Below are positions 1 to 64,000 of a stretch of DNA of 64,000 nt, piece after piece (position 1 is the first letter of the stretch; each line of letters starts with the position of its first letter). A program made the position numbers and the translations under genes. Origin of the DNA: Saprospiraceae bacterium. Its GTDB lineage: Bacteria; Bacteroidota; Bacteroidia; Chitinophagales; Saprospiraceae. The notes under the pieces are model-generated. The model ran no database searches and was not told where the DNA came from. It was given only the letters and a program-made list of their open reading frames with translations. The stretch is from assembly GCA_958295895.1 (NCBI GenBank), contig CATQHI010000010.1, forward strand, positions 1 to 64,000, in the 5' to 3' direction.

Positions 1-620
1 GTCTTAGTGCGCTTGCCGGCCTCCTTGATGCGGCGTAGCTCCTCCAGGCTGCGGGCGTAGCGTCCCTGGGGCCGGACCTTGCGGTACAGTTCCTCGATGG
101 TTTCCATGTTGTGGCTCACGACCTCCTGGCCACCGTCGATCATGCGGTAGAGGGCGTCCCAGTTGCCACGTACATCTGGGATGAGGGTTTCGATGGTGGT
201 TTGGGGCGTACGATCTTTGATTTGCCGCACGGTCTGGTACCAGATCTCGGCGCCGCGGTCTTTGAGTTCGTCGCGGTTCACGGAGGTGAGCACGGCGTGC
301 TTGACCTGCATCAGGTCGATGGCCTCGGCTACCCGGCGGGGCTCGTCTTCGTCGTACTCGGTAGGCCGGCCGGTCTTCACCGCGCAGAAGCTACAGGAGC
401 GGGTGCAGACATTGCCGAGGATCATGAATGTGGCCGTGCCCGCCCCCCAGCACTCGCCCATATTGGGGCAGTTACCACTCTGGCAAATGGTGTGGAGCTT
501 ATACTCATCGACGAGCGCGCGTACCCGCTTGTAGTCGGGGCCGATGGGCAACTTCACGCGGAGCCAGTCGGGCTTACGCTGGCGCTCGGAGCGGGAGGGG
601 GCGAGGGGTAGGTCGATCAT
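1..620 (-). CDS. lipA: Lipoyl synthase, 5' part (C-terminus outside window)
   Basis: Radical-SAM enzyme that inserts two sulfurs into protein-bound octanoyl groups to make lipoyl cofactors for 2-oxoacid dehydrogenases and the glycine cleavage system. The visible 206 residues start at the ATG ending at 620. They hold both cysteine sets typical of LipA: the auxiliary-cluster motif [12 protein letters not shown] (C-x4-C-x5-C) and the radical-SAM motif CTRSCSFC (C-x3-C-x2-C), followed by AVKTGRP. The gene runs off the left edge, so about the last third is missing. An exact TAGGTTTG promoter element lies 18 bases upstream. It is divergent from the ABC permease. Family assignment is secure. Confidence 0.95.
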
Positions 621-637
621 AGAGAATGCAGAAAGTA

Positions 638-645
638 CAAACCTA
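638..645 (-). promoter_or_regulatory. Bacteroidota -7 element for lipA
   Basis: On the minus strand this reads TAGGTTTG, an exact match to TAnnTTTG. Transcription should start around 631-634, giving lipA a leader of only 10-15 nt. No clear -33 TTG was identified. Confidence 0.6.
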
Positions 646-724
646 GCCCGCCTTTGGTTGCCCGGGCCGCCATTCGTCGAAAAAGCGGTGATATTCCCCC
701 ACCCCCGCCCTACTTTTATGTCCT

Positions 725-1960
725 ATGGATACGATGGAAAATATCCGCGTAGCGCTGCGTAGCGTGAGCGCTAATTGGCTACGGGCATTGCTCACCACAC
801 TGATCATTGCCGTCGGTATCATGGCCCTGGTCGGCATCCTGACGGCGATCGATGCGGCCATCTATTCCCTGTCCTCTAACCTATCCAGTCTGGGAGCCAA
901 CACCTTTGAGATCAACCGCAAGAGCGATCAGGTCCGGTCGCGGGGAGGCCGCAACAACCAAAAGGAGTCTGAGCCCTTCACTTACGACCAGGCCATGGAC
1001 TTTGTCGAGGGCTACAACTACCCCGCCGCGGTAAGTGTGAGTTTCTTCGCTAAGGGTGCCACTACGGTAGGCTTCGGAGAGCGAGAAACGAACCCCAATG
1101 TTTCACTCTACGGCATGACCGGTAATTACCTCACCAGCAAGGGCTACGAGATCGAGGCCGGCCGCAACTTCACCACCCGCGAGGTGCAGGAGGGGGGTAA
1201 CATTGCCATCCTGGGTGCCGACCTCGTTGACGAGCTATTCTCCGGAAAACACCAATTTGCCGTCGGTAAGGAGATACAGGCTGCGGGTGTCCGCTACACC
1301 ATCGTCGGCACCCTGGCCAGCAAGGGCAGCAGCCTCAACAACAACGACAAGCGGATACTCATCCCGCTGCAGACCGCCAAGCGCTACTACGCCTCCAACC
1401 GTACCAACTACGACATCTTGGTCGCCGTACCCGACCCCAGCGGCATCGACGCGGCCATGTCGGAGGCCACCCTAACCATGCGGCGGGTGCGGGGGCTCCG
1501 GGCCGGACAAGAAAATGACTTCGAGGTCGAGAATAGCTCAGACTTGGTGAGCATCATCAAGGACAATACAGTCACGCTGCGGCTGGCCGCGGTCAGTATT
1601 GGCCTCATGACCCTGCTCGGTGCCGCCATCGGCCTGATGAACATCATGCTGGTCTCGGTCACCGAGCGCACCCGGGAGATCGGAGTTCGCAAGGCCCTCG
1701 GTGCTACCCGGCGCAACGTACTGCTGCAGTTCCTCATCGAGGCGGTCGTGATTTGTCAACTCGGTGGACTCCTGGGCATACTCCTCGGGGTGCTAGCCGG
1801 CAACGCGGTGGTCTTTTTCACCGGAGGAAGCTTCCTGGTACCCTGGCTCTGGATCGGCCTGGCACTGATCGTGTGTACGGTCGTAGGGTTGATCTCAGGC
1901 CTTTATCCCGCCCTGCGCGCCGCCGCGCTTGATCCCATTGAATCGCTCCGCTACGAATAG
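725..1960 (+). CDS. MacB/FtsX-type ABC transporter permease
   Basis: Inner-membrane permease subunit of a MacB/LolCE-type ABC system, 411 aa, typical length. One transmembrane helix lies at about residues 20-45, then a periplasmic MacB_PCD-like domain (about 50-285), then three C-terminal helices of the FtsX domain. The cytoplasmic coupling motif ERTREIGVRKALGA and the terminal PALRAAALDPIESLRYE are diagnostic. These proteins use ATP hydrolysis for mechanotransmission across the envelope, moving lipoproteins, peptides or toxins; the substrate here cannot be read. No ATPase is adjacent, but a LolD/MacB-class ATPase lies at 57440-58171 and could be the partner. The start was chosen at the second nearby ATG because it is in frame with the first helix. 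A near-consensus TACTTTTA lies 7 nt upstream. Confidence 0.9.
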   Translation: MDTMENIRVALRSVSANWLRALLTTLIIAVGIMALVGILTAIDAAIYSLSSNLSSLGANTFEINRKSDQVRSRGGRNNQKESEPFTYDQAMDFVEGYNYPAAVSVSFFAKGATTVGFGERETNPNVSLYGMTGNYLTSKGYEIEAGRNFTTREVQEGGNIAILGADLVDELFSGKHQFAVGKEIQAAGVRYTIVGTLASKGSSLNNNDKRILIPLQTAKRYYASNRTNYDILVAVPDPSGIDAAMSEATLTMRRVRGLRAGQENDFEVENSSDLVSIIKDNTVTLRLAAVSIGLMTLLGAAIGLMNIMLVSVTERTREIGVRKALGATRRNVLLQFLIEAVVICQLGGLLGILLGVLAGNAVVFFTGGSFLVPWLWIGLALIVCTVVGLISGLYPALRAAALDPIESLRYE

Positions 1961-1966
1961 ACCCGT

Positions 1967-3904
1967 ATGCCCAACCAGGTCACCCACCGGGTTTGCGATT
2001 TCCTCAAGGACATAGAACCCTTTAGTTACCTCGACCGCGCCGTCCTGCTCCAGGTTGCCGCCCGGGTAGAGGTGCGCTACCAACCGCCGGGTACCGTAGT
2101 GTTTCGTCCCGGCGAGCCACCCCGCGACCGCTTCTACGTTGTCAAAGAAGGCACCATCGAGCTCTTCAGCGAGGACCAGAGCGGCGAGGAGCTACTGGTC
2201 GAACGCTGCGGCGAAGGAGAGCTATTCGGCATCCGCCCACTACTGGCCGATGACAACTACGTTTTTGTAGCTCGGGCGGCAGAAGAAAGTCTGCTCTACG
2301 CCGTCAACAGCGAGGGCTTTCGCGACTTGATCGGCAACTACCCCAGGGTGCTGCAGTACTTGCTCGCGAGTATGGCCGGTAGCACCCGCTACGCCAGAGC
2401 GTACCGCGCAGCTACCGCCAAGTCCACAGCGCCGGCGCCGGACGAGGTAACACCCGACCTCCAGGCGCTACAGTTCGTACAACAGAGTCGCGAACCCATC
2501 GTCTGCCAGCCGGAGCAAACCATCATCGACGCGGCAAAAGCTATGACCGAAGCAGAGGTGGGCTCTATCGTAGTGGTTGACGAAGCGCAGCATCCGGTGG
2601 GTATTGTCACCGACCGCGACCTGCGGCGTAGCGTAGCCACGGCACTGGTAAGTCGACAGTCACCGGTATCGGCCATCATGTCTAGCCCCGTGGTGTGCAT
2701 CGGTGAGCGTGCCACGATTGCGGATGTCCAGATCGCTATGCTACGGAGTGGCTACCACCACCTGGTGCAGACTGCCGACGGCACGGATCGCTCCGCCGTG
2801 ACCGGGGTGATTAGCGAGCACGACGTGCTACTGGCTCAGGGTAACCACCCGGCCGTACTGATCCAGGAAATCGGGCGCGCCAAATCACCGCGCTACCTAC
2901 GTGAGCTCCGCGACCGCGCCGAGGCCATCCTGGCCGGACTGCTCGATAAGGAGGTAGCCATCTCCTACATCACCGCCGTGATGACGCAGATCAACGATGC
3001 CATCATTCGCAAGTCCATGAAGCTAGCCCTGGCCCGCATGCAGGCCGATGGCCACGGCAATCCGCCGGCACTGTTCGACTGGCTAGCCCTCGGCAGCCAG
3101 GGCCGCGGCGAACAGCTACTACGCACCGACCAGGACAATGCACTGATCTTTGAGGATGTACCCGAAGAGCATTACAACGCCGTCAAGGCCTACTTTCTAC
3201 AGCTAGCGGACTACGTCACCGAATACCTTAACACCGCCGGCTACAGCTACTGCGATGGTAACATGATGGCTAGTAACCCTAAGTGGTGCCTCAGCGTAGC
3301 CAAATGGAAGGCCCAGTTCAGCCGGTGGATGCACGACAACACCGCCGAGCACCTGCTCAACACCTCTATTTTCTTTGACTACCGGGGGGTGTGGGGCAAC
3401 GGAAGCCTACCCGATAAACTTACCGCCCACATCTTCGCCGAAATGGAGGGTCATTCCACCCGTTTCCAGGCCTCCCTGGCCCGGGCCGCCCTCCAGAATC
3501 CCAGCCCGCTTACCTTCTTTCGCAACTTCGTCGTCGAGCGCTCCGGCGAGCACAAGGACCAGTTCGACCTCAAGGCCCGCGCCATGCGCCCCCTCACCGA
3601 TGCCGCCCGCATACTCATTCTCAGCGCGCGCAAGGGCAACATCAACAACACCTTCCTCCGCTACGAGGCCCTCGCCAAACTCGAACCCCAGAACGCCCAG
3701 CTCTACCAGGATGCAGCGGAGGCCTACGAGGTACTGATCCGCCTACGTGCGGTGCTGGGTCTGAAGCGCGGCGATTCCGGTCGCTTCGTGGCCCCCAGCG
3801 AGCTTACCCGCGTACAACGGCTTCTGCTGCGTAACAGCTTCGCCCCCGTCCGCGAGATTCAGCAACTCCTTGAGTTACGCTTCCAGCTTACCTTTCTTCG
3901 CTAA
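1967..3904 (+). CDS. cNMP-binding / CBS / DUF294 nucleotidyltransferase-like protein
   Basis: Cytoplasmic multidomain signalling protein of 645 aa. In order: a Crp-type cyclic-nucleotide-binding fold (about 15-140), two CBS domains (about 170-295; motif VGIVTDRDLRR and a second with GVISEHDVLL), a DUF294 GlnD-like nucleotidyltransferase domain (about 315-460, with LALGSQGRGEQLLRTDQDN), and the DUF294 C-terminal helical domain. Such proteins are thought to sense nucleotides, and some adjoin acetate/solute symporters and a DnaQ-like exonuclease. The exonuclease partner is the next gene, overlapping by one base (TAATG). Only 6 nt separate it from the ABC permease, so the three genes may form one operon. 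The biochemical activity is unproven in the family. Confidence 0.85.
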   Translation: MPNQVTHRVCDFLKDIEPFSYLDRAVLLQVAARVEVRYQPPGTVVFRPGEPPRDRFYVVKEGTIELFSEDQSGEELLVERCGEGELFGIRPLLADDNYVFVARAAEESLLYAVNSEGFRDLIGNYPRVLQYLLASMAGSTRYARAYRAATAKSTAPAPDEVTPDLQALQFVQQSREPIVCQPEQTIIDAAKAMTEAEVGSIVVVDEAQHPVGIVTDRDLRRSVATALVSRQSPVSAIMSSPVVCIGERATIADVQIAMLRSGYHHLVQTADGTDRSAVTGVISEHDVLLAQGNHPAVLIQEIGRAKSPRYLRELRDRAEAILAGLLDKEVAISYITAVMTQINDAIIRKSMKLALARMQADGHGNPPALFDWLALGSQGRGEQLLRTDQDNALIFEDVPEEHYNAVKAYFLQLADYVTEYLNTAGYSYCDGNMMASNPKWCLSVAKWKAQFSRWMHDNTAEHLLNTSIFFDYRGVWGNGSLPDKLTAHIFAEMEGHSTRFQASLARAALQNPSPLTFFRNFVVERSGEHKDQFDLKARAMRPLTDAARILILSARKGNINNTFLRYEALAKLEPQNAQLYQDAAEAYEVLIRLRAVLGLKRGDSGRFVAPSELTRVQRLLLRNSFAPVREIQQLLELRFQLTFLR

Positions 3905-4620
3905 TGGAGGGAAGCGACTGGCTCGATCGGCTACGGTATCGCTTCGGTAGTCATGCTACCGACAGCGAGACAGGAAGCTGGCCCGAATGGTACCGAAACT
4001 ACCGCGTTACCCTCGCCGGCCGTACCGTCTCACCCGACCAGTTGCTGCGGGAGCTACCCATTGTAGTCCTCGACGCAGAAACCACCGGCCTGCAAGTTAC
4101 CCGCGATCGTATCCTCAGTCTAGGCGCCCTACGGGTATACGGTAACAGCATTCACCTGGCCGAAAAGTTCGAGGGCTACCTCCCTACCCCGCCCCATCAT
4201 ACACCCGGCGACTCCGTAGCCATCCACGGCATCATCCCCAACAGCCGCCGCTACACCTATAGCGACGAGCCCACCTTACTGGCAGAGCTACTCGACTACC
4301 TAGGTGCCAGTATCATCGTAGGTCACCACATCGGCTTTGATCTGGAAATGATCAACCGGAGCCTGGCCCGCCACGGCGCCGGCCCCCTCCAAAACCGCAT
4401 CATCGACACGGCCCAGCTCGCTAAGCGCCTGCGCCCCGCCGGTTACTGGACCCCCGAAGGGGAATACTCCCTTGACTCCCTGGCCCGCCGCTACCGCATC
4501 CCGCTCTCCGACCGCCACACCGCCCTGGGCGACTGCTACATCACGGCCGTCCTCTGGCTCAAACTCCTCACCCGCCTAGCCATCAAGATCGGCCACGACC
4601 TACACCTCCGCGACCTCTAA
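3904..4620 (+). CDS. DnaQ-like 3'-5' exonuclease (DEDDh)
   Basis: A 238-aa exonuclease of the DNA polymerase III epsilon family. The three exonuclease motifs are visible: Exo I VVLDAETTGL (Asp-x-Glu), Exo II VGHHIGFDLEMIN (Asp) and Exo III DRHTALGDCYI (His and Asp), so the DEDDh metal site is complete. About 45 residues precede Exo I. The start codon overlaps the stop of the DUF294 gene, which suggests translational coupling. Proteins of this pairing are distinct from the replicative proofreading subunit; substrate (DNA, RNA or nucleotide) is unknown. Confidence 0.85.
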   Translation: MEGSDWLDRLRYRFGSHATDSETGSWPEWYRNYRVTLAGRTVSPDQLLRELPIVVLDAETTGLQVTRDRILSLGALRVYGNSIHLAEKFEGYLPTPPHHTPGDSVAIHGIIPNSRRYTYSDEPTLLAELLDYLGASIIVGHHIGFDLEMINRSLARHGAGPLQNRIIDTAQLAKRLRPAGYWTPEGEYSLDSLARRYRIPLSDRHTALGDCYITAVLWLKLLTRLAIKIGHDLHLRDL

Positions 4621-4670
4621 CCAGCCGCAGACGTCTACCCGCGAAACGGTGTCTACCTGCCAAAGGCGGT

Positions 4671-6395
4671 CTACTTCCCCTGCCCCTTCCGGTGCTTCTT
4701 CTTAGACTTTTTGAAGCCCCCATCAAACCCCTTGTACTTGTTACGCGGCTTGTGGTCACTTCGGTCGCTACTCTCCGGAGCCACGTTGCCGTCATAAACA
4801 CGCAGGTTCACGTCTTGCCCCCGATCCTGCACCCCGTCAAGGGCGGCCACCACACGGGTAGCCTCCCGCTCGTCGACGTCGATAAAGGTGAGGTTGTTCT
4901 GTAGGTCTATCTTACCAAGGTCGATCTTGCGACCGGGAACGTTCTTGTTGAGCATCCCAATCACCTGGGGTACGGTATAGCCCTGCCGCCGCCCGGCCGC
5001 CATGCACAGCCGCGTGTAATTGACGTTGGACCTGCGTTCCCGCCCTTTCTTCTCTTTTTTGTCCTCCCGGGGGGCTTCCAGCTTACGGGTGTCGCCGAGC
5101 TGCTTACTCAGGCCGGCCAGTCCGTGGGCTACGATCAGCTCGATGAGTTGCTCGCGGTCAATGCCCTCCAGCGACTCCTTGATCTCAGGTAGCAGGGCCT
5201 GTACTTTTTTGTCCTTTAGTTCTGCCGACTTCAGCGTCTCGACGAAGCGCTGGGCCCGGCGGCTGTACACCTCATCCTGACTCGGGATCGGTGCCTCATT
5301 GAATTCGATCTTGCCGTAGCGCTCGATATCGCGGAGTTTGCGCAGCTCGCGCCCGGTCACGATGCTTACCGCGATGCCCTCCTTGCCGGCCCGGCCGGTG
5401 CGTCCGCTGCGGTGCACGTACACCTCGGGAGCGTCGGGCAGATTGTAGTTAATGACGTGCGTCAGGTCGCTGACGTCCAATCCACGGGCAGCCACATCGG
5501 TGGCGACCAGCAGCTTGATGCGCCCCTTGCGGAAACGCTTCATCACGTCATCGCGCTGTGCCTGGCTCATATCACCGTGCAGCGCATCGGCGGAGTGCCC
5601 GGCGTAGCGTAGGTCTTCGGCCACCCCATCCACCTCGCGCCGCGTACGGCAGAAAATCACCGCGTACATATCCTCGTCAAGCTCCACCAGCAGTTTGAGC
5701 AGATTGAAGCGGTCGGAGCCCTTCACCTTGTAGTAGATGTGGGTGATATCCGAGTTCCCCGCATCGGTATGGTCGATACTGATCTCCTGGGGGTCGTTCA
5801 TGTAGTCGGTCGAGATTTTGCGCGCCTCCTTCGGCATGGTGGCTGAGAACAGCAGCGTCTGCTTCTCCTTCGGCGTCGCGTCGAGAATGCCGTTGAGCTC
5901 TTCCTGAAAGCCCATGTTGAGCATCTCGTCGGCCTCGTCCAGCACTACGCGCTTGAGCTGGTCTACTACTAGTTTGCCACGGTTGATCAGGTCGAGCGTA
6001 CGGCCCGGGGTACCTACCACAATGTTGCCGCCGGCGCGGATGGCGCGGATCTGGTCCCCGACACTTGCCCCGCCGTAAACGGCCACCACGTTCACCCCCT
6101 TCCGGAAGCGGGCAAAATCGGTCAAGTCCCGGGCAATTTGTAGGCACAACTCCCGCGTCGGACAAAGAATGAGTGCCTGCACCGCAGGAATCTCGGGGTC
6201 AATGCCATCTACGACGGGTAGTCCGAAGCCAGCCGTTTTCCCCGTTCCGGTGCGGGCCAGCGCTACGAGGTCACGGTCGGAATCAAGAATAGCCGGTATG
6301 GTCTGTGCCTGTACCGGCGTGGGGGTAGTAAAGCCGAGTTCAGCCACGGCCTGCTTGACGTCATCGCGCAGCGATGTCTCATTAAACGTTTCCAT
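4671..6395 (-). CDS. deaD: DEAD-box ATP-dependent RNA helicase (CsdA/DbpA-like)
   Basis: ATP-dependent RNA helicase of 574 aa, acting on structured RNA, probably in ribosome assembly or cold adaptation. Visible motifs: Q motif (FTTPTPVQAQTIP), motif I ARTGTGKTA, Ia/Ib PTRELC and TPGR, motif II DEAD, motif III SAT, and motif VI HRSGRTGRAG. After the two RecA domains (about 1-370) come a linker, a DbpA-type RNA-binding domain (about 455-535, starting near YTRLCMAAGRRQGY) and a lysine-rich tail (KKSKKKHRKGQGK) for RNA contact. The gene has an exact -7 element and an untranslated leader of about 90 nt, longer than most in this window and in keeping with post-transcriptional control of cold-shock helicases (inference). 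Confidence 0.93.
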   Translation of the reverse strand: METFNETSLRDDVKQAVAELGFTTPTPVQAQTIPAILDSDRDLVALARTGTGKTAGFGLPVVDGIDPEIPAVQALILCPTRELCLQIARDLTDFARFRKGVNVVAVYGGASVGDQIRAIRAGGNIVVGTPGRTLDLINRGKLVVDQLKRVVLDEADEMLNMGFQEELNGILDATPKEKQTLLFSATMPKEARKISTDYMNDPQEISIDHTDAGNSDITHIYYKVKGSDRFNLLKLLVELDEDMYAVIFCRTRREVDGVAEDLRYAGHSADALHGDMSQAQRDDVMKRFRKGRIKLLVATDVAARGLDVSDLTHVINYNLPDAPEVYVHRSGRTGRAGKEGIAVSIVTGRELRKLRDIERYGKIEFNEAPIPSQDEVYSRRAQRFVETLKSAELKDKKVQALLPEIKESLEGIDREQLIELIVAHGLAGLSKQLGDTRKLEAPREDKKEKKGRERRSNVNYTRLCMAAGRRQGYTVPQVIGMLNKNVPGRKIDLGKIDLQNNLTFIDVDEREATRVVAALDGVQDRGQDVNLRVYDGNVAPESSDRSDHKPRNKYKGFDGGFKKSKKKHRKGQGK

Positions 6396-6492
6396 TTCAC
6401 CTACTTTATACGGGTGAAACGGCCTACTTCATTGTGCCCTAATTGGCACCCCAGCGTAAGTCCTTTAGCCACCCGTGTGTACTAAGAAGCCG

Positions 6493-6500
6493 CAAAGGTA
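6493..6500 (-). promoter_or_regulatory. Bacteroidota -7 element for the DEAD-box helicase
   Basis: Minus strand reads TACCTTTG, exact consensus. Transcription should begin near 6486-6489, about 90 nt before the helicase ATG at 6395. The remaining non-coding sequence to 6678 is the region upstream of this promoter plus the 5' flank of the lipoprotein gene; no other gene was seen there. Confidence 0.6.
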
Positions 6501-6678
6501 CTAAAATTTAAGGAGATAGCAGTAGGGGCCCAGGGGGGCACGGTGTTTTAGGGGGCGGGGCCGCAGGTGCCAAGTGAGTGGCGCGGCAGTTGACGTTAAT
6601 CTTGTGCTAAAGTAAATGGCTGACCGGGCGGCGGATAACTGATGGAAGTAATTTGCCCGCTCACCTAAGTGCTTCGTC

Positions 6679-7287
6679 TTGCGTATCCGTATGCTCTCCT
6701 TTGCCTGGTACACTCTCCTATTGACGTCCTGTGTGCACCGTGGCAATTACACAACGGCCGGCTCCTTCGAGCGCGTGCAGCTTCCGTTACGAGATGCGCG
6801 TATTGGGGTACTGGAACCCCGGGGGCCGTTCGGCGATCCGGCATCGGCGGACAAGGCGTACCGCGAGCTACGCAGCATGTTGAAGAAGTGTGGGGAGGCT
6901 GAGCTACTGACCGAGGATATGATGAATGAAGCCGCGCAGTTGCCAGCACTTTATGGCGAGGGGCTAGCAGAGCATAACCTGCAGTTCTTTGTGGAGCAAA
7001 CGGACTTGGACTATATTCTGTACCTCGATATCGGCCCCGGCCGGGGAGAAATGGTGCCCAGTTTTCCTGCCGCTATACCGGCCGATCGGGAGGCCTCTGC
7101 ATTCGTCTACGTCTACGACCTTACCGAGGGAGCGCTCGTCAAAACTGTACAAGTAAACGGCCGGCTGAACTTACAGGCGGAGCCCCGGTGGTACGAGATC
7201 GAGTATACCGAGAAGGAGATCGCGCGGCGGGCATTAAAAAAAGCACTGCGGGGGGTAGTCCAGTACAGCAACTGTACACCGAAGTAG
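6679..7287 (+). CDS. Predicted lipoprotein, unknown function
   Basis: A 202-aa protein that I do not recognise. The N-terminus has a short hydrophobic segment ending in the lipobox-like LLLTSC, so the mature protein would start at Cys 18 or so and be anchored to a membrane. The rest is a single soluble domain with alternating strands and helices (DYILYLDIGPGRG; AFVYVYDLTEGALVKTVQVNG), faintly like small CsgG/GNA1162-type surface lipoproteins, but the resemblance is too weak to name. A second in-frame Met (residue 5) could be the true start. It stands alone between the helicase and the tRNA. Confidence 0.7.
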   Translation: MRIRMLSFAWYTLLLTSCVHRGNYTTAGSFERVQLPLRDARIGVLEPRGPFGDPASADKAYRELRSMLKKCGEAELLTEDMMNEAAQLPALYGEGLAEHNLQFFVEQTDLDYILYLDIGPGRGEMVPSFPAAIPADREASAFVYVYDLTEGALVKTVQVNGRLNLQAEPRWYEIEYTEKEIARRALKKALRGVVQYSNCTPK

Positions 7288-7362
7288 TACAATGCTGCCT
7301 CCTGCAGCGCCAGCAAAATGCAGCCTCTGGCTGCGCTATGTGTGTGTGCAGTAGGTACATAC

Positions 7363-7393
7363 TTGCGCAGCTACGTTCAACAACTTACCTTTA
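7363..7393 (+). promoter_or_regulatory. Promoter of the tRNA-Leu gene
   Basis: TTG at 7363-7365 and TACCTTTA at 7386-7393 are 20 bases apart, matching the Bacteroidota -33/-7 arrangement with one mismatch in the last base. The mature tRNA 5' end lies 11 bases downstream. Confidence 0.55.
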
Positions 7394-7403
7394 CCCCCGT
7401 ACC

Positions 7404-7829
7404 GCCCGGATGGCGGAACTGGTAGACGCGCTGGACTCAAGTTCGCACTTCGTATGCTGTCCGAGTCATAATCAGTGGAAGGAACGCTTCCTCTTTGTTT
7501 GACCCACGGAGTGCCGTTGAAATCGACAAGGTCGGTTGACAACATCAGGGTTGCCCGGCAGGAAACTGCCGGAGTAGAACTCGTCAAAGTCGGTGAACGC
7601 TGCGGTGGTGACATCGCTGCCAATACCGAGCCAAGCCCCCACCTGCAAGGGAGTGGGAAGGTGTAGAGACTTGACGGCGAGCACCTAAATCTGTCCTTCG
7701 GGGCGGGCAAGGTGAAGGTAAAGTCCAGACCCCAAACGCCGAGCAGCAGCGGTGGCGGTGAAAGCCGTAGTGGTAAGTAAAATCCAGTTCTCAGTACTGA
7801 GAGTACGGGTTCGATTCCCGTTCCGGGTA
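7404..7829 (+). tRNA. tRNA-Leu interrupted by a group I intron (anticodon UAA, or CAA)
   Basis: The exons are 7404-7437 and 7778-7829 and join to an 86-nt class II tRNA. The acceptor stem is GCCCGGA/TCCGGGT (one G-U pair), the D arm contains GGTAGACGCG, typical of Leu, the anticodon stem is CTGGA/TCCAG, the long variable arm is TCTCA-GTAC-TGAGA, and the T arm is ACGGG-TTCGATT-CCCGT with discriminator A. CCA is not encoded. If the intron ends in the conserved G at 7777, the loop becomes CTTAAAA, giving anticodon UAA. Shifting both boundaries by one base gives CTCAAAA, anticodon CAA. Without removing the intron no 7-nt anticodon loop forms. Confidence 0.92.
7438..7777 (+). ncRNA. Group I (IC3-like) self-splicing intron in tRNA-Leu
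   Basis: About 340 nt with the group I core in the right order, recognised by analogy with the cyanobacterial tRNA-Leu(UAA) intron. P1 is GACTC (7434-7438) with GAGTC (7463-7467). P3 is CTCGT (7580-7584) with GCGAG (7677-7681). P4 is TCGGT (7590-7594) with ACCGA (7625-7629), followed by the J6 signature GCCAAGCC. P7 includes AGAGACTTGACGG (7665-7677) and AAAGTCC (7720-7726). A GAAA-capped hairpin with GC-rich arms lies at about 7554-7572, and a P9-like region precedes the 3' end. No endonuclease reading frame fits inside. The exact splice sites are ambiguous by one base. Confidence 0.9.
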
Positions 7830-7841
7830 CACGTACACGCT

Positions 7842-7885
7842 AAGGCAGCGGGCGGCCCTCATGGGCTGCTTCGCTGCCTTTCGCG
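7842..7885 (+). terminator. Terminator after tRNA-Leu
   Basis: Stem AAGGCAGCG (7842-7850) with CGCTGCCTT (7872-7880), extended inside by GGCCC/GGGCT around a TCAT loop, then a weak T-rich tail. It may serve both the tRNA and the converging small membrane-protein gene that ends at 7887. Confidence 0.6.
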
Positions 7886-7886
7886 T

Positions 7887-8114
7887 TTAGTCTAGTAAAG
7901 CTAAAACGTCGTAGACCAGATTGAGCAGCATTACAGCCGCCAGCGCAAGGCCCAGGTAGCGCATCCAGGTAGCATTCTCCTTACGGAAGGTCTCAGCTCG
8001 CTCCCGGGTCTCCATATTGCCGGCCCGGACCAGCCCCCGGGAGAACAGGTACAGGTACACCCCAATGGCGAAGAACACCAGGTGAATGATAAGTCCGATG
8101 AGGCTACTGTCCAT
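7887..8114 (-). CDS. Small two-helix membrane protein
   Basis: A 75-aa protein starting at the ATG ending at 8114 (MDSSLIGLIIHLVFF). The open frame extends upstream but that part is GC-rich, lacks hydrophobic character and would overlap the divergent carboxylase gene, so the internal Met was preferred. Two transmembrane helices (about 5-25 and 51-72) flank a charged 20-residue loop (ETRERAETFRKENAT). Function not recognised. Confidence 0.65.
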   Translation of the reverse strand: MDSSLIGLIIHLVFFAIGVYLYLFSRGLVRAGNMETRERAETFRKENATWMRYLGLALAAVMLLNLVYDVLALLD

Positions 8115-8167
8115 GATGGGGGGCTTAGCGCGAATATCGTACATTTCCGCCGCCCAAGCCCCCACGT

Positions 8168-9796
8168 ATGACCAAAGAAGAACGCACGGCCGCCGCCCAC
8201 GAAGACGGCATGCTGCTCCAGGTAGCCCGCATGAACCACCGCCTGGAACGCATCCTGGAGGGGGGTGGCCCAAAGCGCGTAGCCAAGCAACACCAAAAAG
8301 GAAAGCTCACCGCCCGCGAACGCGTAGCCGCCCTCATCGATTCCGGCACCCAATTTTTGGAGTTTGGCGCATTTGCCGGCTACGAGATGTACGAGGAATA
8401 CGGGGGCTGCCCGGCCGGCGGAGTCATCGCTGGTTACGGCCGAGTCGCAGGTAGGCTCTGCGTGATTGTAGCCAACGATGCCACCGTCAAAGCAGGCGCC
8501 TGGTTCCCCATCACGGGTAAGAAGAACCTGCGGGCGCAGGAGATCGCCATGGAAAACCGGGTACCCATCATCTACCTGGTCGATAGTGCCGGCGTATTCC
8601 TGCCGATGCAGGATCAGATCTTCGCCGATGCCGATCACTTCGGGCGCATCTTTCGCAACAACGCCCGCATGAGCGCCTTGGGCATCACGCAGGTAGCCGC
8701 GGTCATGGGCAGCTGCGTGGCCGGAGGGGCCTACCTGCCGATCATGTCCGACGAAAGTCTGATCGTAGAGGGCACGGGCAGCATCTTCCTGGCCGGCCCC
8801 TACCTAGTGCGGGCCGCCATCGGTGAGAAAGTGGAAGCCGAAGACCTCGGCGGGGCCACCATGCACAGTTCCGTCAGCGGCGTGATCGACTACAAGTGCG
8901 CCGATGACCGGGAGTGCCTAGCGACCATCCGCGACCTGATGGGCCGAGTCCCCAAAAAAGTGCTTTCCCCCTTCAACCGCAGTGAGCCGGTGGAGGTCGA
9001 CGAGGCGGACATCCTGGGCGTACTACCCGAGGAACGCGCCAAACCCTACGACGGCCGTGCCCTCATTGCTGCCCTAGTCGACGGGGGCACTTTTACGGAG
9101 TATAAAAAGGACTACGGAAAGACCTTACTGTGCGGCTACGCCCGCATCGACGGCTGGTCGGTCGGCATCGTGGCCAACAACCGGGAGGTAGTGAAGAGCG
9201 GCAAAGGGGAGATGCAGTTCGGCGGGGTCATCTACAGTGACTCGGCGGATAAGGCGGCGCGCTTCGTCATGGTGTGTAATCAGAAGGAGATACCGCTGGT
9301 GTTTCTGCACGACGTATCCGGCTTCATGGTCGGTAGCCGCTCCGAGCAGGGTGGCATCATCAAGGACGGGGCGAAAATGGTCAGTGCCGTGAGTAATTCC
9401 ACCGTACCTAAATTCTCCATTGTGGTCGGCAACAGCTACGGCGCGGGCAACTACGCCATGTGCGGCCGCGCCTACGATCCCCGTCTCATGCTAGCCTGGC
9501 CGACGGCACGCATCGCCGTAATGGGGGGCGAGCAGGCCGCTAAAGTGCTGTTGCAGATTCAGGTGAGCAGTCAAAAGTCACGTGGTGAGGAGGTCAGCGA
9601 GCAGGAGGAACAGGCGCTGCTCAAGAAAATCACCGAGCGGTACGACGCACAGACCAGTCCGTACTACGCCGCGGCCCGCCTCTGGGTGGACGAACTCATC
9701 GACCCCCGGATGACGCGGGCCTACATCTCTGCGGGTATTGAAGCGGCTACGCATGCACCTACGGAGCGTTTCAACGTCGGGGCGGTGCAGACGTAA
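8168..9796 (+). CDS. Acyl-CoA carboxylase beta (carboxyltransferase) subunit, methylcrotonyl-CoA type
   Basis: Carboxyltransferase subunit of a biotin-dependent acyl-CoA carboxylase, 542 aa, typical for the family. The N-terminal crotonase-like half contains the acyl-CoA site (GSCVAGGAYLPIMSDE), and the C-terminal half contains the carboxybiotin site (VVGNSYGAGNYAMCGRAY followed by PTARIAVMGGEQAA). The AGNYAMCGRAY sequence resembles methylcrotonyl-CoA carboxylase beta (leucine breakdown) more than propionyl-CoA carboxylase, but specificity cannot be fixed by eye. No biotin-carboxylase/carrier subunit is adjacent. The 3' end overlaps the convergent ribokinase gene by 26 bases. Confidence 0.88.
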   Translation: MTKEERTAAAHEDGMLLQVARMNHRLERILEGGGPKRVAKQHQKGKLTARERVAALIDSGTQFLEFGAFAGYEMYEEYGGCPAGGVIAGYGRVAGRLCVIVANDATVKAGAWFPITGKKNLRAQEIAMENRVPIIYLVDSAGVFLPMQDQIFADADHFGRIFRNNARMSALGITQVAAVMGSCVAGGAYLPIMSDESLIVEGTGSIFLAGPYLVRAAIGEKVEAEDLGGATMHSSVSGVIDYKCADDRECLATIRDLMGRVPKKVLSPFNRSEPVEVDEADILGVLPEERAKPYDGRALIAALVDGGTFTEYKKDYGKTLLCGYARIDGWSVGIVANNREVVKSGKGEMQFGGVIYSDSADKAARFVMVCNQKEIPLVFLHDVSGFMVGSRSEQGGIIKDGAKMVSAVSNSTVPKFSIVVGNSYGAGNYAMCGRAYDPRLMLAWPTARIAVMGGEQAAKVLLQIQVSSQKSRGEEVSEQEEQALLKKITERYDAQTSPYYAAARLWVDELIDPRMTRAYISAGIEAATHAPTERFNVGAVQT

Positions 9797-10679
9797 TCTG
9801 TTCAAGATCACCTAGGCGTGGTGCCGAGTCCTGCGCGCCCATTCGCGTGACTGCTACCGAGGCCGCCCGCACCGCAAAGGCAATCGCCTCGCGCATGTCC
9901 TTATCCCGCCCCAGAGCAACGACCAGTGCGCCATTGAATACATCCCCCGCCGCCGTCGTATCTACCGCGGTTACATGGGGTGCCGGGGTCGTGAATGATT
10001 CGTCAGGGCCGGCATAAAAAGCACCCGCTGCCCCCATTGTAATAATCACGTGCCGCACCCCCTTACTCCGCAGCAGCTCTGCAGCCCGAGCGGCAGATGA
10101 TTCGTCGGTCACGCGGACGCCGGTAAGCAACTGCGTTTCCGTTTCATTCGGAGTAATCATGAAAAGGCCGTCGAGTAGCTCATCCGGCAGCTGGGTAGCT
10201 GGGGCAGGATTGAGGATGAGTCGATGAATTCTCTGCGCCAGTTCCCTGACCGTCTCGAGGGGAGTCTCCAGTTGAGTCAGAACGTATTCATCCTCCCCTA
10301 GATCCAGCTCGGTGATCGACTCAACACCAAGCGCGGCATTCGCACCCGACGCTACCACAATGGTGTTTTCGCCCTCCCCATTCACTGTAATCAGCGCGGT
10401 ACCCGAGGCCAATTTCGGATCGCTGCTTACGAAACTGCAGTCGATTCCTTCCCGCTCAAAGCCCTCCACCGCCTGTCGGCCGAACACGTCATCGCCCACC
10501 CGGGCCACGAAGCGTACCTGGCCCCCGAGGCGTGCGGCTGCTACGGCCTGGTTGGCGCCCTTGCCGCCGGCGAAGAGAAAGAATTCACCACCGAGTAGCG
10601 TCTCGCCGGGCTGCGGGAAGCGGGGGGTCTTCACGACCATGTCGGTGTTGCTGCTGCCTACTACGGTTATTCTACTCAT
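9771..10679 (-). CDS. rbsK: Ribokinase
   Basis: PfkB-family sugar kinase phosphorylating ribose at O5, 302 aa from the Met at 10679; the longer frame start (10718) adds a poorly conserved 13-residue leader. Both PfkB signatures are present: the N-terminal GGKGANQAVAAARLG and the C-terminal DTTAAGDVFNGALVVAL with the catalytic Asp in AAGD. The N-terminal VVGSSNTDMVV is typical of ribokinase. A predicted sugar/nucleoside permease gene follows on the same strand upstream (10856-11851), so the pair probably imports and activates ribose or a nucleoside product. The repeat element at 10747-10820 separates them. Confidence 0.88.
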   Translation of the reverse strand: MSRITVVGSSNTDMVVKTPRFPQPGETLLGGEFFLFAGGKGANQAVAAARLGGQVRFVARVGDDVFGRQAVEGFEREGIDCSFVSSDPKLASGTALITVNGEGENTIVVASGANAALGVESITELDLGEDEYVLTQLETPLETVRELAQRIHRLILNPAPATQLPDELLDGLFMITPNETETQLLTGVRVTDESSAARAAELLRSKGVRHVIITMGAAGAFYAGPDESFTTPAPHVTAVDTTAAGDVFNGALVVALGRDKDMREAIAFAVRAASVAVTRMGAQDSAPRLGDLEQITSAPPRR

Positions 10680-10746
10680 AATACTTGCCCATTGGTACGT
10701 TTCTTTATGGTTATCCATCCGTTCAGCATGCTACCAACACAATATG

Positions 10747-10820
10747 AACCGCAGAGGGCGCAGAGAACCGCAGAGGTATTTCTGAAGGCGTCTTTGGGTA
10801 CCTCCGTGCCCTCTGCGGTT
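10747..10820. repeat. Intergenic inverted-repeat element (CCGCAGAGG type)
   Basis: A 74-bp element bounded by perfect 13-bp inverted arms AACCGCAGAGGGC (10747-10759) and GCCCTCTGCGGTT (10808-10820). The left half repeats internally (GCAGAGGGCGCAGAGAACC), and the right half contains CCTCCGTGCC. It resembles the CGCAGAG-rich dispersed hairpins I recall from intergenic regions of many bacterial genomes. It encodes nothing obvious and sits between the permease and ribokinase genes. Confidence 0.75.
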
Positions 10821-10855
10821 GGTATATTGATCCTGGCAACTGCCCTTACTTTTGT

Positions 10856-11851
10856 TTATCCAGCAGCCACAATCAAGCCCAAGCCCACCAAATAACAAGC
10901 CAACATCCCATTCAACACCATTCCCGTGCCAGCCGGAGCCCCCGCAAACTCCCGCCACACATAAATCCCCCACACCGCCGCCACGATCGTAGCCCCCTGC
11001 CCCAGCCCGTAGCTAATGGCCGGCCCCGCCTCATCACTAGCCAGGATGCTGAACGACATGCCCAGGCACCAGATTACGCCCCCCAACACCCCCATCAGGT
11101 GGTCGCGCGAGCCGCCACGAAAGTAATCACCGAAGCTCACCGGCGGCCCGTCGAAGGGATAGCGCATCAGCAGGGTGTTAAAGAGGAAGTTACTGGCTAA
11201 AATGCCCAGTGAGAAGACGAATACGGCGGAGTAGGGACTGAGCTTTCCCGGCACCGGCACTTCGAAGTCCTCAAACATCGAGTTAGCCACGTACTTGTAG
11301 AATAGGCCCATCAGACAGCCGGCTACGATGGCCAGGACCAGCCCCTTGGTGGGGGTGTCCTTCTGCCCCGTCCCCGCCCGGCGGTAGGCATACGCATTCA
11401 GGAGTATGGCGGCAGCCACAAGGAGGGTGCCCCCGAAAAGTAGGGTGGCGTTACCCTCCGGTCGGTCGAGGTAGTTCACCACCACGCCGATCACGAGGGC
11501 CAGCCCGATGCCCGTCGGAAAGGCCACACTCATGCCGGCAATGGCAATACTGGCCACCAGCAGAATGTTAGCGGCGTTGAACAACACACCGCCGAGGAGT
11601 GCCGAGCCGATGTTGGGCCAGTCGGCCTGCGCCAGATCGGCTACCATACCACGCCCCGTTGCACCCGCGCTCCCGGCAGTAAGCCCGAATAGTAGAGCGA
11701 ATACGACGATGCCAATCACGTAGTCCCAGTAGAAGAGCTCGAAGCGCCAGCTCGTGGCTGCCAGCTTCTGGGTGTTGGCCCAGCTGCCCCAGCAGAGCAT
11801 GGTGACGATGCAAAATGCTACGGCCAGGGTGTAGCTTCCGATGATGAACAT
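10856..11851 (-). CDS. DMT-superfamily sugar/ureide-type permease
   Basis: Inner-membrane transporter of 331 aa with about ten hydrophobic helices. It begins with a helix containing TMLCWGSWANTQK, a signature of the glucose/ribose-porter and ureide-permease branch of the drug/metabolite transporter superfamily (also annotated RhaT-like). A cytoplasmic loop with RRAGTGQKDTPTKG divides the halves. Together with the downstream ribokinase gene this suggests uptake of ribose or a ribosyl compound, an inference from context only. Often mislabelled multidrug transporter. Confidence 0.75.
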   Translation of the reverse strand: MFIIGSYTLAVAFCIVTMLCWGSWANTQKLAATSWRFELFYWDYVIGIVVFALLFGLTAGSAGATGRGMVADLAQADWPNIGSALLGGVLFNAANILLVASIAIAGMSVAFPTGIGLALVIGVVVNYLDRPEGNATLLFGGTLLVAAAILLNAYAYRRAGTGQKDTPTKGLVLAIVAGCLMGLFYKYVANSMFEDFEVPVPGKLSPYSAVFVFSLGILASNFLFNTLLMRYPFDGPPVSFGDYFRGGSRDHLMGVLGGVIWCLGMSFSILASDEAGPAISYGLGQGATIVAAVWGIYVWREFAGAPAGTGMVLNGMLACYLVGLGLIVAAG

Positions 11852-11942
11852 AGGCAGGGAGTTGGGGGGTGAATGTAGTAAAGCTTAGGTCATATAAACT
11901 ACCCGACTGCCACGGCGCAGATCGGCACCCTATTTTCGCCGC

Positions 11943-12977
11943 ATGTATACCAACGATCTGTTCCTTCGCACCGCCCGCGGTGAGACCGTCGAACGCCCCC
12001 CCGTCTGGCTCATGCGACAGGCCGGCCGAATCCTGCCGCAGTACCGGGCCCTGCGCGCTTCTTTAAGTGGTTTCAAGGAGCTCGTCTCCACCCCTGATCT
12101 GGCCGCCGAGGTCACCGTGCAACCGGTGGATGAGCTCGGCGTGGATGCAGCCATCATTTTCAGCGACATCCTGGTCATCCCCGAAGCGTTGGGACTGGAC
12201 TACACGATGGTCGAAAAAGTAGGACCCCGGTTTCCAAAGACGATCAAATCGGCGGAGGATATTGCTGCCCTGCGTCCGCCGGAGGAGGCCCCGCAGCACC
12301 TCGGCTACGTGTACGATGCCCTCGATGCAACCAAAAAGCGGCTGGCCGACCGGGTACCCCTCATCGGGTTTGCCGGCGCGCCCTGGACCATCTTCGCCTA
12401 CATGGTGGAGGGCGGCGGCAGCAAGACCTTTAGCAAGGCGCGGCGGATGCTCTACCAAAATCCTGCACTCAGCCACCAGCTACTGGAAAAAATTGCCATC
12501 GCCACGGCCGCTTACCTAAAGGAAAAAACCCGGCACGGGGCCGATCTGATTCAGGTGTTCGACAGCTGGGCGGGGGTACTGCCGCCCGATCACTACCGGG
12601 AGTTTAGCCTGCGTTACATCGAGCTGATCTGCCGGGAGCTCGGCGATACGCCGGTCACGGTATTTGCTAAGGATGCCCGCCACGCCATCCCCGATATCGG
12701 CCGGCTCGACTGCCAGGTGGTACAGCTCGACTGGATCGCGGACGTAAAGCAGGCGCGGTCGCAGGTGCAGAGCAAGGTGTTGCAGGGGAATATGGACCCC
12801 ACCCAGCTTTATGCCTCCCCGGAGGACATTGAGCGGGCCACGCACCGAATGCTGGACACCTTCGGCCGCAAGCACATCGCTAACCTGGGCCACGGGGTCT
12901 ATCCCGATACTCCACTGGAGGGCGTAAAGACCTTCGTAAATACGGTGAAGGCATACCGGTACCAGGATAATGTCTAA
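11943..12977 (+). CDS. hemE: Uroporphyrinogen decarboxylase
   Basis: Cytosolic haem-pathway enzyme that removes four carboxyl groups from uroporphyrinogen III. It has 344 aa, the usual length. Signatures: [17 protein letters not shown] near the N-terminus with the substrate-binding arginines, the active-site Asp in [14 protein letters not shown], the second signature [17 protein letters not shown], and the C-terminal [17 protein letters not shown]. The start codon lies 5 nt after TATTTTCG, a one-mismatch -7 element, so the transcript may be leaderless. A GDSL lipoprotein gene follows after 33 nt. Confidence 0.96.
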
Positions 12978-13010
12978 ATCTGTGCCTCATACATATTCGT
13001 ACCTTAGGCT

Positions 13011-13733
13011 ATGGCTAAGGTCTGGTATTGCTTGCTCCTGTTTACCGCCCTACTCGCTGGCTGTACCGGGGAGGAGGATCCCATCACCATGAACCAGCAA
13101 CCCCCGGTAACGGAAATGGATACGACCGTTTCCTACCTTGCGCTCGGTGATAGCTACACGATAGGAACCAGCGTACAGGAGGATGAGCGCTGGCCCCGGC
13201 AGCTTGCGCGGGCGCTTCAGGAACGGGAGCGCATCGGGGTGCAGCCCTTAGCAATTGTAGCCCGCAACGGTTGGCGTACGGATAATCTCAGCAACGCACT
13301 GACCGACGATCCGCCATCCGGACCCTACGATCTGGTTTCTCTGCTCATCGGCGTAAACGATCAGTATCAGGGCTTTGGCATTAGTGGCTACACGGAGCGC
13401 TTCGAGGACTTACTGCAACGGTCAATTACTCTGGCGGGAGGCGATACCGCTGCGGTATTCGTGGTGTCGATACCGGACTACGCCTTCACACCCTTTGGGG
13501 GCGGCAGTGAGGCGGTAAGCCGCGAGATCGATGCCTTCAATCAGGCCGCCCAGACGGTCACGGAACGCTATGGTATACCCTTTTACCACATCACGCCGAT
13601 CTCACGGCGTGGACTGGCCGAGCCCGATCTAGTGGCTAGTGACGGACTGCACCCCAGTGCCCGACAGTACCGCTTGTGGGTGGAGGAGGTATTATTGGGT
13701 CAGGTGACTGCCCAACTCCGCCGTAGCCGCTAA
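13011..13733 (+). CDS. SGNH/GDSL-family esterase lipoprotein
   Basis: A 240-aa secreted hydrolase. A signal peptide ends in the lipobox LLAGC (Cys about residue 18). SGNH block I is LALGDSYTIG with the nucleophile Ser, block II surrounds RNGW, block III is LIGVND (Asn), and block V is DGLHPSARQY, holding the catalytic Asp and His. Substrate unknown; related proteins are lysophospholipases or acetyl esterases. TACCTTAG ends 4 nt before the ATG, so the gene may also have its own leaderless promoter. The last 42 bases overlap the convergent aminotransferase gene. Confidence 0.85.
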   Translation: MAKVWYCLLLFTALLAGCTGEEDPITMNQQPPVTEMDTTVSYLALGDSYTIGTSVQEDERWPRQLARALQERERIGVQPLAIVARNGWRTDNLSNALTDDPPSGPYDLVSLLIGVNDQYQGFGISGYTERFEDLLQRSITLAGGDTAAVFVVSIPDYAFTPFGGGSEAVSREIDAFNQAAQTVTERYGIPFYHITPISRRGLAEPDLVASDGLHPSARQYRLWVEEVLLGQVTAQLRRSR

Positions 13734-14927
13734 TTCGGTCCGGCCGGGGTAGACTTCTAGCGCCGCGGCCAGGCAGTCCATGGCGCGTTCCAGGTCGTCG
13801 ACCTTTAGAACGTAGGCAATACGACACTCATCCTCCCCCAACCCCGGCGTAGCGTAAAAGCCCGGACCGGGGCTCAGCATCACCGTCGCGCCCTCGTGAC
13901 TGAAGTTCTCGAGGAGCCAGCGGCAAAAGTCCTCGCTATCGGAGATAGGAAACCGGGCGAAGCAGTAAAACGCTCCGCCGGGTTTGTAACTGTACACACC
14001 TGGCATAGCCTGCAGCCGCTGGAAGACCGTATCCCGGCGGGCGGTGTAGTCCTCCTTCACTTCGGCCAGATAGGCTCCATCGTCCTGTAACATGATCTCG
14101 CTGAGGCGCTGTCCGAGTCCCGGCGGACTCAGGCGCAGCTTAGCGTAGCGGTCGACACTCTCGCGCACGGTTAGGTTGCGGGTGACCAGCGCCCCCACCC
14201 GAGCACCGGTAGCACTGTAGCGCTTTGACACCGAGTCGATGATGATGGCGTGCTCGTCCAGGTCAGGCAGCTGTAGAATGCTCTGTAGCTCGGTATCGTA
14301 GCTGAATTCGCGGTACACCTCATCGGCACAGAGGTACAGGTCGTGTTCCCGTACGATCTCGGCCAGTCCTTGCAACGCGGTGCGGCTGTAGCAAGCGCCC
14401 GTTGGGTTGTTGGGATTCGTGATCACGATGGCGCGGGTGCGGGGCGTGATTTTACGGGCGAACTCAGCAGGATCGGGTAGCCGAAAGCCGTCTTCGATAC
14501 TGCAAGTGATGGGTACCACGTTCACCCCGGCCATATGGGCGAAGCCATTGTAGTTGGCGTAGAACGGCTCGGGAATGATTATTTCATCGCCGGGATCGAG
14601 ACAGGCCAGCAGGAAGAACAGGATGGCCTCCGAACCTCCCGTGGTGATCATGATCTCATCGGCCGTCACCGCTACGTCGAAGCGGGCGTAGTAATCGCGC
14701 AGGGCCTCGCGGTAGGTGTCGATCCCATTGCTAGGGCTATAGTCCAGGATCTGCCAGGGTAGTTTGCGAAACTTAGCCACCGCCGTGGGGTGGGTCTCGA
14801 TGTCGGGCTGGCCGATGTTGAGGTGGTAGATGTGTTTGCCGGCGGCCCGGGCGCGGTCGGCCAGCGGGATCAGTTTACGAAAGGGGGAAAGGGGAACGGA
14901 CTGAGAGCGCTGGGAAACGACGGGCAT
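13692..14927 (-). CDS. Class I/II PLP-dependent aminotransferase
   Basis: A 411-aa fold-type I aminotransferase, most like the aspartate/aromatic aminotransferases common in Bacteroidota. Evidence: NIGQPDIETHP near the N-terminus, the PLP-contacting NPNNPTGACYS, the Asp of LCADEVYREF, the Schiff-base Lys in DSVSKRYSATGARVG, and the terminal carboxylate-binding Arg in EDECRIAYV. Amino-acid specificity cannot be decided. Its promoter (TATCTTTG) is directly back to back with that of the divergent small gene at 14974. Confidence 0.88.
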   Translation of the reverse strand: MPVVSQRSQSVPLSPFRKLIPLADRARAAGKHIYHLNIGQPDIETHPTAVAKFRKLPWQILDYSPSNGIDTYREALRDYYARFDVAVTADEIMITTGGSEAILFFLLACLDPGDEIIIPEPFYANYNGFAHMAGVNVVPITCSIEDGFRLPDPAEFARKITPRTRAIVITNPNNPTGACYSRTALQGLAEIVREHDLYLCADEVYREFSYDTELQSILQLPDLDEHAIIIDSVSKRYSATGARVGALVTRNLTVRESVDRYAKLRLSPPGLGQRLSEIMLQDDGAYLAEVKEDYTARRDTVFQRLQAMPGVYSYKPGGAFYCFARFPISDSEDFCRWLLENFSHEGATVMLSPGPGFYATPGLGEDECRIAYVLKVDDLERAMDCLAAALEVYPGRTELAATAELGSHLTQ

Positions 14928-14950
14928 AGCGGCGGTAGGCTTGAGGGGGG

Positions 14951-14958
14951 CAAAGATA
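14951..14958 (-). promoter_or_regulatory. -7 element for the aminotransferase gene
   Basis: Minus strand reads TATCTTTG, exact TAnnTTTG, ending 24 bases before the ATG at 14927. It is three bases from the plus-strand element at 14962-14969. Confidence 0.6.
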
Positions 14959-14961
14959 CAC

Positions 14962-14969
14962 TACCTTTG
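14962..14969 (+). promoter_or_regulatory. -7 element for the 14974 gene and dapF
   Basis: Plus strand reads TACCTTTG, exact consensus, ending 5 bases before the GTG at 14974. A leaderless transcript is predicted. With the minus element it forms a near-palindrome CAAAGATA-cac-TACCTTTG. Confidence 0.65.
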
Positions 14970-14973
14970 CAGG

Positions 14974-15222
14974 GTGAAATTCAATACGCAGCCCGGGGGG
15001 GACCCACCCGCTTCCGGCAACATCTTCGGCTGGCGGGTAAGCCTCATCGGACTGGTGCTGATCCTGGTGCTAGGTGCCCTGGCGGCCTACCGCCACTATA
15101 CCCTGGGGGTGCCCGTTGGGTTCGACGACCCGCTGGAACAACCGCAGCAGCGGGACTACTACCACGATAAGGCCGACCGGGAGGCCGCCCGGCAAGATTC
15201 CCTGCGCAAATCCCGCCAGTAA
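14974..15222 (+). CDS. Small single-helix membrane protein upstream of dapF
   Basis: An 82-aa protein beginning at GTG 14974 (VKFNTQPGGDPPASG). The frame opens upstream at a TTG (14941), but that would precede the -7 element, so GTG was chosen. One transmembrane helix (about residues 22-42, SLIGLVLILVLGALAAYRHY) is followed by a charged, Gln/Asp-rich cytoplasmic or periplasmic tail (QQRDYYHDKADREAARQD). The stop overlaps the dapF start (TAATG), so the two are translationally coupled. Function unknown. Confidence 0.65.
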   Translation: MKFNTQPGGDPPASGNIFGWRVSLIGLVLILVLGALAAYRHYTLGVPVGFDDPLEQPQQRDYYHDKADREAARQDSLRKSRQ

Positions 15223-16016
15223 TGCTACTCCAATTCCATAAGTACCAGGGCGCGGGCAATGACTTCGTCCTGTTCGACGATCGACAGGGGCAGATCCTAC
15301 CTCTTCTGGATGAGAAAAACATCGCCCGGCTCTGCGACCGCCACTTCGGTATCGGTGCGGATGGGCTTATGCTGCTCCGCCATGCCGTAGCTCCCTACGA
15401 CTTCGAGATGCTGTACTATAACTCCGACGGTCGGCCCGGCAGCATGTGCGGAAACGGCGGGCGCTGTATCGTGCGCTTCGCCGCCGAGCTGGGTATCGAC
15501 CGCACGATCTATCGCTTTCTGGCCGTCGACGGACCCCACGAGGCTACCCTCACACCGGCCGGCGAGGTTGCCCTGGGGATGAACGACGTAAGCTACTTTG
15601 AGCGCCACGGCGCGGATTACGTGCTAGACACCGGCTCACCTCATTATCTCCAATTCGTACCCTCCTTGGAGGAGGTGAACGTAGTACAACAGGGTCGGGC
15701 CATCCGCCAGTCCGCCCCCTTCGCCGCAAAGGGCATCAACGTCAATTTCGTGCGGGAGACGCACGACGGTCTGGAACTAGCTACCTACGAACGCGGCGTG
15801 GAGGACGAGACGCTGGCCTGCGGCACGGGCGTTACGGCGGCCGCCATGGGTCTGCTCCTGCGCAGTCCGGAGTCGGAAGACGGGTCTTTTCACATCCCCG
15901 TACGTGCCCGTGGTGGGCAGCTCTACGTCACCGGCGAGCGTCACGCTGACCGCTTCACCCACCTGCAACTGGTGGGGCCGGCGGAGCGGGTCTTCACCGG
16001 TCAGATCACACTCTAA
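15222..16016 (+). CDS. dapF: Diaminopimelate epimerase
   Basis: Cytosolic enzyme converting LL- to meso-diaminopimelate for lysine and peptidoglycan synthesis, 264 aa. Both catalytic cysteines are visible: Cys in SMCGNGGRCIVRFA and Cys in ACGTGVTAAAMG. The N-terminal KYQGAGNDFVLFDD is the standard family start. Its ATG overlaps the upstream stop and its own stop overlaps the next ATG (TAATG at both ends), giving a tight three-gene operon 14974-16858. Confidence 0.97.
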   Translation: MLLQFHKYQGAGNDFVLFDDRQGQILPLLDEKNIARLCDRHFGIGADGLMLLRHAVAPYDFEMLYYNSDGRPGSMCGNGGRCIVRFAAELGIDRTIYRFLAVDGPHEATLTPAGEVALGMNDVSYFERHGADYVLDTGSPHYLQFVPSLEEVNVVQQGRAIRQSAPFAAKGINVNFVRETHDGLELATYERGVEDETLACGTGVTAAAMGLLLRSPESEDGSFHIPVRARGGQLYVTGERHADRFTHLQLVGPAERVFTGQITL

Positions 16017-16858
16017 TGCTCGATACCGTCTACCTGAACGACCGCTTTCTCGACGCTGGTTCGGCACGGCTTCACGTCAGTGACCTTGCGGTGCTGCGGG
16101 GCTACGGCGTATTTGACTACTTCCGCTTCGCCGGCGGTAGGCCGCGTTTTTTAGACGATCACCTGGCCCGCCTCCAGGGTAGTATGGATGCCCTACACCT
16201 CGATCTCAAGGTCACTGACCGCGGTCTGACCGACATCGTGCACGAGCTCATCGAGCGCAACGGCGGTGGGGAGGGCGGTATCCGTATCGTGGTTACCGGC
16301 GGCCTGTCCACAGATGGCTATACGCCCACTGCCCCTACGCTGCTGCTGCTTGCCTACCCCCACGTTCCACCCCCGGCCGAGCGTTACGCGGCGGGCTGCC
16401 ACTGTATGCTGCACCACTACGAGCGCCAGCTGCCCCGCGTGAAGAGTATTGACTACCTGGAGGGCATTCGCATTCAGCCCCTTCTGCGGCAGCACGGGGC
16501 CCAGTATCCGCTCTACATAGACCGCGACGGCCTGGTCCGCGAAAGCGATCGGTCTAATTTTATGATTGTGCGGGATGGCACTTTCATCGTACCGCACGAA
16601 AATATCTTACTCGGCATCACGCGTAGGCACTTGATCACCCTGGCTCGCCAGCTCGACATTCCCGCCGAGGAACGGGCAGTCTCGGTGGCCGAGTTACTGG
16701 CGGCCGAAGAGGCCATCCTCTGTAGCACCGTAAAGGGTGTACTGCCCATTACCCGGGTAGGTGACAAAAAAGTTGGGGGCGGGGGCGCAGGTGCAATCAC
16801 CAAGAAGCTGATGCGAGCCTGGTCGGAGTACACAAAAAATGCCCCGACTCCAGCGTAG
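16016..16858 (+). CDS. Class IV aminotransferase (BCAT / aminodeoxychorismate-lyase fold)
   Basis: A 280-aa fold-type IV PLP enzyme. The N-terminal HVSDLAVLRGYGVFDYFRF and the GLVRESDRSNFMIVRDG block are characteristic, with the PLP Lys in RVKSIDYLEGI. Members transaminate branched-chain or D-amino acids or cleave 4-amino-4-deoxychorismate; the sequence alone does not decide. Its position with dapF may hint at amino-acid or wall-precursor metabolism. The stop codon lies inside the downstream terminator hairpin. Confidence 0.85.
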   Translation: MLDTVYLNDRFLDAGSARLHVSDLAVLRGYGVFDYFRFAGGRPRFLDDHLARLQGSMDALHLDLKVTDRGLTDIVHELIERNGGGEGGIRIVVTGGLSTDGYTPTAPTLLLLAYPHVPPPAERYAAGCHCMLHHYERQLPRVKSIDYLEGIRIQPLLRQHGAQYPLYIDRDGLVRESDRSNFMIVRDGTFIVPHENILLGITRRHLITLARQLDIPAEERAVSVAELLAAEEAILCSTVKGVLPITRVGDKKVGGGGAGAITKKLMRAWSEYTKNAPTPA

Positions 16859-16870
16859 GGGTCGGGGCAT
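16834..16870. terminator. Bidirectional terminator between class IV aminotransferase and rpsP
   Basis: A 13-bp stem ATGCCCCGACTCC (16839-16851) with GGGGTCGGGGCAT (16858-16870) and loop AGCGTA. The A6 run on the left (16834-16839) becomes a U-run for transcripts coming from rpsP on the minus strand. The hairpin covers the end of the upstream coding sequence. Confidence 0.8.
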
Positions 16871-16891
16871 TGTCTAATCTAGTGGTGTGGA

Positions 16892-17578
16892 TTACACCTC
16901 CTTATCGATGTTCCCGGTAGCGGCCTCGTCCTCCCCCTCGTTGGCGGTGGCCAGGGCCTCACCGGCGGCTTCGGCGCTATCGGCCTCGGCTTTGGCCTCA
17001 CCGGCCACGTCGGCGGCGGCGGCAACTGAAGCCGGGGTACTACCCTCTGCTTCGGCGCGGGCGGCATCCAGCGCACTGGTGGCCGAGGGTGGCGTCGTGT
17101 CTTCGGTCGTAGCTACCGTAGTGTCGTCTTCGGCAGCGGCGGGCGCTGGCTCCGGTGCGGGCGGCGGCGGGGGGGTACCGGAAACCTGGGCGCGGAATTC
17201 GGCCTCTTTTTGTTCCTGGGCGGCGCGGCGCTCGGCCATGGTGCCTTCCTTTTCGGCGATCCAGTCCTCGAACTTGCTGTCGGCCTCCTCCTGGGTCAGG
17301 GCCCCCTTAGCCACCCCGCGCTGGAGGTGCTTGCGGTAGAGTACTCCCTTGAACCGGAGGATTGCGCGTACGGTGTCCGTGGGTTGGGCGCCCTTCATCA
17401 GCCAGTCGTAGGCCGATTCGCGGTCAAGCTCGATGGTGGCCGGTACGGTCATGGGGTTGTAGGTACCGATCTTCTGGATAAACTTACCGTCGCGGGGAGC
17501 CCGGGCGTCGGCGATGACGATGTGGTAGAACGGGCGCTTACGGCGGCCCTTACGCTGAAGTCGAATTTTAACTGGCAT
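16892..17578 (-). CDS. rpsP: 30S ribosomal protein S16 with long C-terminal extension
   Basis: Ribosomal protein S16. Residues 1-80 carry the conserved domain (VKIRLQRKGRRKRPFYHIV, then APRDGKFIQKIGTYNP and DWLMKGAQPTDTVR). Residues 80-125 form a charged helix, and 125-228 are low-complexity Ala/Glu/Pro/Thr with no recognisable fold. Typical S16 is 80-90 aa; extended forms are common in Bacteroidota, but 228 aa is long. Preceded by an exact -7 element and a leader of about 60 nt, which leaves room for autoregulation. Identification is secure; the role of the tail is unknown. Confidence 0.95.
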   Translation of the reverse strand: MPVKIRLQRKGRRKRPFYHIVIADARAPRDGKFIQKIGTYNPMTVPATIELDRESAYDWLMKGAQPTDTVRAILRFKGVLYRKHLQRGVAKGALTQEEADSKFEDWIAEKEGTMAERRAAQEQKEAEFRAQVSGTPPPPPAPEPAPAAAEDDTTVATTEDTTPPSATSALDAARAEAEGSTPASVAAAADVAGEAKAEADSAEAAGEALATANEGEDEAATGNIDKEV

Positions 17579-17647
17579 GGTGACAACTGTCGTTAGTTAG
17601 TAATACCGACCTACTCCCGCCAGGGGGCAGCCGGTTTTGCCGGGGCG

Positions 17648-17655
17648 CAAAGGTA
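17648..17655 (-). promoter_or_regulatory. -7 element for rpsP
   Basis: Minus strand reads TACCTTTG. Start of transcription is predicted near 17641-17644, about 63 nt upstream of the S16 ATG. Confidence 0.6.
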
Positions 17656-17707
17656 GGCAATTTCTGCCGGCTTTGGTGTACCTTGTGCGAGAAGTTTCCC
17701 GCCGTTC

Positions 17708-19105
17708 ATGCTCCATCTTCTGCTTGCCGATTACGCCCTCTTCGTGGGCCGCTTTCACCCCCTGGTAGTACATCTGCCCATTGGCTTTCTACTCCTGGCC
17801 GTGGTGCTCGAGCTGTGGCCCGGCGACCGGGTGCGGCCGGCAATTAAGGTGGCCTGGGTGCTGGGAGCCGCCTCCGCCGTGGGTGCTGCCCTGGCCGGCT
17901 GGCTGCTCGCATCGGGAGGGGGCTACGGCGGCGAGACGCTCTTCTGGCACCGCTGGGCGGGCGTGGCTGTAGCCGCGCTGGCGGTCGGTGGCGTGCTCCT
18001 CCAGTCACGCGGCGGCATCACCACCAAGGTATACGGCCTGATGACGGCCGCTGCCCTCACGCTAGCCGGGCACCAGGGGGGCAACCTGACCCACGGAGAG
18101 GAGTATCTTTTCCAGTACGCCCCGCCCCTGGTGCAGCGCATCAGTGGTCACACCCCGGATAGTATGCTTGTTACTGACTGGTCAGTCCGCAATACGGATA
18201 GTATCGCCGTCTACGCGGAATTCCTGCGCCCGGTGATCGACGATAAGTGCGTGCGCTGCCACAATAGCGAGAAGCAAAACGGGGGGCTACGGATGGATAG
18301 CACCCACTATTTACTGAAAGGCGGTGAATCCGGCCCGCTCTTCGTAGCCGGCAACGCCATCGCCAGCCGCTGGCACAACCGCGTGACCCTACCCACCCAG
18401 AACGTTAAGGCAATGCCCCCGCAGGGCGAGCGCATGACCTTCGCCGAGGTACGCCTGCTCGAATATTGGTTGAACGAGGGAGCGGACACCAGCTACGTCT
18501 TCCAACTCGACGAGGTACCGGAGGATATCAAGGCCCTACTCCAGCGCGATTATGCGTTGGACCTGCGGCCCCGCCTGTTTGTGGAGACGATGCGCGGTGC
18601 GATGTTGAACGATGAGACGCGGCAGGGACTCCATTCCCTCAACTGGTCGGTCACCGATCTGGTACCCGGAGGCCCCGCCCTGGAAGTGAAGCCCCAGCCC
18701 GGCAAATCAGTCGACGCCAATGCCCTGCGCGAGCTGGCCGCCGCGGCACCCGACCAGCTTACCTATCTAGGACTGGATAATCAGGAACTACCGGCCGAGG
18801 CCCTCCTACAGGTAGCGGAATTCAAACACCTCAACCGACTCCGCCTGAACGGTACGGCGGTAGATAGTACCGTACTTCGCTCCCTCACCGGCCTGCAGCA
18901 CCTCGAATCCCTGAATCTCTACAACACGAAAGTCGGAGACGAAGTATTCAATTACCTTACGCAAATGCCCGCCCTACGCCGGGTGTACCTGTGGCAGACC
19001 GCAGTCACCCCTGCCGCCGTTGCCGCCTACGCCGAGGCCCACCCCCAGGTCATGGTCGATACCGGTGCCACGCTCCAACCCGCCGAACAAGACGCTAAAA
19101 AATGA
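17708..19105 (+). CDS. Membrane cytochrome c / leucine-rich-repeat protein (DUF2231 + PSCyt1-like)
   Basis: A 465-aa protein with three parts. Residues 1-140: four hydrophobic helices of DUF2231 type, starting HPLVVHLPIGFLLLAVVLE. Residues about 165-270: a planctomycete-type cytochrome c domain with the haem motif CVRCH, then GGLRMDS, and a distal methionine candidate in AMPPQGERMT. Residues about 330-455: leucine-rich repeats (YLGLDNQ, NRLRLNG, ESLNLYN). The haem and LRR parts should face the periplasm. Such proteins accompany extracytoplasmic oxidoreductases or carbohydrate-handling proteins. It overlaps the next gene by four bases (ATGA), so they are probably made together. Confidence 0.8.
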   Translation: MLHLLLADYALFVGRFHPLVVHLPIGFLLLAVVLELWPGDRVRPAIKVAWVLGAASAVGAALAGWLLASGGGYGGETLFWHRWAGVAVAALAVGGVLLQSRGGITTKVYGLMTAAALTLAGHQGGNLTHGEEYLFQYAPPLVQRISGHTPDSMLVTDWSVRNTDSIAVYAEFLRPVIDDKCVRCHNSEKQNGGLRMDSTHYLLKGGESGPLFVAGNAIASRWHNRVTLPTQNVKAMPPQGERMTFAEVRLLEYWLNEGADTSYVFQLDEVPEDIKALLQRDYALDLRPRLFVETMRGAMLNDETRQGLHSLNWSVTDLVPGGPALEVKPQPGKSVDANALRELAAAAPDQLTYLGLDNQELPAEALLQVAEFKHLNRLRLNGTAVDSTVLRSLTGLQHLESLNLYNTKVGDEVFNYLTQMPALRRVYLWQTAVTPAAVAAYAEAHPQVMVDTGATLQPAEQDAKK

Positions 19106-20112
19106 CGCCCGCTTCCTCCCGCCGCACCTTCATCAAGCAGTCCGCCACACTGGGCATGGGCCTGGCCCTACCCCTGAATTCCCCCTCCATGTCCAAAACG
19201 CTCGTCGGTCACGGCACCTTCATCTACCAGGCGGACGCTAAGTGGGGCAATCTCGACCCCCAGAAGCACCCGCTGCAGCACTGCCACGAGATGGTGCTCG
19301 ATAGTCGCGGTCGCCTGGTGTGCTCCTCCGTTTCCAATCAGCACGACGTACTGGTGTACAATAAAGATGGTAAACTGCTGAAGGCCTGGGCCCACGAGCT
19401 GCCCGAGCCCCACGGCCTAAGTAAGGCCGGCGAGGGAGAGGACCAGACGTTCTGGATCACCGACTGCACCGACGGGCGGGTGATCAATCTGGACCTGGAC
19501 GGACGCATCATCCGCGAGCTGGATGCTCCCCCGACCGAGCTACTGGATGGCAAGCCCTACAAACCGACCGAAACCACCGTTGCCGGTAACGGGGATATCT
19601 ACGTTACCGATGGCTACGGGAGCAACAAAATCTTTCGCTACGATAGCAAGGGCAGGTTGCAGCACAGTTTTGGAGGCAGCGAATTCTTTGACTGTAGTCA
19701 TGGTATCGTCCTGGACGAGCGGACGGCCCAACCTACCCTGCTCATCACCAGCCGGGGGGCCAACGAGTTTCAGCGGTGGAGCCTGGACGGTAAACAACTG
19801 GACGTGCACCGGCTGCCCGGTCTGTCGATCTGCCGGCCGGTGATCGACGGGGAAGAGACCTACTTTGCCGTGATTGTAACCAAAAGCTGGTGGGCCTACG
19901 ACGGGATGGTGGCCGTGCTCGACCGGAACATGAAGGTGGTATCTCTGCCGGGGGGCAGTGCGCCGATGGACCAGTCGGACTTCACGGGAGTGAAATACGA
20001 CAACCGCACCTTTCTTAACCCCCACGACGTTTGCCTGGACGAGGACAAGAACCTTTACGTGCCCCAGTGGTACAGCGGCCGCACCTACCCCCTGCGGCTG
20101 CGCCGCGTGTGA
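19102..20112 (+). CDS. Tat-exported NHL/six-bladed beta-propeller protein
   Basis: A 336-aa protein with a twin-arginine signal SRRTFIKQSATLGMGLALPL at residues 4-23, so it is exported folded. The remainder shows repeated NHL/SMP-30-like blades (GNGDIYVTDGYGSNKIFRYD; FLNPHDVCLDEDKNLYVPQW). NHL propellers of this kind can be lyases or binding proteins; no catalytic set is clear. Translation is coupled to the cytochrome/LRR gene upstream, implying a common periplasmic complex or pathway. A Tat signal without a visible cofactor motif is notable. Confidence 0.8.
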   Translation: MTPASSRRTFIKQSATLGMGLALPLNSPSMSKTLVGHGTFIYQADAKWGNLDPQKHPLQHCHEMVLDSRGRLVCSSVSNQHDVLVYNKDGKLLKAWAHELPEPHGLSKAGEGEDQTFWITDCTDGRVINLDLDGRIIRELDAPPTELLDGKPYKPTETTVAGNGDIYVTDGYGSNKIFRYDSKGRLQHSFGGSEFFDCSHGIVLDERTAQPTLLITSRGANEFQRWSLDGKQLDVHRLPGLSICRPVIDGEETYFAVIVTKSWWAYDGMVAVLDRNMKVVSLPGGSAPMDQSDFTGVKYDNRTFLNPHDVCLDEDKNLYVPQWYSGRTYPLRLRRV

Positions 20113-20198
20113 GCTCCCGGGCTAGAAGATAGCCGAATTTGGGGGAAACATCGCGGCGGGTGCTATGTTAGCGCCTTAAACCAAGCAACTACCGCCGC

Positions 20199-20864
20199 AT
20201 GAAATTCTTTATCGATACCGCCAACCTCGACGACATCCGCGAGGCCGAAAGCCTCGGCATCCTCGACGGGGTAACCACCAATCCTAGTCTGATGGCCAAA
20301 GAGAGCATCAGTGGGGAGGAAAACGTGCGCGAGCACTACCGGACGATCTGCGAAATCACCGACGGCGACGTAAGTGCCGAGGTAATCTCCGTAGACCTGG
20401 AAGGGATGAAGCGCGAGGCCAGCGAACTGGTCAAAATCGCAGACAATATCGTAGTCAAGATACCCATGATCCGCGAGGGCGTCAAGGCCCTGGCCTGGTG
20501 CCGCGACCAGGGCATCCGTACCAACTGTACCCTCGTATTCAGCGCCGGTCAGGCGATCCTGGCCGCTAAGGCGGGTGCCACCTACGTAAGCCCCTTCATC
20601 GGCCGCATCGATGACATCGGCTGGGAGGGCATGAACCTGATCAGCGACATCGCTGAGATCTACGCCATTCAGGGATTCGAGACACAGATTTTAGCTGCCT
20701 CGATTCGCAACGGCGGCCATATCGTCGCTGCCGCCAAGGCCGGAGCCGACGTTGTCACCTGTCCCCTGAGCAGTTTTGAAAGCCTGTTTAAGCACCCGCT
20801 GACCGATATCGGACTTGAGAAGTTCCTTGCCGATCACAAGAAATCGCTCAGCGTCGTATCCTAA
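20199..20864 (+). CDS. Transaldolase / fructose-6-phosphate aldolase (small type)
   Basis: A 221-aa class I aldolase of the TalC/FSA subfamily, a TIM barrel. The N-terminal KFFIDTANLDDIREAE and GVTTNPSLMAKE are typical, and the Schiff-base Lys lies in NIVVKIPM. C-terminal SLFKHPLTDIGLEKFL matches the family. It acts in the non-oxidative pentose-phosphate pathway; transaldolase versus F6P aldolase activity cannot be decided by eye. A strong terminator follows the gene. Confidence 0.93.
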   Translation: MKFFIDTANLDDIREAESLGILDGVTTNPSLMAKESISGEENVREHYRTICEITDGDVSAEVISVDLEGMKREASELVKIADNIVVKIPMIREGVKALAWCRDQGIRTNCTLVFSAGQAILAAKAGATYVSPFIGRIDDIGWEGMNLISDIAEIYAIQGFETQILAASIRNGGHIVAAAKAGADVVTCPLSSFESLFKHPLTDIGLEKFLADHKKSLSVVS

Positions 20865-20872
20865 TCCACTCG

Positions 20873-20911
20873 CCGCCCGGGGCCCGCACGCCGCGCCCCG
20901 GGCGGTATTTT
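20873..20911 (+). terminator. Intrinsic terminator after transaldolase gene
   Basis: Perfect 11-bp stem CCGCCCGGGGC (20873-20883) with GCCCCGGGCGG (20895-20905), 11-nt loop, followed by TATTTT. Confidence 0.85.
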
Positions 20912-20948
20912 CCCTTGCCCCTACCCTACCCCCACACCCTTAGCGCGC

Positions 20949-21302
20949 ATGAGTAAGCCCCGTGTCATTAAGAACTATGACAAGCTCGACGACGAGCTAC
21001 TCGAACAGATCAAACTCAACTACCCCAATGGCTTTGAGCGCCACCTAATCCGCTTCACCGACGTGAACGGCAAGATTGCCAGCGCCCTGCCCTTCGAAAC
21101 CGAGGAGAAGTATTACCTCATTCGGATGACGAAGTCCGAGGCCCAGTTGATCATCGAGGAGGACGATGACTACGATGACGACGGCATCCTGACCGATGAG
21201 GCCCGGGAGGAGTACGAGGACAAGTTTGACGAGGATATCGAAGAGGCGGACATTGACCTCGACGAACTGTCCGAAGAGGACGTGGACCGCGACGAAGACT
21301 AG
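20949..21302 (+). CDS. Conserved acidic protein, unknown function
   Basis: A 117-aa protein of a type I associate with conserved Bacteroidota hypothetical proteins. The N-terminal 75 residues look folded (NYPNGFERHLIRFTDVNGK; FETEEKYYLIRMTKSEAQ), and the last 40 are almost all Asp/Glu (pI very low), which could mimic nucleic acid or bind basic partners. Homologues are sometimes labelled DNA primase, but nothing in the sequence supports primase activity. Confidence 0.75.
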   Translation: MSKPRVIKNYDKLDDELLEQIKLNYPNGFERHLIRFTDVNGKIASALPFETEEKYYLIRMTKSEAQLIIEEDDDYDDDGILTDEAREEYEDKFDEDIEEADIDLDELSEEDVDRDED

Positions 21303-21307
21303 CGTCC

Positions 21308-21315
21308 TACCTTTG
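21308..21315 (+). promoter_or_regulatory. -7 element for the glycosyltransferase gene
   Basis: Exact TACCTTTG just after the stop of the acidic protein gene. Transcription should start near 21319-21322, which rules out any start codon upstream of that point for mRNA made here. Confidence 0.55.
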
Positions 21316-21333
21316 CGGACTCAAGGCCTGCCG

Positions 21334-22899
21334 TTGCGTCCCCACCAAATTTTCAGTCTGCTTCTATTTGCTACCTACTTCTTGGTGGGCTGGCTCATCG
21401 TGGACGATTATGGCGTGACCTACGATGAGGCGGTGCAGCGCCGACAGGGACACGTAGCGGTAGCCTACATCGCCGACCAACTAGGCATCAACCACCCGCC
21501 ACTGGCCACGGAGGGGCGCTCGTTTTCCGAGTACGGCATGCTGTTTCAGATGATCGCTACCGTGGCCGAAGTCGAGCTTGGGGCCATGGATGATGCCTAC
21601 CGCTTTTACCGCATCAGGCACGTGTTGGGGTACCTGCTCTTCGGCCTGGCCCTCATTTTTTTCTACCGCACCCTACGTATTCGCTGGCCGACGCAGCATT
21701 GGTACCCCTTGCTGGGTACGCTCCTGCTAGTACTCACTCCGCGCATCTTTGCCCACGCGTTTTTCAATCCCAAGGACCACGTACTGCTGGTATCCTACGT
21801 TATCGCTTCTTATACCCTGGCCCGTTTTCTCCAGCGGCGTACCTACGGGGCGCTGGCCTGGCATGTGCTGGCTAGTGCCCTAGCCCTTAACACGCGGTTT
21901 CCTGCCCTGACGCTGGTGGGGGGCACGGTGGCCATCTTGCTGTGGGAGCAACTCTTCGCCCGGCCGGGCAACTTTCGCAGGCTGCTACAGATCGCCCTTT
22001 ACCTACCGACCACGTTCTTGCTCATGTTGCCTTTCTTTCCCTACCTGTGGGTGGATACCGGCAGCCGGCTCACCGGGGCCATCGCCCACATGGGTTCCTA
22101 TACCTGGGATAGTACAAACCTTCTCTTCGGAGACCACCTAAGGGCCACCGAGCTCCCCTTTTACTACATCCCTGCCTGGATCCTCATCACTACCCCCATT
22201 GGCTACCTCCTTTTTATGCTGACCGGTGTGTACCGGACCATTCGCCAGAGCCTGCTAGGCCTGCGTCGGCTCCAACTCTGGCAGGACTTCGGTAGCCAAC
22301 TGGATTTCGTACAGCTCGGACTTTCGATCGGCCCTATCATCGTGATTATCGTCCTGCACTCCACCGTTTATAATGGGTGGCGGCATCTACACTTCGTGTA
22401 CCCCGGGTTGGTTTTCCTGGCCATTACCGGCTACGATTACGCGTGTAGCTATTTCGCACGGGCGGCGCCCCTGGTACTCGGCCTCGCGCTGACCGTCACG
22501 CTGATCAATATGGTGCGCATGCACCCCCTTCAGCAGGTCTACTTCAACTACTTCATCCACGGACAGCTCACGGCCCGCTTCGACATGGACTACTGGGGGG
22601 CCGGCTACCGGGAAGCTTTGGTACAGTTGGCCGAGCAAGTTCCGGAGGGGCAAACCGTGCGCGTCAAGTGCCAGAACTGGCCCTGCGTCGATAATATCCG
22701 TGCCCTACCCCCCGCCGCCCGGGGTAAGATTGTGGCCGAAAGCGAGTGGGGGAAAGCCGACTACGTGGCCACTAACTTTTACTGGCCCCAGGAGTCAGTC
22801 GACGTGCGCAACCGCTCCGGCATCTTCGCCCACCCCGCCGTAGAACTGACCCCGCGTGGTGATCTGGTGGTGGGTATTTACCACAATCGCTCGGACTGA
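21334..22899 (+). CDS. GT39/ArnT-like membrane glycosyltransferase
   Basis: An integral membrane protein of about 521 aa with roughly 11-12 hydrophobic helices. The first extracytoplasmic loop carries DDYGVTYDEAVQRR, the acidic pair expected for the catalytic Asp/Glu of GT-C (GT39/GT83) enzymes that use polyprenyl-phosphate sugars. The open frame begins at 21196, inside the preceding gene, but the promoter element argues for a start at the TTG at 21334 (or CTG 21328), directly ahead of the first helix; no ATG is available. Probable role: glycosylating lipid A, wall polymer or protein. The acceptor is unknown. Confidence 0.75.
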   Translation: MRPHQIFSLLLFATYFLVGWLIVDDYGVTYDEAVQRRQGHVAVAYIADQLGINHPPLATEGRSFSEYGMLFQMIATVAEVELGAMDDAYRFYRIRHVLGYLLFGLALIFFYRTLRIRWPTQHWYPLLGTLLLVLTPRIFAHAFFNPKDHVLLVSYVIASYTLARFLQRRTYGALAWHVLASALALNTRFPALTLVGGTVAILLWEQLFARPGNFRRLLQIALYLPTTFLLMLPFFPYLWVDTGSRLTGAIAHMGSYTWDSTNLLFGDHLRATELPFYYIPAWILITTPIGYLLFMLTGVYRTIRQSLLGLRRLQLWQDFGSQLDFVQLGLSIGPIIVIIVLHSTVYNGWRHLHFVYPGLVFLAITGYDYACSYFARAAPLVLGLALTVTLINMVRMHPLQQVYFNYFIHGQLTARFDMDYWGAGYREALVQLAEQVPEGQTVRVKCQNWPCVDNIRALPPAARGKIVAESEWGKADYVATNFYWPQESVDVRNRSGIFAHPAVELTPRGDLVVGIYHNRSD

Positions 22900-22900
22900 C

Positions 22901-23404
22901 ATGCGTATTGGACTGCTATCGGACACCCACTCCTACCTCGACCCCGCTATCCTGGAACACTTTCGGGACTGCGATGAAATCTGGCACGCGGGGGACGTAG
23001 GGGATGCCGCTGTGCTCGACACCCTGGAGGCGGCCAGGCCTCTGCGTGCGGTTTACGGTAATATCGACGATGCCACCGTACGCCGGCGCCTTCCCCTTAA
23101 CCAGCACTTTACCGTCGCGGACCTACCCGTACTCATCACTCACATCGGGGGCTACCCCGGTCACTATACGCCACGGGTGCGCGGGTTGCTGGATGAGCTA
23201 CGCCCCAAGCTATACATCTGCGGGCACAGCCATATCCTGAAGGTCATGATGGATAAGCAGCGTGGTGTGTTGCATATTAATCCAGGTGCCTGTGGCCGCC
23301 ACGGCTTTCACCGCATGCGCACGGTAGTCCGCTTCACAGTTGAGCGGGGGCGCGTGGAAAACCTAGAGGTGATCGAACTGGGGCTAAGGGGAAAGATAGA
23401 CTGA
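22901..23404 (+). CDS. YfcE/MJ0936-type metallophosphoesterase
   Basis: A 167-aa calcineurin-like phosphodiesterase. All metal-binding motifs are present: LSDTHSYLD, HAGDVGD, YGNID, THIGGYPGHY and CGHSHI. The start was set at the ATG one base after the upstream stop; the longer frame (from 22856) lies inside the glycosyltransferase gene. Members hydrolyse cyclic or bis(p-nitrophenyl) phosphodiesters in vitro; natural substrate unknown. Probably co-transcribed with the glycosyltransferase gene. Confidence 0.9.
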   Translation: MRIGLLSDTHSYLDPAILEHFRDCDEIWHAGDVGDAAVLDTLEAARPLRAVYGNIDDATVRRRLPLNQHFTVADLPVLITHIGGYPGHYTPRVRGLLDELRPKLYICGHSHILKVMMDKQRGVLHINPGACGRHGFHRMRTVVRFTVERGRVENLEVIELGLRGKID

Positions 23405-23413
23405 GCGGTAACC

Positions 23414-24517
23414 TCAGGCCGTAGGCTCCGGCAGCTCCAGTCCCATGGCTTTGGCCCGGGCTTTCCAGCGCTCCCGGGCTAGACTTTGCATATCCTGGGT
23501 ACTATCCATCTCGTCCATAATTTCCAGCCCCAGGAGGGTTTCCATCGCATCTTCCATGGTCACCAGCCCCTCCATACCGCCAAATTCATCCACTACCATG
23601 GCGATGGGTTCCCGTCGTTCAAGCATCAGGTCAATAAGGCGGTGCAGGGAGGTATCCTGAGACATGGCCAGCAGCGGTCGGACCAGGCTAGCAATCGTTT
23701 CCTGATCCCGCTGCTCGATGATGGCCTTATACGCCATGTCTTTCAGCACGTAACCCTGGACCTGATCGCGCGTATCGCCGAAAACCGGGTAACGACTGAA
23801 AGGACTGTTATCGAATTTCTCGTAGAACTCCCGGATCGTCATGGTCGCTTTGGCTCCCACCACTACCGTGCGGGGGGTCATCACGTCGTGCACGGTCAGG
23901 GATTCGAAGTTGAGCAGGTTGCGCAGGATTCTACCCTCCTCTTCCTTGAGTCCACCACTTTCGGTCTGCGCCTCGGCCATAAGGGCGAATTCAGTACGGG
24001 TTAGCGAGGTGCTATGGGCGTCTCCGCCGCCGAGTATTTGATTGAGTTTATTTGAAATCCAGACGATACCCAGCACGCGGAAAATCTTCACGAGGATGTC
24101 GAGCGACTTCACCGTAAAGGGGGCTAGCTGCTTCCAGTACATCGCCCCGAGGTTCTTGGGGATGATTTCCGAAAAGATCAAGATCGCCAGCGTCATCACT
24201 ACGCTGACGAGCACCTCGTAGGACAGCTCGTAATTCACCAGCGGGAGCTGAATACCCCCCTCTCCGAAGGCCGCACCGGTACTTGCTCCCACCAGAATGG
24301 CACCCACGGTATGGGCGATCGTGTTGAGGGAAAGAATGGCTGTGAGTGGCTCATTGAGCTCGTTCTTGAACTGGCGTAGCAGCGCACCCATACGTCCACC
24401 TTCCTTTTCCTTTACCTGCACATAGCTCGGCGTGATGGATAACAGCACGGCCTCGAAGATCGAGCAGAGAAAACTAAAGGCAATCGAGAAAAGGGCAAAA
24501 AGTAGTAATGCGACCAT
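23414..24517 (-). CDS. CNNM/CorC-type transporter (DUF21 + CBS pair)
   Basis: A 367-aa inner-membrane protein. A DUF21 domain with about three to four helices (residues 1-185; motif FSEIIPKNLGAMYW) is followed by two CBS domains (about 205-325; DVMTPRTVVVGA and AMVVDEFGGMEGLVTMEDAMETLLG). The family moves or regulates Mg2+/Na+ or Co2+ and is often called hemolysin-like. The C-terminal CorC_HlyC domain of longer relatives is missing, consistent with a short form. Stands alone and converges on the phosphoesterase gene. Confidence 0.88.
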   Translation of the reverse strand: MVALLLFALFSIAFSFLCSIFEAVLLSITPSYVQVKEKEGGRMGALLRQFKNELNEPLTAILSLNTIAHTVGAILVGASTGAAFGEGGIQLPLVNYELSYEVLVSVVMTLAILIFSEIIPKNLGAMYWKQLAPFTVKSLDILVKIFRVLGIVWISNKLNQILGGGDAHSTSLTRTEFALMAEAQTESGGLKEEEGRILRNLLNFESLTVHDVMTPRTVVVGAKATMTIREFYEKFDNSPFSRYPVFGDTRDQVQGYVLKDMAYKAIIEQRDQETIASLVRPLLAMSQDTSLHRLIDLMLERREPIAMVVDEFGGMEGLVTMEDAMETLLGLEIMDEMDSTQDMQSLARERWKARAKAMGLELPEPTA

Positions 24518-24563
24518 GGATCCATCGGCGGGTTATTGCTGCTAGAAGGCAACGCCCCCCGCT

Positions 24564-26135
24564 TTAGTTTACGTACAGCTTCTGGAATGGGACGATTACA
24601 TCCGAGGGGCCCAGCCCGTTGAGCTGCTGTAGCTCACCCACACTCACGCCGTACTGCCGGGCGATAGCGTAAAGGCTCTGACCTTCCTGAACGACGTGTA
24701 CCGTACGACCTCCACCGTAGGCCGGCGGCAGCGCCGTAGTAGTGGCGGCGACCGGATCCTCCGCGGTGTGCTCCATCAGCACGGGGCGGGCCGGCGGCAC
24801 TACGATCGGCGTATACTCCGGTGGGCTCAGCGACGGCGGCGGCGGGGGACTATAGGTTGCCACCATCTCCTCCTCTTCCTGCGTAGGCGGCGCCTCCGCT
24901 TCGGCGGGGCAGCTACAGTGGGAGGTTCTGAGGTGTTGTCCTACCAGCGCCACCGGTTGATCCGCCATTCCGTTAAACTCCCGAAAACGCGCCTCCGTAT
25001 ACCCAAACCGTAGGGCCAAACTAGCAATGGTCTCACCCGCCTGTACCACGTGGTAGTCATCGGATACGACCGAACTAATCACCGGCACAGCCACTTCGGG
25101 GCCGGGTTGGGCTACTTCGGGCGCAGCTTCGATGGGCGCAGTTTCGATGGGCGTATCCCCCTGGGTCATCACCAGTTCCTGACCCACGAAGATGGTATTT
25201 CCATCCAGTCCGTTTAGCGCCCTAAGGGTATTCAAGGCCACTCCGTAGCGGCGGGAAAGTTGGTACAGCGTTTCTCCCGCCTGCACCCGGTGCCGTACTT
25301 CGGGATCTGCCGCGGTCGCAGGTGCAAGGTCAGGGGAAGCCACTTCATCTTCCAGTGTCGACTCCACGTAGTAGGGAACAAAATCCGTGACGGGGGCCGG
25401 GGGCAACGTACTGCTTTCGCCGCAGTGCTCGGCGAGGTAAGCGTCTGTCGGTACGCCATTTGCCGCTACGGCGATAATTTGCTCGCTCTTACTGTAGGTG
25501 CCGTTGCCCTCCATGCTGCGCTCAATGATTCCGAGGGTCGGAGAGATCCGGTAGGTGATGGCGGGGTAGGCACTGCTGGCGTGGTGCTGGACAAACAGGT
25601 AATTTCCCCGGCAATCATCGGCCCCCTCCCGTCCTTCGAAGTATACGGTTGCCCCTTCGTCGGCCCGGTCGAGGTCTTCGCCGATCACGGTCAGGCGGGT
25701 GTCGAAGGCAAACGTAGCCAGTGGTGAGCTGTAGGTGATCTGATCGCCGCTTCGTTGCATGACCGCGGCCATTACTACCGGCTGCACCTGGTAGTCCCCG
25801 CCGTCGGGGCTGGAAATCAACAGCGTCAGTTGGTCGGTACCCGCGTTAATGCGCTCGATCATACGGGCCGACAGCACGGCGGTACCGCAGCTCAGGTAAC
25901 TATCCGGCAGGGTGGATCGGCTACGGCTGCCCTGTGCGTCGGTCTCCAGGAGGTAGCGGGCGCCATCCAGCTCGTCGGCAAAGACGTAGGTGTAGTAATC
26001 CGGCGCGGGGGCTTGTTCGACACTTCGGCGGTAACGGAGCTGCTGGCCGCATTCGGGGGTGAACAACAGGTACACCTGCTCGGCATGCACACTCCAGCCG
26101 ACGAGGAGGCTGAGTGTGAGCAGACATAACTTCAT
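24564..26135 (-). CDS. Secreted protein with three LysM domains
   Basis: A 523-aa exported protein. A signal peptide (about 1-18, LCLLTLSLLVGWSVHA) precedes a 250-residue domain of unknown type with several Cys. Then come three LysM modules: HRVQAGETLYQLSRRYGV (about 280), YHVVQAGETIASLALRFGY (about 360) and HVVQEGQSLYAIARQYGV (about 480), separated by Pro/Ala/Glu-rich linkers. LysM binds peptidoglycan or chitin, so it should sit in the periplasm on the wall. No hydrolase domain is evident. One copy of the CGCNGGTGCAAG motif encodes the linker before the first LysM. Confidence 0.82.
   Translation of the reverse strand: MKLCLLTLSLLVGWSVHAEQVYLLFTPECGQQLRYRRSVEQAPAPDYYTYVFADELDGARYLLETDAQGSRSRSTLPDSYLSCGTAVLSARMIERINAGTDQLTLLISSPDGGDYQVQPVVMAAVMQRSGDQITYSSPLATFAFDTRLTVIGEDLDRADEGATVYFEGREGADDCRGNYLFVQHHASSAYPAITYRISPTLGIIERSMEGNGTYSKSEQIIAVAANGVPTDAYLAEHCGESSTLPPAPVTDFVPYYVESTLEDEVASPDLAPATAADPEVRHRVQAGETLYQLSRRYGVALNTLRALNGLDGNTIFVGQELVMTQGDTPIETAPIEAAPEVAQPGPEVAVPVISSVVSDDYHVVQAGETIASLALRFGYTEARFREFNGMADQPVALVGQHLRTSHCSCPAEAEAPPTQEEEEMVATYSPPPPPSLSPPEYTPIVVPPARPVLMEHTAEDPVAATTTALPPAYGGGRTVHVVQEGQSLYAIARQYGVSVGELQQLNGLGPSDVIVPFQKLYVN
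25317..25328 (+). repeat. Dispersed motif CGCNGGTGCAAG, copy 1
   Basis: CGCAGGTGCAAG within GCGGTCGCAGGTGCAAGG. It encodes LAPAT on the minus strand in the linker before the first LysM domain. Confidence 0.6.
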
Positions 26136-26274
26136 TGACTAAGTGGTTTGGCGAAGTAAGTGGAACGGGGCAACAAGCCTAGCAACGGCACCGGAGTACG
26201 CAACTTGTCTAAACATAAACTTTAATACGGCGTAGCGGACGCTCAGTCAGGCATCCGGCGTACCGGCAAGGTAG

Positions 26275-26286
26275 GCACAATTGTGC
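26275..26286. repeat. 12-bp perfect palindrome upstream of the 26350 lipoprotein gene
   Basis: GCACAATTGTGC, between the divergent LysM-protein and lipoprotein genes, 64 bases before the lipoprotein ATG. Could be an operator; no regulator can be assigned. The rest of the 214-base gap is AT-richer than its neighbours and holds no gene. Confidence 0.35.
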
Positions 26287-26349
26287 ATTTGCCCCACCGT
26301 AGTCCTAAACAATACCCCCCGAAACTAGCTCTACCCACAAAGTAACGGT

Positions 26350-26850
26350 ATGAAACTCGTCGTCCTCTTCCTTCCCTTTGTGCTCCTGCTGCCGGCCTGC
26401 AGTGATTCGGCCAACCGCCAGGAAATAGACCTAAGCGATGCCGTCACCGAAAACCCCGCAGACGGAGTCGGGCACTATGTATACGCCATGAATATGCCGC
26501 GCGAGGTAAGCCCGGGCGAGGACCTCGACGTGCAGATGGAGTGGCGCACGGTGGGCAGCGTCGATCCTAACGCCCGCTACACGATGGACGTGCGCCTGAT
26601 CGGACCTGCCCGGAAGGACTTTTCCATTCCCTCCGGGGCCAATACAGTAGGCGAATTACACCTGGCCAACTGGCTAAGCTACGACTTTGCGGTGCCGGAA
26701 AACTTCCCGGCCGGAGACTACGTCCTTGCCGTGCGGCTGCGGGATAGTGCCCGGGACTTCCAGGAGGTGCCGCTGGGCTACCGGGACGAGCGGCTGGTGG
26801 GGGATGGGTTTTATCGACTGGGAGAATTTAGGGTACGAAGCGGCTTGTAG
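26350..26850 (+). CDS. Predicted lipoprotein, unknown function
   Basis: A 166-aa protein. The signal peptide ends in the lipobox LLPACSDS (Cys about residue 17). The mature part reads like one immunoglobulin/beta-sandwich domain (VSPGEDLDVQMEWRTVGSVD; NFPAGDYVLAVRLRDSARD), the pattern of proteins that bind or decorate surface structures. I do not recognise a named family. The start is the only Met before the signal. Confidence 0.7.
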   Translation: MKLVVLFLPFVLLLPACSDSANRQEIDLSDAVTENPADGVGHYVYAMNMPREVSPGEDLDVQMEWRTVGSVDPNARYTMDVRLIGPARKDFSIPSGANTVGELHLANWLSYDFAVPENFPAGDYVLAVRLRDSARDFQEVPLGYRDERLVGDGFYRLGEFRVRSGL

Positions 26851-26870
26851 GTGCGCTGTTCCGCATAAGT

Positions 26871-28175
26871 TTACGCCTCTACATAGTAATCGTCTAGCTT
26901 ACGCTCGTGGGGCTCCCGCAGCTTGCCGACGGACTTGCCCACGAGCATGGCCACCGTCGCATCGCCGGTCACATTAGCTACGGTGCGGCACATGTCGAGC
27001 GGACGGTCGACGGCAAAAATGAGCGCCAGGCCTACCTCCGGAATACCGACCTGCCCGAGCACGATGACGAGCATCACCATACCGGCCCCCGGCACGGCGG
27101 CCGAACCGATACTGGCAGCCAGCGCGGTGGTAATGATGGTCAACTGATCCCCCAGCCCCAGTTGCATGCCGTAGGCCTGGGCGATGAACACGGCGGCTAC
27201 GGCCTGGTAGAGACTCGTTCCGTCCATATTAATCGTAGCGCCGATGGGCAGTACGAAACTGGTCACCTCCTCATCGACTCCCAGGTGCTCTTCGACTCGC
27301 TCCATGGTCACGGGAAGCGTGGCGGCGCTGGAACTGGTGCTGAAGGCCAGGAGCTGCGCCGGACTAATACCGGCCATAAAACTACCGTAGCTGCGGCCGG
27401 TGAATACCCTGACCAGTAGTGGATAGACAATGAAGATCATGATGGCGAGCCCGGCCAGTACGCAGCCGCTGTACAGCAGCAGGGCCAGGAAAAGATCCTT
27501 GCTGGGGGCCTCCACCACCAGGGCGGCCAGGAGGGCGAATACGCCGAACGGGGCGGCCAGCATGATGAGGTCGATGAGCTTCAGCACGACCTCATTGACC
27601 CCGTCGAAAAAATCTTTGACGGGCTTGGCCTTCACCGGATCGATAAGGATGAGCCCCACGGCAAAGAAAATCACGAAGAAGATTACCTGCAGCATGTTGC
27701 CGTTGTTACCTGCTGCCGCCACGATATTTTCGGGTACCAGATCGACCAGGGCCTGCAGGGGGCCAGCGGTTGCCTGAGCGGTGGCGTCGGTAATCCTTGC
27801 ACCTGCGTCCGCGGCAAAGTCGTTGAGCAGGTTATCGCGGGTGGTTTGGTCCAGGCCCCGGCCGGGCCCTACGGTGTTGACGATGACTAGTCCGACCACG
27901 ATGGCCACCACCGTGGTGATGATGTAGAGCCCGATGGTGCGCACCCCCATGTTGCTGAGCTTGGAGATGTCCTGCAGATCGGTGATGCCCTTGATGAGGC
28001 TGGCGACGATGAGGGGGACAGCGATCAGCTTGAGGCTGTTGATGAAAATGGTACCGAAGGGCTTGATCCAGTCGCTGACAAAATCGCCCCACCCCTGGCT
28101 GGCAGCCAGAACCCCGAAGCCGACGCCCAGGGCCATGCCAATCAATATTTGCCAGTGCAGTGCAAGCTTGTGCAT
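26871..28175 (-). CDS. Dicarboxylate/amino acid:cation symporter (DAACS)
   Basis: A 434-aa sodium- or proton-coupled symporter of the GltP/DctA/EAAT family for glutamate, aspartate or C4-dicarboxylates. Diagnostic sequences are the serine-rich STSSSAATLPVTM (HP1) and the GATINMDGTSLY unwound-helix motif, plus MVMLVIVLGQVG near HP2. Eight helices plus two re-entrant hairpins are consistent with the length. A 35-residue Ala/Asp-rich insert at about 110-145 (NDFAADAGARITDATAQ) lies in an extracytoplasmic loop. Substrate not determinable. Confidence 0.92.
   Translation of the reverse strand: MHKLALHWQILIGMALGVGFGVLAASQGWGDFVSDWIKPFGTIFINSLKLIAVPLIVASLIKGITDLQDISKLSNMGVRTIGLYIITTVVAIVVGLVIVNTVGPGRGLDQTTRDNLLNDFAADAGARITDATAQATAGPLQALVDLVPENIVAAAGNNGNMLQVIFFVIFFAVGLILIDPVKAKPVKDFFDGVNEVVLKLIDLIMLAAPFGVFALLAALVVEAPSKDLFLALLLYSGCVLAGLAIMIFIVYPLLVRVFTGRSYGSFMAGISPAQLLAFSTSSSAATLPVTMERVEEHLGVDEEVTSFVLPIGATINMDGTSLYQAVAAVFIAQAYGMQLGLGDQLTIITTALAASIGSAAVPGAGMVMLVIVLGQVGIPEVGLALIFAVDRPLDMCRTVANVTGDATVAMLVGKSVGKLREPHERKLDDYYVEA
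27796..27807 (-). repeat. Dispersed motif CGCNGGTGCAAG, copy 2
   Basis: CGCAGGTGCAAG on the minus strand, encoding DAGAR in the predicted extracytoplasmic insert of the DAACS symporter. Confidence 0.6.
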
Positions 28176-28206
28176 AAAGTACTTTTCTTGGGGCTCAAAT
28201 TAATCC

Positions 28207-29406
28207 ATGCACAGCAAACTCAGTGCCCCGGTCTTTAAATCAGCCGACGGCGAGCGTAGCGCCACCTGGCTGGAACTGTTCTTTGACCTGGTCTTTGTAG
28301 TCAGCGTGGCCGCGCTGAGCTACCGGTTGGAGCACCACTTCACCCGGGAAGGGGTGCTGCTACTGTTCGTGTACTTCCTGCCAATCTGGTGGTGCTGGAT
28401 GGAGTATAGCTACTACGGTGACCTTTTTGACGATGATTCGGTAAGCTACCAGTTCCTGATGCTAACCGGTATGGCTGGGGTCATGTATATGTCGCTGGTC
28501 ATTCGCTCCGACGGGCTGGCTGGTAGCCGACTCTACGAGCTGACCTATATTTTTATGGGCGGCGTAGCCCTGCTGATGTACTTGCGCGCGTACATAATGT
28601 ACCCCGATCTACGCTGGTTCACACGGCGGTTTATGGGTACTATTGCGCTGTCTATCGGCTGCTTTGCCCTCAGCCTGTGGTTCGAACCGCCCTGGCGCTA
28701 CCTGCTCTGGGTGCTGGGTATAGCCATTCAGGCGGCGGCCTCCCCGTCTATTTATTTGTTCCGGCGTGATTACCCGGTGCAGCTCAGTCACATGCCGGAG
28801 CGCTTCGGGCTGTTCAGCATCATCGTGCTGGGTGAGGGTATCGTGGCACTTACGGCGGCCAGTCAGGCCGAGCAGTTCAGTTATGACGTGGCGGTCTACG
28901 TGCTCGGCGGTTTCGCCCTCACGGTGTGTATCTGGAAGCTGTACTTCTACGAGGCCAGCAAGGATACCATTACCGAGCAACTGAAGGAAAATACCCGGCG
29001 CAGTACCCTGATGTCGTTCTTCTATGGCTACAGTCACTACTTTCTGTACATCAGCGTGATGCTCATCAGCGTCTCCATCCTCATCCTGATCGAATCCAGT
29101 ATTGCGGAGCACCCCCACCCCCCCCTGGCGGTATACCTGCTGCACGGGGCCTGCGTGTTGTTTCTGACTGCCATCACGCTCATTCACTGGGCGGCACCGG
29201 AGTCCTTGTTTCGGTCGGTGGTGCTGGCGCGGATCGGCTGCGTAGTGGCCAGTGCGATCCTCTTGGTGACGGAGCTGCCCGCCATCGGCGAGGTATACGC
29301 TCAGGTGGGGGTATTGTCGTGCCTCATTGTGGCGGAATACCTGATCTACCGAAGCCACGGCGTGACACCCGAGCAGGGGGAAGAGCAGATGACGGAGGCC
29401 GCCTAG
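28207..29406 (+). CDS. Low-temperature-requirement A (LtrA) family membrane protein
   Basis: A 399-aa polytopic membrane protein. The N-terminus has the LtrA signature (SATWLELFFDLVFVVSVAAL), then HMPERFGLFSIIVLGEGIVA in the middle. About ten to twelve helices. LtrA was named for growth at low temperature in Listeria; biochemical function remains unclear. Its stop codon interlocks with that of the convergent gene at 29403 (shared CTAG). Confidence 0.88.
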   Translation: MHSKLSAPVFKSADGERSATWLELFFDLVFVVSVAALSYRLEHHFTREGVLLLFVYFLPIWWCWMEYSYYGDLFDDDSVSYQFLMLTGMAGVMYMSLVIRSDGLAGSRLYELTYIFMGGVALLMYLRAYIMYPDLRWFTRRFMGTIALSIGCFALSLWFEPPWRYLLWVLGIAIQAAASPSIYLFRRDYPVQLSHMPERFGLFSIIVLGEGIVALTAASQAEQFSYDVAVYVLGGFALTVCIWKLYFYEASKDTITEQLKENTRRSTLMSFFYGYSHYFLYISVMLISVSILILIESSIAEHPHPPLAVYLLHGACVLFLTAITLIHWAAPESLFRSVVLARIGCVVASAILLVTELPAIGEVYAQVGVLSCLIVAEYLIYRSHGVTPEQGEEQMTEAA

Positions 29407-29897
29407 ATTAGGTTGGGATACTCGTCTTCCGGTGGCTTAGGTACGGGCTGCAGCATGGGTAGGTCTACAACCTTGGCCTCCTTAGGCCCCACGGTGATGA
29501 AGCGCATGAAGCCGCCGTGGCACTCGGCGATGTGCCGGGCAAAGGTGCGAAAGTTATGGTAGTACAGATAGCCGTAGGGTTCGCGTAGTTTGGCTAGGAT
29601 ACCGTTGAGTTTGCTGAGTTCCTTAACGATGTACTTTTCGCGCTCCGCGACCCCATTCTGCATGCCGTTAAAGAGTTGCTGGATGCGGGCGGTGAGCCCC
29701 GCGTCGATGTGCTCGTAGTAGGCGTTGAGGCGGCCGCGGTTGTTGTAGCTGCGGATATCGGCCAGGCGCTGTGCTTCGGAGAGTTCTACCTCGTCGAGCA
29801 CATTGTCGGCCGCGCCCACCAGGATGACGATCAGGGGGATGGCGTCGAACATCAGTTGCTGTTCCTGCTCGGTGAGGGTGTTAAATTCTCTCAGCAT
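29403..29897 (-). CDS. Conserved helical protein, unknown function
   Basis: A 164-aa, mostly helical cytoplasmic protein. The N-terminal 60 residues (QQLMFDAIPLIVILVGAADN followed by VLDEVELSEAQRLADI) vaguely recall TerB-like helical domains, with an acidic cluster that could bind metal, but the match is too weak to name. A second segment has YYHNFRTFARHIAECHGGF, rich in His. Preceded by an exact -7 element 21 bases upstream. No signal peptide. Confidence 0.65.
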   Translation of the reverse strand: MLREFNTLTEQEQQLMFDAIPLIVILVGAADNVLDEVELSEAQRLADIRSYNNRGRLNAYYEHIDAGLTARIQQLFNGMQNGVAEREKYIVKELSKLNGILAKLREPYGYLYYHNFRTFARHIAECHGGFMRFITVGPKEAKVVDLPMLQPVPKPPEDEYPNLI

Positions 29898-29917
29898 TAC
29901 TTTCTACTTTGGGCCGA

Positions 29918-29925
29918 CAAACATA
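29918..29925 (-). promoter_or_regulatory. -7 element for the 29403-29897 gene
   Basis: Minus strand reads TATGTTTG, exact consensus; predicted leader about 14 nt. Confidence 0.55.
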
Positions 29926-29944
29926 CAGCCTACCGGCAAAGCCC

Positions 29945-30391
29945 ATGCAGCAAACACTCCTTTTTTTGATGGCGGTGGCCGCCGGAGCGATGCTGGCCGT
30001 GCAGGCGGGCCTCAACAGCGGACTCGGGCGGGCGGTCAAAAGCCCCGTCTACGGGGCCTTCCTATCCTTCGTGGCCGGGGGGGTGGCCTTGCTGGCATAC
30101 TGCCTGGTCACGGGGGTGCCCATGGGCAACATCCGCAAAGGCTTCGAGCTGCCGTGGTACTACTGGATGGGCGGCGTGCTAGGCGCCTTTTACGTTTTTG
30201 CCATCATTGTTCTGGCCCCCCGGCTGGGCGTGGCGCTGACTATCGGACTTACCGTAGCCGGGCAGATGGTATTCAGCCTGCTCATCGATCACTACGGACT
30301 GATGGGCATCTCGGAGCATCCCACCAACTGGCTACGGGTACTGGGTATCCTACTGATCATTTGTGGCGTGGTCATTCTTCGGACGAACTGA
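29945..30391 (+). CDS. YdcZ-type (DUF606) DMT transporter
   Basis: A 148-aa inner-membrane protein with five hydrophobic helices, the single-unit form of the DUF606/YdcZ family in the drug/metabolite transporter superfamily. The start MQQTLLFLMAVAAGAML followed by AVQAGLNSGLGRAVKSP is characteristic. The frame opens at 29909 but the first 12 codons have no family resemblance, so the Met at 29945 is preferred. Usually works as a homo- or heterodimer; substrate unknown. Confidence 0.82.
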   Translation: MQQTLLFLMAVAAGAMLAVQAGLNSGLGRAVKSPVYGAFLSFVAGGVALLAYCLVTGVPMGNIRKGFELPWYYWMGGVLGAFYVFAIIVLAPRLGVALTIGLTVAGQMVFSLLIDHYGLMGISEHPTNWLRVLGILLIICGVVILRTN

Positions 30392-30449
30392 CCCATGCTT
30401 TGCCCAACGCGGCCGGAGCCGTACCTTCACCCCCCGCTAATAAACGTAC

Positions 30450-31307
30450 ATGGGTTGGTTTAAACGACTAAAGGACGGTATCCAAACGGCCACGCGCAAT
30501 AAAAAGGAAGCCCCCGAGGGCCTCTGGTACCAGTGCCCTCGCTGTGGCGAGACTTCTACCCGTAAGGAGCTCCGCGAGAATACCTACAAATGCCCCAATT
30601 GTAACTACCACGATCGTATCGGCAGCGAGGAGTACTTCACCCTCATTTTTGATGGCAGTTTCGAGGAGTACGAAGCGGACATGGAGGCCGTCGACGTACT
30701 CCAGTTCAAGGATCTTAAATCCTATAAGGACCGCCTGAAAGCCGCCAAGAAAAAGACCGGCCTATCGGACGCCATCCGCGTAGCCCGCGGCAAGCTCAAC
30801 CGTAGGCCGCTGCTCATCGCGGCCATGGACTTCTCCTTCATCGGCGGTAGTATGGGCAGCGTGGTGGGCAAAAAGATTGCCTTTGCCATCGATGAGGCCC
30901 GTAAGACGCGCACCCCGCTACTCATCATCTCCAAGTCGGGTGGCGCCCGTATGATGGAGGCCGCCTTCAGCCTCATGCAGATGGCCAAGACCAGCGTCAA
31001 ACTGAGCCAACTGGCGAAGGCCGGCGTACCTTACTTCAGTCTCATGACCGACCCCACCACCGGGGGCGTCACGGCCAGCTACGCCATGCTCGGCGACATC
31101 AACCTGGCCGAGCCCGAGGCCCTCATCGCCTTTGCCGGACCCCGCGTCGTGAAGGAAACGATCAAAAAGGAACTGCCGGAGGGCTTCCAGACCTCGGAGT
31201 TTCTCCTCGAGCACGGCTTCCTCGACTTCATCGTCGACCGGGCCGAACTCAAGGAGCGCATGAGCGACCTGCTACACCTGTTCGAGTCCGCCCACCGGCC
31301 GGCCTAG
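30450..31307 (+). CDS. accD: Acetyl-CoA carboxylase carboxyltransferase beta subunit
   Basis: Beta subunit of the heteromeric acetyl-CoA carboxylase making malonyl-CoA for fatty-acid synthesis, 285 aa. The N-terminal zinc ribbon CPRCGETSTRKE...CPNCNYHD is complete, and the crotonase-fold part has GGSMGSVVGKKI, SKSGGARMMEA and DPTTGGVTASYA. accA is not in the window. The 3' end overlaps the convergent 605-aa gene by 36 bases. Confidence 0.96.
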   Translation: MGWFKRLKDGIQTATRNKKEAPEGLWYQCPRCGETSTRKELRENTYKCPNCNYHDRIGSEEYFTLIFDGSFEEYEADMEAVDVLQFKDLKSYKDRLKAAKKKTGLSDAIRVARGKLNRRPLLIAAMDFSFIGGSMGSVVGKKIAFAIDEARKTRTPLLIISKSGGARMMEAAFSLMQMAKTSVKLSQLAKAGVPYFSLMTDPTTGGVTASYAMLGDINLAEPEALIAFAGPRVVKETIKKELPEGFQTSEFLLEHGFLDFIVDRAELKERMSDLLHLFESAHRPA

Positions 31308-33089
31308 CTCCCCCTCCCGCAGTAGATCCCGCACCGTACGCGCCAGGAGTATGCCCAGGCGAAGCCAGCTCACCGGAGTGGTGATCAGTGATATACCCCG
31401 GATCAATCGGCTTACGAGTCCGATAAAGTACCGGGCTCCCTGCTGCATCCGTCGCAGCTGAGCGGAGTGCGCGCGTACGTCGTCACCCGTCGCCCGACGA
31501 TCCACGAAGGCAACCGTATCGAAGTCCAGGGCAAAGCGGGTCAGGAGCACCGGCCGCTCCCCTACCCCTTCCCCCCCCAGCGTCACGAAGGGTCGACCCA
31601 GCAGATAGTGCCCAAAGTACCGAAAGCCCACCAGCAAAAGTCCCGCGCCCTCCTGGATGCGCTTGACCACCGCCTTGACAAAATCGAATACCGCGCCCAG
31701 CAGTACCCGCATGCCGCCCGCCAGCCAGCCCAGCACCCGCCCTACCGCCCGTGCGGCTCCCCGAATCAAGCCCCGTAGACCGTAGTAGACCCTGCGATGC
31801 GGATGGCGGTGCAACTTCCCGTAGGCCGCACCAAGCTCCAGTTCCCGATCGGCAAAGGTGGCGTCGAGCCGGTCACCCCACCCCGCCGTTTCGATTTCTC
31901 CCCACAACCGTTCCTCCTCTTCCTTCACCGCTAGGCTACTCAGCGGAGCGTAAGCATCTAGCAGTTTACCCACTAATCGCAGGTCCACCAGCACCTCGTG
32001 GTCCACGATCTGCACTACGCGGTCGAGCTGTCGCTTACGTAATACCGGTCGCCCGGTGTCGCGCTCCTGATCTACCAGGGCGAGCACCGCCCGGTGACTT
32101 AGCGGACCAAAAGCCCCGTCCAACACCCCGGTGTAGAAGCCGGCACGCCAGAGGCCTAGCTGTAGCAGCCGGATACCGAGGCGATTACCACCCGTGTCGG
32201 CGTGCCATTCACCGCGCTCGAGACGAGGGGCCGCCCGGCGCTGGTCCGAGGCGACGACCCGGAGTCGCTGTGACGGGTCATCCTCCACTTCGTACAGCAG
32301 GTAGTATCCACCACCCGCCCCGGGCAGGAAGCGGTTTTGGGTACGGTATAGCCGGAACAACTCCTCGCTGTCCAGCAGCAGGCGCTGCAAACTAGGGTGT
32401 AGCTGGCTAGCATCCCGTTCCGGTAGTAGCTCGCGGAGTGCACCCCGTAGCGAATTGTCCAGACTGTAAAGGAGCGGCAGCAGGCCCCGATCGAAGTACA
32501 CCTTACGCCGGCCCGTGCGCCCACGGGTGTAATCGTGGAAATACACCCGCATCCGGAAGACTAAGGACCGACCGTAAGCGGTGCGGTCGCCAATTCGGTA
32601 GGTCGAGTCGGGCGCAAGGTCACCGTCAAAGGAGGTGTAGCGCCCGAGCCGGTACACAACCTCCGTCAGGTGTTCCTGTAGCCACTGCCTAGCGTGCTCG
32701 CCTCCCGCATCGGGGAAGGGCGGTACTAGGGTACGCCGCCAGTACGGGTCTTCGCGGTAGAAGGTGCCTACCGCTGCCGTCAGGGTGTTGAGCTGACCGA
32801 GACTCGGTTCTCCATCCGCTACCCTGAGCAGATGCCAGCGCCGAAAAAAGTCTAGACTCAGGTAACCGAGGTCGGTCAGGTGCTGCACCAACTCGTGGTA
32901 CTGCCCCCGGCGATTGCGCGTCGTTGGCCCGCCGCCCAGAAAGGGTTGACCAGTAGTAACGCCGAGCGACATCGCGTAGTGACGGGGCATCTCCACGGTC
33001 ACCGCACTAACCACTGATTTCACCACCGGCTCGGTAAACTCCAGTGCCTGCAGGCGCCGGCAACTGGCGATGAAATCAGCCGGTGCCAT
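31272..33089 (-). CDS. 605-aa protein with peptidoglycan-binding-like module, unknown function
   Basis: Not recognised as a whole. The start was set at Met 33089 (MAPADFIASCRRLQ), five bases after the stop of the 125-aa gene; the longer frame adds a low-quality leader. Residues about 1-290 show a soluble, Arg-rich domain with a GGGPTTRNRRGQYHELVQHL segment. Residues about 300-345 (GIRLLQLGLWRAGFYTGVLD, then GAFGPLSHRAVLALVDQ) follow the pattern of a PG_binding_1 helical module. Residues about 430-495 and 545-595 contain Gly/Ala/Val/Arg-rich amphipathic stretches (GAARAVGRVLGWLAGGM; FIGLVSRLIRGISLI) that could insert in membranes. There is no signal peptide. It is the last gene of the ppk2-led minus-strand group. 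Confidence 0.65.
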   Translation of the reverse strand: MAPADFIASCRRLQALEFTEPVVKSVVSAVTVEMPRHYAMSLGVTTGQPFLGGGPTTRNRRGQYHELVQHLTDLGYLSLDFFRRWHLLRVADGEPSLGQLNTLTAAVGTFYREDPYWRRTLVPPFPDAGGEHARQWLQEHLTEVVYRLGRYTSFDGDLAPDSTYRIGDRTAYGRSLVFRMRVYFHDYTRGRTGRRKVYFDRGLLPLLYSLDNSLRGALRELLPERDASQLHPSLQRLLLDSEELFRLYRTQNRFLPGAGGGYYLLYEVEDDPSQRLRVVASDQRRAAPRLERGEWHADTGGNRLGIRLLQLGLWRAGFYTGVLDGAFGPLSHRAVLALVDQERDTGRPVLRKRQLDRVVQIVDHEVLVDLRLVGKLLDAYAPLSSLAVKEEEERLWGEIETAGWGDRLDATFADRELELGAAYGKLHRHPHRRVYYGLRGLIRGAARAVGRVLGWLAGGMRVLLGAVFDFVKAVVKRIQEGAGLLLVGFRYFGHYLLGRPFVTLGGEGVGERPVLLTRFALDFDTVAFVDRRATGDDVRAHSAQLRRMQQGARYFIGLVSRLIRGISLITTPVSWLRLGILLARTVRDLLREGELGRPVGGLEQV

Positions 33090-33093
33090 GGTG

Positions 33094-33471
33094 CTACGCC
33101 TTGCTACCGAGCAGCAGCTTGGCGATGCCGTCGGCCATGGCTGCCCGGGCAATGCCCGCTGCTTTGACGGTCTCGTTGTGAAACTCCAGGTAGACGGCCT
33201 CCTCCGGAGAGAGGTTCTCTTTCACAAAGGTGACCGTATCCCGGTCCAGGGAAACATGGGTGGCAGCCAGCGCCGCGATTTCGGAGTCCTTTTTGAGGAC
33301 GCGCCCCTCCAACTGCCGCATAATGCGGCTAAATCTAAGGGGTTTGCTGTCATCATCGTCGCTGCCGCCCTCGAGGGCACTGACCTGTACGGTGAGGTTG
33401 CCGGTGAGGGTGACCACGTCCAGACTGGTCATGTCGTTGATAAAGTCGCCAAAGGTTTTGTTTTCGGCCAT
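33094..33471 (-). CDS. 125-aa conserved-looking protein, unknown function
   Basis: Small soluble acidic protein. It begins MAENKTFGDFINDMTSLDVV, then a predicted beta segment (TLTGNLTVQVSAL), an Asp-rich loop (GGSDDDDSK), and two helices with HNETVKAAGIARAAMADGIAK. It lacks a signal peptide and any cysteine. Lies between the broken peptidoglycan-binding-like gene and the 605-aa gene, with a 4-base gap to the latter, so co-expression is likely. No family recognised. Confidence 0.65.
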   Translation of the reverse strand: MAENKTFGDFINDMTSLDVVTLTGNLTVQVSALEGGSDDDDSKPLRFSRIMRQLEGRVLKKDSEIAALAATHVSLDRDTVTFVKENLSPEEAVYLEFHNETVKAAGIARAAMADGIAKLLLGSKA

Positions 33472-33502
33472 GGGGTAAGGGTGTATGGTGGGGTAAGTAA
33501 GG

Positions 33503-34596
33503 TTATAAAATACCGCCCTGTAACAAAGAAAGTTGTGCGAGACTTAGTCCCGGCACTCGTTCCAGCAGCTCACTGTGGAGCAGGGTGTAGCGAAAGGTCG
33601 GTTTTTCGCCGCGTGGGTCGGGCCGCGTGTAGCAAAGCAGGAGATCGCTGAGTACGGTGTAGGCTCCCATGGTAAGTCGCGGACCATCCGGCTGCCGGCG
33701 CTTTTCACGCTCGCCGTCGTTGCGGGCCGTATACGCGCTACAGTCTATCCATTCACCGAGGTCGTTGCGGTAGGAGCTACCGCTGATTACCTGGCAGCCC
33801 GCGCTCCAGTTGCTCAGGCCGAGTCCATTCTAGTGAATATTGATGGTCGGGTTGGGCCGGGGGTCGATGCCGTCGAGCAGGTTATCGTCCGTCAGCGCAT
33901 TGTGTCCGTGCAAATCGCGCGCTACGATCACGCCCTTGGTGGGCGGGTCGGGCGGCTTTGTAGATCCGCAGCCCTCAGCGGCTGTTGGTCGTGCACGCGT
34001 AGCCCGATCAGGTGAGGCTCATCTACCCCGAAGGACCAGTCATCCGGCAGTAAGGTATCGCCCCGCTCCGGGAACGTTGACACCACCCGGAGGTGGTGAC
34101 CCGGGGCCGCCCGATAGCGGGCCCCAATGCGGGCCAGCCAGTCCAACCACCGGGTGTAATCCGCAGTGCTACCCACCGGCTCGCCCCAGCGACACCGTCG
34201 CCCCTCCGACCGCCAGCGTGTGATGTGCGACTCGGTGAGGGGCCCGACGACCCCATCCGGCCAGAGCGACGCACCGTCGGGTGGATAGTGACCCTGCTCG
34301 GTAGTCCGTACGTATTCCTGAAACAGCCGCACCGCCGCCTGCGTCACGTAGCCAAAGACCCCATCGTGGATGGCATGGGGCATGAAGCCCGCTTGCTGGA
34401 GGAATTCAGTCAGCGCGGTCACCCGCCGCCCGGGTACCGCTTCCCAGGAGCGCCATTGATTACGCGTATCGTCGCGAAAGCGGTGTTCTCCACCGGCAAA
34501 GCCCGCCGGATGGTGGTACAACTCCAGGTATTCTCGCTGCTGCGCCGCAGTAAACCCCACGTGCTCATCCACTCGCCCCAGTAGGAGTGCCATCAT
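33503..34596 (-). pseudogene. Peptidoglycan-binding / GCQ-motif hydrolase-like gene, frameshifted and with internal stop
   Basis: A gene starting two bases after the ppk2 stop. The first frame (MMALLLGRVDEHVGFTAAQ) carries a PG_binding-like module (about residues 60-130, FLQQAGFMPHAIHDGVFG and GVVGPLTESHI) and ends early at 33928. Coding resumes in another frame near 33960 with KGVIVARDLHGHNALTDDN, TINIH, then an in-frame TAG at 33830-33832, then NGLGLSNWSAGCQVISGSSY and more coding to TAA at 33503. The INIH...SNWSAGCQV pattern recalls the His/Ser/Cys motif of L,D-transpeptidase-like or phage-type wall enzymes. Two lesions point to a decaying gene, sequencing error, or, less likely, recoding. 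Confidence 0.75.
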
Positions 34597-34598
34597 AA

Positions 34599-35366
34599 CT
34601 AACCGTCCGCTTTGCTGAATGTAACGGTCTCCAGCCCCGGCCATTGCATGTTAAGACCCTCCAGCTCGCGCAGTACGATCTCGGTCATGACGTAGTCGCG
34701 GTACCAGCGCTGATCGACCGGTACGATGTGCCAGGGTAGCTCGCTACGGGCCATCACGTCCTCGTAGGCGGCGCGGTATTCGCTCCAGTGCTCGCGCTCT
34801 TTCCAGTCCCCGTCATTGTGCTTGTAATACTTATCGGGCTCCTCCAACCGCTCGCGCAGTTGCTCCTCCTGCTCCTCGTAGCTCAGGTGCAGGTAGAACT
34901 TGAGGATCAAGGTGTTATTATCATGCTGCAAGAGGCGCTCGAAGGCATTGATGCTATCAATTCGCCGGTCGACCTGCTGCTCGGTGATCCAGCCGTGTAC
35001 GCGCTGAACGAGCACGTCCTCGTAGTGACTCCGGTTAAAGATCACCATTTCTCCCCTGGCCGGCACCTGCTTATGGATGCGCCACAGAAAGTCGTGATCG
35101 AACTCCTCCTCGGTGGGCTTTTTCCACCCCACGGCCCGCAGTCCGAAGGGGGAGCAGGACCCAAAGACATGCTCCATGGCTCCGTTCTTTCCACTCGCAT
35201 CCATGCCCTGCAGGATAATCAGCACGGCGTGTTCGCCCTCGGCCACCAACTGTTCGTGCAGCTCCGCAATCCGTTCGGCACGCTCCTTACTAATCTCCTT
35301 AGCCTCATCCTTATCCAACTCCTCGGGGGCGCGGGTAGAAATTGTACTCAAATCAATTGGCGTCAT
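34599..35366 (-). CDS. ppk2: PPK2-family polyphosphate kinase
   Basis: A 255-aa one-domain PPK2 that transfers phosphate between polyphosphate and nucleotides. Walker A is GMDASGKNGAMEHV, and the lid region has WRIHKQVPARGEMVIFNRSH followed by YEDVLVQRVH. The Asp/Arg-rich LRERLEEPDKYYKHNDGDW segment is typical. Start chosen at Met 35366 (MTPIDLST); the upstream frame is Pro-rich and unlike the family. A run of nine G lies just upstream. Class (ADP- or AMP-preferring) cannot be set by eye. Confidence 0.92.
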   Translation of the reverse strand: MTPIDLSTISTRAPEELDKDEAKEISKERAERIAELHEQLVAEGEHAVLIILQGMDASGKNGAMEHVFGSCSPFGLRAVGWKKPTEEEFDHDFLWRIHKQVPARGEMVIFNRSHYEDVLVQRVHGWITEQQVDRRIDSINAFERLLQHDNNTLILKFYLHLSYEEQEEQLRERLEEPDKYYKHNDGDWKEREHWSEYRAAYEDVMARSELPWHIVPVDQRWYRDYVMTEIVLRELEGLNMQWPGLETVTFSKADG

Positions 35367-35400
35367 AAGTAGGGGGGGGGCATAGGGATGAGGGCGGGGC

Positions 35401-35412
35401 CGCGGGTGCAAG
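35401..35412 (+). repeat. Dispersed motif CGCNGGTGCAAG, copy 3
   Basis: CGCGGGTGCAAG within GGGGCCGCGGGTGCAAGC, in the intergenic space between ppk2 and the sodium/solute symporter: a non-coding copy. Confidence 0.6.
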
Positions 35413-35428
35413 CCAAGTATAAGCTAAG

Positions 35429-37231
35429 CTACCAGAAGAACCCTACCAGAATGAAGGTAATAATCAGTAGGGCTAGGGCCTGGAAGCGGTAGTTTTTGTA
35501 CCACACCACGCTGCGCAACTCCTCGGTCTCGGCGGCGATGATGCCCTCGTTCCAGGTGTAGTGTTCCACCTTCTCCGGCGGCGGCGGGGCGGTAGCCAGG
35601 CTGATGACGATGTTTAGCACGGCGCACCCCGCAAACAGGAAAAAAGTACGGTGGAGAAAGTGCATTTCCAGGAAGCCATTGCTTTCCATGGACCCCCTGG
35701 CTACGAGTACCGACATGACCACATAAAGGATCGAAACCGCCGCGCCAAAGAGCAGGCTATAGAATGCACCATCCCCGTTCGCCCGCCGGTAGAACATACC
35801 TACGATGAAAGCCGCCGCTACGGGAGGGGCAATGAAGCTCAGCACGATCTGCAGATACTCCCAGAGCGAAGCGGCCTTCTCGATCTGCGGCGCCCACAGA
35901 CAGGCCAGGACCACCAGCACCAGGGTAGAAATCTGACCGATGCGTACCAGCTGCTTACTCGTGAGGTCGGGGCGGAGCTTAATGGCAAAGTCCATGGTGA
36001 TCAGGGTCGAGGCCGAGTTGAACGTAGCGCTTACGGATGACATCATGGCGGCCAGCAGTCCGGCCAGCACCAGACCGAGCACGCCCTGGGGCAGCAGGGT
36101 GAACAGCAGCAGCGGGTAGGTGGCATTGGGGCAGTCCACCAAATTTTGACACACGCCCCCGTCGGGCAACTGATAGTTAAGGCTGGGGATGTCGAAGTCC
36201 TTAAACAGTAGAATGGCCAGGGTGCCGGGCAGTACCATGATAAACAGCACGGGTAGTTTAAGCAGGCCGGCAAATAGCGCCCCCCAGCGACCGTGGTCGA
36301 GGTCCTTAGCACCCAGTACCCGCTGCACCATGAACTGGTTGTTGGCCCAGAAGTAAAAACCCAGGATGGGGGCTCCGAGCAGCAGGCCCGTCCACGGCAT
36401 GAAGCGGTCGTTGGCGGGGCGCACCAGGCTCAGGATTTCTTCGGCGTTCTGGGGGGTGTAGTAGGTGGATTCGTATACCCGTTCCGAGAGCGGTATCGTA
36501 GTAGTGGCCATCCCCTCGACCAGGCCCGAGGCGTCGGCGTCGATGTTATTAATGTTGGGCAATTCACCGGCCGCACCGAGGGCGTTGAGCTGGGCGATCA
36601 TCTCGTCCCAACCCCCCACCTGATCGAAGGCGTAATAGGTAATGAGGCAGCTACCGATGATGAGCAGGATGGCCTGGATCACCTCGGTCTGGATGACCGA
36701 ATTGAGTCCGCCGGGCACCGTATAGGCCGCCGCAGCCAGTGCTAGAATCGACACGATGGCAAAGGTGGAAAGCCCCGGGAAAAGTAGTTTGAGCACCACG
36801 GTGCCCACATAAAGCCCCGCCGCGGTATCGATCAGCACATTGCCTACGATGGTCACGAAGCTGAAGTAGTAGCGGGAGCGTGCATCGTAGCGGCGCTCCA
36901 GAAACTCCGGCATGGTGTATACCCGCGACCGCAAATAGAATGGCAGAAAAAAGATGGCGAAGAAGACCAGCACCACCGAAGCAAGCCACTCGTAGTTGAA
37001 TACCTGCGTATTTGTCTTTGCGGCATCACCGGCTAGTCCCACCAGCGTGGAACTGGATATATTAGCCGCAAAGAGGGAGATGCCCACGATGGGCCAGGTC
37101 ATGTTGCGCCCGGCCAGGAAGTATTCCTCCGAGCTCTGGGCCTTAGCGGAATAGAGTCCGTAGCCGATGATAAACACGGCGTACACCGCCATGACGATGA
37201 TGTCGACGGTGGACAGGGCGAATGAATTCAT
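35429..37231 (-). CDS. Sodium:solute symporter (SSS family, SGLT-like)
   Basis: A 600-aa inner-membrane Na+-coupled transporter with about 14 helices. The N-terminal EEYFLAGRNMTWPIVGISLF and AANISSSTLVGLAGDA are the family's helix-1/2 signatures, and helix 8 carries GLLAAMMSSVSATFNSASTL with the Na2-site serines. A loop has CQNLVDCPNATYP, possibly disulfide-bonded. Resembles the sugar/inositol branch common in Bacteroidota. It is divergent from the SMP-30 lactonase gene, which suits sugar-acid use, but the substrate is an inference. Confidence 0.9.
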   Translation of the reverse strand: MNSFALSTVDIIVMAVYAVFIIGYGLYSAKAQSSEEYFLAGRNMTWPIVGISLFAANISSSTLVGLAGDAAKTNTQVFNYEWLASVVLVFFAIFFLPFYLRSRVYTMPEFLERRYDARSRYYFSFVTIVGNVLIDTAAGLYVGTVVLKLLFPGLSTFAIVSILALAAAAYTVPGGLNSVIQTEVIQAILLIIGSCLITYYAFDQVGGWDEMIAQLNALGAAGELPNINNIDADASGLVEGMATTTIPLSERVYESTYYTPQNAEEILSLVRPANDRFMPWTGLLLGAPILGFYFWANNQFMVQRVLGAKDLDHGRWGALFAGLLKLPVLFIMVLPGTLAILLFKDFDIPSLNYQLPDGGVCQNLVDCPNATYPLLLFTLLPQGVLGLVLAGLLAAMMSSVSATFNSASTLITMDFAIKLRPDLTSKQLVRIGQISTLVLVVLACLWAPQIEKAASLWEYLQIVLSFIAPPVAAAFIVGMFYRRANGDGAFYSLLFGAAVSILYVVMSVLVARGSMESNGFLEMHFLHRTFFLFAGCAVLNIVISLATAPPPPEKVEHYTWNEGIIAAETEELRSVVWYKNYRFQALALLIITFILVGFFW

Positions 37232-37391
37232 GAAACGACGTTAAGCAGGCAGGTGAGTGGCCGTAAGCGAACGGACCGTAAGTATACGGAAAAGTCGCAC
37301 TACCACTACCCCCGGCTTCCTTACGATCCGCCCTGCACCGGCGCGCCGCCGCCCGCCTGTTCGCTGAAGTTTTTGCCCTACTTTCGCGGCC

Positions 37392-38396
37392 GTGACCGTT
37401 CGTCTGTTTCTCCTGCTCCTGCTGCCCCTGTTGGTGTGTTGCGTGCCCCGGCCCGCCGTGCCGCCCGCCGCGGTGGATGCCCTCGGAGTGGAGATGATAT
37501 CAAGGGCAAAGGCCAGGGCGCTCTTCGGAAGCGAGCCGCTGTTTGAGGTGCTGCTGACGGGAATGGACTGGTCGGAAGGCCCCCTTGTACTGCCCGACGG
37601 ACGGGTGCTCTGCTCCGATGTACCGCGCAACCGCATCCTACAGTGGTCGGCCGCTAGCGATGGGGTCTACCTGACTAACTCGGGCGATGCAGCCGACGAC
37701 TACAGCCGGGAACCCGGCAGCAACGGACTGGCCCTGAGTGCCAGCGGCGAACTACTCCTCTGCCAGCACGGCAGCCGGCGGATAGCCCAACTGGAGGCCC
37801 CACTAGACGCCCCGGCCGCCAATTATGTAAGCGTGGCCGACCGCTACCGCGGCAAGCGCTTCAATAGTCCCAATGACCTGGTCGTAGCCACCGATGGCAG
37901 CATATTATTCACCGATCCGCCCTACGGACTGCCGGAGGACGGGGAGCGGGAGCTGGACTTTTGCGGGGTGTACCGGGTGGACCCGCGTGGCACGGTGACG
38001 CTACTGACGAAGGACTACAGCCGGCCGAACGGCATCGGGCTGAGTCCGGACGGAAAAACACTCTACCTCGGCAACTCCGACGGCAAGCGGGCGGTGGTGA
38101 CCGCCACCCCGATCCTGGATAGCGCCTTCACCCTGGGCGAGCCGCGGGTATTGCTGGATGGTGCTGCGCTGGTGGGAGAGCTACCCGGGCTTCCGGACGG
38201 ACTGGCCGTTTCCCGCAGCGGTCGCATCTTTGCCACCGGCCCGGGGGGTGTGTGGGTGATGGAGCCCGACGGTAGGCTTATCGCCAGAGTACGCAGTCCC
38301 GTTCCGGTATCCAACGTTGCCCTGTCACCGGCCGAGGACTGGCTTTACCTGACGAATGACGACCGCCTGGTCCGTGTAAAAATGAACCTACCATGA
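37392..38396 (+). CDS. SMP-30/gluconolactonase-family lipoprotein
   Basis: A 334-aa secreted six-bladed beta-propeller. The GTG start (VTVRLFLLLLLPLLVCCVP) gives a signal peptide with a lipobox-like LVCC. Metal-site regions are recognisable: DWSEGPLVLPDGRV (Glu), the SPNDLVVATDGSILFTDPPY block (Asn/Asp) and YLGNSDGKR. Expected to hydrolyse sugar lactones in the periplasm or on the surface. TACTTTCG ends 6 nt before the GTG, so a leaderless start is likely. It shares an ATGA overlap with the next gene. Confidence 0.85.
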   Translation: MTVRLFLLLLLPLLVCCVPRPAVPPAAVDALGVEMISRAKARALFGSEPLFEVLLTGMDWSEGPLVLPDGRVLCSDVPRNRILQWSAASDGVYLTNSGDAADDYSREPGSNGLALSASGELLLCQHGSRRIAQLEAPLDAPAANYVSVADRYRGKRFNSPNDLVVATDGSILFTDPPYGLPEDGERELDFCGVYRVDPRGTVTLLTKDYSRPNGIGLSPDGKTLYLGNSDGKRAVVTATPILDSAFTLGEPRVLLDGAALVGELPGLPDGLAVSRSGRIFATGPGGVWVMEPDGRLIARVRSPVPVSNVALSPAEDWLYLTNDDRLVRVKMNLP

Positions 38397-38818
38397 TTGA
38401 ACTGAACGATACGGACCTGCAGGAGGCGGCCACGGCCATCCGCCGCGGCATGGAGGTGTACGTGCACCGCACACACGGTCGCATGCTCATCGCCGATGAC
38501 CCGGAGCGCAACGTACGGGCCGACCCCGAGGTCTTCGAGGCCGTGATGCAGGACATAAGTACCGATCCGGACGCCTACGTACACATCGAACGCATGACCG
38601 CCCCGGAGGCCATCAAGATCATGGCTGCCTTTACCGACCGGGTGCGTAATCAGGAGCTGTGGCAGGCGCTGACCTATGCGCTGAAGCGGCCCAATCCCTT
38701 TCAGAACTTCAAGGCGGAGCTGAGTCGGTTTCCGAAAAATTACGAGCGGTGGCGGGAGTTTCGCCAGGAGAAGTATACGGCCTACGTGCGGGCTAAGTTG
38801 GTCGAGGAGCAGTCCTAG
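38393..38818 (+). CDS. UPF0158 family protein
   Basis: A 141-aa cytoplasmic protein. The FQNFKAELSRFPKNYERWREF region near the C-terminus and HIERMTAPEAIKIMAAFTD in the middle are hallmarks of UPF0158, a family of unknown function. Its ATG overlaps the stop of the lactonase gene by four bases, and a GTG-started acetyltransferase-like gene follows after three bases, making a tight operon. Confidence 0.85.
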   Translation: MIELNDTDLQEAATAIRRGMEVYVHRTHGRMLIADDPERNVRADPEVFEAVMQDISTDPDAYVHIERMTAPEAIKIMAAFTDRVRNQELWQALTYALKRPNPFQNFKAELSRFPKNYERWREFRQEKYTAYVRAKLVEEQS

Positions 38819-38821
38819 CGC

Positions 38822-39721
38822 GTGGCTAACCAAGTGAGACGTATCCGGCGGACGGCCATCGACGTAACGCGGTGGGATGCCGCCGTACTTCGGGATGCCA
38901 CTCCCCTGCCCTACGGCCTCCACTGGTGGCTGGATGCGGCGACCAGTCACCGGTGGGAGGGGCTGGTACTGGACGATTACCGGGTAGTGCTTCCCCTACC
39001 GACCATGAAACGATTCTGGGTGTTACCGGCGGCCATTCGCCCCCCCTACACCCAGCAGCTCGGCCCCTACGGTGATGTAGTACCGGGAGATGCGGCCCAG
39101 TTGCTCCGGGCAGTGCCGCGCACCTTTCAAACCGCACTGACCTTTGCCCCTACGCTCAACCCGGCAGAAATACCACCCCGGTACCACTACCGGCGCAGGA
39201 TAAACTACGTGGTGGATTTATCCCCCCCCTTCAGTGTGGTTCGTAAGCGGTTTCCACGCACGCTGCAGGCCTACCTACGGAAATCCGACAACGACACCTT
39301 GGAGGTCATGCCCACCGATCCGTTCGTAGCCCTGTGCCTGGAGCGACTCGGTGACCGTAAGGGCATTAAGGCCAGGCACTTTGAGTACCTGCGGCGAATT
39401 ATCGATGCTGCCGTAGCGCAAGAGCTAGGTGTATGCTACCAACTGCGCGAGGAGGGTGAGCTGCTGGCGGCCGGCTTTTTTCCTACGTTACGGCACCGTA
39501 CGATTAACATTGCACCTGTTTCAACCGCCCGGGGACTCAGGCGGCGGGGCATGAGTAGGCTACTGGCGTTGATTATGGAGCGAGAGAGTGGCGTGCCCGG
39601 CGCGGTATTTGACTTTGAGGGTTCCGAGCTGCCGGGGGTACGGGAGTACTTCGCCAAATTCGGAGGACAGGACGAGGGGTACTATCTACTGGAGAACAAG
39701 CTGTTCGGACTGATGCGGTAA
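38822..39721 (+). CDS. GNAT/FemAB-like acyltransferase
   Basis: A 299-aa protein starting at GTG 38822, three bases after the preceding stop. The C-terminal half resembles a GNAT or FemAB acyltransferase fold: GELLAAGFFPTLRHRTINIA, then STARGLRRRGMSRLLALIM (acyl-CoA-binding loop-like), and the FDFEGSELPGVREYFAKFGG segment. The N-terminal half (HWWLDAATSHRWEGLVLDDY) fits a second FemAB-like lobe. Such proteins transfer amino acids or acyl groups to peptides, lipids or sugars; substrate unknown. Confidence 0.65.
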   Translation: MANQVRRIRRTAIDVTRWDAAVLRDATPLPYGLHWWLDAATSHRWEGLVLDDYRVVLPLPTMKRFWVLPAAIRPPYTQQLGPYGDVVPGDAAQLLRAVPRTFQTALTFAPTLNPAEIPPRYHYRRRINYVVDLSPPFSVVRKRFPRTLQAYLRKSDNDTLEVMPTDPFVALCLERLGDRKGIKARHFEYLRRIIDAAVAQELGVCYQLREEGELLAAGFFPTLRHRTINIAPVSTARGLRRRGMSRLLALIMERESGVPGAVFDFEGSELPGVREYFAKFGGQDEGYYLLENKLFGLMR

Positions 39722-39770
39722 AACTGAGTATTTGATGAGCCGTTAGTAGTCCAAAATTTATCCCCCCACT

Positions 39771-40556
39771 ATGCCAGAACTGCCCGAGGTCCATAATTTC
39801 AAACTCTACTTCGATGCCGCCGCTACGGGCCAAACCATTGCCGGGGTGCGGGTCCACGACGACTATATCATCCGCAATATGCCCGGCCCTGCCTTTGCCG
39901 ATGCGCTAACCGGCCGGCGGATCGTCGATAGCCTCCGCCGCGGCAAATACCTTTTCGCCAATCTTGACAACGGCCACGCCCTACTCCTACACTTCGGCAT
40001 GACGGGCGATCTCAACCTCTACCAGGACGAGGTGGACCGCCACAAATTCGAGCGCTTCGCCCTGTACTTCGCCGACGGCAACATCCTGGGCTTCGATGAC
40101 CCCCGCAAGTTTGCCCGCATCCTCTACCTGGATGATCGCGATGCCTACATCGCCGAAATCAAGCTCGGCCCCGATGCCCTCGACATCACCCTCGACGAGT
40201 GGCTCGACACGGTGCGCGGTCGCAAAACCACCATTAAAGGCGTACTACTCAACCAGAGCATCCTGGCCGGAGTAGGCAACCTCTACGCCGACGAAATTTG
40301 CTACCGCACCCGCATCCACCCCGCCGCCCGGGTCAATGAGCTTACGGACGAACAACTCACCGCGCTGCACGCCGAAACCGTAGCCGTGATGACCTACGGT
40401 ACCGAGAATGCGCCCTACTACAAGGACTACCCCGAAGACTGGTTCTGGCACGTGTGGCGCGAGGAGGGCAAGCCCGGCCCGGAGGGGGTCGGGGAGGTGA
40501 GGGTGACTAAGGTAGCGGGGCGGACTACGTACTATGTGGACGGGTGGCAAAAGTAG
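39771..40556 (+). CDS. Fpg/Nei-family DNA glycosylase with zincless finger
   Basis: A 261-aa base-excision-repair glycosylase/AP lyase. The N-terminal PELPEVHNF supplies the catalytic Pro and Glu, and the helix-two-turn-helix is LNQSILAGVGNLYADEICYR. The C-terminal beta-hairpin ends GRTTYYVDGWQK, matching the Fpg zinc-finger end, but there is no pair of CxxC motifs, so this is a zincless finger as in NEIL1-type enzymes. DNA contact through the hairpin Arg is retained. Substrate (8-oxoguanine or oxidised pyrimidines) not determinable. Confidence 0.88.
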   Translation: MPELPEVHNFKLYFDAAATGQTIAGVRVHDDYIIRNMPGPAFADALTGRRIVDSLRRGKYLFANLDNGHALLLHFGMTGDLNLYQDEVDRHKFERFALYFADGNILGFDDPRKFARILYLDDRDAYIAEIKLGPDALDITLDEWLDTVRGRKTTIKGVLLNQSILAGVGNLYADEICYRTRIHPAARVNELTDEQLTALHAETVAVMTYGTENAPYYKDYPEDWFWHVWREEGKPGPEGVGEVRVTKVAGRTTYYVDGWQK

Positions 40557-40557
40557 C

Positions 40558-42396
40558 CTACATCCGCTCCGGCATCTCGATTCCTAGAAGTCCCATACCA
40601 CTCTTTAGCACATTACCTACGGCCCGGCACAGGCTCAGCCGGAAGGCGACTGCCGCGTCAGTCTCCGCACTGAGGATACTCACGTCGTGCCAGAACTTAT
40701 GCAGTGCTTTGGCCAGCTCATAGCAGTACATGGCCACCACGGAGGGGTCGTAGTTCGCTGCCGCATCCTGTACCAGGCCTGGATAGGCGTATAGTTGACT
40801 GATCAGCTCGCGTTCCGTAGGTTCCAACTCCCTATAGTCTGCCGCTGCAGCTAGCTCGGGGCTAACGGCCTTGCGCCACACGGCCCGGGTACGCACGTAG
40901 GCATTTTGCACGTAGGGGCCGGTCTGCCCCTGTAGATCGACGCTTTCCTTCGGGTCAAAGGTCATGCGTTTCTGGGGCCCTACCTTGATAATCTGAAACT
41001 TGAGGGCGGCCATGCCGATCTTGCGGATGATCTCGCGGCGCTCGTCTTCCGACAGCTCACTGGTGGCATCGCGTTCCAGACTGGAGTTGTAGGCCTCCTG
41101 GATCACCTCGTCCATGAGGTCGTCGGCGTCCACTACGGTGCCCTCGCGACTCTTCATCTTGCCGGTGGGCAGATCGACCATGCCGTAGCTCAGGTGGTAC
41201 AGGCCCTCGGCGTAGGGCTCCCCGAGACGCTTAAGGATCTCGAAAAGCACCTGGAAGTGGTAGTTCTGCTCGTCGCCTACGGTGTAGACCATGCGCCTGG
41301 CCCCAAAGTCGTCGTAGCGTAGGCGGGCGGTGCCCAGGTCCTGGGTGATGTATAGGCTGGTGCCGTCGCTGCGTAGAATGGCCTTCTGATCGAGCTTGGC
41401 GTCGGTGAGGTCAACGAAGACCGAGCCGTCTTCTTTTTTGTAGAACACGCCTTTTTCCAGCCCGGCCTCGGCCATGTCCTTGCCCAGCAGGTAGGTATCC
41501 GATTCGTAATAGAGCTTATCGAAGGTGACCCCGAGACGGCGGTAGGTCTCGTCAAAGCCTTCGTACACCCAGCCGTTCATCTTCTTCCACAGCGCGACTA
41601 CGTCGGGGTCCCCTTCTTCCCAGGCACGTAGCATCGCCTTGGCCGCCCGCCCTAGCCCACTGAATTCGTTAAAGTAGGTGTTCCTGTACTCCTTCCAGTG
41701 GGCTTCGCTGCCCATCCCCTCCTTTCCGCCGCTCTTGGTGAACTGCTCCTCCTGCCAGGCGGTATACTCCCTTTGGAACTCTTCCTCGAAGCGCACGTAG
41801 AACTTGCCCACAAAGTGATCGGGCTTCATGCCGGCCTGCGTTGGAGTCTTGCCCTCGCCGAACCGCTGCCAGGCGAGCATAGATTTACAGATGGCGATAC
41901 CGCGGTCGTTGATGATCTGCACCCGCTTGACGTCATAACCCGCCGCGTCTAATAATTGACTGGTCGACCAGCCGAGTAGAATATTGCGGACGTGCCCAAG
42001 GTGTAGGGGTTTGTTGGTGTTCGGGCTGCTGAACTCGACGACCACCCGCTCCTCGGTACGGGGGGCTTGGCCGAAGCGCTCTTCCTGGGCCTGCTGGAGT
42101 AAAAAGTCGATCCAATAGCGATCGGCGATGACGAGGTTCAAGAATCCCTTGATGACGTTGAAATCGGCGACCTCATCAAGCTGCCCCTTCAGGTACTCCC
42201 CCAGTTCCTGACCGATCTCCTCCGGCTTTTTGCGCGCCAGGCGGGTCAGGGGAAAGGTCACCACCGTAAACTCTCCGGCGAACTCCTTGCGTGTGGACTG
42301 CAAGGTGACGTCGACCGCCTCTGCGTCGAGTTGGTAAAGGGTTTGTAGTCCGGAACGGACACCCGCGGTCAGGAGGTCGGGAAGCTGCTGCATCAT
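40558..42396 (-). CDS. argS: Arginyl-tRNA synthetase
   Basis: Class I aminoacyl-tRNA synthetase charging tRNA-Arg, 612 aa from Met 42396. The HIGH motif is HLGH in SPNTNKPLHLGHVRNILLG; the KMSKS counterpart is KMKSR in LPTGKMKSREGTVV. The N-terminal ArgS additional domain and C-terminal DALR anticodon-binding domain (KALHKFWHDVSIL and RAVGNVLKSGMGLLGIEMPERM-type end) are present. The frame opens at 42417, but an exact -7 element at 42405-42412 places transcription start just upstream of the ATG-ATG at 42396/42393. Confidence 0.96.
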   Translation of the reverse strand: MMQQLPDLLTAGVRSGLQTLYQLDAEAVDVTLQSTRKEFAGEFTVVTFPLTRLARKKPEEIGQELGEYLKGQLDEVADFNVIKGFLNLVIADRYWIDFLLQQAQEERFGQAPRTEERVVVEFSSPNTNKPLHLGHVRNILLGWSTSQLLDAAGYDVKRVQIINDRGIAICKSMLAWQRFGEGKTPTQAGMKPDHFVGKFYVRFEEEFQREYTAWQEEQFTKSGGKEGMGSEAHWKEYRNTYFNEFSGLGRAAKAMLRAWEEGDPDVVALWKKMNGWVYEGFDETYRRLGVTFDKLYYESDTYLLGKDMAEAGLEKGVFYKKEDGSVFVDLTDAKLDQKAILRSDGTSLYITQDLGTARLRYDDFGARRMVYTVGDEQNYHFQVLFEILKRLGEPYAEGLYHLSYGMVDLPTGKMKSREGTVVDADDLMDEVIQEAYNSSLERDATSELSEDERREIIRKIGMAALKFQIIKVGPQKRMTFDPKESVDLQGQTGPYVQNAYVRTRAVWRKAVSPELAAAADYRELEPTERELISQLYAYPGLVQDAAANYDPSVVAMYCYELAKALHKFWHDVSILSAETDAAVAFRLSLCRAVGNVLKSGMGLLGIEMPERM

Positions 42397-42404
42397 AAGG
42401 GCGG

Positions 42405-42412
42405 CAAAGATA
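42405..42412 (-). promoter_or_regulatory. -7 element for argS
   Basis: Minus strand reads TATCTTTG, ending 9 bases before the first argS ATG; a leader of only a few bases is predicted. Confidence 0.6.
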
Positions 42413-42447
42413 GCCAACTCCCTACGGCCCCAACGGCCCGCGGCCGC

Positions 42448-45312
42448 TTAAACGACCTCGGCCGCCGGTGCAAGGCTTGCACGCAACTGTTCCGACGCCT
42501 CTCCGGCTGCGAGCCGAACATTGCGGGAAGCATCCCCCGCCGCCGCATAGTGGGCAAGCAGGGGCAGGTACTGTGGATCGCCAAGCGTGGAAATCAGACG
42601 CAGTGCAGCGACCTTCAGCGCCGTATCCCGACCCCGGAGGGTACGGCGGAGGCTCTTAAATTCCTGACGGCGCAGTTTACCGGGATCGTCATCTACGCCG
42701 GGGAAGGACCGGATCTGCTTGCCGAGCTGCCGCTGCCTGCGGTCGAGCAGGGGAATGATGAGGCGCTTGAGGGAAAGTTCCAGCAGATTATCCAAGAATT
42801 CAATACCACTTACCTGAATCGCTACCTGATCACTCCGGAGGGCAAGGTGCACGGGGATGATATCGGCCGGCGGGTAGCGTAGCCCGAGTAGGCGAAAAAG
42901 TCGGTTGAAGGTACCGGACATACGCTGCCGCAGCAGAGCGGTATAGGATTCGCGGCAGGCAAGCTCCTCGTCGGACTGCGTCACGTGCAACGACGTATAC
43001 TGCACACTGAGCTGCTGTTGTTGGCTGTCGTACACCCGGGCCTCGGCCACAATGTTGCGGAATACCCACTTGGCGGGCACGCTGAGTCTGGGGAAGTCCC
43101 TCCGCAGGGCATTCAGGGCCCGCAGCACCTCCATGCGCAGGGGTAGATCGTGCGGGAAGTGCCGCTCGAGCAGGGAAAGAAGGAGCTCTACCGTCTGCTG
43201 CCGATCGATCTTTTCTAACACCGACGGCAGTCTGCGTACCTCCCCCAGAGAGAGCTCCCCCGAGCGGATGAGCCCCGGGATCGTAGTCAGCAGTCCGCCC
43301 TGGTACTGCACCAGCGCATTGATGACTAGCGGACGTAACCTGGGCTCCACGATCAGGTGTAGCAGGGGCACGATCAGCTCCTCGTGCAGGCTCTCACCGG
43401 CGGCTAGCACCGCATAGCGCAAAACGTCTTCTTCCTCCCGGAGCAAACAGCGCTGAATGAAGGCCCGACCCGTGGCCGTATTCGACCTGCCGGCGGCTTT
43501 GAGTAAGTGTAAATACCAGGCGCTACGCTCCTTGACGGGCAGCTCCGGCAGTTGCCGCATTCGTCCGCGCAACCGCTTTTCTACCTTCCACGCCCGGCGG
43601 GCAAACTCATTGTGGGCCGTCTCGGAGGCCAGGCTGACGAGTGCCGCGCCGGCCGTCTCCATGTTGTCGCTCTCTAGCAGTGGCTCCAGTACCTCGCGGC
43701 CCACCGCATCGGGGCGACTAAAGAGGTAATCGTAGGCCGCCGCGCGTACCTGTAGCTCCGGATCATCCAGCAGGGGGATTACCTCTTCCAGCAGCTCCGC
43801 CCCGGGCTGTAGGTACAGACTGCGCAGGGCCCGGGAGCGCACGCTTGCCGAGGGGTGGGTGAGCAGTCTACGCACGGGCTCGTGGAAGGTGTCATCGCCC
43901 AGATCGTCCGCGCGCTCCAGTACGTAGAGCAGCTGCTTTTCGTGGGTACTCATCTGTCCTTCCTCCAGCACGTGTAGGAAACTGGCCATCACTTTGCGGT
44001 GGTGACTCTTCAGCCGGTTGCGGTGCTCCTTTGGCTTGAGGTGGGAGAGCTGGGCGCGGAAGGCCTCGATGTACTCCTCCCGGATCAGTACCACACTGAC
44101 CAACCAGCCCACTACCAGCAGCAGCACGCACCAGCTGATCGCGGGGGCCGAAAGGCCCAAAACCTGGGTAAGCGCAATGAGAAGTATCCCACCGAGCCCT
44201 CCGGCTAGGCTGTCGATAAACACGTCGATGTAGGTTTTTACCTTCTTTTTCGTGTCCTCGTCCAACGGCAGAAACAGCATCTCTACACTAGCCCGACTAA
44301 GACTTTGCTTCAGGCTCCCATCGACAGACCGGCTCAGCGTAGCGGCGTTCAATCCCGGCACGAAGAGCATCACGATAGCCCCGATGCCCAGGCCGATCGG
44401 CAAGAACAACAGCGCGCCACTCACCCCCAGGCCCTGCACTACGCGGTGGGTCAGCACCAATTGGATCACCAACGCCACGATGTTGAAGGTTGAGTACCAG
44501 AACCCAAAAAATGCCGCTAGCCGGTCCTGGTCTCCGTAGCGTTCGGCCGCCAGTACACTGAATTGGTAGTCTACCAGCTTGGCCGCCGTCACGCTCAGCG
44601 CCACGATACCACATAGCAGCAGCAGGTGCTTGCTCTCCAGGATGAGCCGGTGCGGCGCCTCGTAGGCAGCACTCACCTTCTTTTTGCGCGCTACCACGCT
44701 TTGTTTGCGCGCCACGTACCGTCGCCAGATCACCGCCGTAAGCACCAGGCAGGGCACCAGCAGGGCCGCAGCCAGTAAAATCAGATTGCGCGTTCCGATC
44801 TCGCGTGCCAGTAGGGTGGTCAGGTAGCCCCCGGTGATCCCCCCCGCGATGGCGCCCGCGCCGATCAGTCCGAACAGGCGCTTGGCCTGCCGCACGTCAA
44901 ACACAAAGCTGGCCATCATCCAAAACTGCGAGGCCGCAAGTACCCCGAAGAGGGCCGTCCATAGGTAGAGCACCGCAGCCACCGTGGGCCGTGCCAGGGG
45001 TAGGCGAATGAAGCTCGCGCAACCCAGTAACACCAGAAGACAAACGACCAGCGATACAATACTGACCCTCAGTAAGCTGTACCGCCTGAGCGCAGCAGCG
45101 TATCCAGTGCTCACGATGGCCGCCAGCACGGCCGTGGCCAGGAACATATACGGCAGTCCTACCGCTCCGTACTCCGAGAGAAAAAGCGCGCTGGCCGTGG
45201 GCTTGATGATCAGCAGTGCACAAATGATCAGGAACACCAGGAATTGGAGCAGCACCACCGCCCCCCACTCCCCCGGGCGGGCACGAAACACTCTACTCAA
45301 AACCTGCTGCAT
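42448..45312 (-). CDS. ATP/ADP-translocase-like MFS protein with HEAT repeats
   Basis: A 954-aa protein in two halves. Residues 1-420 have about 12 transmembrane helices in the pattern of the Npt1/Npt2 nucleotide-transporter (ADP/ATP carrier) family, with MLFLPLDEDTKKKVKTYIDV as the best match, and a cytoplasmic RRYVARKQSVVARKKK loop. Residues 440-950 are helical HEAT-type repeats (VRSRALRSLYLQPGAELLEE; QVRAAAYDYLFSRPDAVG) facing the cytoplasm. Npt transporters are best known from obligate intracellular bacteria and plastids, but membrane/HEAT versions occur in free-living Bacteroidota. Substrate unknown; nucleotide exchange is not implied. Confidence 0.8.
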   Translation of the reverse strand: MQQVLSRVFRARPGEWGAVVLLQFLVFLIICALLIIKPTASALFLSEYGAVGLPYMFLATAVLAAIVSTGYAAALRRYSLLRVSIVSLVVCLLVLLGCASFIRLPLARPTVAAVLYLWTALFGVLAASQFWMMASFVFDVRQAKRLFGLIGAGAIAGGITGGYLTTLLAREIGTRNLILLAAALLVPCLVLTAVIWRRYVARKQSVVARKKKVSAAYEAPHRLILESKHLLLLCGIVALSVTAAKLVDYQFSVLAAERYGDQDRLAAFFGFWYSTFNIVALVIQLVLTHRVVQGLGVSGALLFLPIGLGIGAIVMLFVPGLNAATLSRSVDGSLKQSLSRASVEMLFLPLDEDTKKKVKTYIDVFIDSLAGGLGGILLIALTQVLGLSAPAISWCVLLLVVGWLVSVVLIREEYIEAFRAQLSHLKPKEHRNRLKSHHRKVMASFLHVLEEGQMSTHEKQLLYVLERADDLGDDTFHEPVRRLLTHPSASVRSRALRSLYLQPGAELLEEVIPLLDDPELQVRAAAYDYLFSRPDAVGREVLEPLLESDNMETAGAALVSLASETAHNEFARRAWKVEKRLRGRMRQLPELPVKERSAWYLHLLKAAGRSNTATGRAFIQRCLLREEEDVLRYAVLAAGESLHEELIVPLLHLIVEPRLRPLVINALVQYQGGLLTTIPGLIRSGELSLGEVRRLPSVLEKIDRQQTVELLLSLLERHFPHDLPLRMEVLRALNALRRDFPRLSVPAKWVFRNIVAEARVYDSQQQQLSVQYTSLHVTQSDEELACRESYTALLRQRMSGTFNRLFRLLGLRYPPADIIPVHLALRSDQVAIQVSGIEFLDNLLELSLKRLIIPLLDRRQRQLGKQIRSFPGVDDDPGKLRRQEFKSLRRTLRGRDTALKVAALRLISTLGDPQYLPLLAHYAAAGDASRNVRLAAGEASEQLRASLAPAAEVV
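42463..42474 (+). repeat. Dispersed motif CGCNGGTGCAAG, copy 4
   Basis: CGCCGGTGCAAG, encoding LAPAA on the minus strand in the extreme C-terminal tail of the 954-aa protein. Confidence 0.6.
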
Positions 45313-45358
45313 ACCGATGTGTTACCTTCCTATTACTCTAACGACAATCCCCGTACAA

Positions 45359-45949
45359 ATGTCTACATCTCCAAAATTTGGTGAGGCACTCGCCGAAATT
45401 ACCAATACTTCGCGCCTGGAAACCATCATTCTCGGCGGCGGCTGCTTCTGGTGCGTCGAGGCCGTCTTCCTGGACATACAAGGTGTCGAGCGTGTTATTA
45501 ATGGCTACGCCGGAGGCACTGCCGCCACGGCCAATTACGAAGCCGTATGCAGCAAGCGCACCGATCACGTGGAGGTTATCCTGGTCGAGTTCGACCCGCA
45601 GGTGATCAACCGCGCCGAGATCCTCGAAATCTTCTTTGCCGCCCACGACCCCACCACCCCCAATCGCCAGGGCAACGACGCGGGCCCCCAGTACCGCAGC
45701 GCCATCTTCTATACGGATGATGCCCAAAAGCAGGCCGCCGAAGAGGCCATTAAGCAGGCCACGGAGCTTTACGGCAAGCCGGCCGTCACCGAGCTCATCC
45801 CCTTCCAAACCTTCTACCCCGCCGAAGACTACCACCAGAACTACTACAACAAGGTAGGCGACCGCAACAGCTACTGTAGCTTTGTGATCACGCCCAAGGT
45901 GAGCAAGATTCGTAAGAAGTACGCCCACCGCCTCAAGTCCCGTGCATGA
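45359..45949 (+). CDS. msrA: Peptide methionine sulfoxide reductase A
   Basis: Thiol-dependent reductase of methionine-S-sulfoxide in proteins, 196 aa. The catalytic Cys lies in GGGCFWCVEAVF, followed by GYAGGTAATANYEAVCS. The C-terminal QNYYNKVGDRNSYCSFVITP carries a possible resolving Cys. The frame opens far upstream inside the divergent gene; the start at 45359 (MSTSPKFGEALAE) gives the usual length. Overlaps the next gene by four bases (ATGA). No msrB seen. Confidence 0.95.
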   Translation: MSTSPKFGEALAEITNTSRLETIILGGGCFWCVEAVFLDIQGVERVINGYAGGTAATANYEAVCSKRTDHVEVILVEFDPQVINRAEILEIFFAAHDPTTPNRQGNDAGPQYRSAIFYTDDAQKQAAEEAIKQATELYGKPAVTELIPFQTFYPAEDYHQNYYNKVGDRNSYCSFVITPKVSKIRKKYAHRLKSRA

Positions 45950-46608
45950 ACACCCGCCTACCGCGTCTTGTACTGCTGTTTTTTACCTGCCCCATCTTCC
46001 TCGGGGCCCAATCTTTATCCACCGCCATGGACACCACCTCCTACAGTCTCGGCATTGTACTGAGCCAGAACCTGAAAAGTCAGGGATTTGACAGCATCGA
46101 CGCCAGCAGCCTGGCCAAAGGGTTTGAAGAAGGCTTCGCCGGCACGGCCAACATCACCCCCGAGCAGGCCAATCAGTACATCCAGCAGTACCTACAAAAA
46201 GCAGCCGCGGCCGCCGGTGCAAGCGCCCGGAAGGAGGGCGAGGATTTCTTAGCGCAAAATGCCAAACGCCCCGAAGTCCAGGTCACCGACTCGGGCCTCC
46301 AGTACGAAGTGCTTCAGGAGGGTAGCGGAGCTAGTCCCTCGGCTACCGAGACGGTCCGGGTACACTACCACGGTACACTCACCGACGGTACGGTATTTGA
46401 CAGCTCGGTAGACCGCGGCGAGACCATTGAATTTCCCCTGAACCGGGTCATCTCCGGTTGGACGGAGGGCCTGCAGTTGATGAAGGAGGGCGCCAAGTAC
46501 CGCTTTTACATTCCCTACGACCTGGCCTACGGCCCGCAGGGATCACCCCCAACCATCCCCCCCTACGCGGCGCTCATTTTCGACGTAGAGCTGTTTGAGG
46601 TTAAATGA
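45946..46608 (+). CDS. FKBP-type peptidyl-prolyl cis-trans isomerase, exported
   Basis: A 220-aa FkpA/Mip-like foldase. A signal peptide (about 1-22, LVLLFFTCPIFLGAQS) is followed by an N-terminal dimerisation helix region (SYSLGIVLSQNLKSQGFDSI), an Ala-rich linker, and the C-terminal FKBP domain with VRVHYHGTLTDGTVFDSSVD, FPLNRVISGWTEGLQLMKEG and IPYDLAYG. Acts on periplasmic proteins. Translationally coupled to msrA, suggesting a shared envelope protein-repair theme. The linker carries one copy of the dispersed motif. Confidence 0.92.
   Translation: MNTRLPRLVLLFFTCPIFLGAQSLSTAMDTTSYSLGIVLSQNLKSQGFDSIDASSLAKGFEEGFAGTANITPEQANQYIQQYLQKAAAAAGASARKEGEDFLAQNAKRPEVQVTDSGLQYEVLQEGSGASPSATETVRVHYHGTLTDGTVFDSSVDRGETIEFPLNRVISGWTEGLQLMKEGAKYRFYIPYDLAYGPQGSPPTIPPYAALIFDVELFEVK
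46212..46223 (+). repeat. Dispersed motif CGCNGGTGCAAG, copy 5
   Basis: CGCCGGTGCAAG within GCGGCCGCCGGTGCAAGC, encoding AAGAS in the linker between the dimerisation and FKBP domains. Confidence 0.6.
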
Positions 46609-46798
46609 TCGAGGCCACCGGCTCGGCAGTTTCTACCGTGGGAGCGATATGAAATAGCTGCTGAAGTAGGTGGATCGCCTCATCGGCAGCACCCATGGTG
46701 TAGGCGGCTCCCGTCAGGGTAGCGGCGGTGATCAGAAAGGTAATCACGCGGGCCTGACGGCGGCGCTTGCGGTCATTCTTGAGGGTAATGGAGCTCAT
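46601..46798 (-). CDS. Small single-helix membrane protein
   Basis: A 65-aa protein starting MSSITLKNDRKRRRQARV. A basic N-terminus is followed by one transmembrane helix (FLITAATLTGAAYTMGAA) and a short acidic tail, the positive-inside pattern of a membrane anchor. The longer frame (to 46879) crosses unlikely coding sequence. It converges on and overlaps the FKBP gene by eight bases. Unknown function; a real gene but not strongly supported. Confidence 0.5.
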   Translation of the reverse strand: MSSITLKNDRKRRRQARVITFLITAATLTGAAYTMGAADEAIHLLQQLFHIAPTVETAEPVASII

Positions 46799-46961
46799 CG
46801 TTTGGATCAGTTTTGTCGTTATACCAAGGCAACGTTCAATATAGGAAGCCTCATGTGCCCGGGAAAAGACGTAACACAATTTTAAGGGCCGGTGTGCCAG
46901 CCGTTTACGGAGCGGTAGCCAACCACGCGGAAACGGTCAGTTCTAATTCATCCCGCCTTTT

Positions 46962-47627
46962 ATGTCCCTGGAATCTACCTACACCACCCTGTCCCGCGAG
47001 GTTGCCGCCGCCGATGCCCGACTCATCGCGGTGAGCAAAACGCACCCCGTGGCTCTGATACAGCAGCTCTACGACCTGGGGCACCGCGACTTCGGAGAAA
47101 ACCGCGCCGAGGAATTAGCGGAAAAAGCCCCACAGTTACCCGATGACATCCGCTGGCACTTCATCGGGCACCTGCAGCGCAATAAAGTCAAACTGATCAC
47201 GCCCCTGGTGCACCTGGTCCACTCCGGTGATAGCCTGCGCCTCCTGCGCGAGCTTGATCGCAAAGCCGACGATCGCCGCATCGATGTGTTGCTCCAGTTC
47301 CACATTGCCCAGGAGGAAAGTAAGTACGGCCTGAGCCGGGGCACCGCCCGAGAGCTCCTGGAGGAGGTAGGAGTCGACCCCCTACACCATGTGCGGATAA
47401 CGGGCGTCATGGGTATGGCCACCAATACCGATGACGGGGCACAGGTAGAGTCGGAGTTTCGTGAGCTCCACGAAATCTTTCGTGAACTGAAGGAGCGGTA
47501 CTTTGCTGACGATCCGGCCTTCACCGAAATCAGTATGGGAATGAGTGGCGATTACGCCATTGCCCTACGGCAGGGCAGCACGCTGGTTCGGATTGGCTCA
47601 TTGCTCTTCGGAGCGCGCAACGGCTAA
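46962..47627 (+). CDS. YggS/PROSC-family PLP-binding protein
   Basis: A 221-aa pyridoxal-phosphate homeostasis protein, alanine-racemase N-terminal fold without racemase activity. The PLP Lys lies in LIAVSKTHPV, then GHRDFGENRAEELAEKA and WHFIGHLQRNK. The C-terminal SMGMSGDYAIALRQGSTLVR is typical and includes the phosphate-binding loop. It buffers PLP and affects amino-acid pools. Stands as a single gene. Confidence 0.94.
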   Translation: MSLESTYTTLSREVAAADARLIAVSKTHPVALIQQLYDLGHRDFGENRAEELAEKAPQLPDDIRWHFIGHLQRNKVKLITPLVHLVHSGDSLRLLRELDRKADDRRIDVLLQFHIAQEESKYGLSRGTARELLEEVGVDPLHHVRITGVMGMATNTDDGAQVESEFRELHEIFRELKERYFADDPAFTEISMGMSGDYAIALRQGSTLVRIGSLLFGARNG

Positions 47628-47629
47628 CC

Positions 47630-48523
47630 CTACCCCACCCTAGTAGGAGGCGTATAGAGTAGCGGAAAAAATTGCCCTTCCATCTTCTCACCCTCCGCAA
47701 TCGCCGGCACGCCCTCCAGTAGCTGCTCGTTGACGTTCGACCGGGTACCGTCGGCGAACACGTTAAGCACGAAGGCCCGGCGCGAGCGATCCGATCGGTT
47801 GGCGTAGGAGCCGTGCACGAGCAGCGGATGGTGGAAGGTGCCGTAGCCCGCCTTCATCTCGATGGCTACCTTATTGTCAAAGAACCGTTGTTGCACTGGA
47901 TCGAGGTGGGCGTACAGCCCCTCCATGTCTCCGGCCAGTGCCGTCTTGTTGAGCAGATTCCAGCGGTGGGAACCCGGGATGTACTGCAGGCAGCCATTGG
48001 CCTCGGTGGCATCGTCGAGTCCGGTCCAGCAGGTGAGGTGCTGGATGGGGCCGGTGCGGGTCCAGTAGCTGTAGTCCTGGTGCCAGGCCACAACGCCACC
48101 GTGGTGGGCCGGCTTACAGAACAGCTGGTCGTGCCAGAAGCGCACCGCCTTGTTTCCCAGCAGCTGGGAGGCAGCCACTACGAAGCGTGGATTCCAGAGT
48201 ACGTCGTGAAATCCCGGCGTGAGCCGCCAGTGGCCCAGGCTATGGAAGAGCACGGCATCGGGGTCACCGCTTTCGTTGGTGTGAAACTCATAGAAGAGCT
48301 GGTTGCCCGGATGCTCCGGATCGGCGATCGTGGCCAGCTCATCGCGGAGTTGCTGCACCTGTTCCTCCTCCAGCAATTTGATATTACTCAGGTACCCGTT
48401 CTCTCTAAAAAACTCAACCTGATCGTCCGCTAGCCGGTAGCGCTCCCAGGCCTCTTCCGCACTCAGGCGGGGAAACATCCGGCTCACCGGTTGGGCATCG
48501 AGGGACAAATCGGGGTAGGACAT
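47630..48523 (-). CDS. Phytanoyl-CoA dioxygenase (PhyH) family protein
   Basis: A 297-aa Fe(II)/2-oxoglutarate dioxygenase. The facial triad is visible: His and Asp in VAWHQDYSYW and the distal His in HPLLVHGSYANRS, with the 2-oxoglutarate-binding Arg in RSRRAFVLNVF. Length and PGSHRWNL fit PhyH. Members hydroxylate fatty acyl-CoA or small metabolites such as ectoine; substrate unknown. Confidence 0.88.
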   Translation of the reverse strand: MSYPDLSLDAQPVSRMFPRLSAEEAWERYRLADDQVEFFRENGYLSNIKLLEEEQVQQLRDELATIADPEHPGNQLFYEFHTNESGDPDAVLFHSLGHWRLTPGFHDVLWNPRFVVAASQLLGNKAVRFWHDQLFCKPAHHGGVVAWHQDYSYWTRTGPIQHLTCWTGLDDATEANGCLQYIPGSHRWNLLNKTALAGDMEGLYAHLDPVQQRFFDNKVAIEMKAGYGTFHHPLLVHGSYANRSDRSRRAFVLNVFADGTRSNVNEQLLEGVPAIAEGEKMEGQFFPLLYTPPTRVG

Positions 48524-48579
48524 AGCGTACGAGGTGTGGTCTGGTGAATATACTGACCACGGCTACAAGCCACGAGCCT

Positions 48580-49416
48580 TTACCACCGCCAGGCCAGTAC
48601 GCGCATCCGTTTATTGCCCTGCGCTAGCTCCAGCACCCGCACTTCTGCTACTCCCAACGCAGCGAGGTGCTGACGGGCCGCACGCAGATACCCCCGCTTA
48701 GACACCAGACAGGTAAACCACCCCACCTGCGTCCGGTAGTCGCTGCTCTCGGCGATCATGGTCCTTAGAAACCGCGCCTCCCCCCCGGGCGTACTCAATT
48801 CCGCATCGTGGCCGGCGAAGGTGAGGCCCCGGTCCCGCTTGCCGAGTTTGGTCCACTTGGTCCGGCCAGCCTTCAGCGCAGTGGGCCGGTCCGGGTAGAA
48901 GGGTGGATTACACATCGTCAGGTCGAAGCGCTCACCGGCCAGTAGTACCCCGACAAAGATGTGGCTAGCCTCAGCTTGCTGGCGTACTTCAATCCCCCTA
49001 AGCCCCGGGTTGAACTCCACGATCGCCCGGGCTACCTGGATACTGCGGGCATTAACGTCGGTACCTACGAACCGCCAACCGTACTCCCGCGCCCCCAGGA
49101 TGGGATAGATCAAGCTTGCCCCGGTACCAATATCTAGTACCCACTCTGCCTGCGGGGCCAGATCGGCCAGCAAATGAATGTAGTCCAGCCGGCCCGGTAC
49201 GGCCGGGGTGAGGTACCCCCGGGGCAAGTCCCAGTGCTGGAGGTCATAGTCGTGCTTCAACAGGGTGCGATTGAGCAGGTACACGGCGCGGGCCTTGGTA
49301 AAGTCGAGCGTCGAGTGCCCATCGGGGGCGTTACGCAGGTAGTCAGCCATCTCCGGCTCTAGGTCCAGCAGCGCGGCAAAATCATGCTTGCCCCGGTACC
49401 GGTTCTTAGCGTGCAT
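48580..49416 (-). CDS. rlmF: 23S rRNA (adenine-1618-N6)-methyltransferase
   Basis: A 278-aa SAM-dependent methyltransferase. MHAKNRYRGKHDFAALLDLE is the RlmF start, VLDIGTGASLIYPILGAREY is the SAM-binding region, and FDLTMCNPPFY contains the NPPF catalytic motif of N6-adenine methylases. Acts on 23S rRNA A1618 (E. coli numbering). An exact -7 element ends five bases before the ATG, predicting a leaderless mRNA. Confidence 0.92.
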   Translation of the reverse strand: MHAKNRYRGKHDFAALLDLEPEMADYLRNAPDGHSTLDFTKARAVYLLNRTLLKHDYDLQHWDLPRGYLTPAVPGRLDYIHLLADLAPQAEWVLDIGTGASLIYPILGAREYGWRFVGTDVNARSIQVARAIVEFNPGLRGIEVRQQAEASHIFVGVLLAGERFDLTMCNPPFYPDRPTALKAGRTKWTKLGKRDRGLTFAGHDAELSTPGGEARFLRTMIAESSDYRTQVGWFTCLVSKRGYLRAARQHLAALGVAEVRVLELAQGNKRMRVLAWRW

Positions 49417-49420
49417 GGGG

Positions 49421-49428
49421 CAAAATTA
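49421..49428 (-). promoter_or_regulatory. -7 element for rlmF
   Basis: Minus strand reads TAATTTTG, exact TAnnTTTG, five bases before the start codon. Confidence 0.6.
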
Positions 49429-49491
49429 CCGCTTGGTAGGCGCACTACGGAATAGTAAGCGGGTTATGCCCCAGCACCCTAGACCACACGA

Positions 49492-50565
49492 ATGAAGATT
49501 TACCACTGCGGCAACTGTAACTACCCCGTCTACTTTGAAAACGTAGTCTGTAGCAACTGCGGCTTCTGGCTGGGCTACGATAGCCAGCAAGACCAGATGG
49601 TTGCCCTGTCTCCCGGCCGGTCCAGCTGGCAGCCCTACGGCGATACCACCACCCTCACCTTCATCTACTGCGGCAACCACACCCACCAGGCCTGTAACTG
49701 GCTGATTCCTCAGGACGATGCCACCGGTCTTTGCGTCGCCTGCGACTTGAACCGCACCGTACCGAACCTAAGCGATGCGGTCCAGCTTAGGGAATGGCAG
49801 GAACTGGAAGCGGCCAAGCACCGGCTTGTCTATGCCCTACTCCGTCTCGGCCTACCCGTACAGGATAAAATGACCTACCCCGAGCACGGACTGGCCTTTG
49901 ACTTTCTGGCCGATCAGCCCGGGGCAGACCGCGTGATGACCGGTCACGATGAAGGTCTCATCACCCTCAACGTCGAAGAGGCCGACTCCGCCCAGCGAGA
50001 AGCGAACCGCCTGCAGCTCCACGAAAAATACCGCACCCTCGTTGGGCACTTCCGCCACGAGGTGGGCCACTACTACTGGGATGAACTCGTCGCCAGCCAC
50101 CCCACCCTGCTGGCCGACTTCCGCCAGCTGTTCGGCGACGAGCGCGCCGACTACGGGCAGGCCCTGCAAAAGCACTACAAGGAAGGGGCACCGGCCGACT
50201 GGGAGTCCCGTTTCATCAGCACCTACGCCACCTCCCACCCCTGGGAGGACTGGGCCGAAACCTGGGCCCACTACCTGCACCTGCTCGACCTGCTCGAATC
50301 CGCCTACGCCTTCGGCCTACAGGTCGACCCGCCGGGCATGCCCGAGCTCACGATGCAGGCCCGTGCCGACTTCGATCCCTACGCCGATCGCAATATGGAT
50401 CGTATCCTTAGCACCGCCGTACCCATCACCTTCGCCGTCAACAGTATCAACCGCGGTATGGGCCGGCCGGACCTGTACCCTTTCGTACTCAACGGTCCGG
50501 TGCGGGAGAAGCTAAGCTTCATCAATCGCGTCGTATCGTCCGCACCCGCACTCCTCGCCAGCTAG
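49492..50565 (+). CDS. Zinc-ribbon putative metallopeptidase (DUF2248 type)
   Basis: A 357-aa cytoplasmic protein. The N-terminal zinc ribbon has YHCGNCNYPVYFENVVCSNC (two CxxC pairs), with further Cys in CNWLIPQDDATGLCVACD. The peptidase-like core has FRHEVGHYYWDELV, an HExxH-type site (HEVGH), and a downstream DWAETWAHYLHLLD with a possible third ligand. This matches the zinc-binding metallopeptidase family once called DUF2248. Function and target unknown; activity not demonstrated to my knowledge. Confidence 0.82.
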   Translation: MKIYHCGNCNYPVYFENVVCSNCGFWLGYDSQQDQMVALSPGRSSWQPYGDTTTLTFIYCGNHTHQACNWLIPQDDATGLCVACDLNRTVPNLSDAVQLREWQELEAAKHRLVYALLRLGLPVQDKMTYPEHGLAFDFLADQPGADRVMTGHDEGLITLNVEEADSAQREANRLQLHEKYRTLVGHFRHEVGHYYWDELVASHPTLLADFRQLFGDERADYGQALQKHYKEGAPADWESRFISTYATSHPWEDWAETWAHYLHLLDLLESAYAFGLQVDPPGMPELTMQARADFDPYADRNMDRILSTAVPITFAVNSINRGMGRPDLYPFVLNGPVREKLSFINRVVSSAPALLAS

Positions 50566-50598
50566 CCGATCCCGGCGCACGGTACTACATTGGCGGCG

Positions 50599-51825
50599 AT
50601 GGACACCCTCCCCCTCTCCCAACTCGCCGCCTTCATTCGCCGCGTCTTTGCCCTGAATCTACCCGAGGCGGTATGGGTAGCGGCCGAGCTCGGACAGGTC
50701 AGCACCTCGCGCGGCCACACCTGGCTGACCCTGGTCGAAAAGCAAGCGGAGGGGGACGCAATCGTCGCTCAGCTCGATGCCGTGGTGTGGGCCAGCGGGC
50801 TCAAGCGGATGAACAAACTACACGGCCCGAAGCTAGTGCGCGACCTTTTTCAGGAGGGCATGTCGGTCCGCCTCCAGGTCACCACCTCCTTCCACGAGCG
50901 CTTCGGACTCAAGCTCATCGTGGAGGATATCGACCCCGCCCACACTATTGGCAGCCTGGAACGGCGCCGGCAGGCCACCCTCGAGGCACTGGCCGCCGAC
51001 GGACTCCTCGACCGCAACGCTAATCTACCCCTGCCGCTAGTCCCCCAACGCCTGGCCGTGATCAGCTCGGATACCGCCGCCGGGCTCGCCGACTTTCAGC
51101 GGCAGCTGGACGAAAATACCTACGGCTTCGCATTCGCCACGGAGCTCTACCCCGCCGCCATGCAGGGGGTACAGACCGGGGAGGAGGTGACCGCCCGCCT
51201 CCGGCAGATCGCCCGTCGGCGCCATGAGTACGACCTTATCGTCCTGGTGCGGGGGGGCGGTGGAAAAACCGACCTAGCGGCCTTTAACGAGGAGGCCATC
51301 TGCCGGGCCCTCGCCGACGCCCCCCTACCGGTACTGGCCGGTATCGGCCACGAGATCGACGATACGGTGGCCGACCGGGTGGTGCACCGCAGCCTCAAAA
51401 CCCCTACGGCAGTTGCCGTTTACCTCATTGAGCAGCTACTCCGGGCCGAAAGTCATGCCCTTCACCTGGGTCGAAGTATCGCCATCACGGCCGGCCAGCT
51501 TCGGACTCAGGAAGCGACCCGGCTGGTCCGTTACGCCGGGGAGGTCGACCGAGCCGCGGCTGCCTCGCTACAGACTGCGCACCTGCGCGCCGCCGCCCTG
51601 CTGGACGAACTGCAGCGGACGGCCCGGCAGAGTGTGGCGGTGACCCAACAACGGCTGGACCACTACGGGGTGCTGCTCGACGCGCTGCGCCCCGAGACCA
51701 CCCTGGCGCGAGGTTACGCCCTGGTGAGTCAGCACGGAAAACTGGTGACCGATCCCGACATGGTGGAGCCCGGCGAGGTAACCCTGCGGCTACGCGATGG
51801 CCGAATCAAGCTCCAGAAGCCCTAG
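50599..51825 (+). CDS. xseA: Exodeoxyribonuclease VII large subunit
   Basis: Large subunit of exonuclease VII, which degrades single-stranded DNA to oligonucleotides, 408 aa. N-terminal OB-fold with VWVAAELGQVSTSRGHTWL, then the catalytic domain with VLVRGGGGKTDLAAFNEEA and GIGHEIDDTVADRVVHRSL. The usual RGGGS becomes RGGGG and the ADLRAPTP region becomes HRSLKTPTA, so it is a divergent member. Start at ATG 50599; TTG 50590 is also in frame. The stop interlocks with ribH (CTAG). No xseB is adjacent. Confidence 0.9.
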   Translation: MDTLPLSQLAAFIRRVFALNLPEAVWVAAELGQVSTSRGHTWLTLVEKQAEGDAIVAQLDAVVWASGLKRMNKLHGPKLVRDLFQEGMSVRLQVTTSFHERFGLKLIVEDIDPAHTIGSLERRRQATLEALAADGLLDRNANLPLPLVPQRLAVISSDTAAGLADFQRQLDENTYGFAFATELYPAAMQGVQTGEEVTARLRQIARRRHEYDLIVLVRGGGGKTDLAAFNEEAICRALADAPLPVLAGIGHEIDDTVADRVVHRSLKTPTAVAVYLIEQLLRAESHALHLGRSIAITAGQLRTQEATRLVRYAGEVDRAAAASLQTAHLRAAALLDELQRTARQSVAVTQQRLDHYGVLLDALRPETTLARGYALVSQHGKLVTDPDMVEPGEVTLRLRDGRIKLQKP

Positions 51826-52343
51826 GCCCCGAATCCAATCGACTTCTTCGCAGTCTTGTTGGTGGTGTACAACTCCGCCATGCGGATGGCGGTCACCGCG
51901 GCCTCCACGCCCTTGTTGCCGTGCTTACCGCCGGCGCGGTCCTGTGCCTGCTCGTGGGTATTGGGGGTGAGCACGCCGAAGACGTAGGGCTTGCCGGTGG
52001 CGATGCTGAGGTTGACCAGTCCCTGGCTGACGGCGTTGTTGATGTACTCGTCGTGCTTCGTCTCTCCCCTAATGACGCAGCCGAGACAGATGACGGCATC
52101 AAGCTTTTCCCTACCGGCCATGATGCGCGCGCCGGCGGGCAGCTCGAAGGTGCCGGGCACCTGCATGGTGTGGATCTGATCGGCTAGGGCCCCGTGCTTA
52201 ATGAGGGTTTCGTAGCAGCCCTCGTAAAGTTTGTGGGTAATGTCTTTATTCCAGTCGGCGACCACGATGCCGAAGCGGAGTTTAGCCGCATCCGGTACGT
52301 TGGTCGCGTCGTAATCACTGAGGTTGCTGAGGGCGGAGGCCAT
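51822..52343 (-). CDS. ribH: 6,7-dimethyl-8-ribityllumazine synthase
   Basis: Riboflavin-pathway enzyme joining the ribityl pyrimidine and dihydroxybutanone phosphate, 173 aa, icosahedral or pentameric. Signatures: VVADWNKDITHKLYEGCYE, QVPGTFELPAGARIM and CLGCVIRGETKHDEYINNAV with the active-site His in the loop. N-terminal LSDYDATNVPDAAKLRFG is as in Bacteroidota homologues. Last gene of a minus-strand group after the dehydratase (51-base gap). Confidence 0.95.
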   Translation of the reverse strand: MASALSNLSDYDATNVPDAAKLRFGIVVADWNKDITHKLYEGCYETLIKHGALADQIHTMQVPGTFELPAGARIMAGREKLDAVICLGCVIRGETKHDEYINNAVSQGLVNLSIATGKPYVFGVLTPNTHEQAQDRAGGKHGNKGVEAAVTAIRMAELYTTNKTAKKSIGFGA

Positions 52344-52393
52344 GGCGGGGAAGTTTGGAAGGGATACGCCCGAGCGGGCCGGGTGGTTCTGCG

Positions 52394-53362
52394 CTAAAAG
52401 GGCAGTCGGTCCACATCTACATTGCCGCCGGTCAGTATGATACCCACCTGCTTACCGCGAAAGTGGTCCGGGTACCGCAGCACGGCCGCTAGGGGCACAG
52501 AGCAGCTGGGTTCCACAATGATTTTCATGCGCTCCCAGATCAGCCGCATGGCCGCTACGGTTTCGTCATCACTCACTACGAAGATCTCGGGCACATGGCG
52601 GTGGATGATCGGAAAGGTGCGCTCGCCAAGGTGGGTACGTAGTCCATCGGAGACTGTATGATTAGTCTCATTGACCTCGATGCGGCCGCTGCGCAGACTA
52701 CGGGCGGCATCGTCGACGCCCTCCGGCTCGGCGCCGTATACCTGCGCCCCCAGACTGAAGTAGCGGGCGGCCAGGGCGGTACCGGCAAGCAGTCCTCCCC
52801 CACCGACCGGCGTCAGAATGTAATCCAGTGTATCGTCCGTATCCTCGAGCAGCTCCATCGCCGCGGTGGCCTGACCGGCAATCACGCCGTAGTCGTCGAA
52901 GGGGTGAATGAAGGCCGCCCCGGTACGGGCCACAACCCCCTCCAGCGCAGCCTGCCGCTCGGCGGGCGTGTTGTTGCAGTAGGTTATTTCGGCCCCGTAG
53001 CCCCGTACGGCGGCCACCTTCACCCGGGGCGCGTCGTGCGGCATCACGATGTAGGCGGGCACGCCGAGTTGCTGGGCGGCACTCGCTACGGCCTGGGCGT
53101 GGTTGCCACTGCTGTGGGTGGCTAGCCCCCGCTCCCGCTGCTCGGCGGTAAAGCGCAGGGCCGCCGAGGCCCCGCCCCGCATCTTGAAGGCCCCGATGCG
53201 CTGGAAGTTTTCGCACTTAAACGAGAGGCGCGCGCCGGTCAGCTCATCCAGGCTTCGGTTAGTGAGTATGGGCGTGCGGTGCACGAAGGGGTGGATGGCC
53301 TCGTGGGTCACCAGCAAATCGGCCTGGGTAGGCACGCGGTCCAGGGGCGGTAGTTCGATCAT
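52394..53362 (-). CDS. Serine/threonine dehydratase (PLP fold type II)
   Basis: A 322-aa PLP enzyme. Schiff-base Lys in NFQRIGAFKMRGG, substrate loop SSGNHAQAVA, and the PLP phosphate-binding GGGGLLAGT motif (TPVGGGGLLAG). Without an ACT regulatory domain it is the short, catabolic-type threonine dehydratase or serine racemase/dehydratase. Overlaps the upstream esterase gene by four bases. Specificity (Ser, Thr or hydroxyaspartate) not decidable. Confidence 0.9.
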   Translation of the reverse strand: MIELPPLDRVPTQADLLVTHEAIHPFVHRTPILTNRSLDELTGARLSFKCENFQRIGAFKMRGGASAALRFTAEQRERGLATHSSGNHAQAVASAAQQLGVPAYIVMPHDAPRVKVAAVRGYGAEITYCNNTPAERQAALEGVVARTGAAFIHPFDDYGVIAGQATAAMELLEDTDDTLDYILTPVGGGGLLAGTALAARYFSLGAQVYGAEPEGVDDAARSLRSGRIEVNETNHTVSDGLRTHLGERTFPIIHRHVPEIFVVSDDETVAAMRLIWERMKIIVEPSCSVPLAAVLRYPDHFRGKQVGIILTGGNVDVDRLPF

Positions 53363-54255
53363 GGCGTGGGGTAGCGACTACGGATCCAGGTGACGGCCTC
53401 CTCCAGCCAGCCGCTCACCGGCGCAGCCAGCTCGCGGGCCGAGCCGAAGCCGTGACCCCCACTGGCGTAGATGCGCAGGTCGGCCGGTACGCCGTGGGCG
53501 ATCAGCGCCTCGTAGTACCGTAGGGAGTTCTGCGGCAGCACGCCCGTATCGTCCGAGGCGTGAAAGAGAATCGTCGGTGGGGTCAGCGAATCGACCTGTG
53601 TGGGCAAATTAAAGTATCCTAGCCGCTGCGGATCGGGCACCTGCCCCAGCAGCGCCGCCTGACTACCCGCATGCCCGCTATCCGCGGCGCTCATGATTAG
53701 TACCGGGTACACCAGTATACTGAAGTCCGGACGAGTGGTCAGACTGTCCTCCATCCGGGTGTGCACCGACACCGACCCGGCCAGATGCCCACCCGCCGAA
53801 AAGCCCATCACCCCCACCCGATCGGCCCGGTAGCCAAGGCTATCGGCCAGCCGCCGCACGCTCAGCAGGCCCTGCTGGGCATCGTCCTGCGCTACGTGAT
53901 CCTTGCACGGTCCTTCGATGCCCTGCGGCAGCCGGTGGCGCAGCACGAAGGCATGGTACCCCCGGGCGCTGAGGTAACGCGCGATATCGGCCCCCTCCAG
54001 GTCATAGGCTTCAATGGTATAGCCGCCGCCCGGAATGACCAGTATCGCTTCCGAGCTGGCACTGCGGGGCACGGGGGGAAAGTAGGCCAGATCGGGCACC
54101 CGGACGGCCGTCACAACCTCCCCAATCTCGGCATCGTAGTGCGAGGCGTCCGCGGCCACCGCATCCATACAGGGTACCTCCCCACTATAGAGCGGTATTA
54201 CCGATGGCTGGGCCAGCAGGGTGCACGACAGCAGTAGGCAGAGCAGCACGCGCAT
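53359..54255 (-). CDS. Secreted alpha/beta-hydrolase (esterase, BD-FAE/xylan-esterase-like)
   Basis: A 298-aa exported hydrolase. A signal peptide (MRVLLCLLLSCTLLAQ) precedes the alpha/beta fold. The oxyanion loop is LVIPGGGYTIEAYDLEG, the nucleophile elbow GFSAGGHLAGS, the acid lies in HASDDTGVLP, and the catalytic His in ASGGHGFG. Matches acetyl-xylan/feruloyl-type esterases that deacetylate polysaccharides. Five bases from the end of the upstream gene and overlapping the dehydratase downstream. Confidence 0.88.
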   Translation of the reverse strand: MRVLLCLLLSCTLLAQPSVIPLYSGEVPCMDAVAADASHYDAEIGEVVTAVRVPDLAYFPPVPRSASSEAILVIPGGGYTIEAYDLEGADIARYLSARGYHAFVLRHRLPQGIEGPCKDHVAQDDAQQGLLSVRRLADSLGYRADRVGVMGFSAGGHLAGSVSVHTRMEDSLTTRPDFSILVYPVLIMSAADSGHAGSQAALLGQVPDPQRLGYFNLPTQVDSLTPPTILFHASDDTGVLPQNSLRYYEALIAHGVPADLRIYASGGHGFGSARELAAPVSGWLEEAVTWIRSRYPTP

Positions 54256-54259
54256 GGGA

Positions 54260-56545
54260 TTATTGCTTTACGTAGGCACCGTCGACCAGTTGGAGAATAT
54301 AAGCCCCGGCATAACCCGCCGCCTGGGCACGGTTGCGGGCGGCTTCGGCCTGGGAGATGGTCTGTAGTCCGTCAAGGTAAAAAACGGTCAGCGCATCGCG
54401 CTTACTTTCGCCCAGCATTCCGAGCTGAGTGGCTGCCGCACGATCAAAGTTCTCCGGCTTAGCAAACGCACCGAGTTGCACACGATAGGGGGCCAGTACG
54501 GCAGCAGACGTATCGGGGGGCGCGGCCGCAGGTGCAAGCTCCGTGGATGGACCCCCACTCACCGTCTGGGGTACCGGACCCTGGCCGACTACGACAAAAC
54601 TACCTGCGTAGCCGAGGTTCTGGACCTGCTGGGCGGCAGCGACCGCTTCATCACGGGTAGCAAAGTTGCCCACGCGCACTTTGTAGCGGTCGCCATCCCT
54701 AATGTGGTACACCTCCCCGAGGGGGGCAAGCTCGCTGTAGGCGGAGAGCTGGGGCTCGGCAGCCACGCTAGCCACCTGGACGCTAAAGCCTTTCGCTACT
54801 ACGGTGCTGATCGTACTCGGATCGGCAACCGCTGCCTGGGTATCGGTCGGCGCATCCGTGGCGACGGTCGGCGCGGGTGGCGCGACCGCCGCTGCGTAAG
54901 TTCGCTCAATCGGGAGCAATAGGATGTTACCGAAGGCATCGGGGGCGGGATCCACCGCCGTGGTGACCGGAAAGGTGATGGACTCGTAGCCTTCCCGGTT
55001 TACCTCGACGTCGTAGACGGTCTGGGGTTCCACTTCAACGTAGTATGCACCCTCAGCATCGGTCTGAGCGGTAGCGGTCTGGCCCGAGCTGCGCTTGGTG
55101 ACCGCTACGCCGGCTCCGCTGACGGGTCTGCCCGTCTTACTATCGCTGATGTAACCACGCACCGTACCGAAGGGGACCGGCTCACCCACGCGTACGCCCT
55201 CGGGCACCCCGGGTTGGGGTCCGGTGGCCAGGCCGTCCCCCGCTGGCGCCGTAGCTGCAGCCGCGGCGGTGACCGGCGTGGGCAGGGGCTCCGTGAAGCG
55301 CACGCTGTAGATGTCCTCCATGCCCCGACCACCCGGCCGGTTGGAGGTGAGGTAGCCGAGTCGCTGTCCCGCATCGTAGACAAAGCCGTAGTCGTCGCGG
55401 GGACTATTGACCGCGCCCCCGAGGTGAAAGAGTGCCGACGGACGGTTAGCATCGTTGAGTGCGGCGCGAAAGACATCGTAGGCTCCCAGTCCGGCGTGCC
55501 AGTCGCTCGAAAAATAAAGACTGCTGCCGTCGAAGTAGGGAGTGATCTCATTGCCCTGGCTATTGACCGTACCACCGAGGTTTTCGGGCACGGTTTCCCA
55601 GTTGCCATTGACCTGCCGGGCGCGGTACAGATCGTAGCCACCAAATCCGCCCGGCCGGTCACTGGCAAAGTAGATGGCCTGCCCACCGGCCCCAAAGGTG
55701 CCGAAGCCGGTACTGTAGCCATTGCCGTTAAAGGGTAGGGGGCGTACGTTGTTCCACATGCCGGCCTCACTGACGTCGGCGATCAGCAGACTCATCTGGA
55801 TGCCCGCCTCGGGCACCATACGCGTTCCCGGCGTGAAGGAATTACGGGTAAATACGACCTGACTGCCGTCGGGACTATAGCTCACGGGGCCGGCACTACC
55901 CCCCCGGCTGACGTAGCCCGTAGCGAGTGGTACCGGAGCTTCCAGTGCCCCCAGGGTATTGCGCTGCACCAGGTAGGGTTTGTTGTCCGCTACCCCACTG
56001 AAACTCTCCGCGATGCGTGAGCTGGAGAATACGACTTGGTCGGGTCGGGGCATGGTGGGTCCGAAGTCCGCCTCGGGGCTATTAAAGGGGGCGGGAGCTA
56101 CGCTGTAGCCGGCCGTTTCGTTCTGCTGGCTTGTGGCAAAGTCAATACTGGCGGCGTACTGGGTACCGACGGTTTGGTCCGCCTCACTGGCGTAGGCTTC
56201 GAAGAGGGGACGCGCCTGCACGTATTCGCCGAGGGATTTAAGCGTCTGAGCGTATCCCAGTAGTGTAGCCGGCTGCACCTGGCGGTTGCCCTGCATGGCT
56301 CGCTCGTAGTACGTCTGGGCAGTGTCCAGCGCGTTAAGCATGCGGTAGGCATCGGCGATGCGGGAGAGGGTCTCCAGGTCATCCGGCCGCTCGGCCAGGG
56401 CGCGCCGGTAGCCCTCGATGGCCAGGGTGTAGGCGCTCAGTTCGTAAGCCTTGTCGGCGGCGCGTTTATCGGTACGAAACTGAGCGGCGAGTGGCGCGGT
56501 GAGGCTCGTAGCCACCAGCACGAGCAGGGTAAATCGTATGGTCAT
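54260..56545 (-). CDS. TPR / PD40 / CarboxypepD_reg / SPOR envelope protein
   Basis: A 761-aa exported protein starting MTIRFTLLVLVATSL. In order: TPR-like repeats (about 20-125; DLETLSRIADAYRMLNALD), a PD40 beta-propeller (about 140-420; VSYSPDGSQVVFTRNS, GQAIYFASDRPGGFGGYDLY), a carboxypeptidase-regulatory-like domain (about 450-560; GRPVSGAGVAVTKRSSGQ), and two SPOR-type domains (about 600-670 and 685-760; SVQVASVAAEPQ, YRVQLGAFAKPEN). This is the Bacteroidota PorE/OmpA-like architecture with SPOR in place of OmpA, so it probably binds denuded glycan and links the wall to the outer membrane. Role in secretion or gliding is an inference. Confidence 0.85.
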   Translation of the reverse strand: MTIRFTLLVLVATSLTAPLAAQFRTDKRAADKAYELSAYTLAIEGYRRALAERPDDLETLSRIADAYRMLNALDTAQTYYERAMQGNRQVQPATLLGYAQTLKSLGEYVQARPLFEAYASEADQTVGTQYAASIDFATSQQNETAGYSVAPAPFNSPEADFGPTMPRPDQVVFSSSRIAESFSGVADNKPYLVQRNTLGALEAPVPLATGYVSRGGSAGPVSYSPDGSQVVFTRNSFTPGTRMVPEAGIQMSLLIADVSEAGMWNNVRPLPFNGNGYSTGFGTFGAGGQAIYFASDRPGGFGGYDLYRARQVNGNWETVPENLGGTVNSQGNEITPYFDGSSLYFSSDWHAGLGAYDVFRAALNDANRPSALFHLGGAVNSPRDDYGFVYDAGQRLGYLTSNRPGGRGMEDIYSVRFTEPLPTPVTAAAAATAPAGDGLATGPQPGVPEGVRVGEPVPFGTVRGYISDSKTGRPVSGAGVAVTKRSSGQTATAQTDAEGAYYVEVEPQTVYDVEVNREGYESITFPVTTAVDPAPDAFGNILLLPIERTYAAAVAPPAPTVATDAPTDTQAAVADPSTISTVVAKGFSVQVASVAAEPQLSAYSELAPLGEVYHIRDGDRYKVRVGNFATRDEAVAAAQQVQNLGYAGSFVVVGQGPVPQTVSGGPSTELAPAAAPPDTSAAVLAPYRVQLGAFAKPENFDRAAATQLGMLGESKRDALTVFYLDGLQTISQAEAARNRAQAAGYAGAYILQLVDGAYVKQ
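54527..54538 (+). repeat. Dispersed motif CGCNGGTGCAAG, copy 6
   Basis: CGCAGGTGCAAG within GCGGCCGCAGGTGCAAGC, encoding LAPAAAP on the minus strand in the linker between the two SPOR domains. Confidence 0.6.
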
Positions 56546-56657
56546 GGCTGTTGGGTAGGTCGCTGTAAACATAGCTTTTTTTAGCCGGGGCGGTGCCCGA
56601 CGGGTCATCCAGCCATTCTGCCTAAACCCCTATGCAGCAGCATCAGTTAATGAAACT

Positions 56658-57107
56658 ATGGCCGAAGAGAAGGACGAGAAATTTATTAATCCGATCGACG
56701 GGGAGAAGGTAGCCCTTAACCCCCACCTGCTACCCTACGCCCACGAGCGCGGAGGGGCAACGATCAGGCCCGTGGACCGCGGCAAGATCAAGGGCCTGGC
56801 GATGCACGCGATGTACGAACAGACGGACATGCAGCTCGACCAGATCCGGGCCCAGATCGAACTGCTGGCTCGGCAAGCCAGTGAGATCCAGCAGCGGATG
56901 ACGGTTTCGGAGCGCATTTACGAGGCGGAGATGCGCATCGACCCCATCGTATCGCGTACCTACTACCTCTATGAGCGCTCTGACGGGACGAACGTACTGA
57001 GCTTGGTGAGCCCGGCGGAGTGGGGCTCGCGGCCGCCCTATGACTACATCGCTACGGTGAAACTACTCGGAGATCACACCTGGGAGGTAGTGGAACGTCG
57101 GGAGTAG
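56658..57107 (+). CDS. DUF2452-like protein
   Basis: A 149-aa cytoplasmic protein. The sequence matches my memory of DUF2452: NPIDGEKVALNPHLLPYAHE, HAMYEQTDMQLDQIRAQIEL (helical) and RTYYLYERSDGTNVLSLVSP. Function unknown. It begins a plus-strand run leading to gatC. Confidence 0.75.
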   Translation: MAEEKDEKFINPIDGEKVALNPHLLPYAHERGGATIRPVDRGKIKGLAMHAMYEQTDMQLDQIRAQIELLARQASEIQQRMTVSERIYEAEMRIDPIVSRTYYLYERSDGTNVLSLVSPAEWGSRPPYDYIATVKLLGDHTWEVVERRE

Positions 57108-57133
57108 GCTTACCTTCGTCGAAAAGCCCCCCG

Positions 57134-57418
57134 ATGCGCGTGGACGATGCCCTAGTATTGCAACTAGCCAAACTGGCCAAGCTCGCACCGCCCCCCGAAC
57201 GCGTGGAACAACTGCGCGGCGATCTGGTCCGCATCCTGGACATGGTAGAAAAGCTCAACGATCTCGATCTGGATGGAGTCGAACCCCTACGCTACGTCAC
57301 CGACAGCGAGCAGGTACTCCGCCCCGATACGGTCGGACCGCACCTCGACCGTGCCACCGCACTGGCTAATGCTCCCGATTCCGACGGGGAGTACTTTCGG
57401 GTACCCCGCGTTCTTTAA
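57134..57418 (+). CDS. gatC: Asp/Glu-tRNA amidotransferase subunit C
   Basis: Small subunit of the GatCAB amidotransferase that forms Gln-tRNA(Gln) or Asn-tRNA(Asn) from mischarged tRNAs, 94 aa. Start MRVDDALVLQLAKLAKL, the DLVRILDMVEKLNDLDLDGV helix and GVEPLRYVTDSEQVLRPD are typical. gatA and gatB are elsewhere. Near-consensus TACCTTCG lies 16 bases upstream of the ATG. Confidence 0.93.
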   Translation: MRVDDALVLQLAKLAKLAPPPERVEQLRGDLVRILDMVEKLNDLDLDGVEPLRYVTDSEQVLRPDTVGPHLDRATALANAPDSDGEYFRVPRVL

Positions 57419-57439
57419 CCGACTTACCTCCCCCCGCCC

Positions 57440-58171
57440 ATGGCTGCCGTCATCGATATCTCCTCCCTCACAAAGACCTACATCATGGGCCAGACGCAAG
57501 TCCGCGCCCTGCGGGGCATCGACCTACAGATCCAGACCAATGAGTACGTGGCGCTGATGGGACCCTCGGGCTCCGGCAAGTCGACGCTGATGAACCTACT
57601 GGGCTGCCTGGATACCCCCACCTCCGGCACCTACTTGCTGGATGCAAAGGACGTGAGTAAGATGGACGATACGGAGCTGGCCAACATCCGCAACGAAAAA
57701 ATCGGTTTCGTCTTTCAGACCTTCAATCTACTGCCGCGGCAAACAACGCTCGAAAACGTGGCCCTGCCCCTGGTGTACGCCGGACTGGCCAAGAAGCAAC
57801 GGCAGGAACGTGCCGCCGAAGTGCTCGATAGCGTAGGACTGGGCGACCGCCTCGACCACCGGCCCAACGAGCTGTCGGGTGGGCAGCGGCAGCGGGTGGC
57901 CATTGCCCGGGCGCTAGTGAACCGTCCGGCCATCATCCTGGCCGACGAACCCACGGGTAACCTGGATACGAAGACCTCGATCGAGATTATGGGCATCTTT
58001 GAGGAGATCCAGAGTCGGGGCAACACCGTAATCCTGGTGACCCACGAACCGGACATCGCCGAGCACGCCCACCGCATCGTGCGCCTGCGCGACGGCGAGG
58101 TAGAAAGTGATGAACGCAACGCCCACGTGATCCGGGCCAGCGACCCCACCCACCGCTACAATCAGGCCTGA
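57440..58171 (+). CDS. LolD/MacB-type ABC transporter ATP-binding protein
   Basis: A 243-aa nucleotide-binding subunit. Walker A is GPSGSGKST, the Q-loop is [17 protein letters not shown], the signature [15 protein letters not shown], Walker B/D-loop [12 protein letters not shown] and the switch His in [14 protein letters not shown]. The closest groups are LolD, MacB and FtsE, partners of FtsX-domain permeases such as 725-1960. Position between gatC and lpxC-fabZ gives no further hint. Confidence 0.92.
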
Positions 58172-58175
58172 CACC

Positions 58176-58183
58176 TATATTTG
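58176..58183 (+). promoter_or_regulatory. -7 element for the lpxC-fabZ operon
   Basis: Exact TATATTTG, four bases after the ATPase stop and 26 bases before the lpxC-fabZ ATG. Confidence 0.6.
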
Positions 58184-58209
58184 CCCGCCTAGTCAGTGGG
58201 AAAGTATAT

Positions 58210-59598
58210 ATGAATCAACGTACCATTGCCAGTACCGTCTCCATCAGTGGGGTGGGCTTGCATACGGGTCAGGAGGTTAACCTGGTCTTCAAACCCGCCC
58301 CCACCGGCCACGGCGTCAAGTTCAAACGCACCGACCTGGCGGAGCAACCCCTGATGAACGTCGACGTCAACCGCGTGGTGAGCACCGAGCGGTCCACCAC
58401 CCTGGGCAGCGGTAACGCCACGGTCTCCACCATCGAGCACCTGCTGAGCGCCCTGTCGGGCCTACAGATCGATAACGTCCTCATCGAAATCGACGGTGGC
58501 GAGGTGCCCATCCTTGACGGCAGCGCCAGCCCCTTTGTGAACCGCCTGCTCGAGGCCGGTACCGAGGAGCAGGATACGGCCCGCGACTACTTCGTCGTGG
58601 AGGAACCGATCACCTTTCGTGACGAGGCCACCGGCTCCGAGATCGTGGCCCTGCCCTACGATGGCTTCGAGGTGGTATCGATGATCGACTTCGATAGTCC
58701 GGTACTGGGGCAGCAGTACGCCACCCTGCGGGGCTACGAGGACTACGCCGAGGAAATTGCCCCCTGCCGCACCTTCGTCTTCCTGCACGAGCTGGAGGCT
58801 CTCTTCGAGCATGATTTAATCCGCGGCGGCGACCTGACCAATGCCATCGTGATCGCCGACCGTCACGTCCCTCAGCCGCGGCTGGACGCTCTGGCTAAGA
58901 AAATGGGTAAGGAGACCGTAGAGGTCACCGAGCAGGGCATTCTCAATACCCTGGACCTAAAGTTCCACAACGAGCCGGCCCGCCACAAACTGCTCGACGT
59001 GATGGGCGACATCAGCCTGCTGGGCGTGCCCATCCGCGGCCGTATCCTGGCCACTAAGCCCGGCCACCGGGTAAACGTAGCCTTCACCAAACTACTCAAA
59101 AAGGCCTATCTCGACCAGCGCCGCCTCAGGGGAAGGCCCTACTACAACCCCAACGACGAGCCGGTGTACAACGTGGAGCAGATCCTGGAGATCATGCCCC
59201 ACCGCTACCCCTTCCTACTGATTGATAAGATCATCGAGATGGGCGATGACTACATCGTGGGCCTTAAGAACCTCACCTTTAACGAGGCCTTTTTCCAGGG
59301 GCATTTTCCCAGCAACCACGTCATGCCCGGCGTGCTACAGATCGAGGCCATGGCACAGACCGGCGGCCTGCTCGTACTCACCCAACAGGAGGACCCCGGC
59401 AACTGGGATACCTACTTCCTCAAGATCGAAAATGCCAAGTTCAAAAACTTCGTGGTGCCCGGCGATACGGTGCTCTTCAAGATGGAACTGATGGCACCGG
59501 TGCGCCGGGGCATTTGCCAGATGCGCGGCACGGCCTACGTGGGCAATAAGCTGGTCTCGGAGGCCGACCTGGTGGCCCAGATCGTACGACGAAGTTAA
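58210..59598 (+). CDS. lpxC/fabZ: Bifunctional UDP-3-O-acyl-GlcNAc deacetylase / (3R)-hydroxyacyl-ACP dehydratase
   Basis: A 462-aa fusion. LpxC half (1-305): the zinc-site His in STIEHLLSALSGL, plus FHNEPARHKLLDVMGD with the second His and Asp ligands. It commits to lipid A by deacetylating UDP-3-O-acyl-GlcNAc. FabZ half (about 320-462): MPHRYPFLLIDKI and the active-site His in GHFPSNHVMPGVLQIEAMAQ, dehydrating 3-hydroxyacyl-ACP for fatty acids. The shared substrate pool (3-hydroxyacyl-ACP) explains the fusion, which is characteristic of Bacteroidota. Followed by lpxA after 49 bases. Confidence 0.97.
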   Translation: MNQRTIASTVSISGVGLHTGQEVNLVFKPAPTGHGVKFKRTDLAEQPLMNVDVNRVVSTERSTTLGSGNATVSTIEHLLSALSGLQIDNVLIEIDGGEVPILDGSASPFVNRLLEAGTEEQDTARDYFVVEEPITFRDEATGSEIVALPYDGFEVVSMIDFDSPVLGQQYATLRGYEDYAEEIAPCRTFVFLHELEALFEHDLIRGGDLTNAIVIADRHVPQPRLDALAKKMGKETVEVTEQGILNTLDLKFHNEPARHKLLDVMGDISLLGVPIRGRILATKPGHRVNVAFTKLLKKAYLDQRRLRGRPYYNPNDEPVYNVEQILEIMPHRYPFLLIDKIIEMGDDYIVGLKNLTFNEAFFQGHFPSNHVMPGVLQIEAMAQTGGLLVLTQQEDPGNWDTYFLKIENAKFKNFVVPGDTVLFKMELMAPVRRGICQMRGTAYVGNKLVSEADLVAQIVRRS

Positions 59599-59615
59599 CC
59601 CCCCGCCCGGGGGGG
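59599..59615 (+). terminator. GC hairpin between lpxC-fabZ and lpxA
   Basis: CCCCCC (59599-59604), loop GCCC, GGGGGGG (59609-59615), directly after the stop codon. No U-run follows, so it may stabilise the 3' end or attenuate rather than terminate. Confidence 0.4.
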
Positions 59616-59647
59616 CCGCCCAATCTACTCACCATCCAACGCTATTC

Positions 59648-60448
59648 ATGTCCATTCATTCCCTGAGCGTCGTCCACCCGAATGCAAAACTTGGTGCCGG
59701 TGTCACCGTAGGACCCTTCACCACCATCGAGGAGGACGTTGTCATCGGGGAGGGCTGCGAGATCGGCCCCAATGTAACCATCTACTCCGGGGCCCGTCTG
59801 GGCCAAAACGTACGCATCTTCCCCGGAGCGGTGATCGCGGCCATTCCACAGGATCTGAAGTTTCGCGGAGAGTACTCTACGGCCGAGATCGGTGACCACA
59901 CCACCATCCGCGAGTACGTGACCATCAACCGGGGTACGGCCGCGGCCGGCACCACCCGGGTCGGTAACCACTGCCTGCTGATGGCCTACGCCCACGTGGC
60001 CCACGACTGCATTCTAGGCGACTACATCGTGATCGCCAATAATGTGAATTTGGCCGGACACGTCGTGCTGGAAGACTACGTCATCATCGAGGGACAGGTC
60101 GGCGTGCAGCAGTTCGTGCGCATCGGCCGGCACAGCTTCATCGCCGGCGGTAGTCTGGTGCGCAAGAGTGTACCCCCCTACATCCGCGCCGCCCGCGAGC
60201 CGCTTAGCTACATCGGGGTCAACCGCATCGGACTCCAGCGGCGGGGCTTCACCATTGCCCAGATCAACGCCATTCACGAGATCTACCGTATCCTCTTCGT
60301 CAAGGGGCTCAACATCACCAATGCCGTAACGGAAATCGAGGCTTCCGTACCGCTTTCGGACGAGCGCGACGAGGTCGTGAGCTTCATCGGGGCCACGGAG
60401 AAAACGGGGATCATCCGCAGCTTCCAGGCTTTGGACAATGGCAACTGA
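59648..60448 (+). CDS. lpxA: UDP-N-acetylglucosamine acyltransferase
   Basis: First lipid A enzyme, transferring a 3-hydroxyacyl chain to UDP-GlcNAc, 266 aa, left-handed beta-helix. Hexapeptide repeats (VTVGPFTTIEEDVVIGEGCE, IGPNVTIYSGARLG) and the catalytic His in LMAYAHVAHDC are visible; the C-terminal helical part contains LNITNAVTEIE. It is next to lpxC-fabZ, giving a compact lipid A block. Its last 11 bases overlap the next gene. Confidence 0.96.
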   Translation: MSIHSLSVVHPNAKLGAGVTVGPFTTIEEDVVIGEGCEIGPNVTIYSGARLGQNVRIFPGAVIAAIPQDLKFRGEYSTAEIGDHTTIREYVTINRGTAAAGTTRVGNHCLLMAYAHVAHDCILGDYIVIANNVNLAGHVVLEDYVIIEGQVGVQQFVRIGRHSFIAGGSLVRKSVPPYIRAAREPLSYIGVNRIGLQRRGFTIAQINAIHEIYRILFVKGLNITNAVTEIEASVPLSDERDEVVSFIGATEKTGIIRSFQALDNGN

Positions 60449-61064
60449 GCTGCTGCCGCTGACGATTTCGCTCGCTGGGGTATCGAAGCGATTTGGCCGG
60501 GAATGGGTACTCAGGGAGCTGACGCAGCAGTATCAGAGTGGCACGGTTTACGGCGTCGGGGGGCGCAACGGTTCCGGGAAGTCTACGCTGCTGCGTCTAC
60601 TGGCCGGACAGCTAAGTCCCAGTCGGGGCAGCATCAGCTATACCCTCGCCGATTGCCCCCTTGCCGTCGCCGGGGTGTACCGACTCGTGAGCTGGACGGG
60701 TCCCTATCTGGAAGTAGTCGAGGAGCTCACCATCGAGGAGATGCTCCGGTTCCATTTCGGGCTCAAACCACTGGCACCGGGGCTGACCATCGAGGGGGTG
60801 ATGGAGCGCATCGCACTCGGGTCGGTTCGCCGCCGCACCCTGCTGGACTGTTCCTCCGGCATGCGGCAGCGGGTATTACTGGCTACGGGCCTCTACGCTG
60901 CGACCCCCTTATTGCTGCTCGATGAGCCCACCGTCACGCTGGACCAAGCGGCCGCCAGCTGGTTCGCTACTGAGCTGGCGCATTATTCGGCCGGTCGCCT
61001 CGTGGTCATAGCAAGTAATGACGCGCGGGATCTCGCCCTGTGTAGCAGCGTGCAATCACTGTAA
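60438..61064 (+). CDS. ABC transporter ATP-binding protein, orphan
   Basis: A 208-aa ATPase domain. Walker A GGRNGSGKSTLLRLLAGQ, a CSSGMRQRVLLATGLYAAT region in place of the standard LSGGQ signature, and Walker B/D-loop LLLLDEPTVTLD. The switch His is replaced (VVIASNDARDLA). No permease is adjacent; it resembles the CcmA-like branch of small exporters. Translation start inside the lpxA 3' end (11-base overlap) ties its expression to lipid A synthesis. Confidence 0.82.
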   Translation: MATELLPLTISLAGVSKRFGREWVLRELTQQYQSGTVYGVGGRNGSGKSTLLRLLAGQLSPSRGSISYTLADCPLAVAGVYRLVSWTGPYLEVVEELTIEEMLRFHFGLKPLAPGLTIEGVMERIALGSVRRRTLLDCSSGMRQRVLLATGLYAATPLLLLDEPTVTLDQAAASWFATELAHYSAGRLVVIASNDARDLALCSSVQSL

Positions 61065-61108
61065 CGAAGATCACTACCCGCCAGATTTCGCATATTACAC
61101 CCGCGCCA

Positions 61109-62218
61109 ATGGCCCCCGTACGGATGTTCTTCAATTACGCGGAAAAAAATACGCCCTTTACCCTGAGTCCGGAGAGCCTAGACTGGCACCTGGCGAAGGG
61201 CTGGTACCGCATGGGGTCTACCATTTTTACGACTCACTTCCTCTTTTTTAAGAACCGGCCGTACTCCGCGGTGTGGATTCGTATCGACCTGCAGTCTTTC
61301 GCCTTTTCCAAGAGTCAGCGCCGTCTGCTCCGCAAAAATGCGCAGTTGTTCGAGGTAGCAGTAGCGCCCCGGGTGATCGATGAGGAGCACGAGGAGTTGT
61401 ACGACCGCTATGCCGCGGACTTTGATGGCCGGCTATCCCCCACCATCGCCGATAGCCTGGAGGATTACGATGGTGACGTAGTCTTCAATACCTACGAAGT
61501 CAGCGTGCGGGAGCGCATCAGCGGCCGGCTGGTAGCCTGTAGCTACTTCGATCTCGGCAACGACTCAGCGGCCAGCATCCTGGGCATCTTCGACCCTGCC
61601 CTGCGTACGTTTAGCCTGGGGTATTACACCATGCTACTGGAGATGCAGCACTGCCTGGACCGGGGTTTTAGGTACTACTACCCGGGCTATGTGGTTCCGG
61701 ACTACCACCGCTTCGACTACAAACTTCGCCTTGGTCCGGCGCAGTACTACGACGTGCGTACGGAGAGCTGGCGGGCCTACCGGAGTCTCGATCCACTACG
61801 TGAGGGACCCGTGGAAGCACAGGTGCACGCCCTTACCGGCTTGGTGGAGCAACTTGCGCGGAGGGGGCAGGCCAGTTCGCTAAAGATCTATCCCCTCTTC
61901 GAAGCGGGCCTGTACGATATCTGGAACGACGATTACTATCCTTACCCCTACCTCGTCCAACTCTCCGAATTAGCCGGGAAGAGCATTTTCGTAGTCGCTT
62001 ACGATCCTAAGGAGAGCAATTACTTCCTACTGGAGTGCCGACACATGGCGCAGACGCAGCTGCTCTTCAACGCGGAGTACCTGAAAACCTTTCATGCGGA
62101 TGGCTTCGTGACCGATTTACTAGCGGTACGCCGCCTTCTCCTTAGATCACCGCAGGTAAGCTACGTAGCCGACGTGTGTGCCGCCTTGCGGGGGGGGGGA
62201 AAGCAGCAACAGGCTTAG
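61109..62218 (+). CDS. Arginyl-/leucyl-tRNA-protein transferase-like protein
   Basis: A 369-aa protein with the ATE/Bpt C-terminal fold: DWHLAKGWYRMGSTIFTTHF near the N-terminus, SYFDLGNDSAASILGIFDPA, and GFRYYYPGYVVPDYHRFDYK, close to the conserved Gly-Tyr of Ate enzymes. The Cys-rich N-terminal motif of canonical ATE is absent. Known members add Arg or Leu to protein N-termini as degradation signals; here the C-terminal 120 residues (LKIYPLFEAGLYDIWNDDYY) are additional. The coding sequence ends in a nine-G run (62190-62198). Activity is an inference. Confidence 0.78.
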   Translation: MAPVRMFFNYAEKNTPFTLSPESLDWHLAKGWYRMGSTIFTTHFLFFKNRPYSAVWIRIDLQSFAFSKSQRRLLRKNAQLFEVAVAPRVIDEEHEELYDRYAADFDGRLSPTIADSLEDYDGDVVFNTYEVSVRERISGRLVACSYFDLGNDSAASILGIFDPALRTFSLGYYTMLLEMQHCLDRGFRYYYPGYVVPDYHRFDYKLRLGPAQYYDVRTESWRAYRSLDPLREGPVEAQVHALTGLVEQLARRGQASSLKIYPLFEAGLYDIWNDDYYPYPYLVQLSELAGKSIFVVAYDPKESNYFLLECRHMAQTQLLFNAEYLKTFHADGFVTDLLAVRRLLLRSPQVSYVADVCAALRGGGKQQQA

Positions 62219-62427
62219 ACCTTCGGCATTTCGGGAAGCTGGCATTCCTCATCGGGAGCCTTACCACAGACATCACACTTACCGCCAAGTTTCTTTTGCA
62301 GCATGGGATTGTTGCTGGAACAGGTGCCGCGAAACTCATTACCGGTAACAATGTGACGCAGGTTGATCAGCAGGAAGCTGATACCAAATACGGCGAAGAT
62401 GACGGCAAACAGCGTGACAAAACTCAT
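62215..62427 (-). CDS. NqrM-like (DUF539-type) membrane Cys protein
   Basis: A 70-aa protein with one transmembrane helix (VTLFAVIFAVFGISFLLI) and four cysteines: one in FRGTCSSNN, two in GGKCDVCGKA and one in DEECQLP. This layout recalls NqrM, which helps insert iron into the Na+-NQR complex, though no nqr genes are in the window. The stop overlaps the convergent Ate-like gene by four bases. A near -7 element (TATCTTCG) lies about 20 bases upstream of the ATG. Confidence 0.6.
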   Translation of the reverse strand: MSFVTLFAVIFAVFGISFLLINLRHIVTGNEFRGTCSSNNPMLQKKLGGKCDVCGKAPDEECQLPEMPKV

Positions 62428-62749
62428 GCGATGGCGGGTTGTGGATACGAAGATAGAACGACTGGGGCGGTGGCTGGGTTGTACCCACGAAAAGAGGGTT
62501 TGAACCTAAGTCCAAACCCTCCGGAAAAACACCTAAAACCCATATTCATGAGTTGAGAGACTCTGGGCAAATTCGTACACCGTCGCCTCTTACCGGCGGC
62601 TTCGTCGTTGTGACGGCACGAAAAGCAGAGAATCACTACAACTTTTAGCTTTTTGTCGATCCAAATATATGTAAGCACATACGTAGGGAAACACATTTTG
62701 TGTTTGGTGACGAACGATTTTTTTCCCCACTCGTCGTAACTGGCTGTTT
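62428..62749. other. Intergenic region of 322 bases
   Basis: Divergent promoter space between the NqrM-like and PdxH-family genes. It has a hairpin with 7-bp arms GGGTTTG (62496-62502) and CAAACCC (62513-62519), a short inverted repeat TATGTAAGCACATA and a T-rich stretch before the PdxH-family ATG. Lower in GC than its surroundings. A small RNA is possible but nothing proves it; no open frame is convincing. Confidence 0.5.
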
Positions 62750-63343
62750 ATGAACGGTAATATAGCGGCTTTAGACCTTTGGACGCAAGCCTGGGACCTA
62801 ATTTTAGCCGGGGCGGGTAACGGAGACCATCCCTTCGGACTCACCTACGTGGCTAGTGTCGGCGGTCAGGGCGTCCCGCGACAGCGTACCGTCGTGCTCC
62901 GCAGCGCCGACCGCGAGCGCGCCGAGCTGCGTACGTACACCGACCGTCGCTCCATCAAGGCCCGCGAGTTGAAGGCTAACAACTTAGTCAGCTATCTTTT
63001 CTGGGATCCCGATACGCGCATTCAGTTTTCCGGCCACGGCCCCACCCACTGGCTCCCGCGTACCGAAGCCCGCGAGGTATTTGACCAGTTGCCCAAGCAC
63101 GGCCGCAAGGCCTACGCGACACAGCAGCCCCCCTCTACCCCACTCGAGCGGGCCGACGATGGGCTCCCCCCCGACTGGGCGGAACTGGCGCAGCAGCAGA
63201 CTGACTACGCAGCGGCCAACTTCGGGGTGCTGGTCACGCGGATTCAGTACGCGGATGTGCTACGGCTAGACCGGGAGCATAACTTACGCCTGACAGCATC
63301 CCGCGGTGGTAACGAGTGGACCCTCCGCTGGATAGTTCCTTAG
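62750..63343 (+). CDS. Pyridoxamine-5'-phosphate oxidase family protein
   Basis: A 197-aa FMN-binding split-barrel protein. Residues RQRTVVLRSADRERAELRTY and SIKARELKANNLVSYLFWDP align with the PNPOx core, and LRLTASRGGNEWTLRWIVP is the C-terminus. True PdxH has a conserved C-terminal dimerisation block that is not obvious here, so it may be a PNPOx-like flavin oxidoreductase (Alr4036-type) rather than PdxH itself. The stop interlocks with the convergent reductase (TTAG). Confidence 0.8.
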   Translation: MNGNIAALDLWTQAWDLILAGAGNGDHPFGLTYVASVGGQGVPRQRTVVLRSADRERAELRTYTDRRSIKARELKANNLVSYLFWDPDTRIQFSGHGPTHWLPRTEAREVFDQLPKHGRKAYATQQPPSTPLERADDGLPPDWAELAQQQTDYAAANFGVLVTRIQYADVLRLDREHNLRLTASRGGNEWTLRWIVP

Positions 63344-64000
63344 TCTACTACGGAAGCGGCCCGGCAGAGTGCCTGCCAGTCCTGACCGCTCAGCGCCTCC
63401 ACCGGCGGCATCTTGCCGAGGGCCATGAGCTCATTGACCGCCGCGGCATCGGCGTCACGCTTCACGCCCAGGCAGGCCTGCACGTGCTCGTCCTTGACGT
63501 AAAAGACCAGGAAGGGGTCCTGACCCGGCGTACCGTCGTAGACAATGTCGTCAAAGTCAGTGCCGTGGCCTACGTAGCGGAAGTTCGTCCCCTGCTGGTT
63601 GGTCCAGAAGTAAGGCACCATGTGGTAAGGTGCTGACTCTCCCGACATATTACGCCCCGCAGTACGTCCTTGCTGACCGGCTACCTTCCAGTGCTCGATG
63701 CGCACCATGCCCTCGCGGTCGGGGTAGGTGGCGATATCGCCGGCGGCGTAGGCCTCCTGAGCGTGTAACCGCAGGTGACCGTCAACGGCCAGGCTACCAT
63801 CCTGCTGTAGCGCCACTCCCTGCACGTAGTCCGTAGTGGGCTTCACCCCGATACCGATAATGACCACCTCGGCTGGCAAACTAGTACCGTCTTCTAGCAG
63901 TACCCCGCTCACCCGCTCGTTTCCACTGATGGCCCGCACCTTGGCACCGAGTTTAAACGTCACCCCGGCCTCCTCGTGTAGTCGCTGAATGTATTTCCCT
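63340..64000 (-). CDS. FAD-dependent NAD(P)H oxidoreductase, C-terminal part
   Basis: C-terminal part of an AIF/rubredoxin-reductase-like flavoprotein; the N-terminus lies beyond the right edge. Visible are the second half of the NADH domain (GKYIQRLHEEAGVTFKLGAK), VVIIGIGVKPTTDY, and the FAD-binding VDGHLRLHAQEAYAAGDIAT with the GD motif. The terminal 85 residues (FWTNQQGTNFRYVGHGTDFD) match the reductase C domain. Often reduces ferredoxin or Rieske proteins of oxygenases. Confidence 0.85.
   Translation of the reverse strand, partial: GKYIQRLHEEAGVTFKLGAKVRAISGNERVSGVLLEDGTSLPAEVVIIGIGVKPTTDYVQGVALQQDGSLAVDGHLRLHAQEAYAAGDIATYPDREGMVRIEHWKVAGQQGRTAGRNMSGESAPYHMVPYFWTNQQGTNFRYVGHGTDFDDIVYDGTPGQDPFLVFYVKDEHVQACLGVKRDADAAAVNELMALGKMPPVEALSGQDWQALCRAASVVD

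Follow-up and report, generated by a model that had tools for sequence, protein, structure and literature searches.

A group I intron between U33 and U34 of a Bacteroidota tRNA-Leu(UAA) gene and its possible viral descent

The only tRNA-Leu(UAA) gene found in the draft genome is, we hold with high confidence, interrupted by a group I intron between U33 and U34. The gene lies in a 64,000-nucleotide stretch of Saprospiraceae DNA (the window), and we infer the host genus to be Neolewinella. A preliminary description had placed at 7404-7829 a Bacteroidota tRNA-Leu gene whose anticodon loop is split by an insert of about 340 nt, read as a group I intron. Position and length were right (the intron, 7438-7777, is 340 nt), and tRNA detection with introns allowed, a match to the Rfam group I model, covariation and empty sites in related genomes all agree with the assignment. 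Judged from these sequence comparisons, the intron-bearing tRNA-Leu gene is real and is confirmed.

The interrupted gene and the structure of its intron

When introns were allowed, ARAGORN called a tRNA-Leu(taa) with a 340-nt intron at 7404-7829. Its default run, with introns off, returned zero tRNA in the window, which illustrates how a default scan can miss tRNAs that a cell needs. The interrupted gene reads GGACT/C...G/TAAAATCC (slashes mark the junctions), placing the intron between U33 and U34. The boundary GGACT/intron/TAAAATCC is fixed by the uninterrupted gene in 12 of the 21 genus genomes, 11 with exact GGACTTAAAATCC and a twelfth (G552) with one base altered in the 3′ exon. The anticodon is UAA; CAA was ruled out by a separate intact tRNA-Leu(CAA) gene and by the empty sites, which read GGACTTAAAATCC. 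The two tRNA halves do pair, although the word "perfectly" used earlier was slightly too strong, since the acceptor stem contains a single G-U wobble, G1-U72 (by eye). Within the final 30 bases before the tRNA, TAnnTTTG was present at 14 of the 17 genus loci read and absent in the window (which has TACCTTTA), L115 and L131; we take this motif and the TTG-N20-TACCTTTA of the window to be promoter-like.

Running the Rfam group I model (Intron_gpI, RF00028) had been proposed as a check. The match covers 7486-7743 and the full length of the model (positions 1-253). With 651 bases searched it scored 40.5 bits (E 7.4e-9), under the gathering score of 50; for this reason a default Rfam scan of the whole window gave an empty list. 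The introns of five of the six other species of this class pass the gathering score (59.9, 59.5, 53.3, 52.5 and 51.3 bits), and that of L114 falls below it (44.7 bits). Matches of the window to a glutamine riboswitch and other weak Rfam matches were taken as chance.

Covariation was examined in seven class introns (window, L067, L072, L112, L114, L115 and L116), in an alignment that was anchored on the guide motif and ran from there to the 3′ end of the intron. Fifty-two pairs were drawn by hand in P2, P3, P4, P5, P6, P6a, P7, P8, P9.0, P9 and P9a. Over these pairs 98.6% of cells were paired (shuffled mean, 93.9) and 16 of the 52 pairs changed on both sides (shuffled mean, 7.1), values reached by 0 of 500 shuffles in each case; the pairing statistics are favoured by the fact that the structure was drawn on these same seven sequences. 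The 26 further pair types were unexceptional, 76 of 500 shuffles being as high. Sliding the partners by 1 to 3 bases dropped pairing to 26 to 43%. P3, P4, P7, P8 and P9.0 are invariant across the seven introns, so they are compatible with the drawing but carry no covariation. The core thus drawn is complete from P1 to P9.0 and has P3, P4, P6, P7 and P8 helices, P7 (5′ strand GACUU) being the helix that binds guanosine in group I introns; the U before the 5′ splice site pairs with a guide G, and the intron ends in G. The subgroup is putatively IC3.

The intron RNA very probably excises itself. By known group I chemistry, a guanosine held in P7 would attack after U33, and exon 1 would next attack after the last G of the intron; the joined tRNA, predicted to be 86 nt long, would then be processed as usual.

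Table 1. Features of the interrupted tRNA-Leu(UAA) gene (window coordinates)
Feature	Position	Strand	Remarks
Promoter-like TTG-N20-TACCTTTA upstream of tRNA	7363..7393	+	
5′ exon of tRNA-Leu(UAA), up to U33	7404..7437	+	ARAGORN with introns; uninterrupted orthologues
P1 exon strand GACU, last U at splice site	7434..7437	+	Pairs with GGUU 7549-7552; U-G at splice site
Group I intron, 340 nt, U33/U34, 3′-terminal G	7438..7777	+	RF00028, covariation, empty sites
P1 loop, site of HNH frame in relatives	7438..7547	+	No such frame recognised in window
Internal guide sequence G+GGUU of P1	7548..7552	+	In all 7 introns
P2 hairpin CCGGCAG-GAAA-CUGCCGG	7555..7572	+	4/7 pairs change on both sides; 89.8% of cells paired
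P3 5′ strand	7580..7585	+	3′ strand 7676-7681; invariant
P4 5′ strand UCGGU	7590..7594	+	3′ strand 7625-7629; invariant
P5 stem	7599..7620	+	7599-7606 with 7613-7620, single U-U mismatch; 5/7 pairs change on both sides
P6 and P6a	7630..7662	+	3/6 pairs change on both sides
P7 5′ strand GACUU	7668..7672	+	3′ strand 7721-7725; invariant
P8	7682..7714	+	Invariant pairs
P9.0, P9 and GAAA-loop P9a	7729..7774	+	4/9 P9/P9a pairs change on both sides; P9.0 invariant
3′ exon of tRNA-Leu(UAA), U34 to discriminator A73	7778..7829	+	

Insertion site, distribution and mobility

The insertion point lies one base upstream of U34/A35, where the other tRNA-Leu introns of the host family are inserted. Exon GACU pairs with guide GGUU in 8 of 8 class rows (seven species), exon ACUU with guide GAGU in 14 of 15 rows of U34-site introns (the fifteenth giving no clear pairing), and exon GGCU with guide GGCU in 25 of 25 rows of initiator tRNA-Met (fMet) introns, counts that lean towards the expected pairing because guides were sought by class-specific motifs. 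The guide of the window class thus seems matched to the shifted U33/U34 site. A search of genome contigs for the exact U33 junction gave seven stretches. Six hold this intron, under the titles Lewinella, Neolewinella, Lewinellaceae and, once, Bacteroidia bacterium; the seventh, from SAR202, was set aside as a chance match, no tRNA being called and no RF00028 match found there.

Group I introns are frequent in Saprospiraceae, and the window intron is not isolated. The 150 genomes of the family gave 49 RF00028 hits, spread over 34 of them; in the genus 10 of 21 genomes had a hit, and in the phylum 30 of 395. By reading, 46 of the 49 family hits lie in tRNA genes, several of them mislabelled by ARAGORN: 19 in initiator tRNA-Met, 14 in tRNA-Leu at U34/A35, 4 in tRNA-Leu at U33/U34 (two being an overlap pair), 7 in tRNA-Ile(CAU) and 2 in tRNA-Arg(UCU). 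The remaining three are in tmRNA.

Several of these other introns deserve mention in their own right. In six Bacteroidota fMet introns (L041, L045, L052, L057, L063 and L095) there is a long frame; the L063 protein is of the PD-(D/E)XK type and matches PDB 2ost at 1.7e-57, and the other five frames resemble it by eye. We take 2ost to be I-Ssp6803I of a cyanobacterial fMet intron. Introns after U36 of tRNA-Arg(UCU) occur in other families of the phylum (among L080, L082, L083, L086-L088, L090-L092 and L106), and in L080 and L082 the intron lies in a tRNA called Thr that looks Asn-like by eye. The tmRNA hits L034, L035 and L037 are, by eye, group I introns close to the tmRNA 3′ end, and tmRNA introns of Saprospiraceae are already in print (PMC11915505).

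Comparison of the locus in related genomes, another check proposed at the outset, found the intron in 7 of the 21 genus genomes and an uninterrupted gene in 12, the other two (G547 and G556) being assigned to neither group. The downstream neighbourhood is the same with and without the intron, and its carboxylase gene was found next to four of the six other loci that carry the intron and to 7 of the 11 that are empty. On a 12-row carboxylase tree the presence of the intron requires five changes (shuffled mean, 4.1), with no clustering beyond that of shuffles. In the same tree the window falls together with G006 and G545, the latter having an empty site (99/95), and G550 pairs with G557, whose site is likewise empty (100/99). 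The intron tree conflicts with it by joining the window to G550 (100/93).

A putative endonuclease gene lies within the intron in part of the class: a predicted HNH frame is open in three of the seven species (L067, L072 and L115) and shortened in one (L114). In profile searches the protein of L067 hit phrog_10822 at E 3.7e-46; its match to Pfam HNH_3 fell just under the cut-off. No frame of more than 65 residues was found in the introns of the window, L112 and L116 (the last two from genomes G550 and G555), and by eye the beginning of the HNH frame is still visible in L112 and L116. All that the window retains of it is a match of 10 bases at an unchanged offset within the P1 loop (E 0.36), so the case for endonuclease loss from this copy rests on its relatives. 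The earlier remark that the intron lacks an endonuclease gene therefore applies to the window copy and not to the class, in whose six other species the HNH frame is open three times and shortened once. Of the two origins first offered, an ancient relative or a transfer, transfer within the genus is favoured, because presence is scattered and the intron tree conflicts with that of a neighbouring gene. The window-class intron looks mobile within the genus. It would have passed between species through endonuclease-driven homing, and the endonuclease would since have gone from the copy in the window genome.

Viral relatives and the origin of the intron

At least 119 IMG/VR viral contigs carry the U34-class motif. 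Of 80 IMG/VR loci fetched (L143-L222), 53 were called tRNA-Leu(taa) with a group I-like intron, 4 were called another tRNA and 23 gave no clear call. The exact U33 junction occurs in four IMG/VR contigs, two of them distinct, all called tRNA-Leu with an intron. Two viral introns, L262/L264 and L263/L265, are at U33/U34 and did not group with the window class in the free tree. RF00028 matches the viral intron L210 at 57.2 bits; at the limits used it gave no match in L142, L262, L263, L271 and L272, for which reason the introns there are read from tRNA halves and core motifs.

The viral side of these records was examined through their proteins. L142 encodes an HNH protein 57% identical to that of the class, and its core lies outside the window class in trees with viral rows; such HNH proteins are also frequent among phages (225 of 50,697 records). 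Both points weigh against a viral origin. Terminase phrog_2 matched eight of the 25 viral records, two of them weakly, and also 11 of 14 cellular control genomes. Five proteins were compared with PHROGs (two of L210, one of L262 and two of L263) and only the two of L263 matched; the two L210 proteins searched thus gave no phage hallmark for this sister row.

Related inserts were seen in named phages and in plasmids. In Agrobacterium phage Atu_ph07 (L271), which has a named host, an insert of 278 nt lies at U34/A35 of an unannotated gene called as tRNA-Leu(UAA), with no RF00028 match. In Gordonia phage Daredevil (L272) a gene called as tRNA-Lys(ttt) contains an intron-like insert of 238 nt, with no RF00028 match at E 0.01. 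In PLSDB, 1,267 plasmid records match part of the intron-bearing gene at 60 to 80% identity. The match lies close to aac(3)-IId in both records examined (L269 and L270); in L269 ARAGORN calls a tRNA-Stop(tta) with an intron, the gene is Leu(UAA) by eye, and RF00028 scores 36.8 bits.

Trees were built from the intron cores. Of 86 intron loci 14 gave no core, and 58 of the 81 viral loci tried gave one (39 distinct). L032 (a duplicate) and L066 were left out of all trees; L096, L078 and the Ile and Arg rows out of those with viral rows; L070, L095, L101, L040 and viral L195 from the second viral-inclusive tree onward; and L262 and L263, which had very long branches in the preceding tree, out of the final one. 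In three trees with viral rows the window class groups with viral L210 (branch support 100/98, 97/99 and 99/98), and it falls inside the viral set with support of 96/98 and, in the final tree, 99/92. The Neolewinella rows formed one group in 78% of bootstraps in the first viral-inclusive tree, in 26% in the second (where L210 lies inside) and in 94% in the final one; bootstraps were unsettled in the first two of these and in the tree without viral rows. Approximately unbiased (AU) tests on the final tree rejected no alternative (p 0.07 to 0.36): placing the class outside the viral set gave p 0.119, or 0.356 if L210 moves along.

A viral origin of the window class is thus the best-supported branch, although it is unproven. 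The history that we tentatively prefer is that bacterial viruses form a large reservoir of group I introns in tRNA-Leu(UAA) genes, that Neolewinella acquired one of these in its single gene for this tRNA, that the guide of the intron changed and its site shifted by one base, and that it spread with an HNH endonuclease, leaving the reading of UUA dependent on a ribozyme of viral descent. Descent from a virus-borne tRNA-Leu intron, with a one-base shift of the insertion and a matching change of the guide, would be the least certain step.

A different source, possible yet doubtful, is an fMet intron retargeted within the host into tRNA-Leu by a single-base change of the guide from GGCU to GGUU. 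The position after U33 and the geometry of P1 are the same, most introns of both classes start with CA, and AU tests do not reject the grouping with fMet introns (p 0.175 in the final tree; 0.555, 0.259 and 0.194 in earlier trees). However, in seven of seven introns the U34 tRNA-Leu profile gives the core a higher score than the fMet profile does, and the class groups with viral tRNA-Leu introns once these are included. The HNH protein of the class likewise has a relative encoded in a U34 tRNA-Leu intron, whereas the fMet protein tested is PD-(D/E)XK.

It is improbable that the host family's own U34-site tRNA-Leu intron slid by one base. The tRNA is the same, the site is adjacent, P2 and J2/3 are similar, and L077 holds a related HNH protein; grouping the class with host U34-site introns is also tolerated by AU tests (p 0.231 in the tree without viral rows and 0.074 in the final tree). 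That arrangement nevertheless lies 33 log-likelihood units below the free final tree, and branch support places the class with viral introns. A value of p 0.012 against the class with all host U34 rows in the second viral-inclusive tree is not specific, because viral L142 and L149 lie among those rows.

Dependence of the host and comparison with known introns

The host appears to need the intron-bearing gene. Among 37 tRNA hits in the draft genome (96.87% complete) no intact tRNA-Leu(UAA) was found, this tRNA being present only in its intron form, and Leu GAG, CAG, UAG and CAA are separate intact genes; the tRNA list is incomplete, since Asp, Ile(GAU) and Ala(UGC) are missing from it. Of the 464 leucine codons counted in 12 frames of the window, 13 are UUA. 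Exact matching found no uninterrupted tRNA-Leu(UAA) in any of the seven intron-bearing species, a search that misses variants such as that of G552. That the intron is dead or the gene a pseudogene, the cell relying on another tRNA-Leu(UAA), is most improbable even with a draft genome lacking some tRNAs, given that every drawn pair is standard in the window row, that both tRNA halves are intact and that those seven species gave no exact uninterrupted match. The nearest relatives of the intron outside its genus seem to lie in tRNA genes of viral contigs, so a gene that the cell needs may have become home to a mobile element brought in by a virus. The intron would be retained because the host needs tRNA-Leu(UAA) for UUA codons.

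A seeming second copy of the gene on contig C3 was rejected. The start of the window's contig (C10:1-37788) is about 99% identical, in reverse and end to end, to C3:1-37865, which is best read as one locus on overlapping contigs left unmerged in the assembly; a true duplication is less likely. A group I intron after U33 likewise splits the sole initiator tRNA-Met gene found in this genome (L031, G000:C3:457503-457710, minus strand), the two other CAU tRNAs being, by eye, elongator Met and Ile2.

These loci offer a natural series of an empty site, an intron with an endonuclease, introns with a shortened endonuclease or none, and two sites one base apart. Named strains are among its members, for example Neolewinella aquimaris DSM 105137 and N. 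agarilytica DSM 24740. The series lets one test both the retargeting of group I introns and how an essential tRNA becomes dependent on an intron.

The preliminary description had likened the intron, from recall, to the tRNA-Leu(UAA) intron of cyanobacteria and plastids. The likeness holds for the tRNA gene and, we presume, for the order of the core elements. It fails for the site: the cyanobacterial intron is, as we take it, inserted between U34 and A35, one base downstream of the U33/U34 junction found here. Beggiatoa and Thiomargarita belong to the Gammaproteobacteria. Their tRNA-Leu(TAA) and tRNA-Arg(TCT) genes are reported to carry introns (PMC4853749), which may be of group I; like that of the window, these tRNA-Leu introns lie outside the cyanobacteria. 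Group I introns of initiator tRNA-Met are reported for Synechocystis and Gloeobacter (PMC8450103). Those of Saprospiraceae described here are inserted directly after U33, like the window class, but differ from it in their tRNA, in the PD-(D/E)XK endonuclease tested and in forming a separate group in viral-inclusive free trees.

Among the top matches listed from the open-licence literature, no report of a group I intron in a Bacteroidota tRNA-Leu was found. By that comparison the shifted site, the phylum and the possible viral source would be new. A 2014 review (PMC3984707) stated that phage introns had until then all been in protein-coding genes despite many phage tRNA genes, a picture from which the viral tRNA-Leu introns described here differ. 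The IMG/VR viral tRNA-Leu(UAA) introns share their tRNA and core with the window class, L210 being its sister in two of the viral-inclusive trees and L142 carrying a related HNH protein, but most of the set is inserted at U34/A35 and has the guide GAGU.
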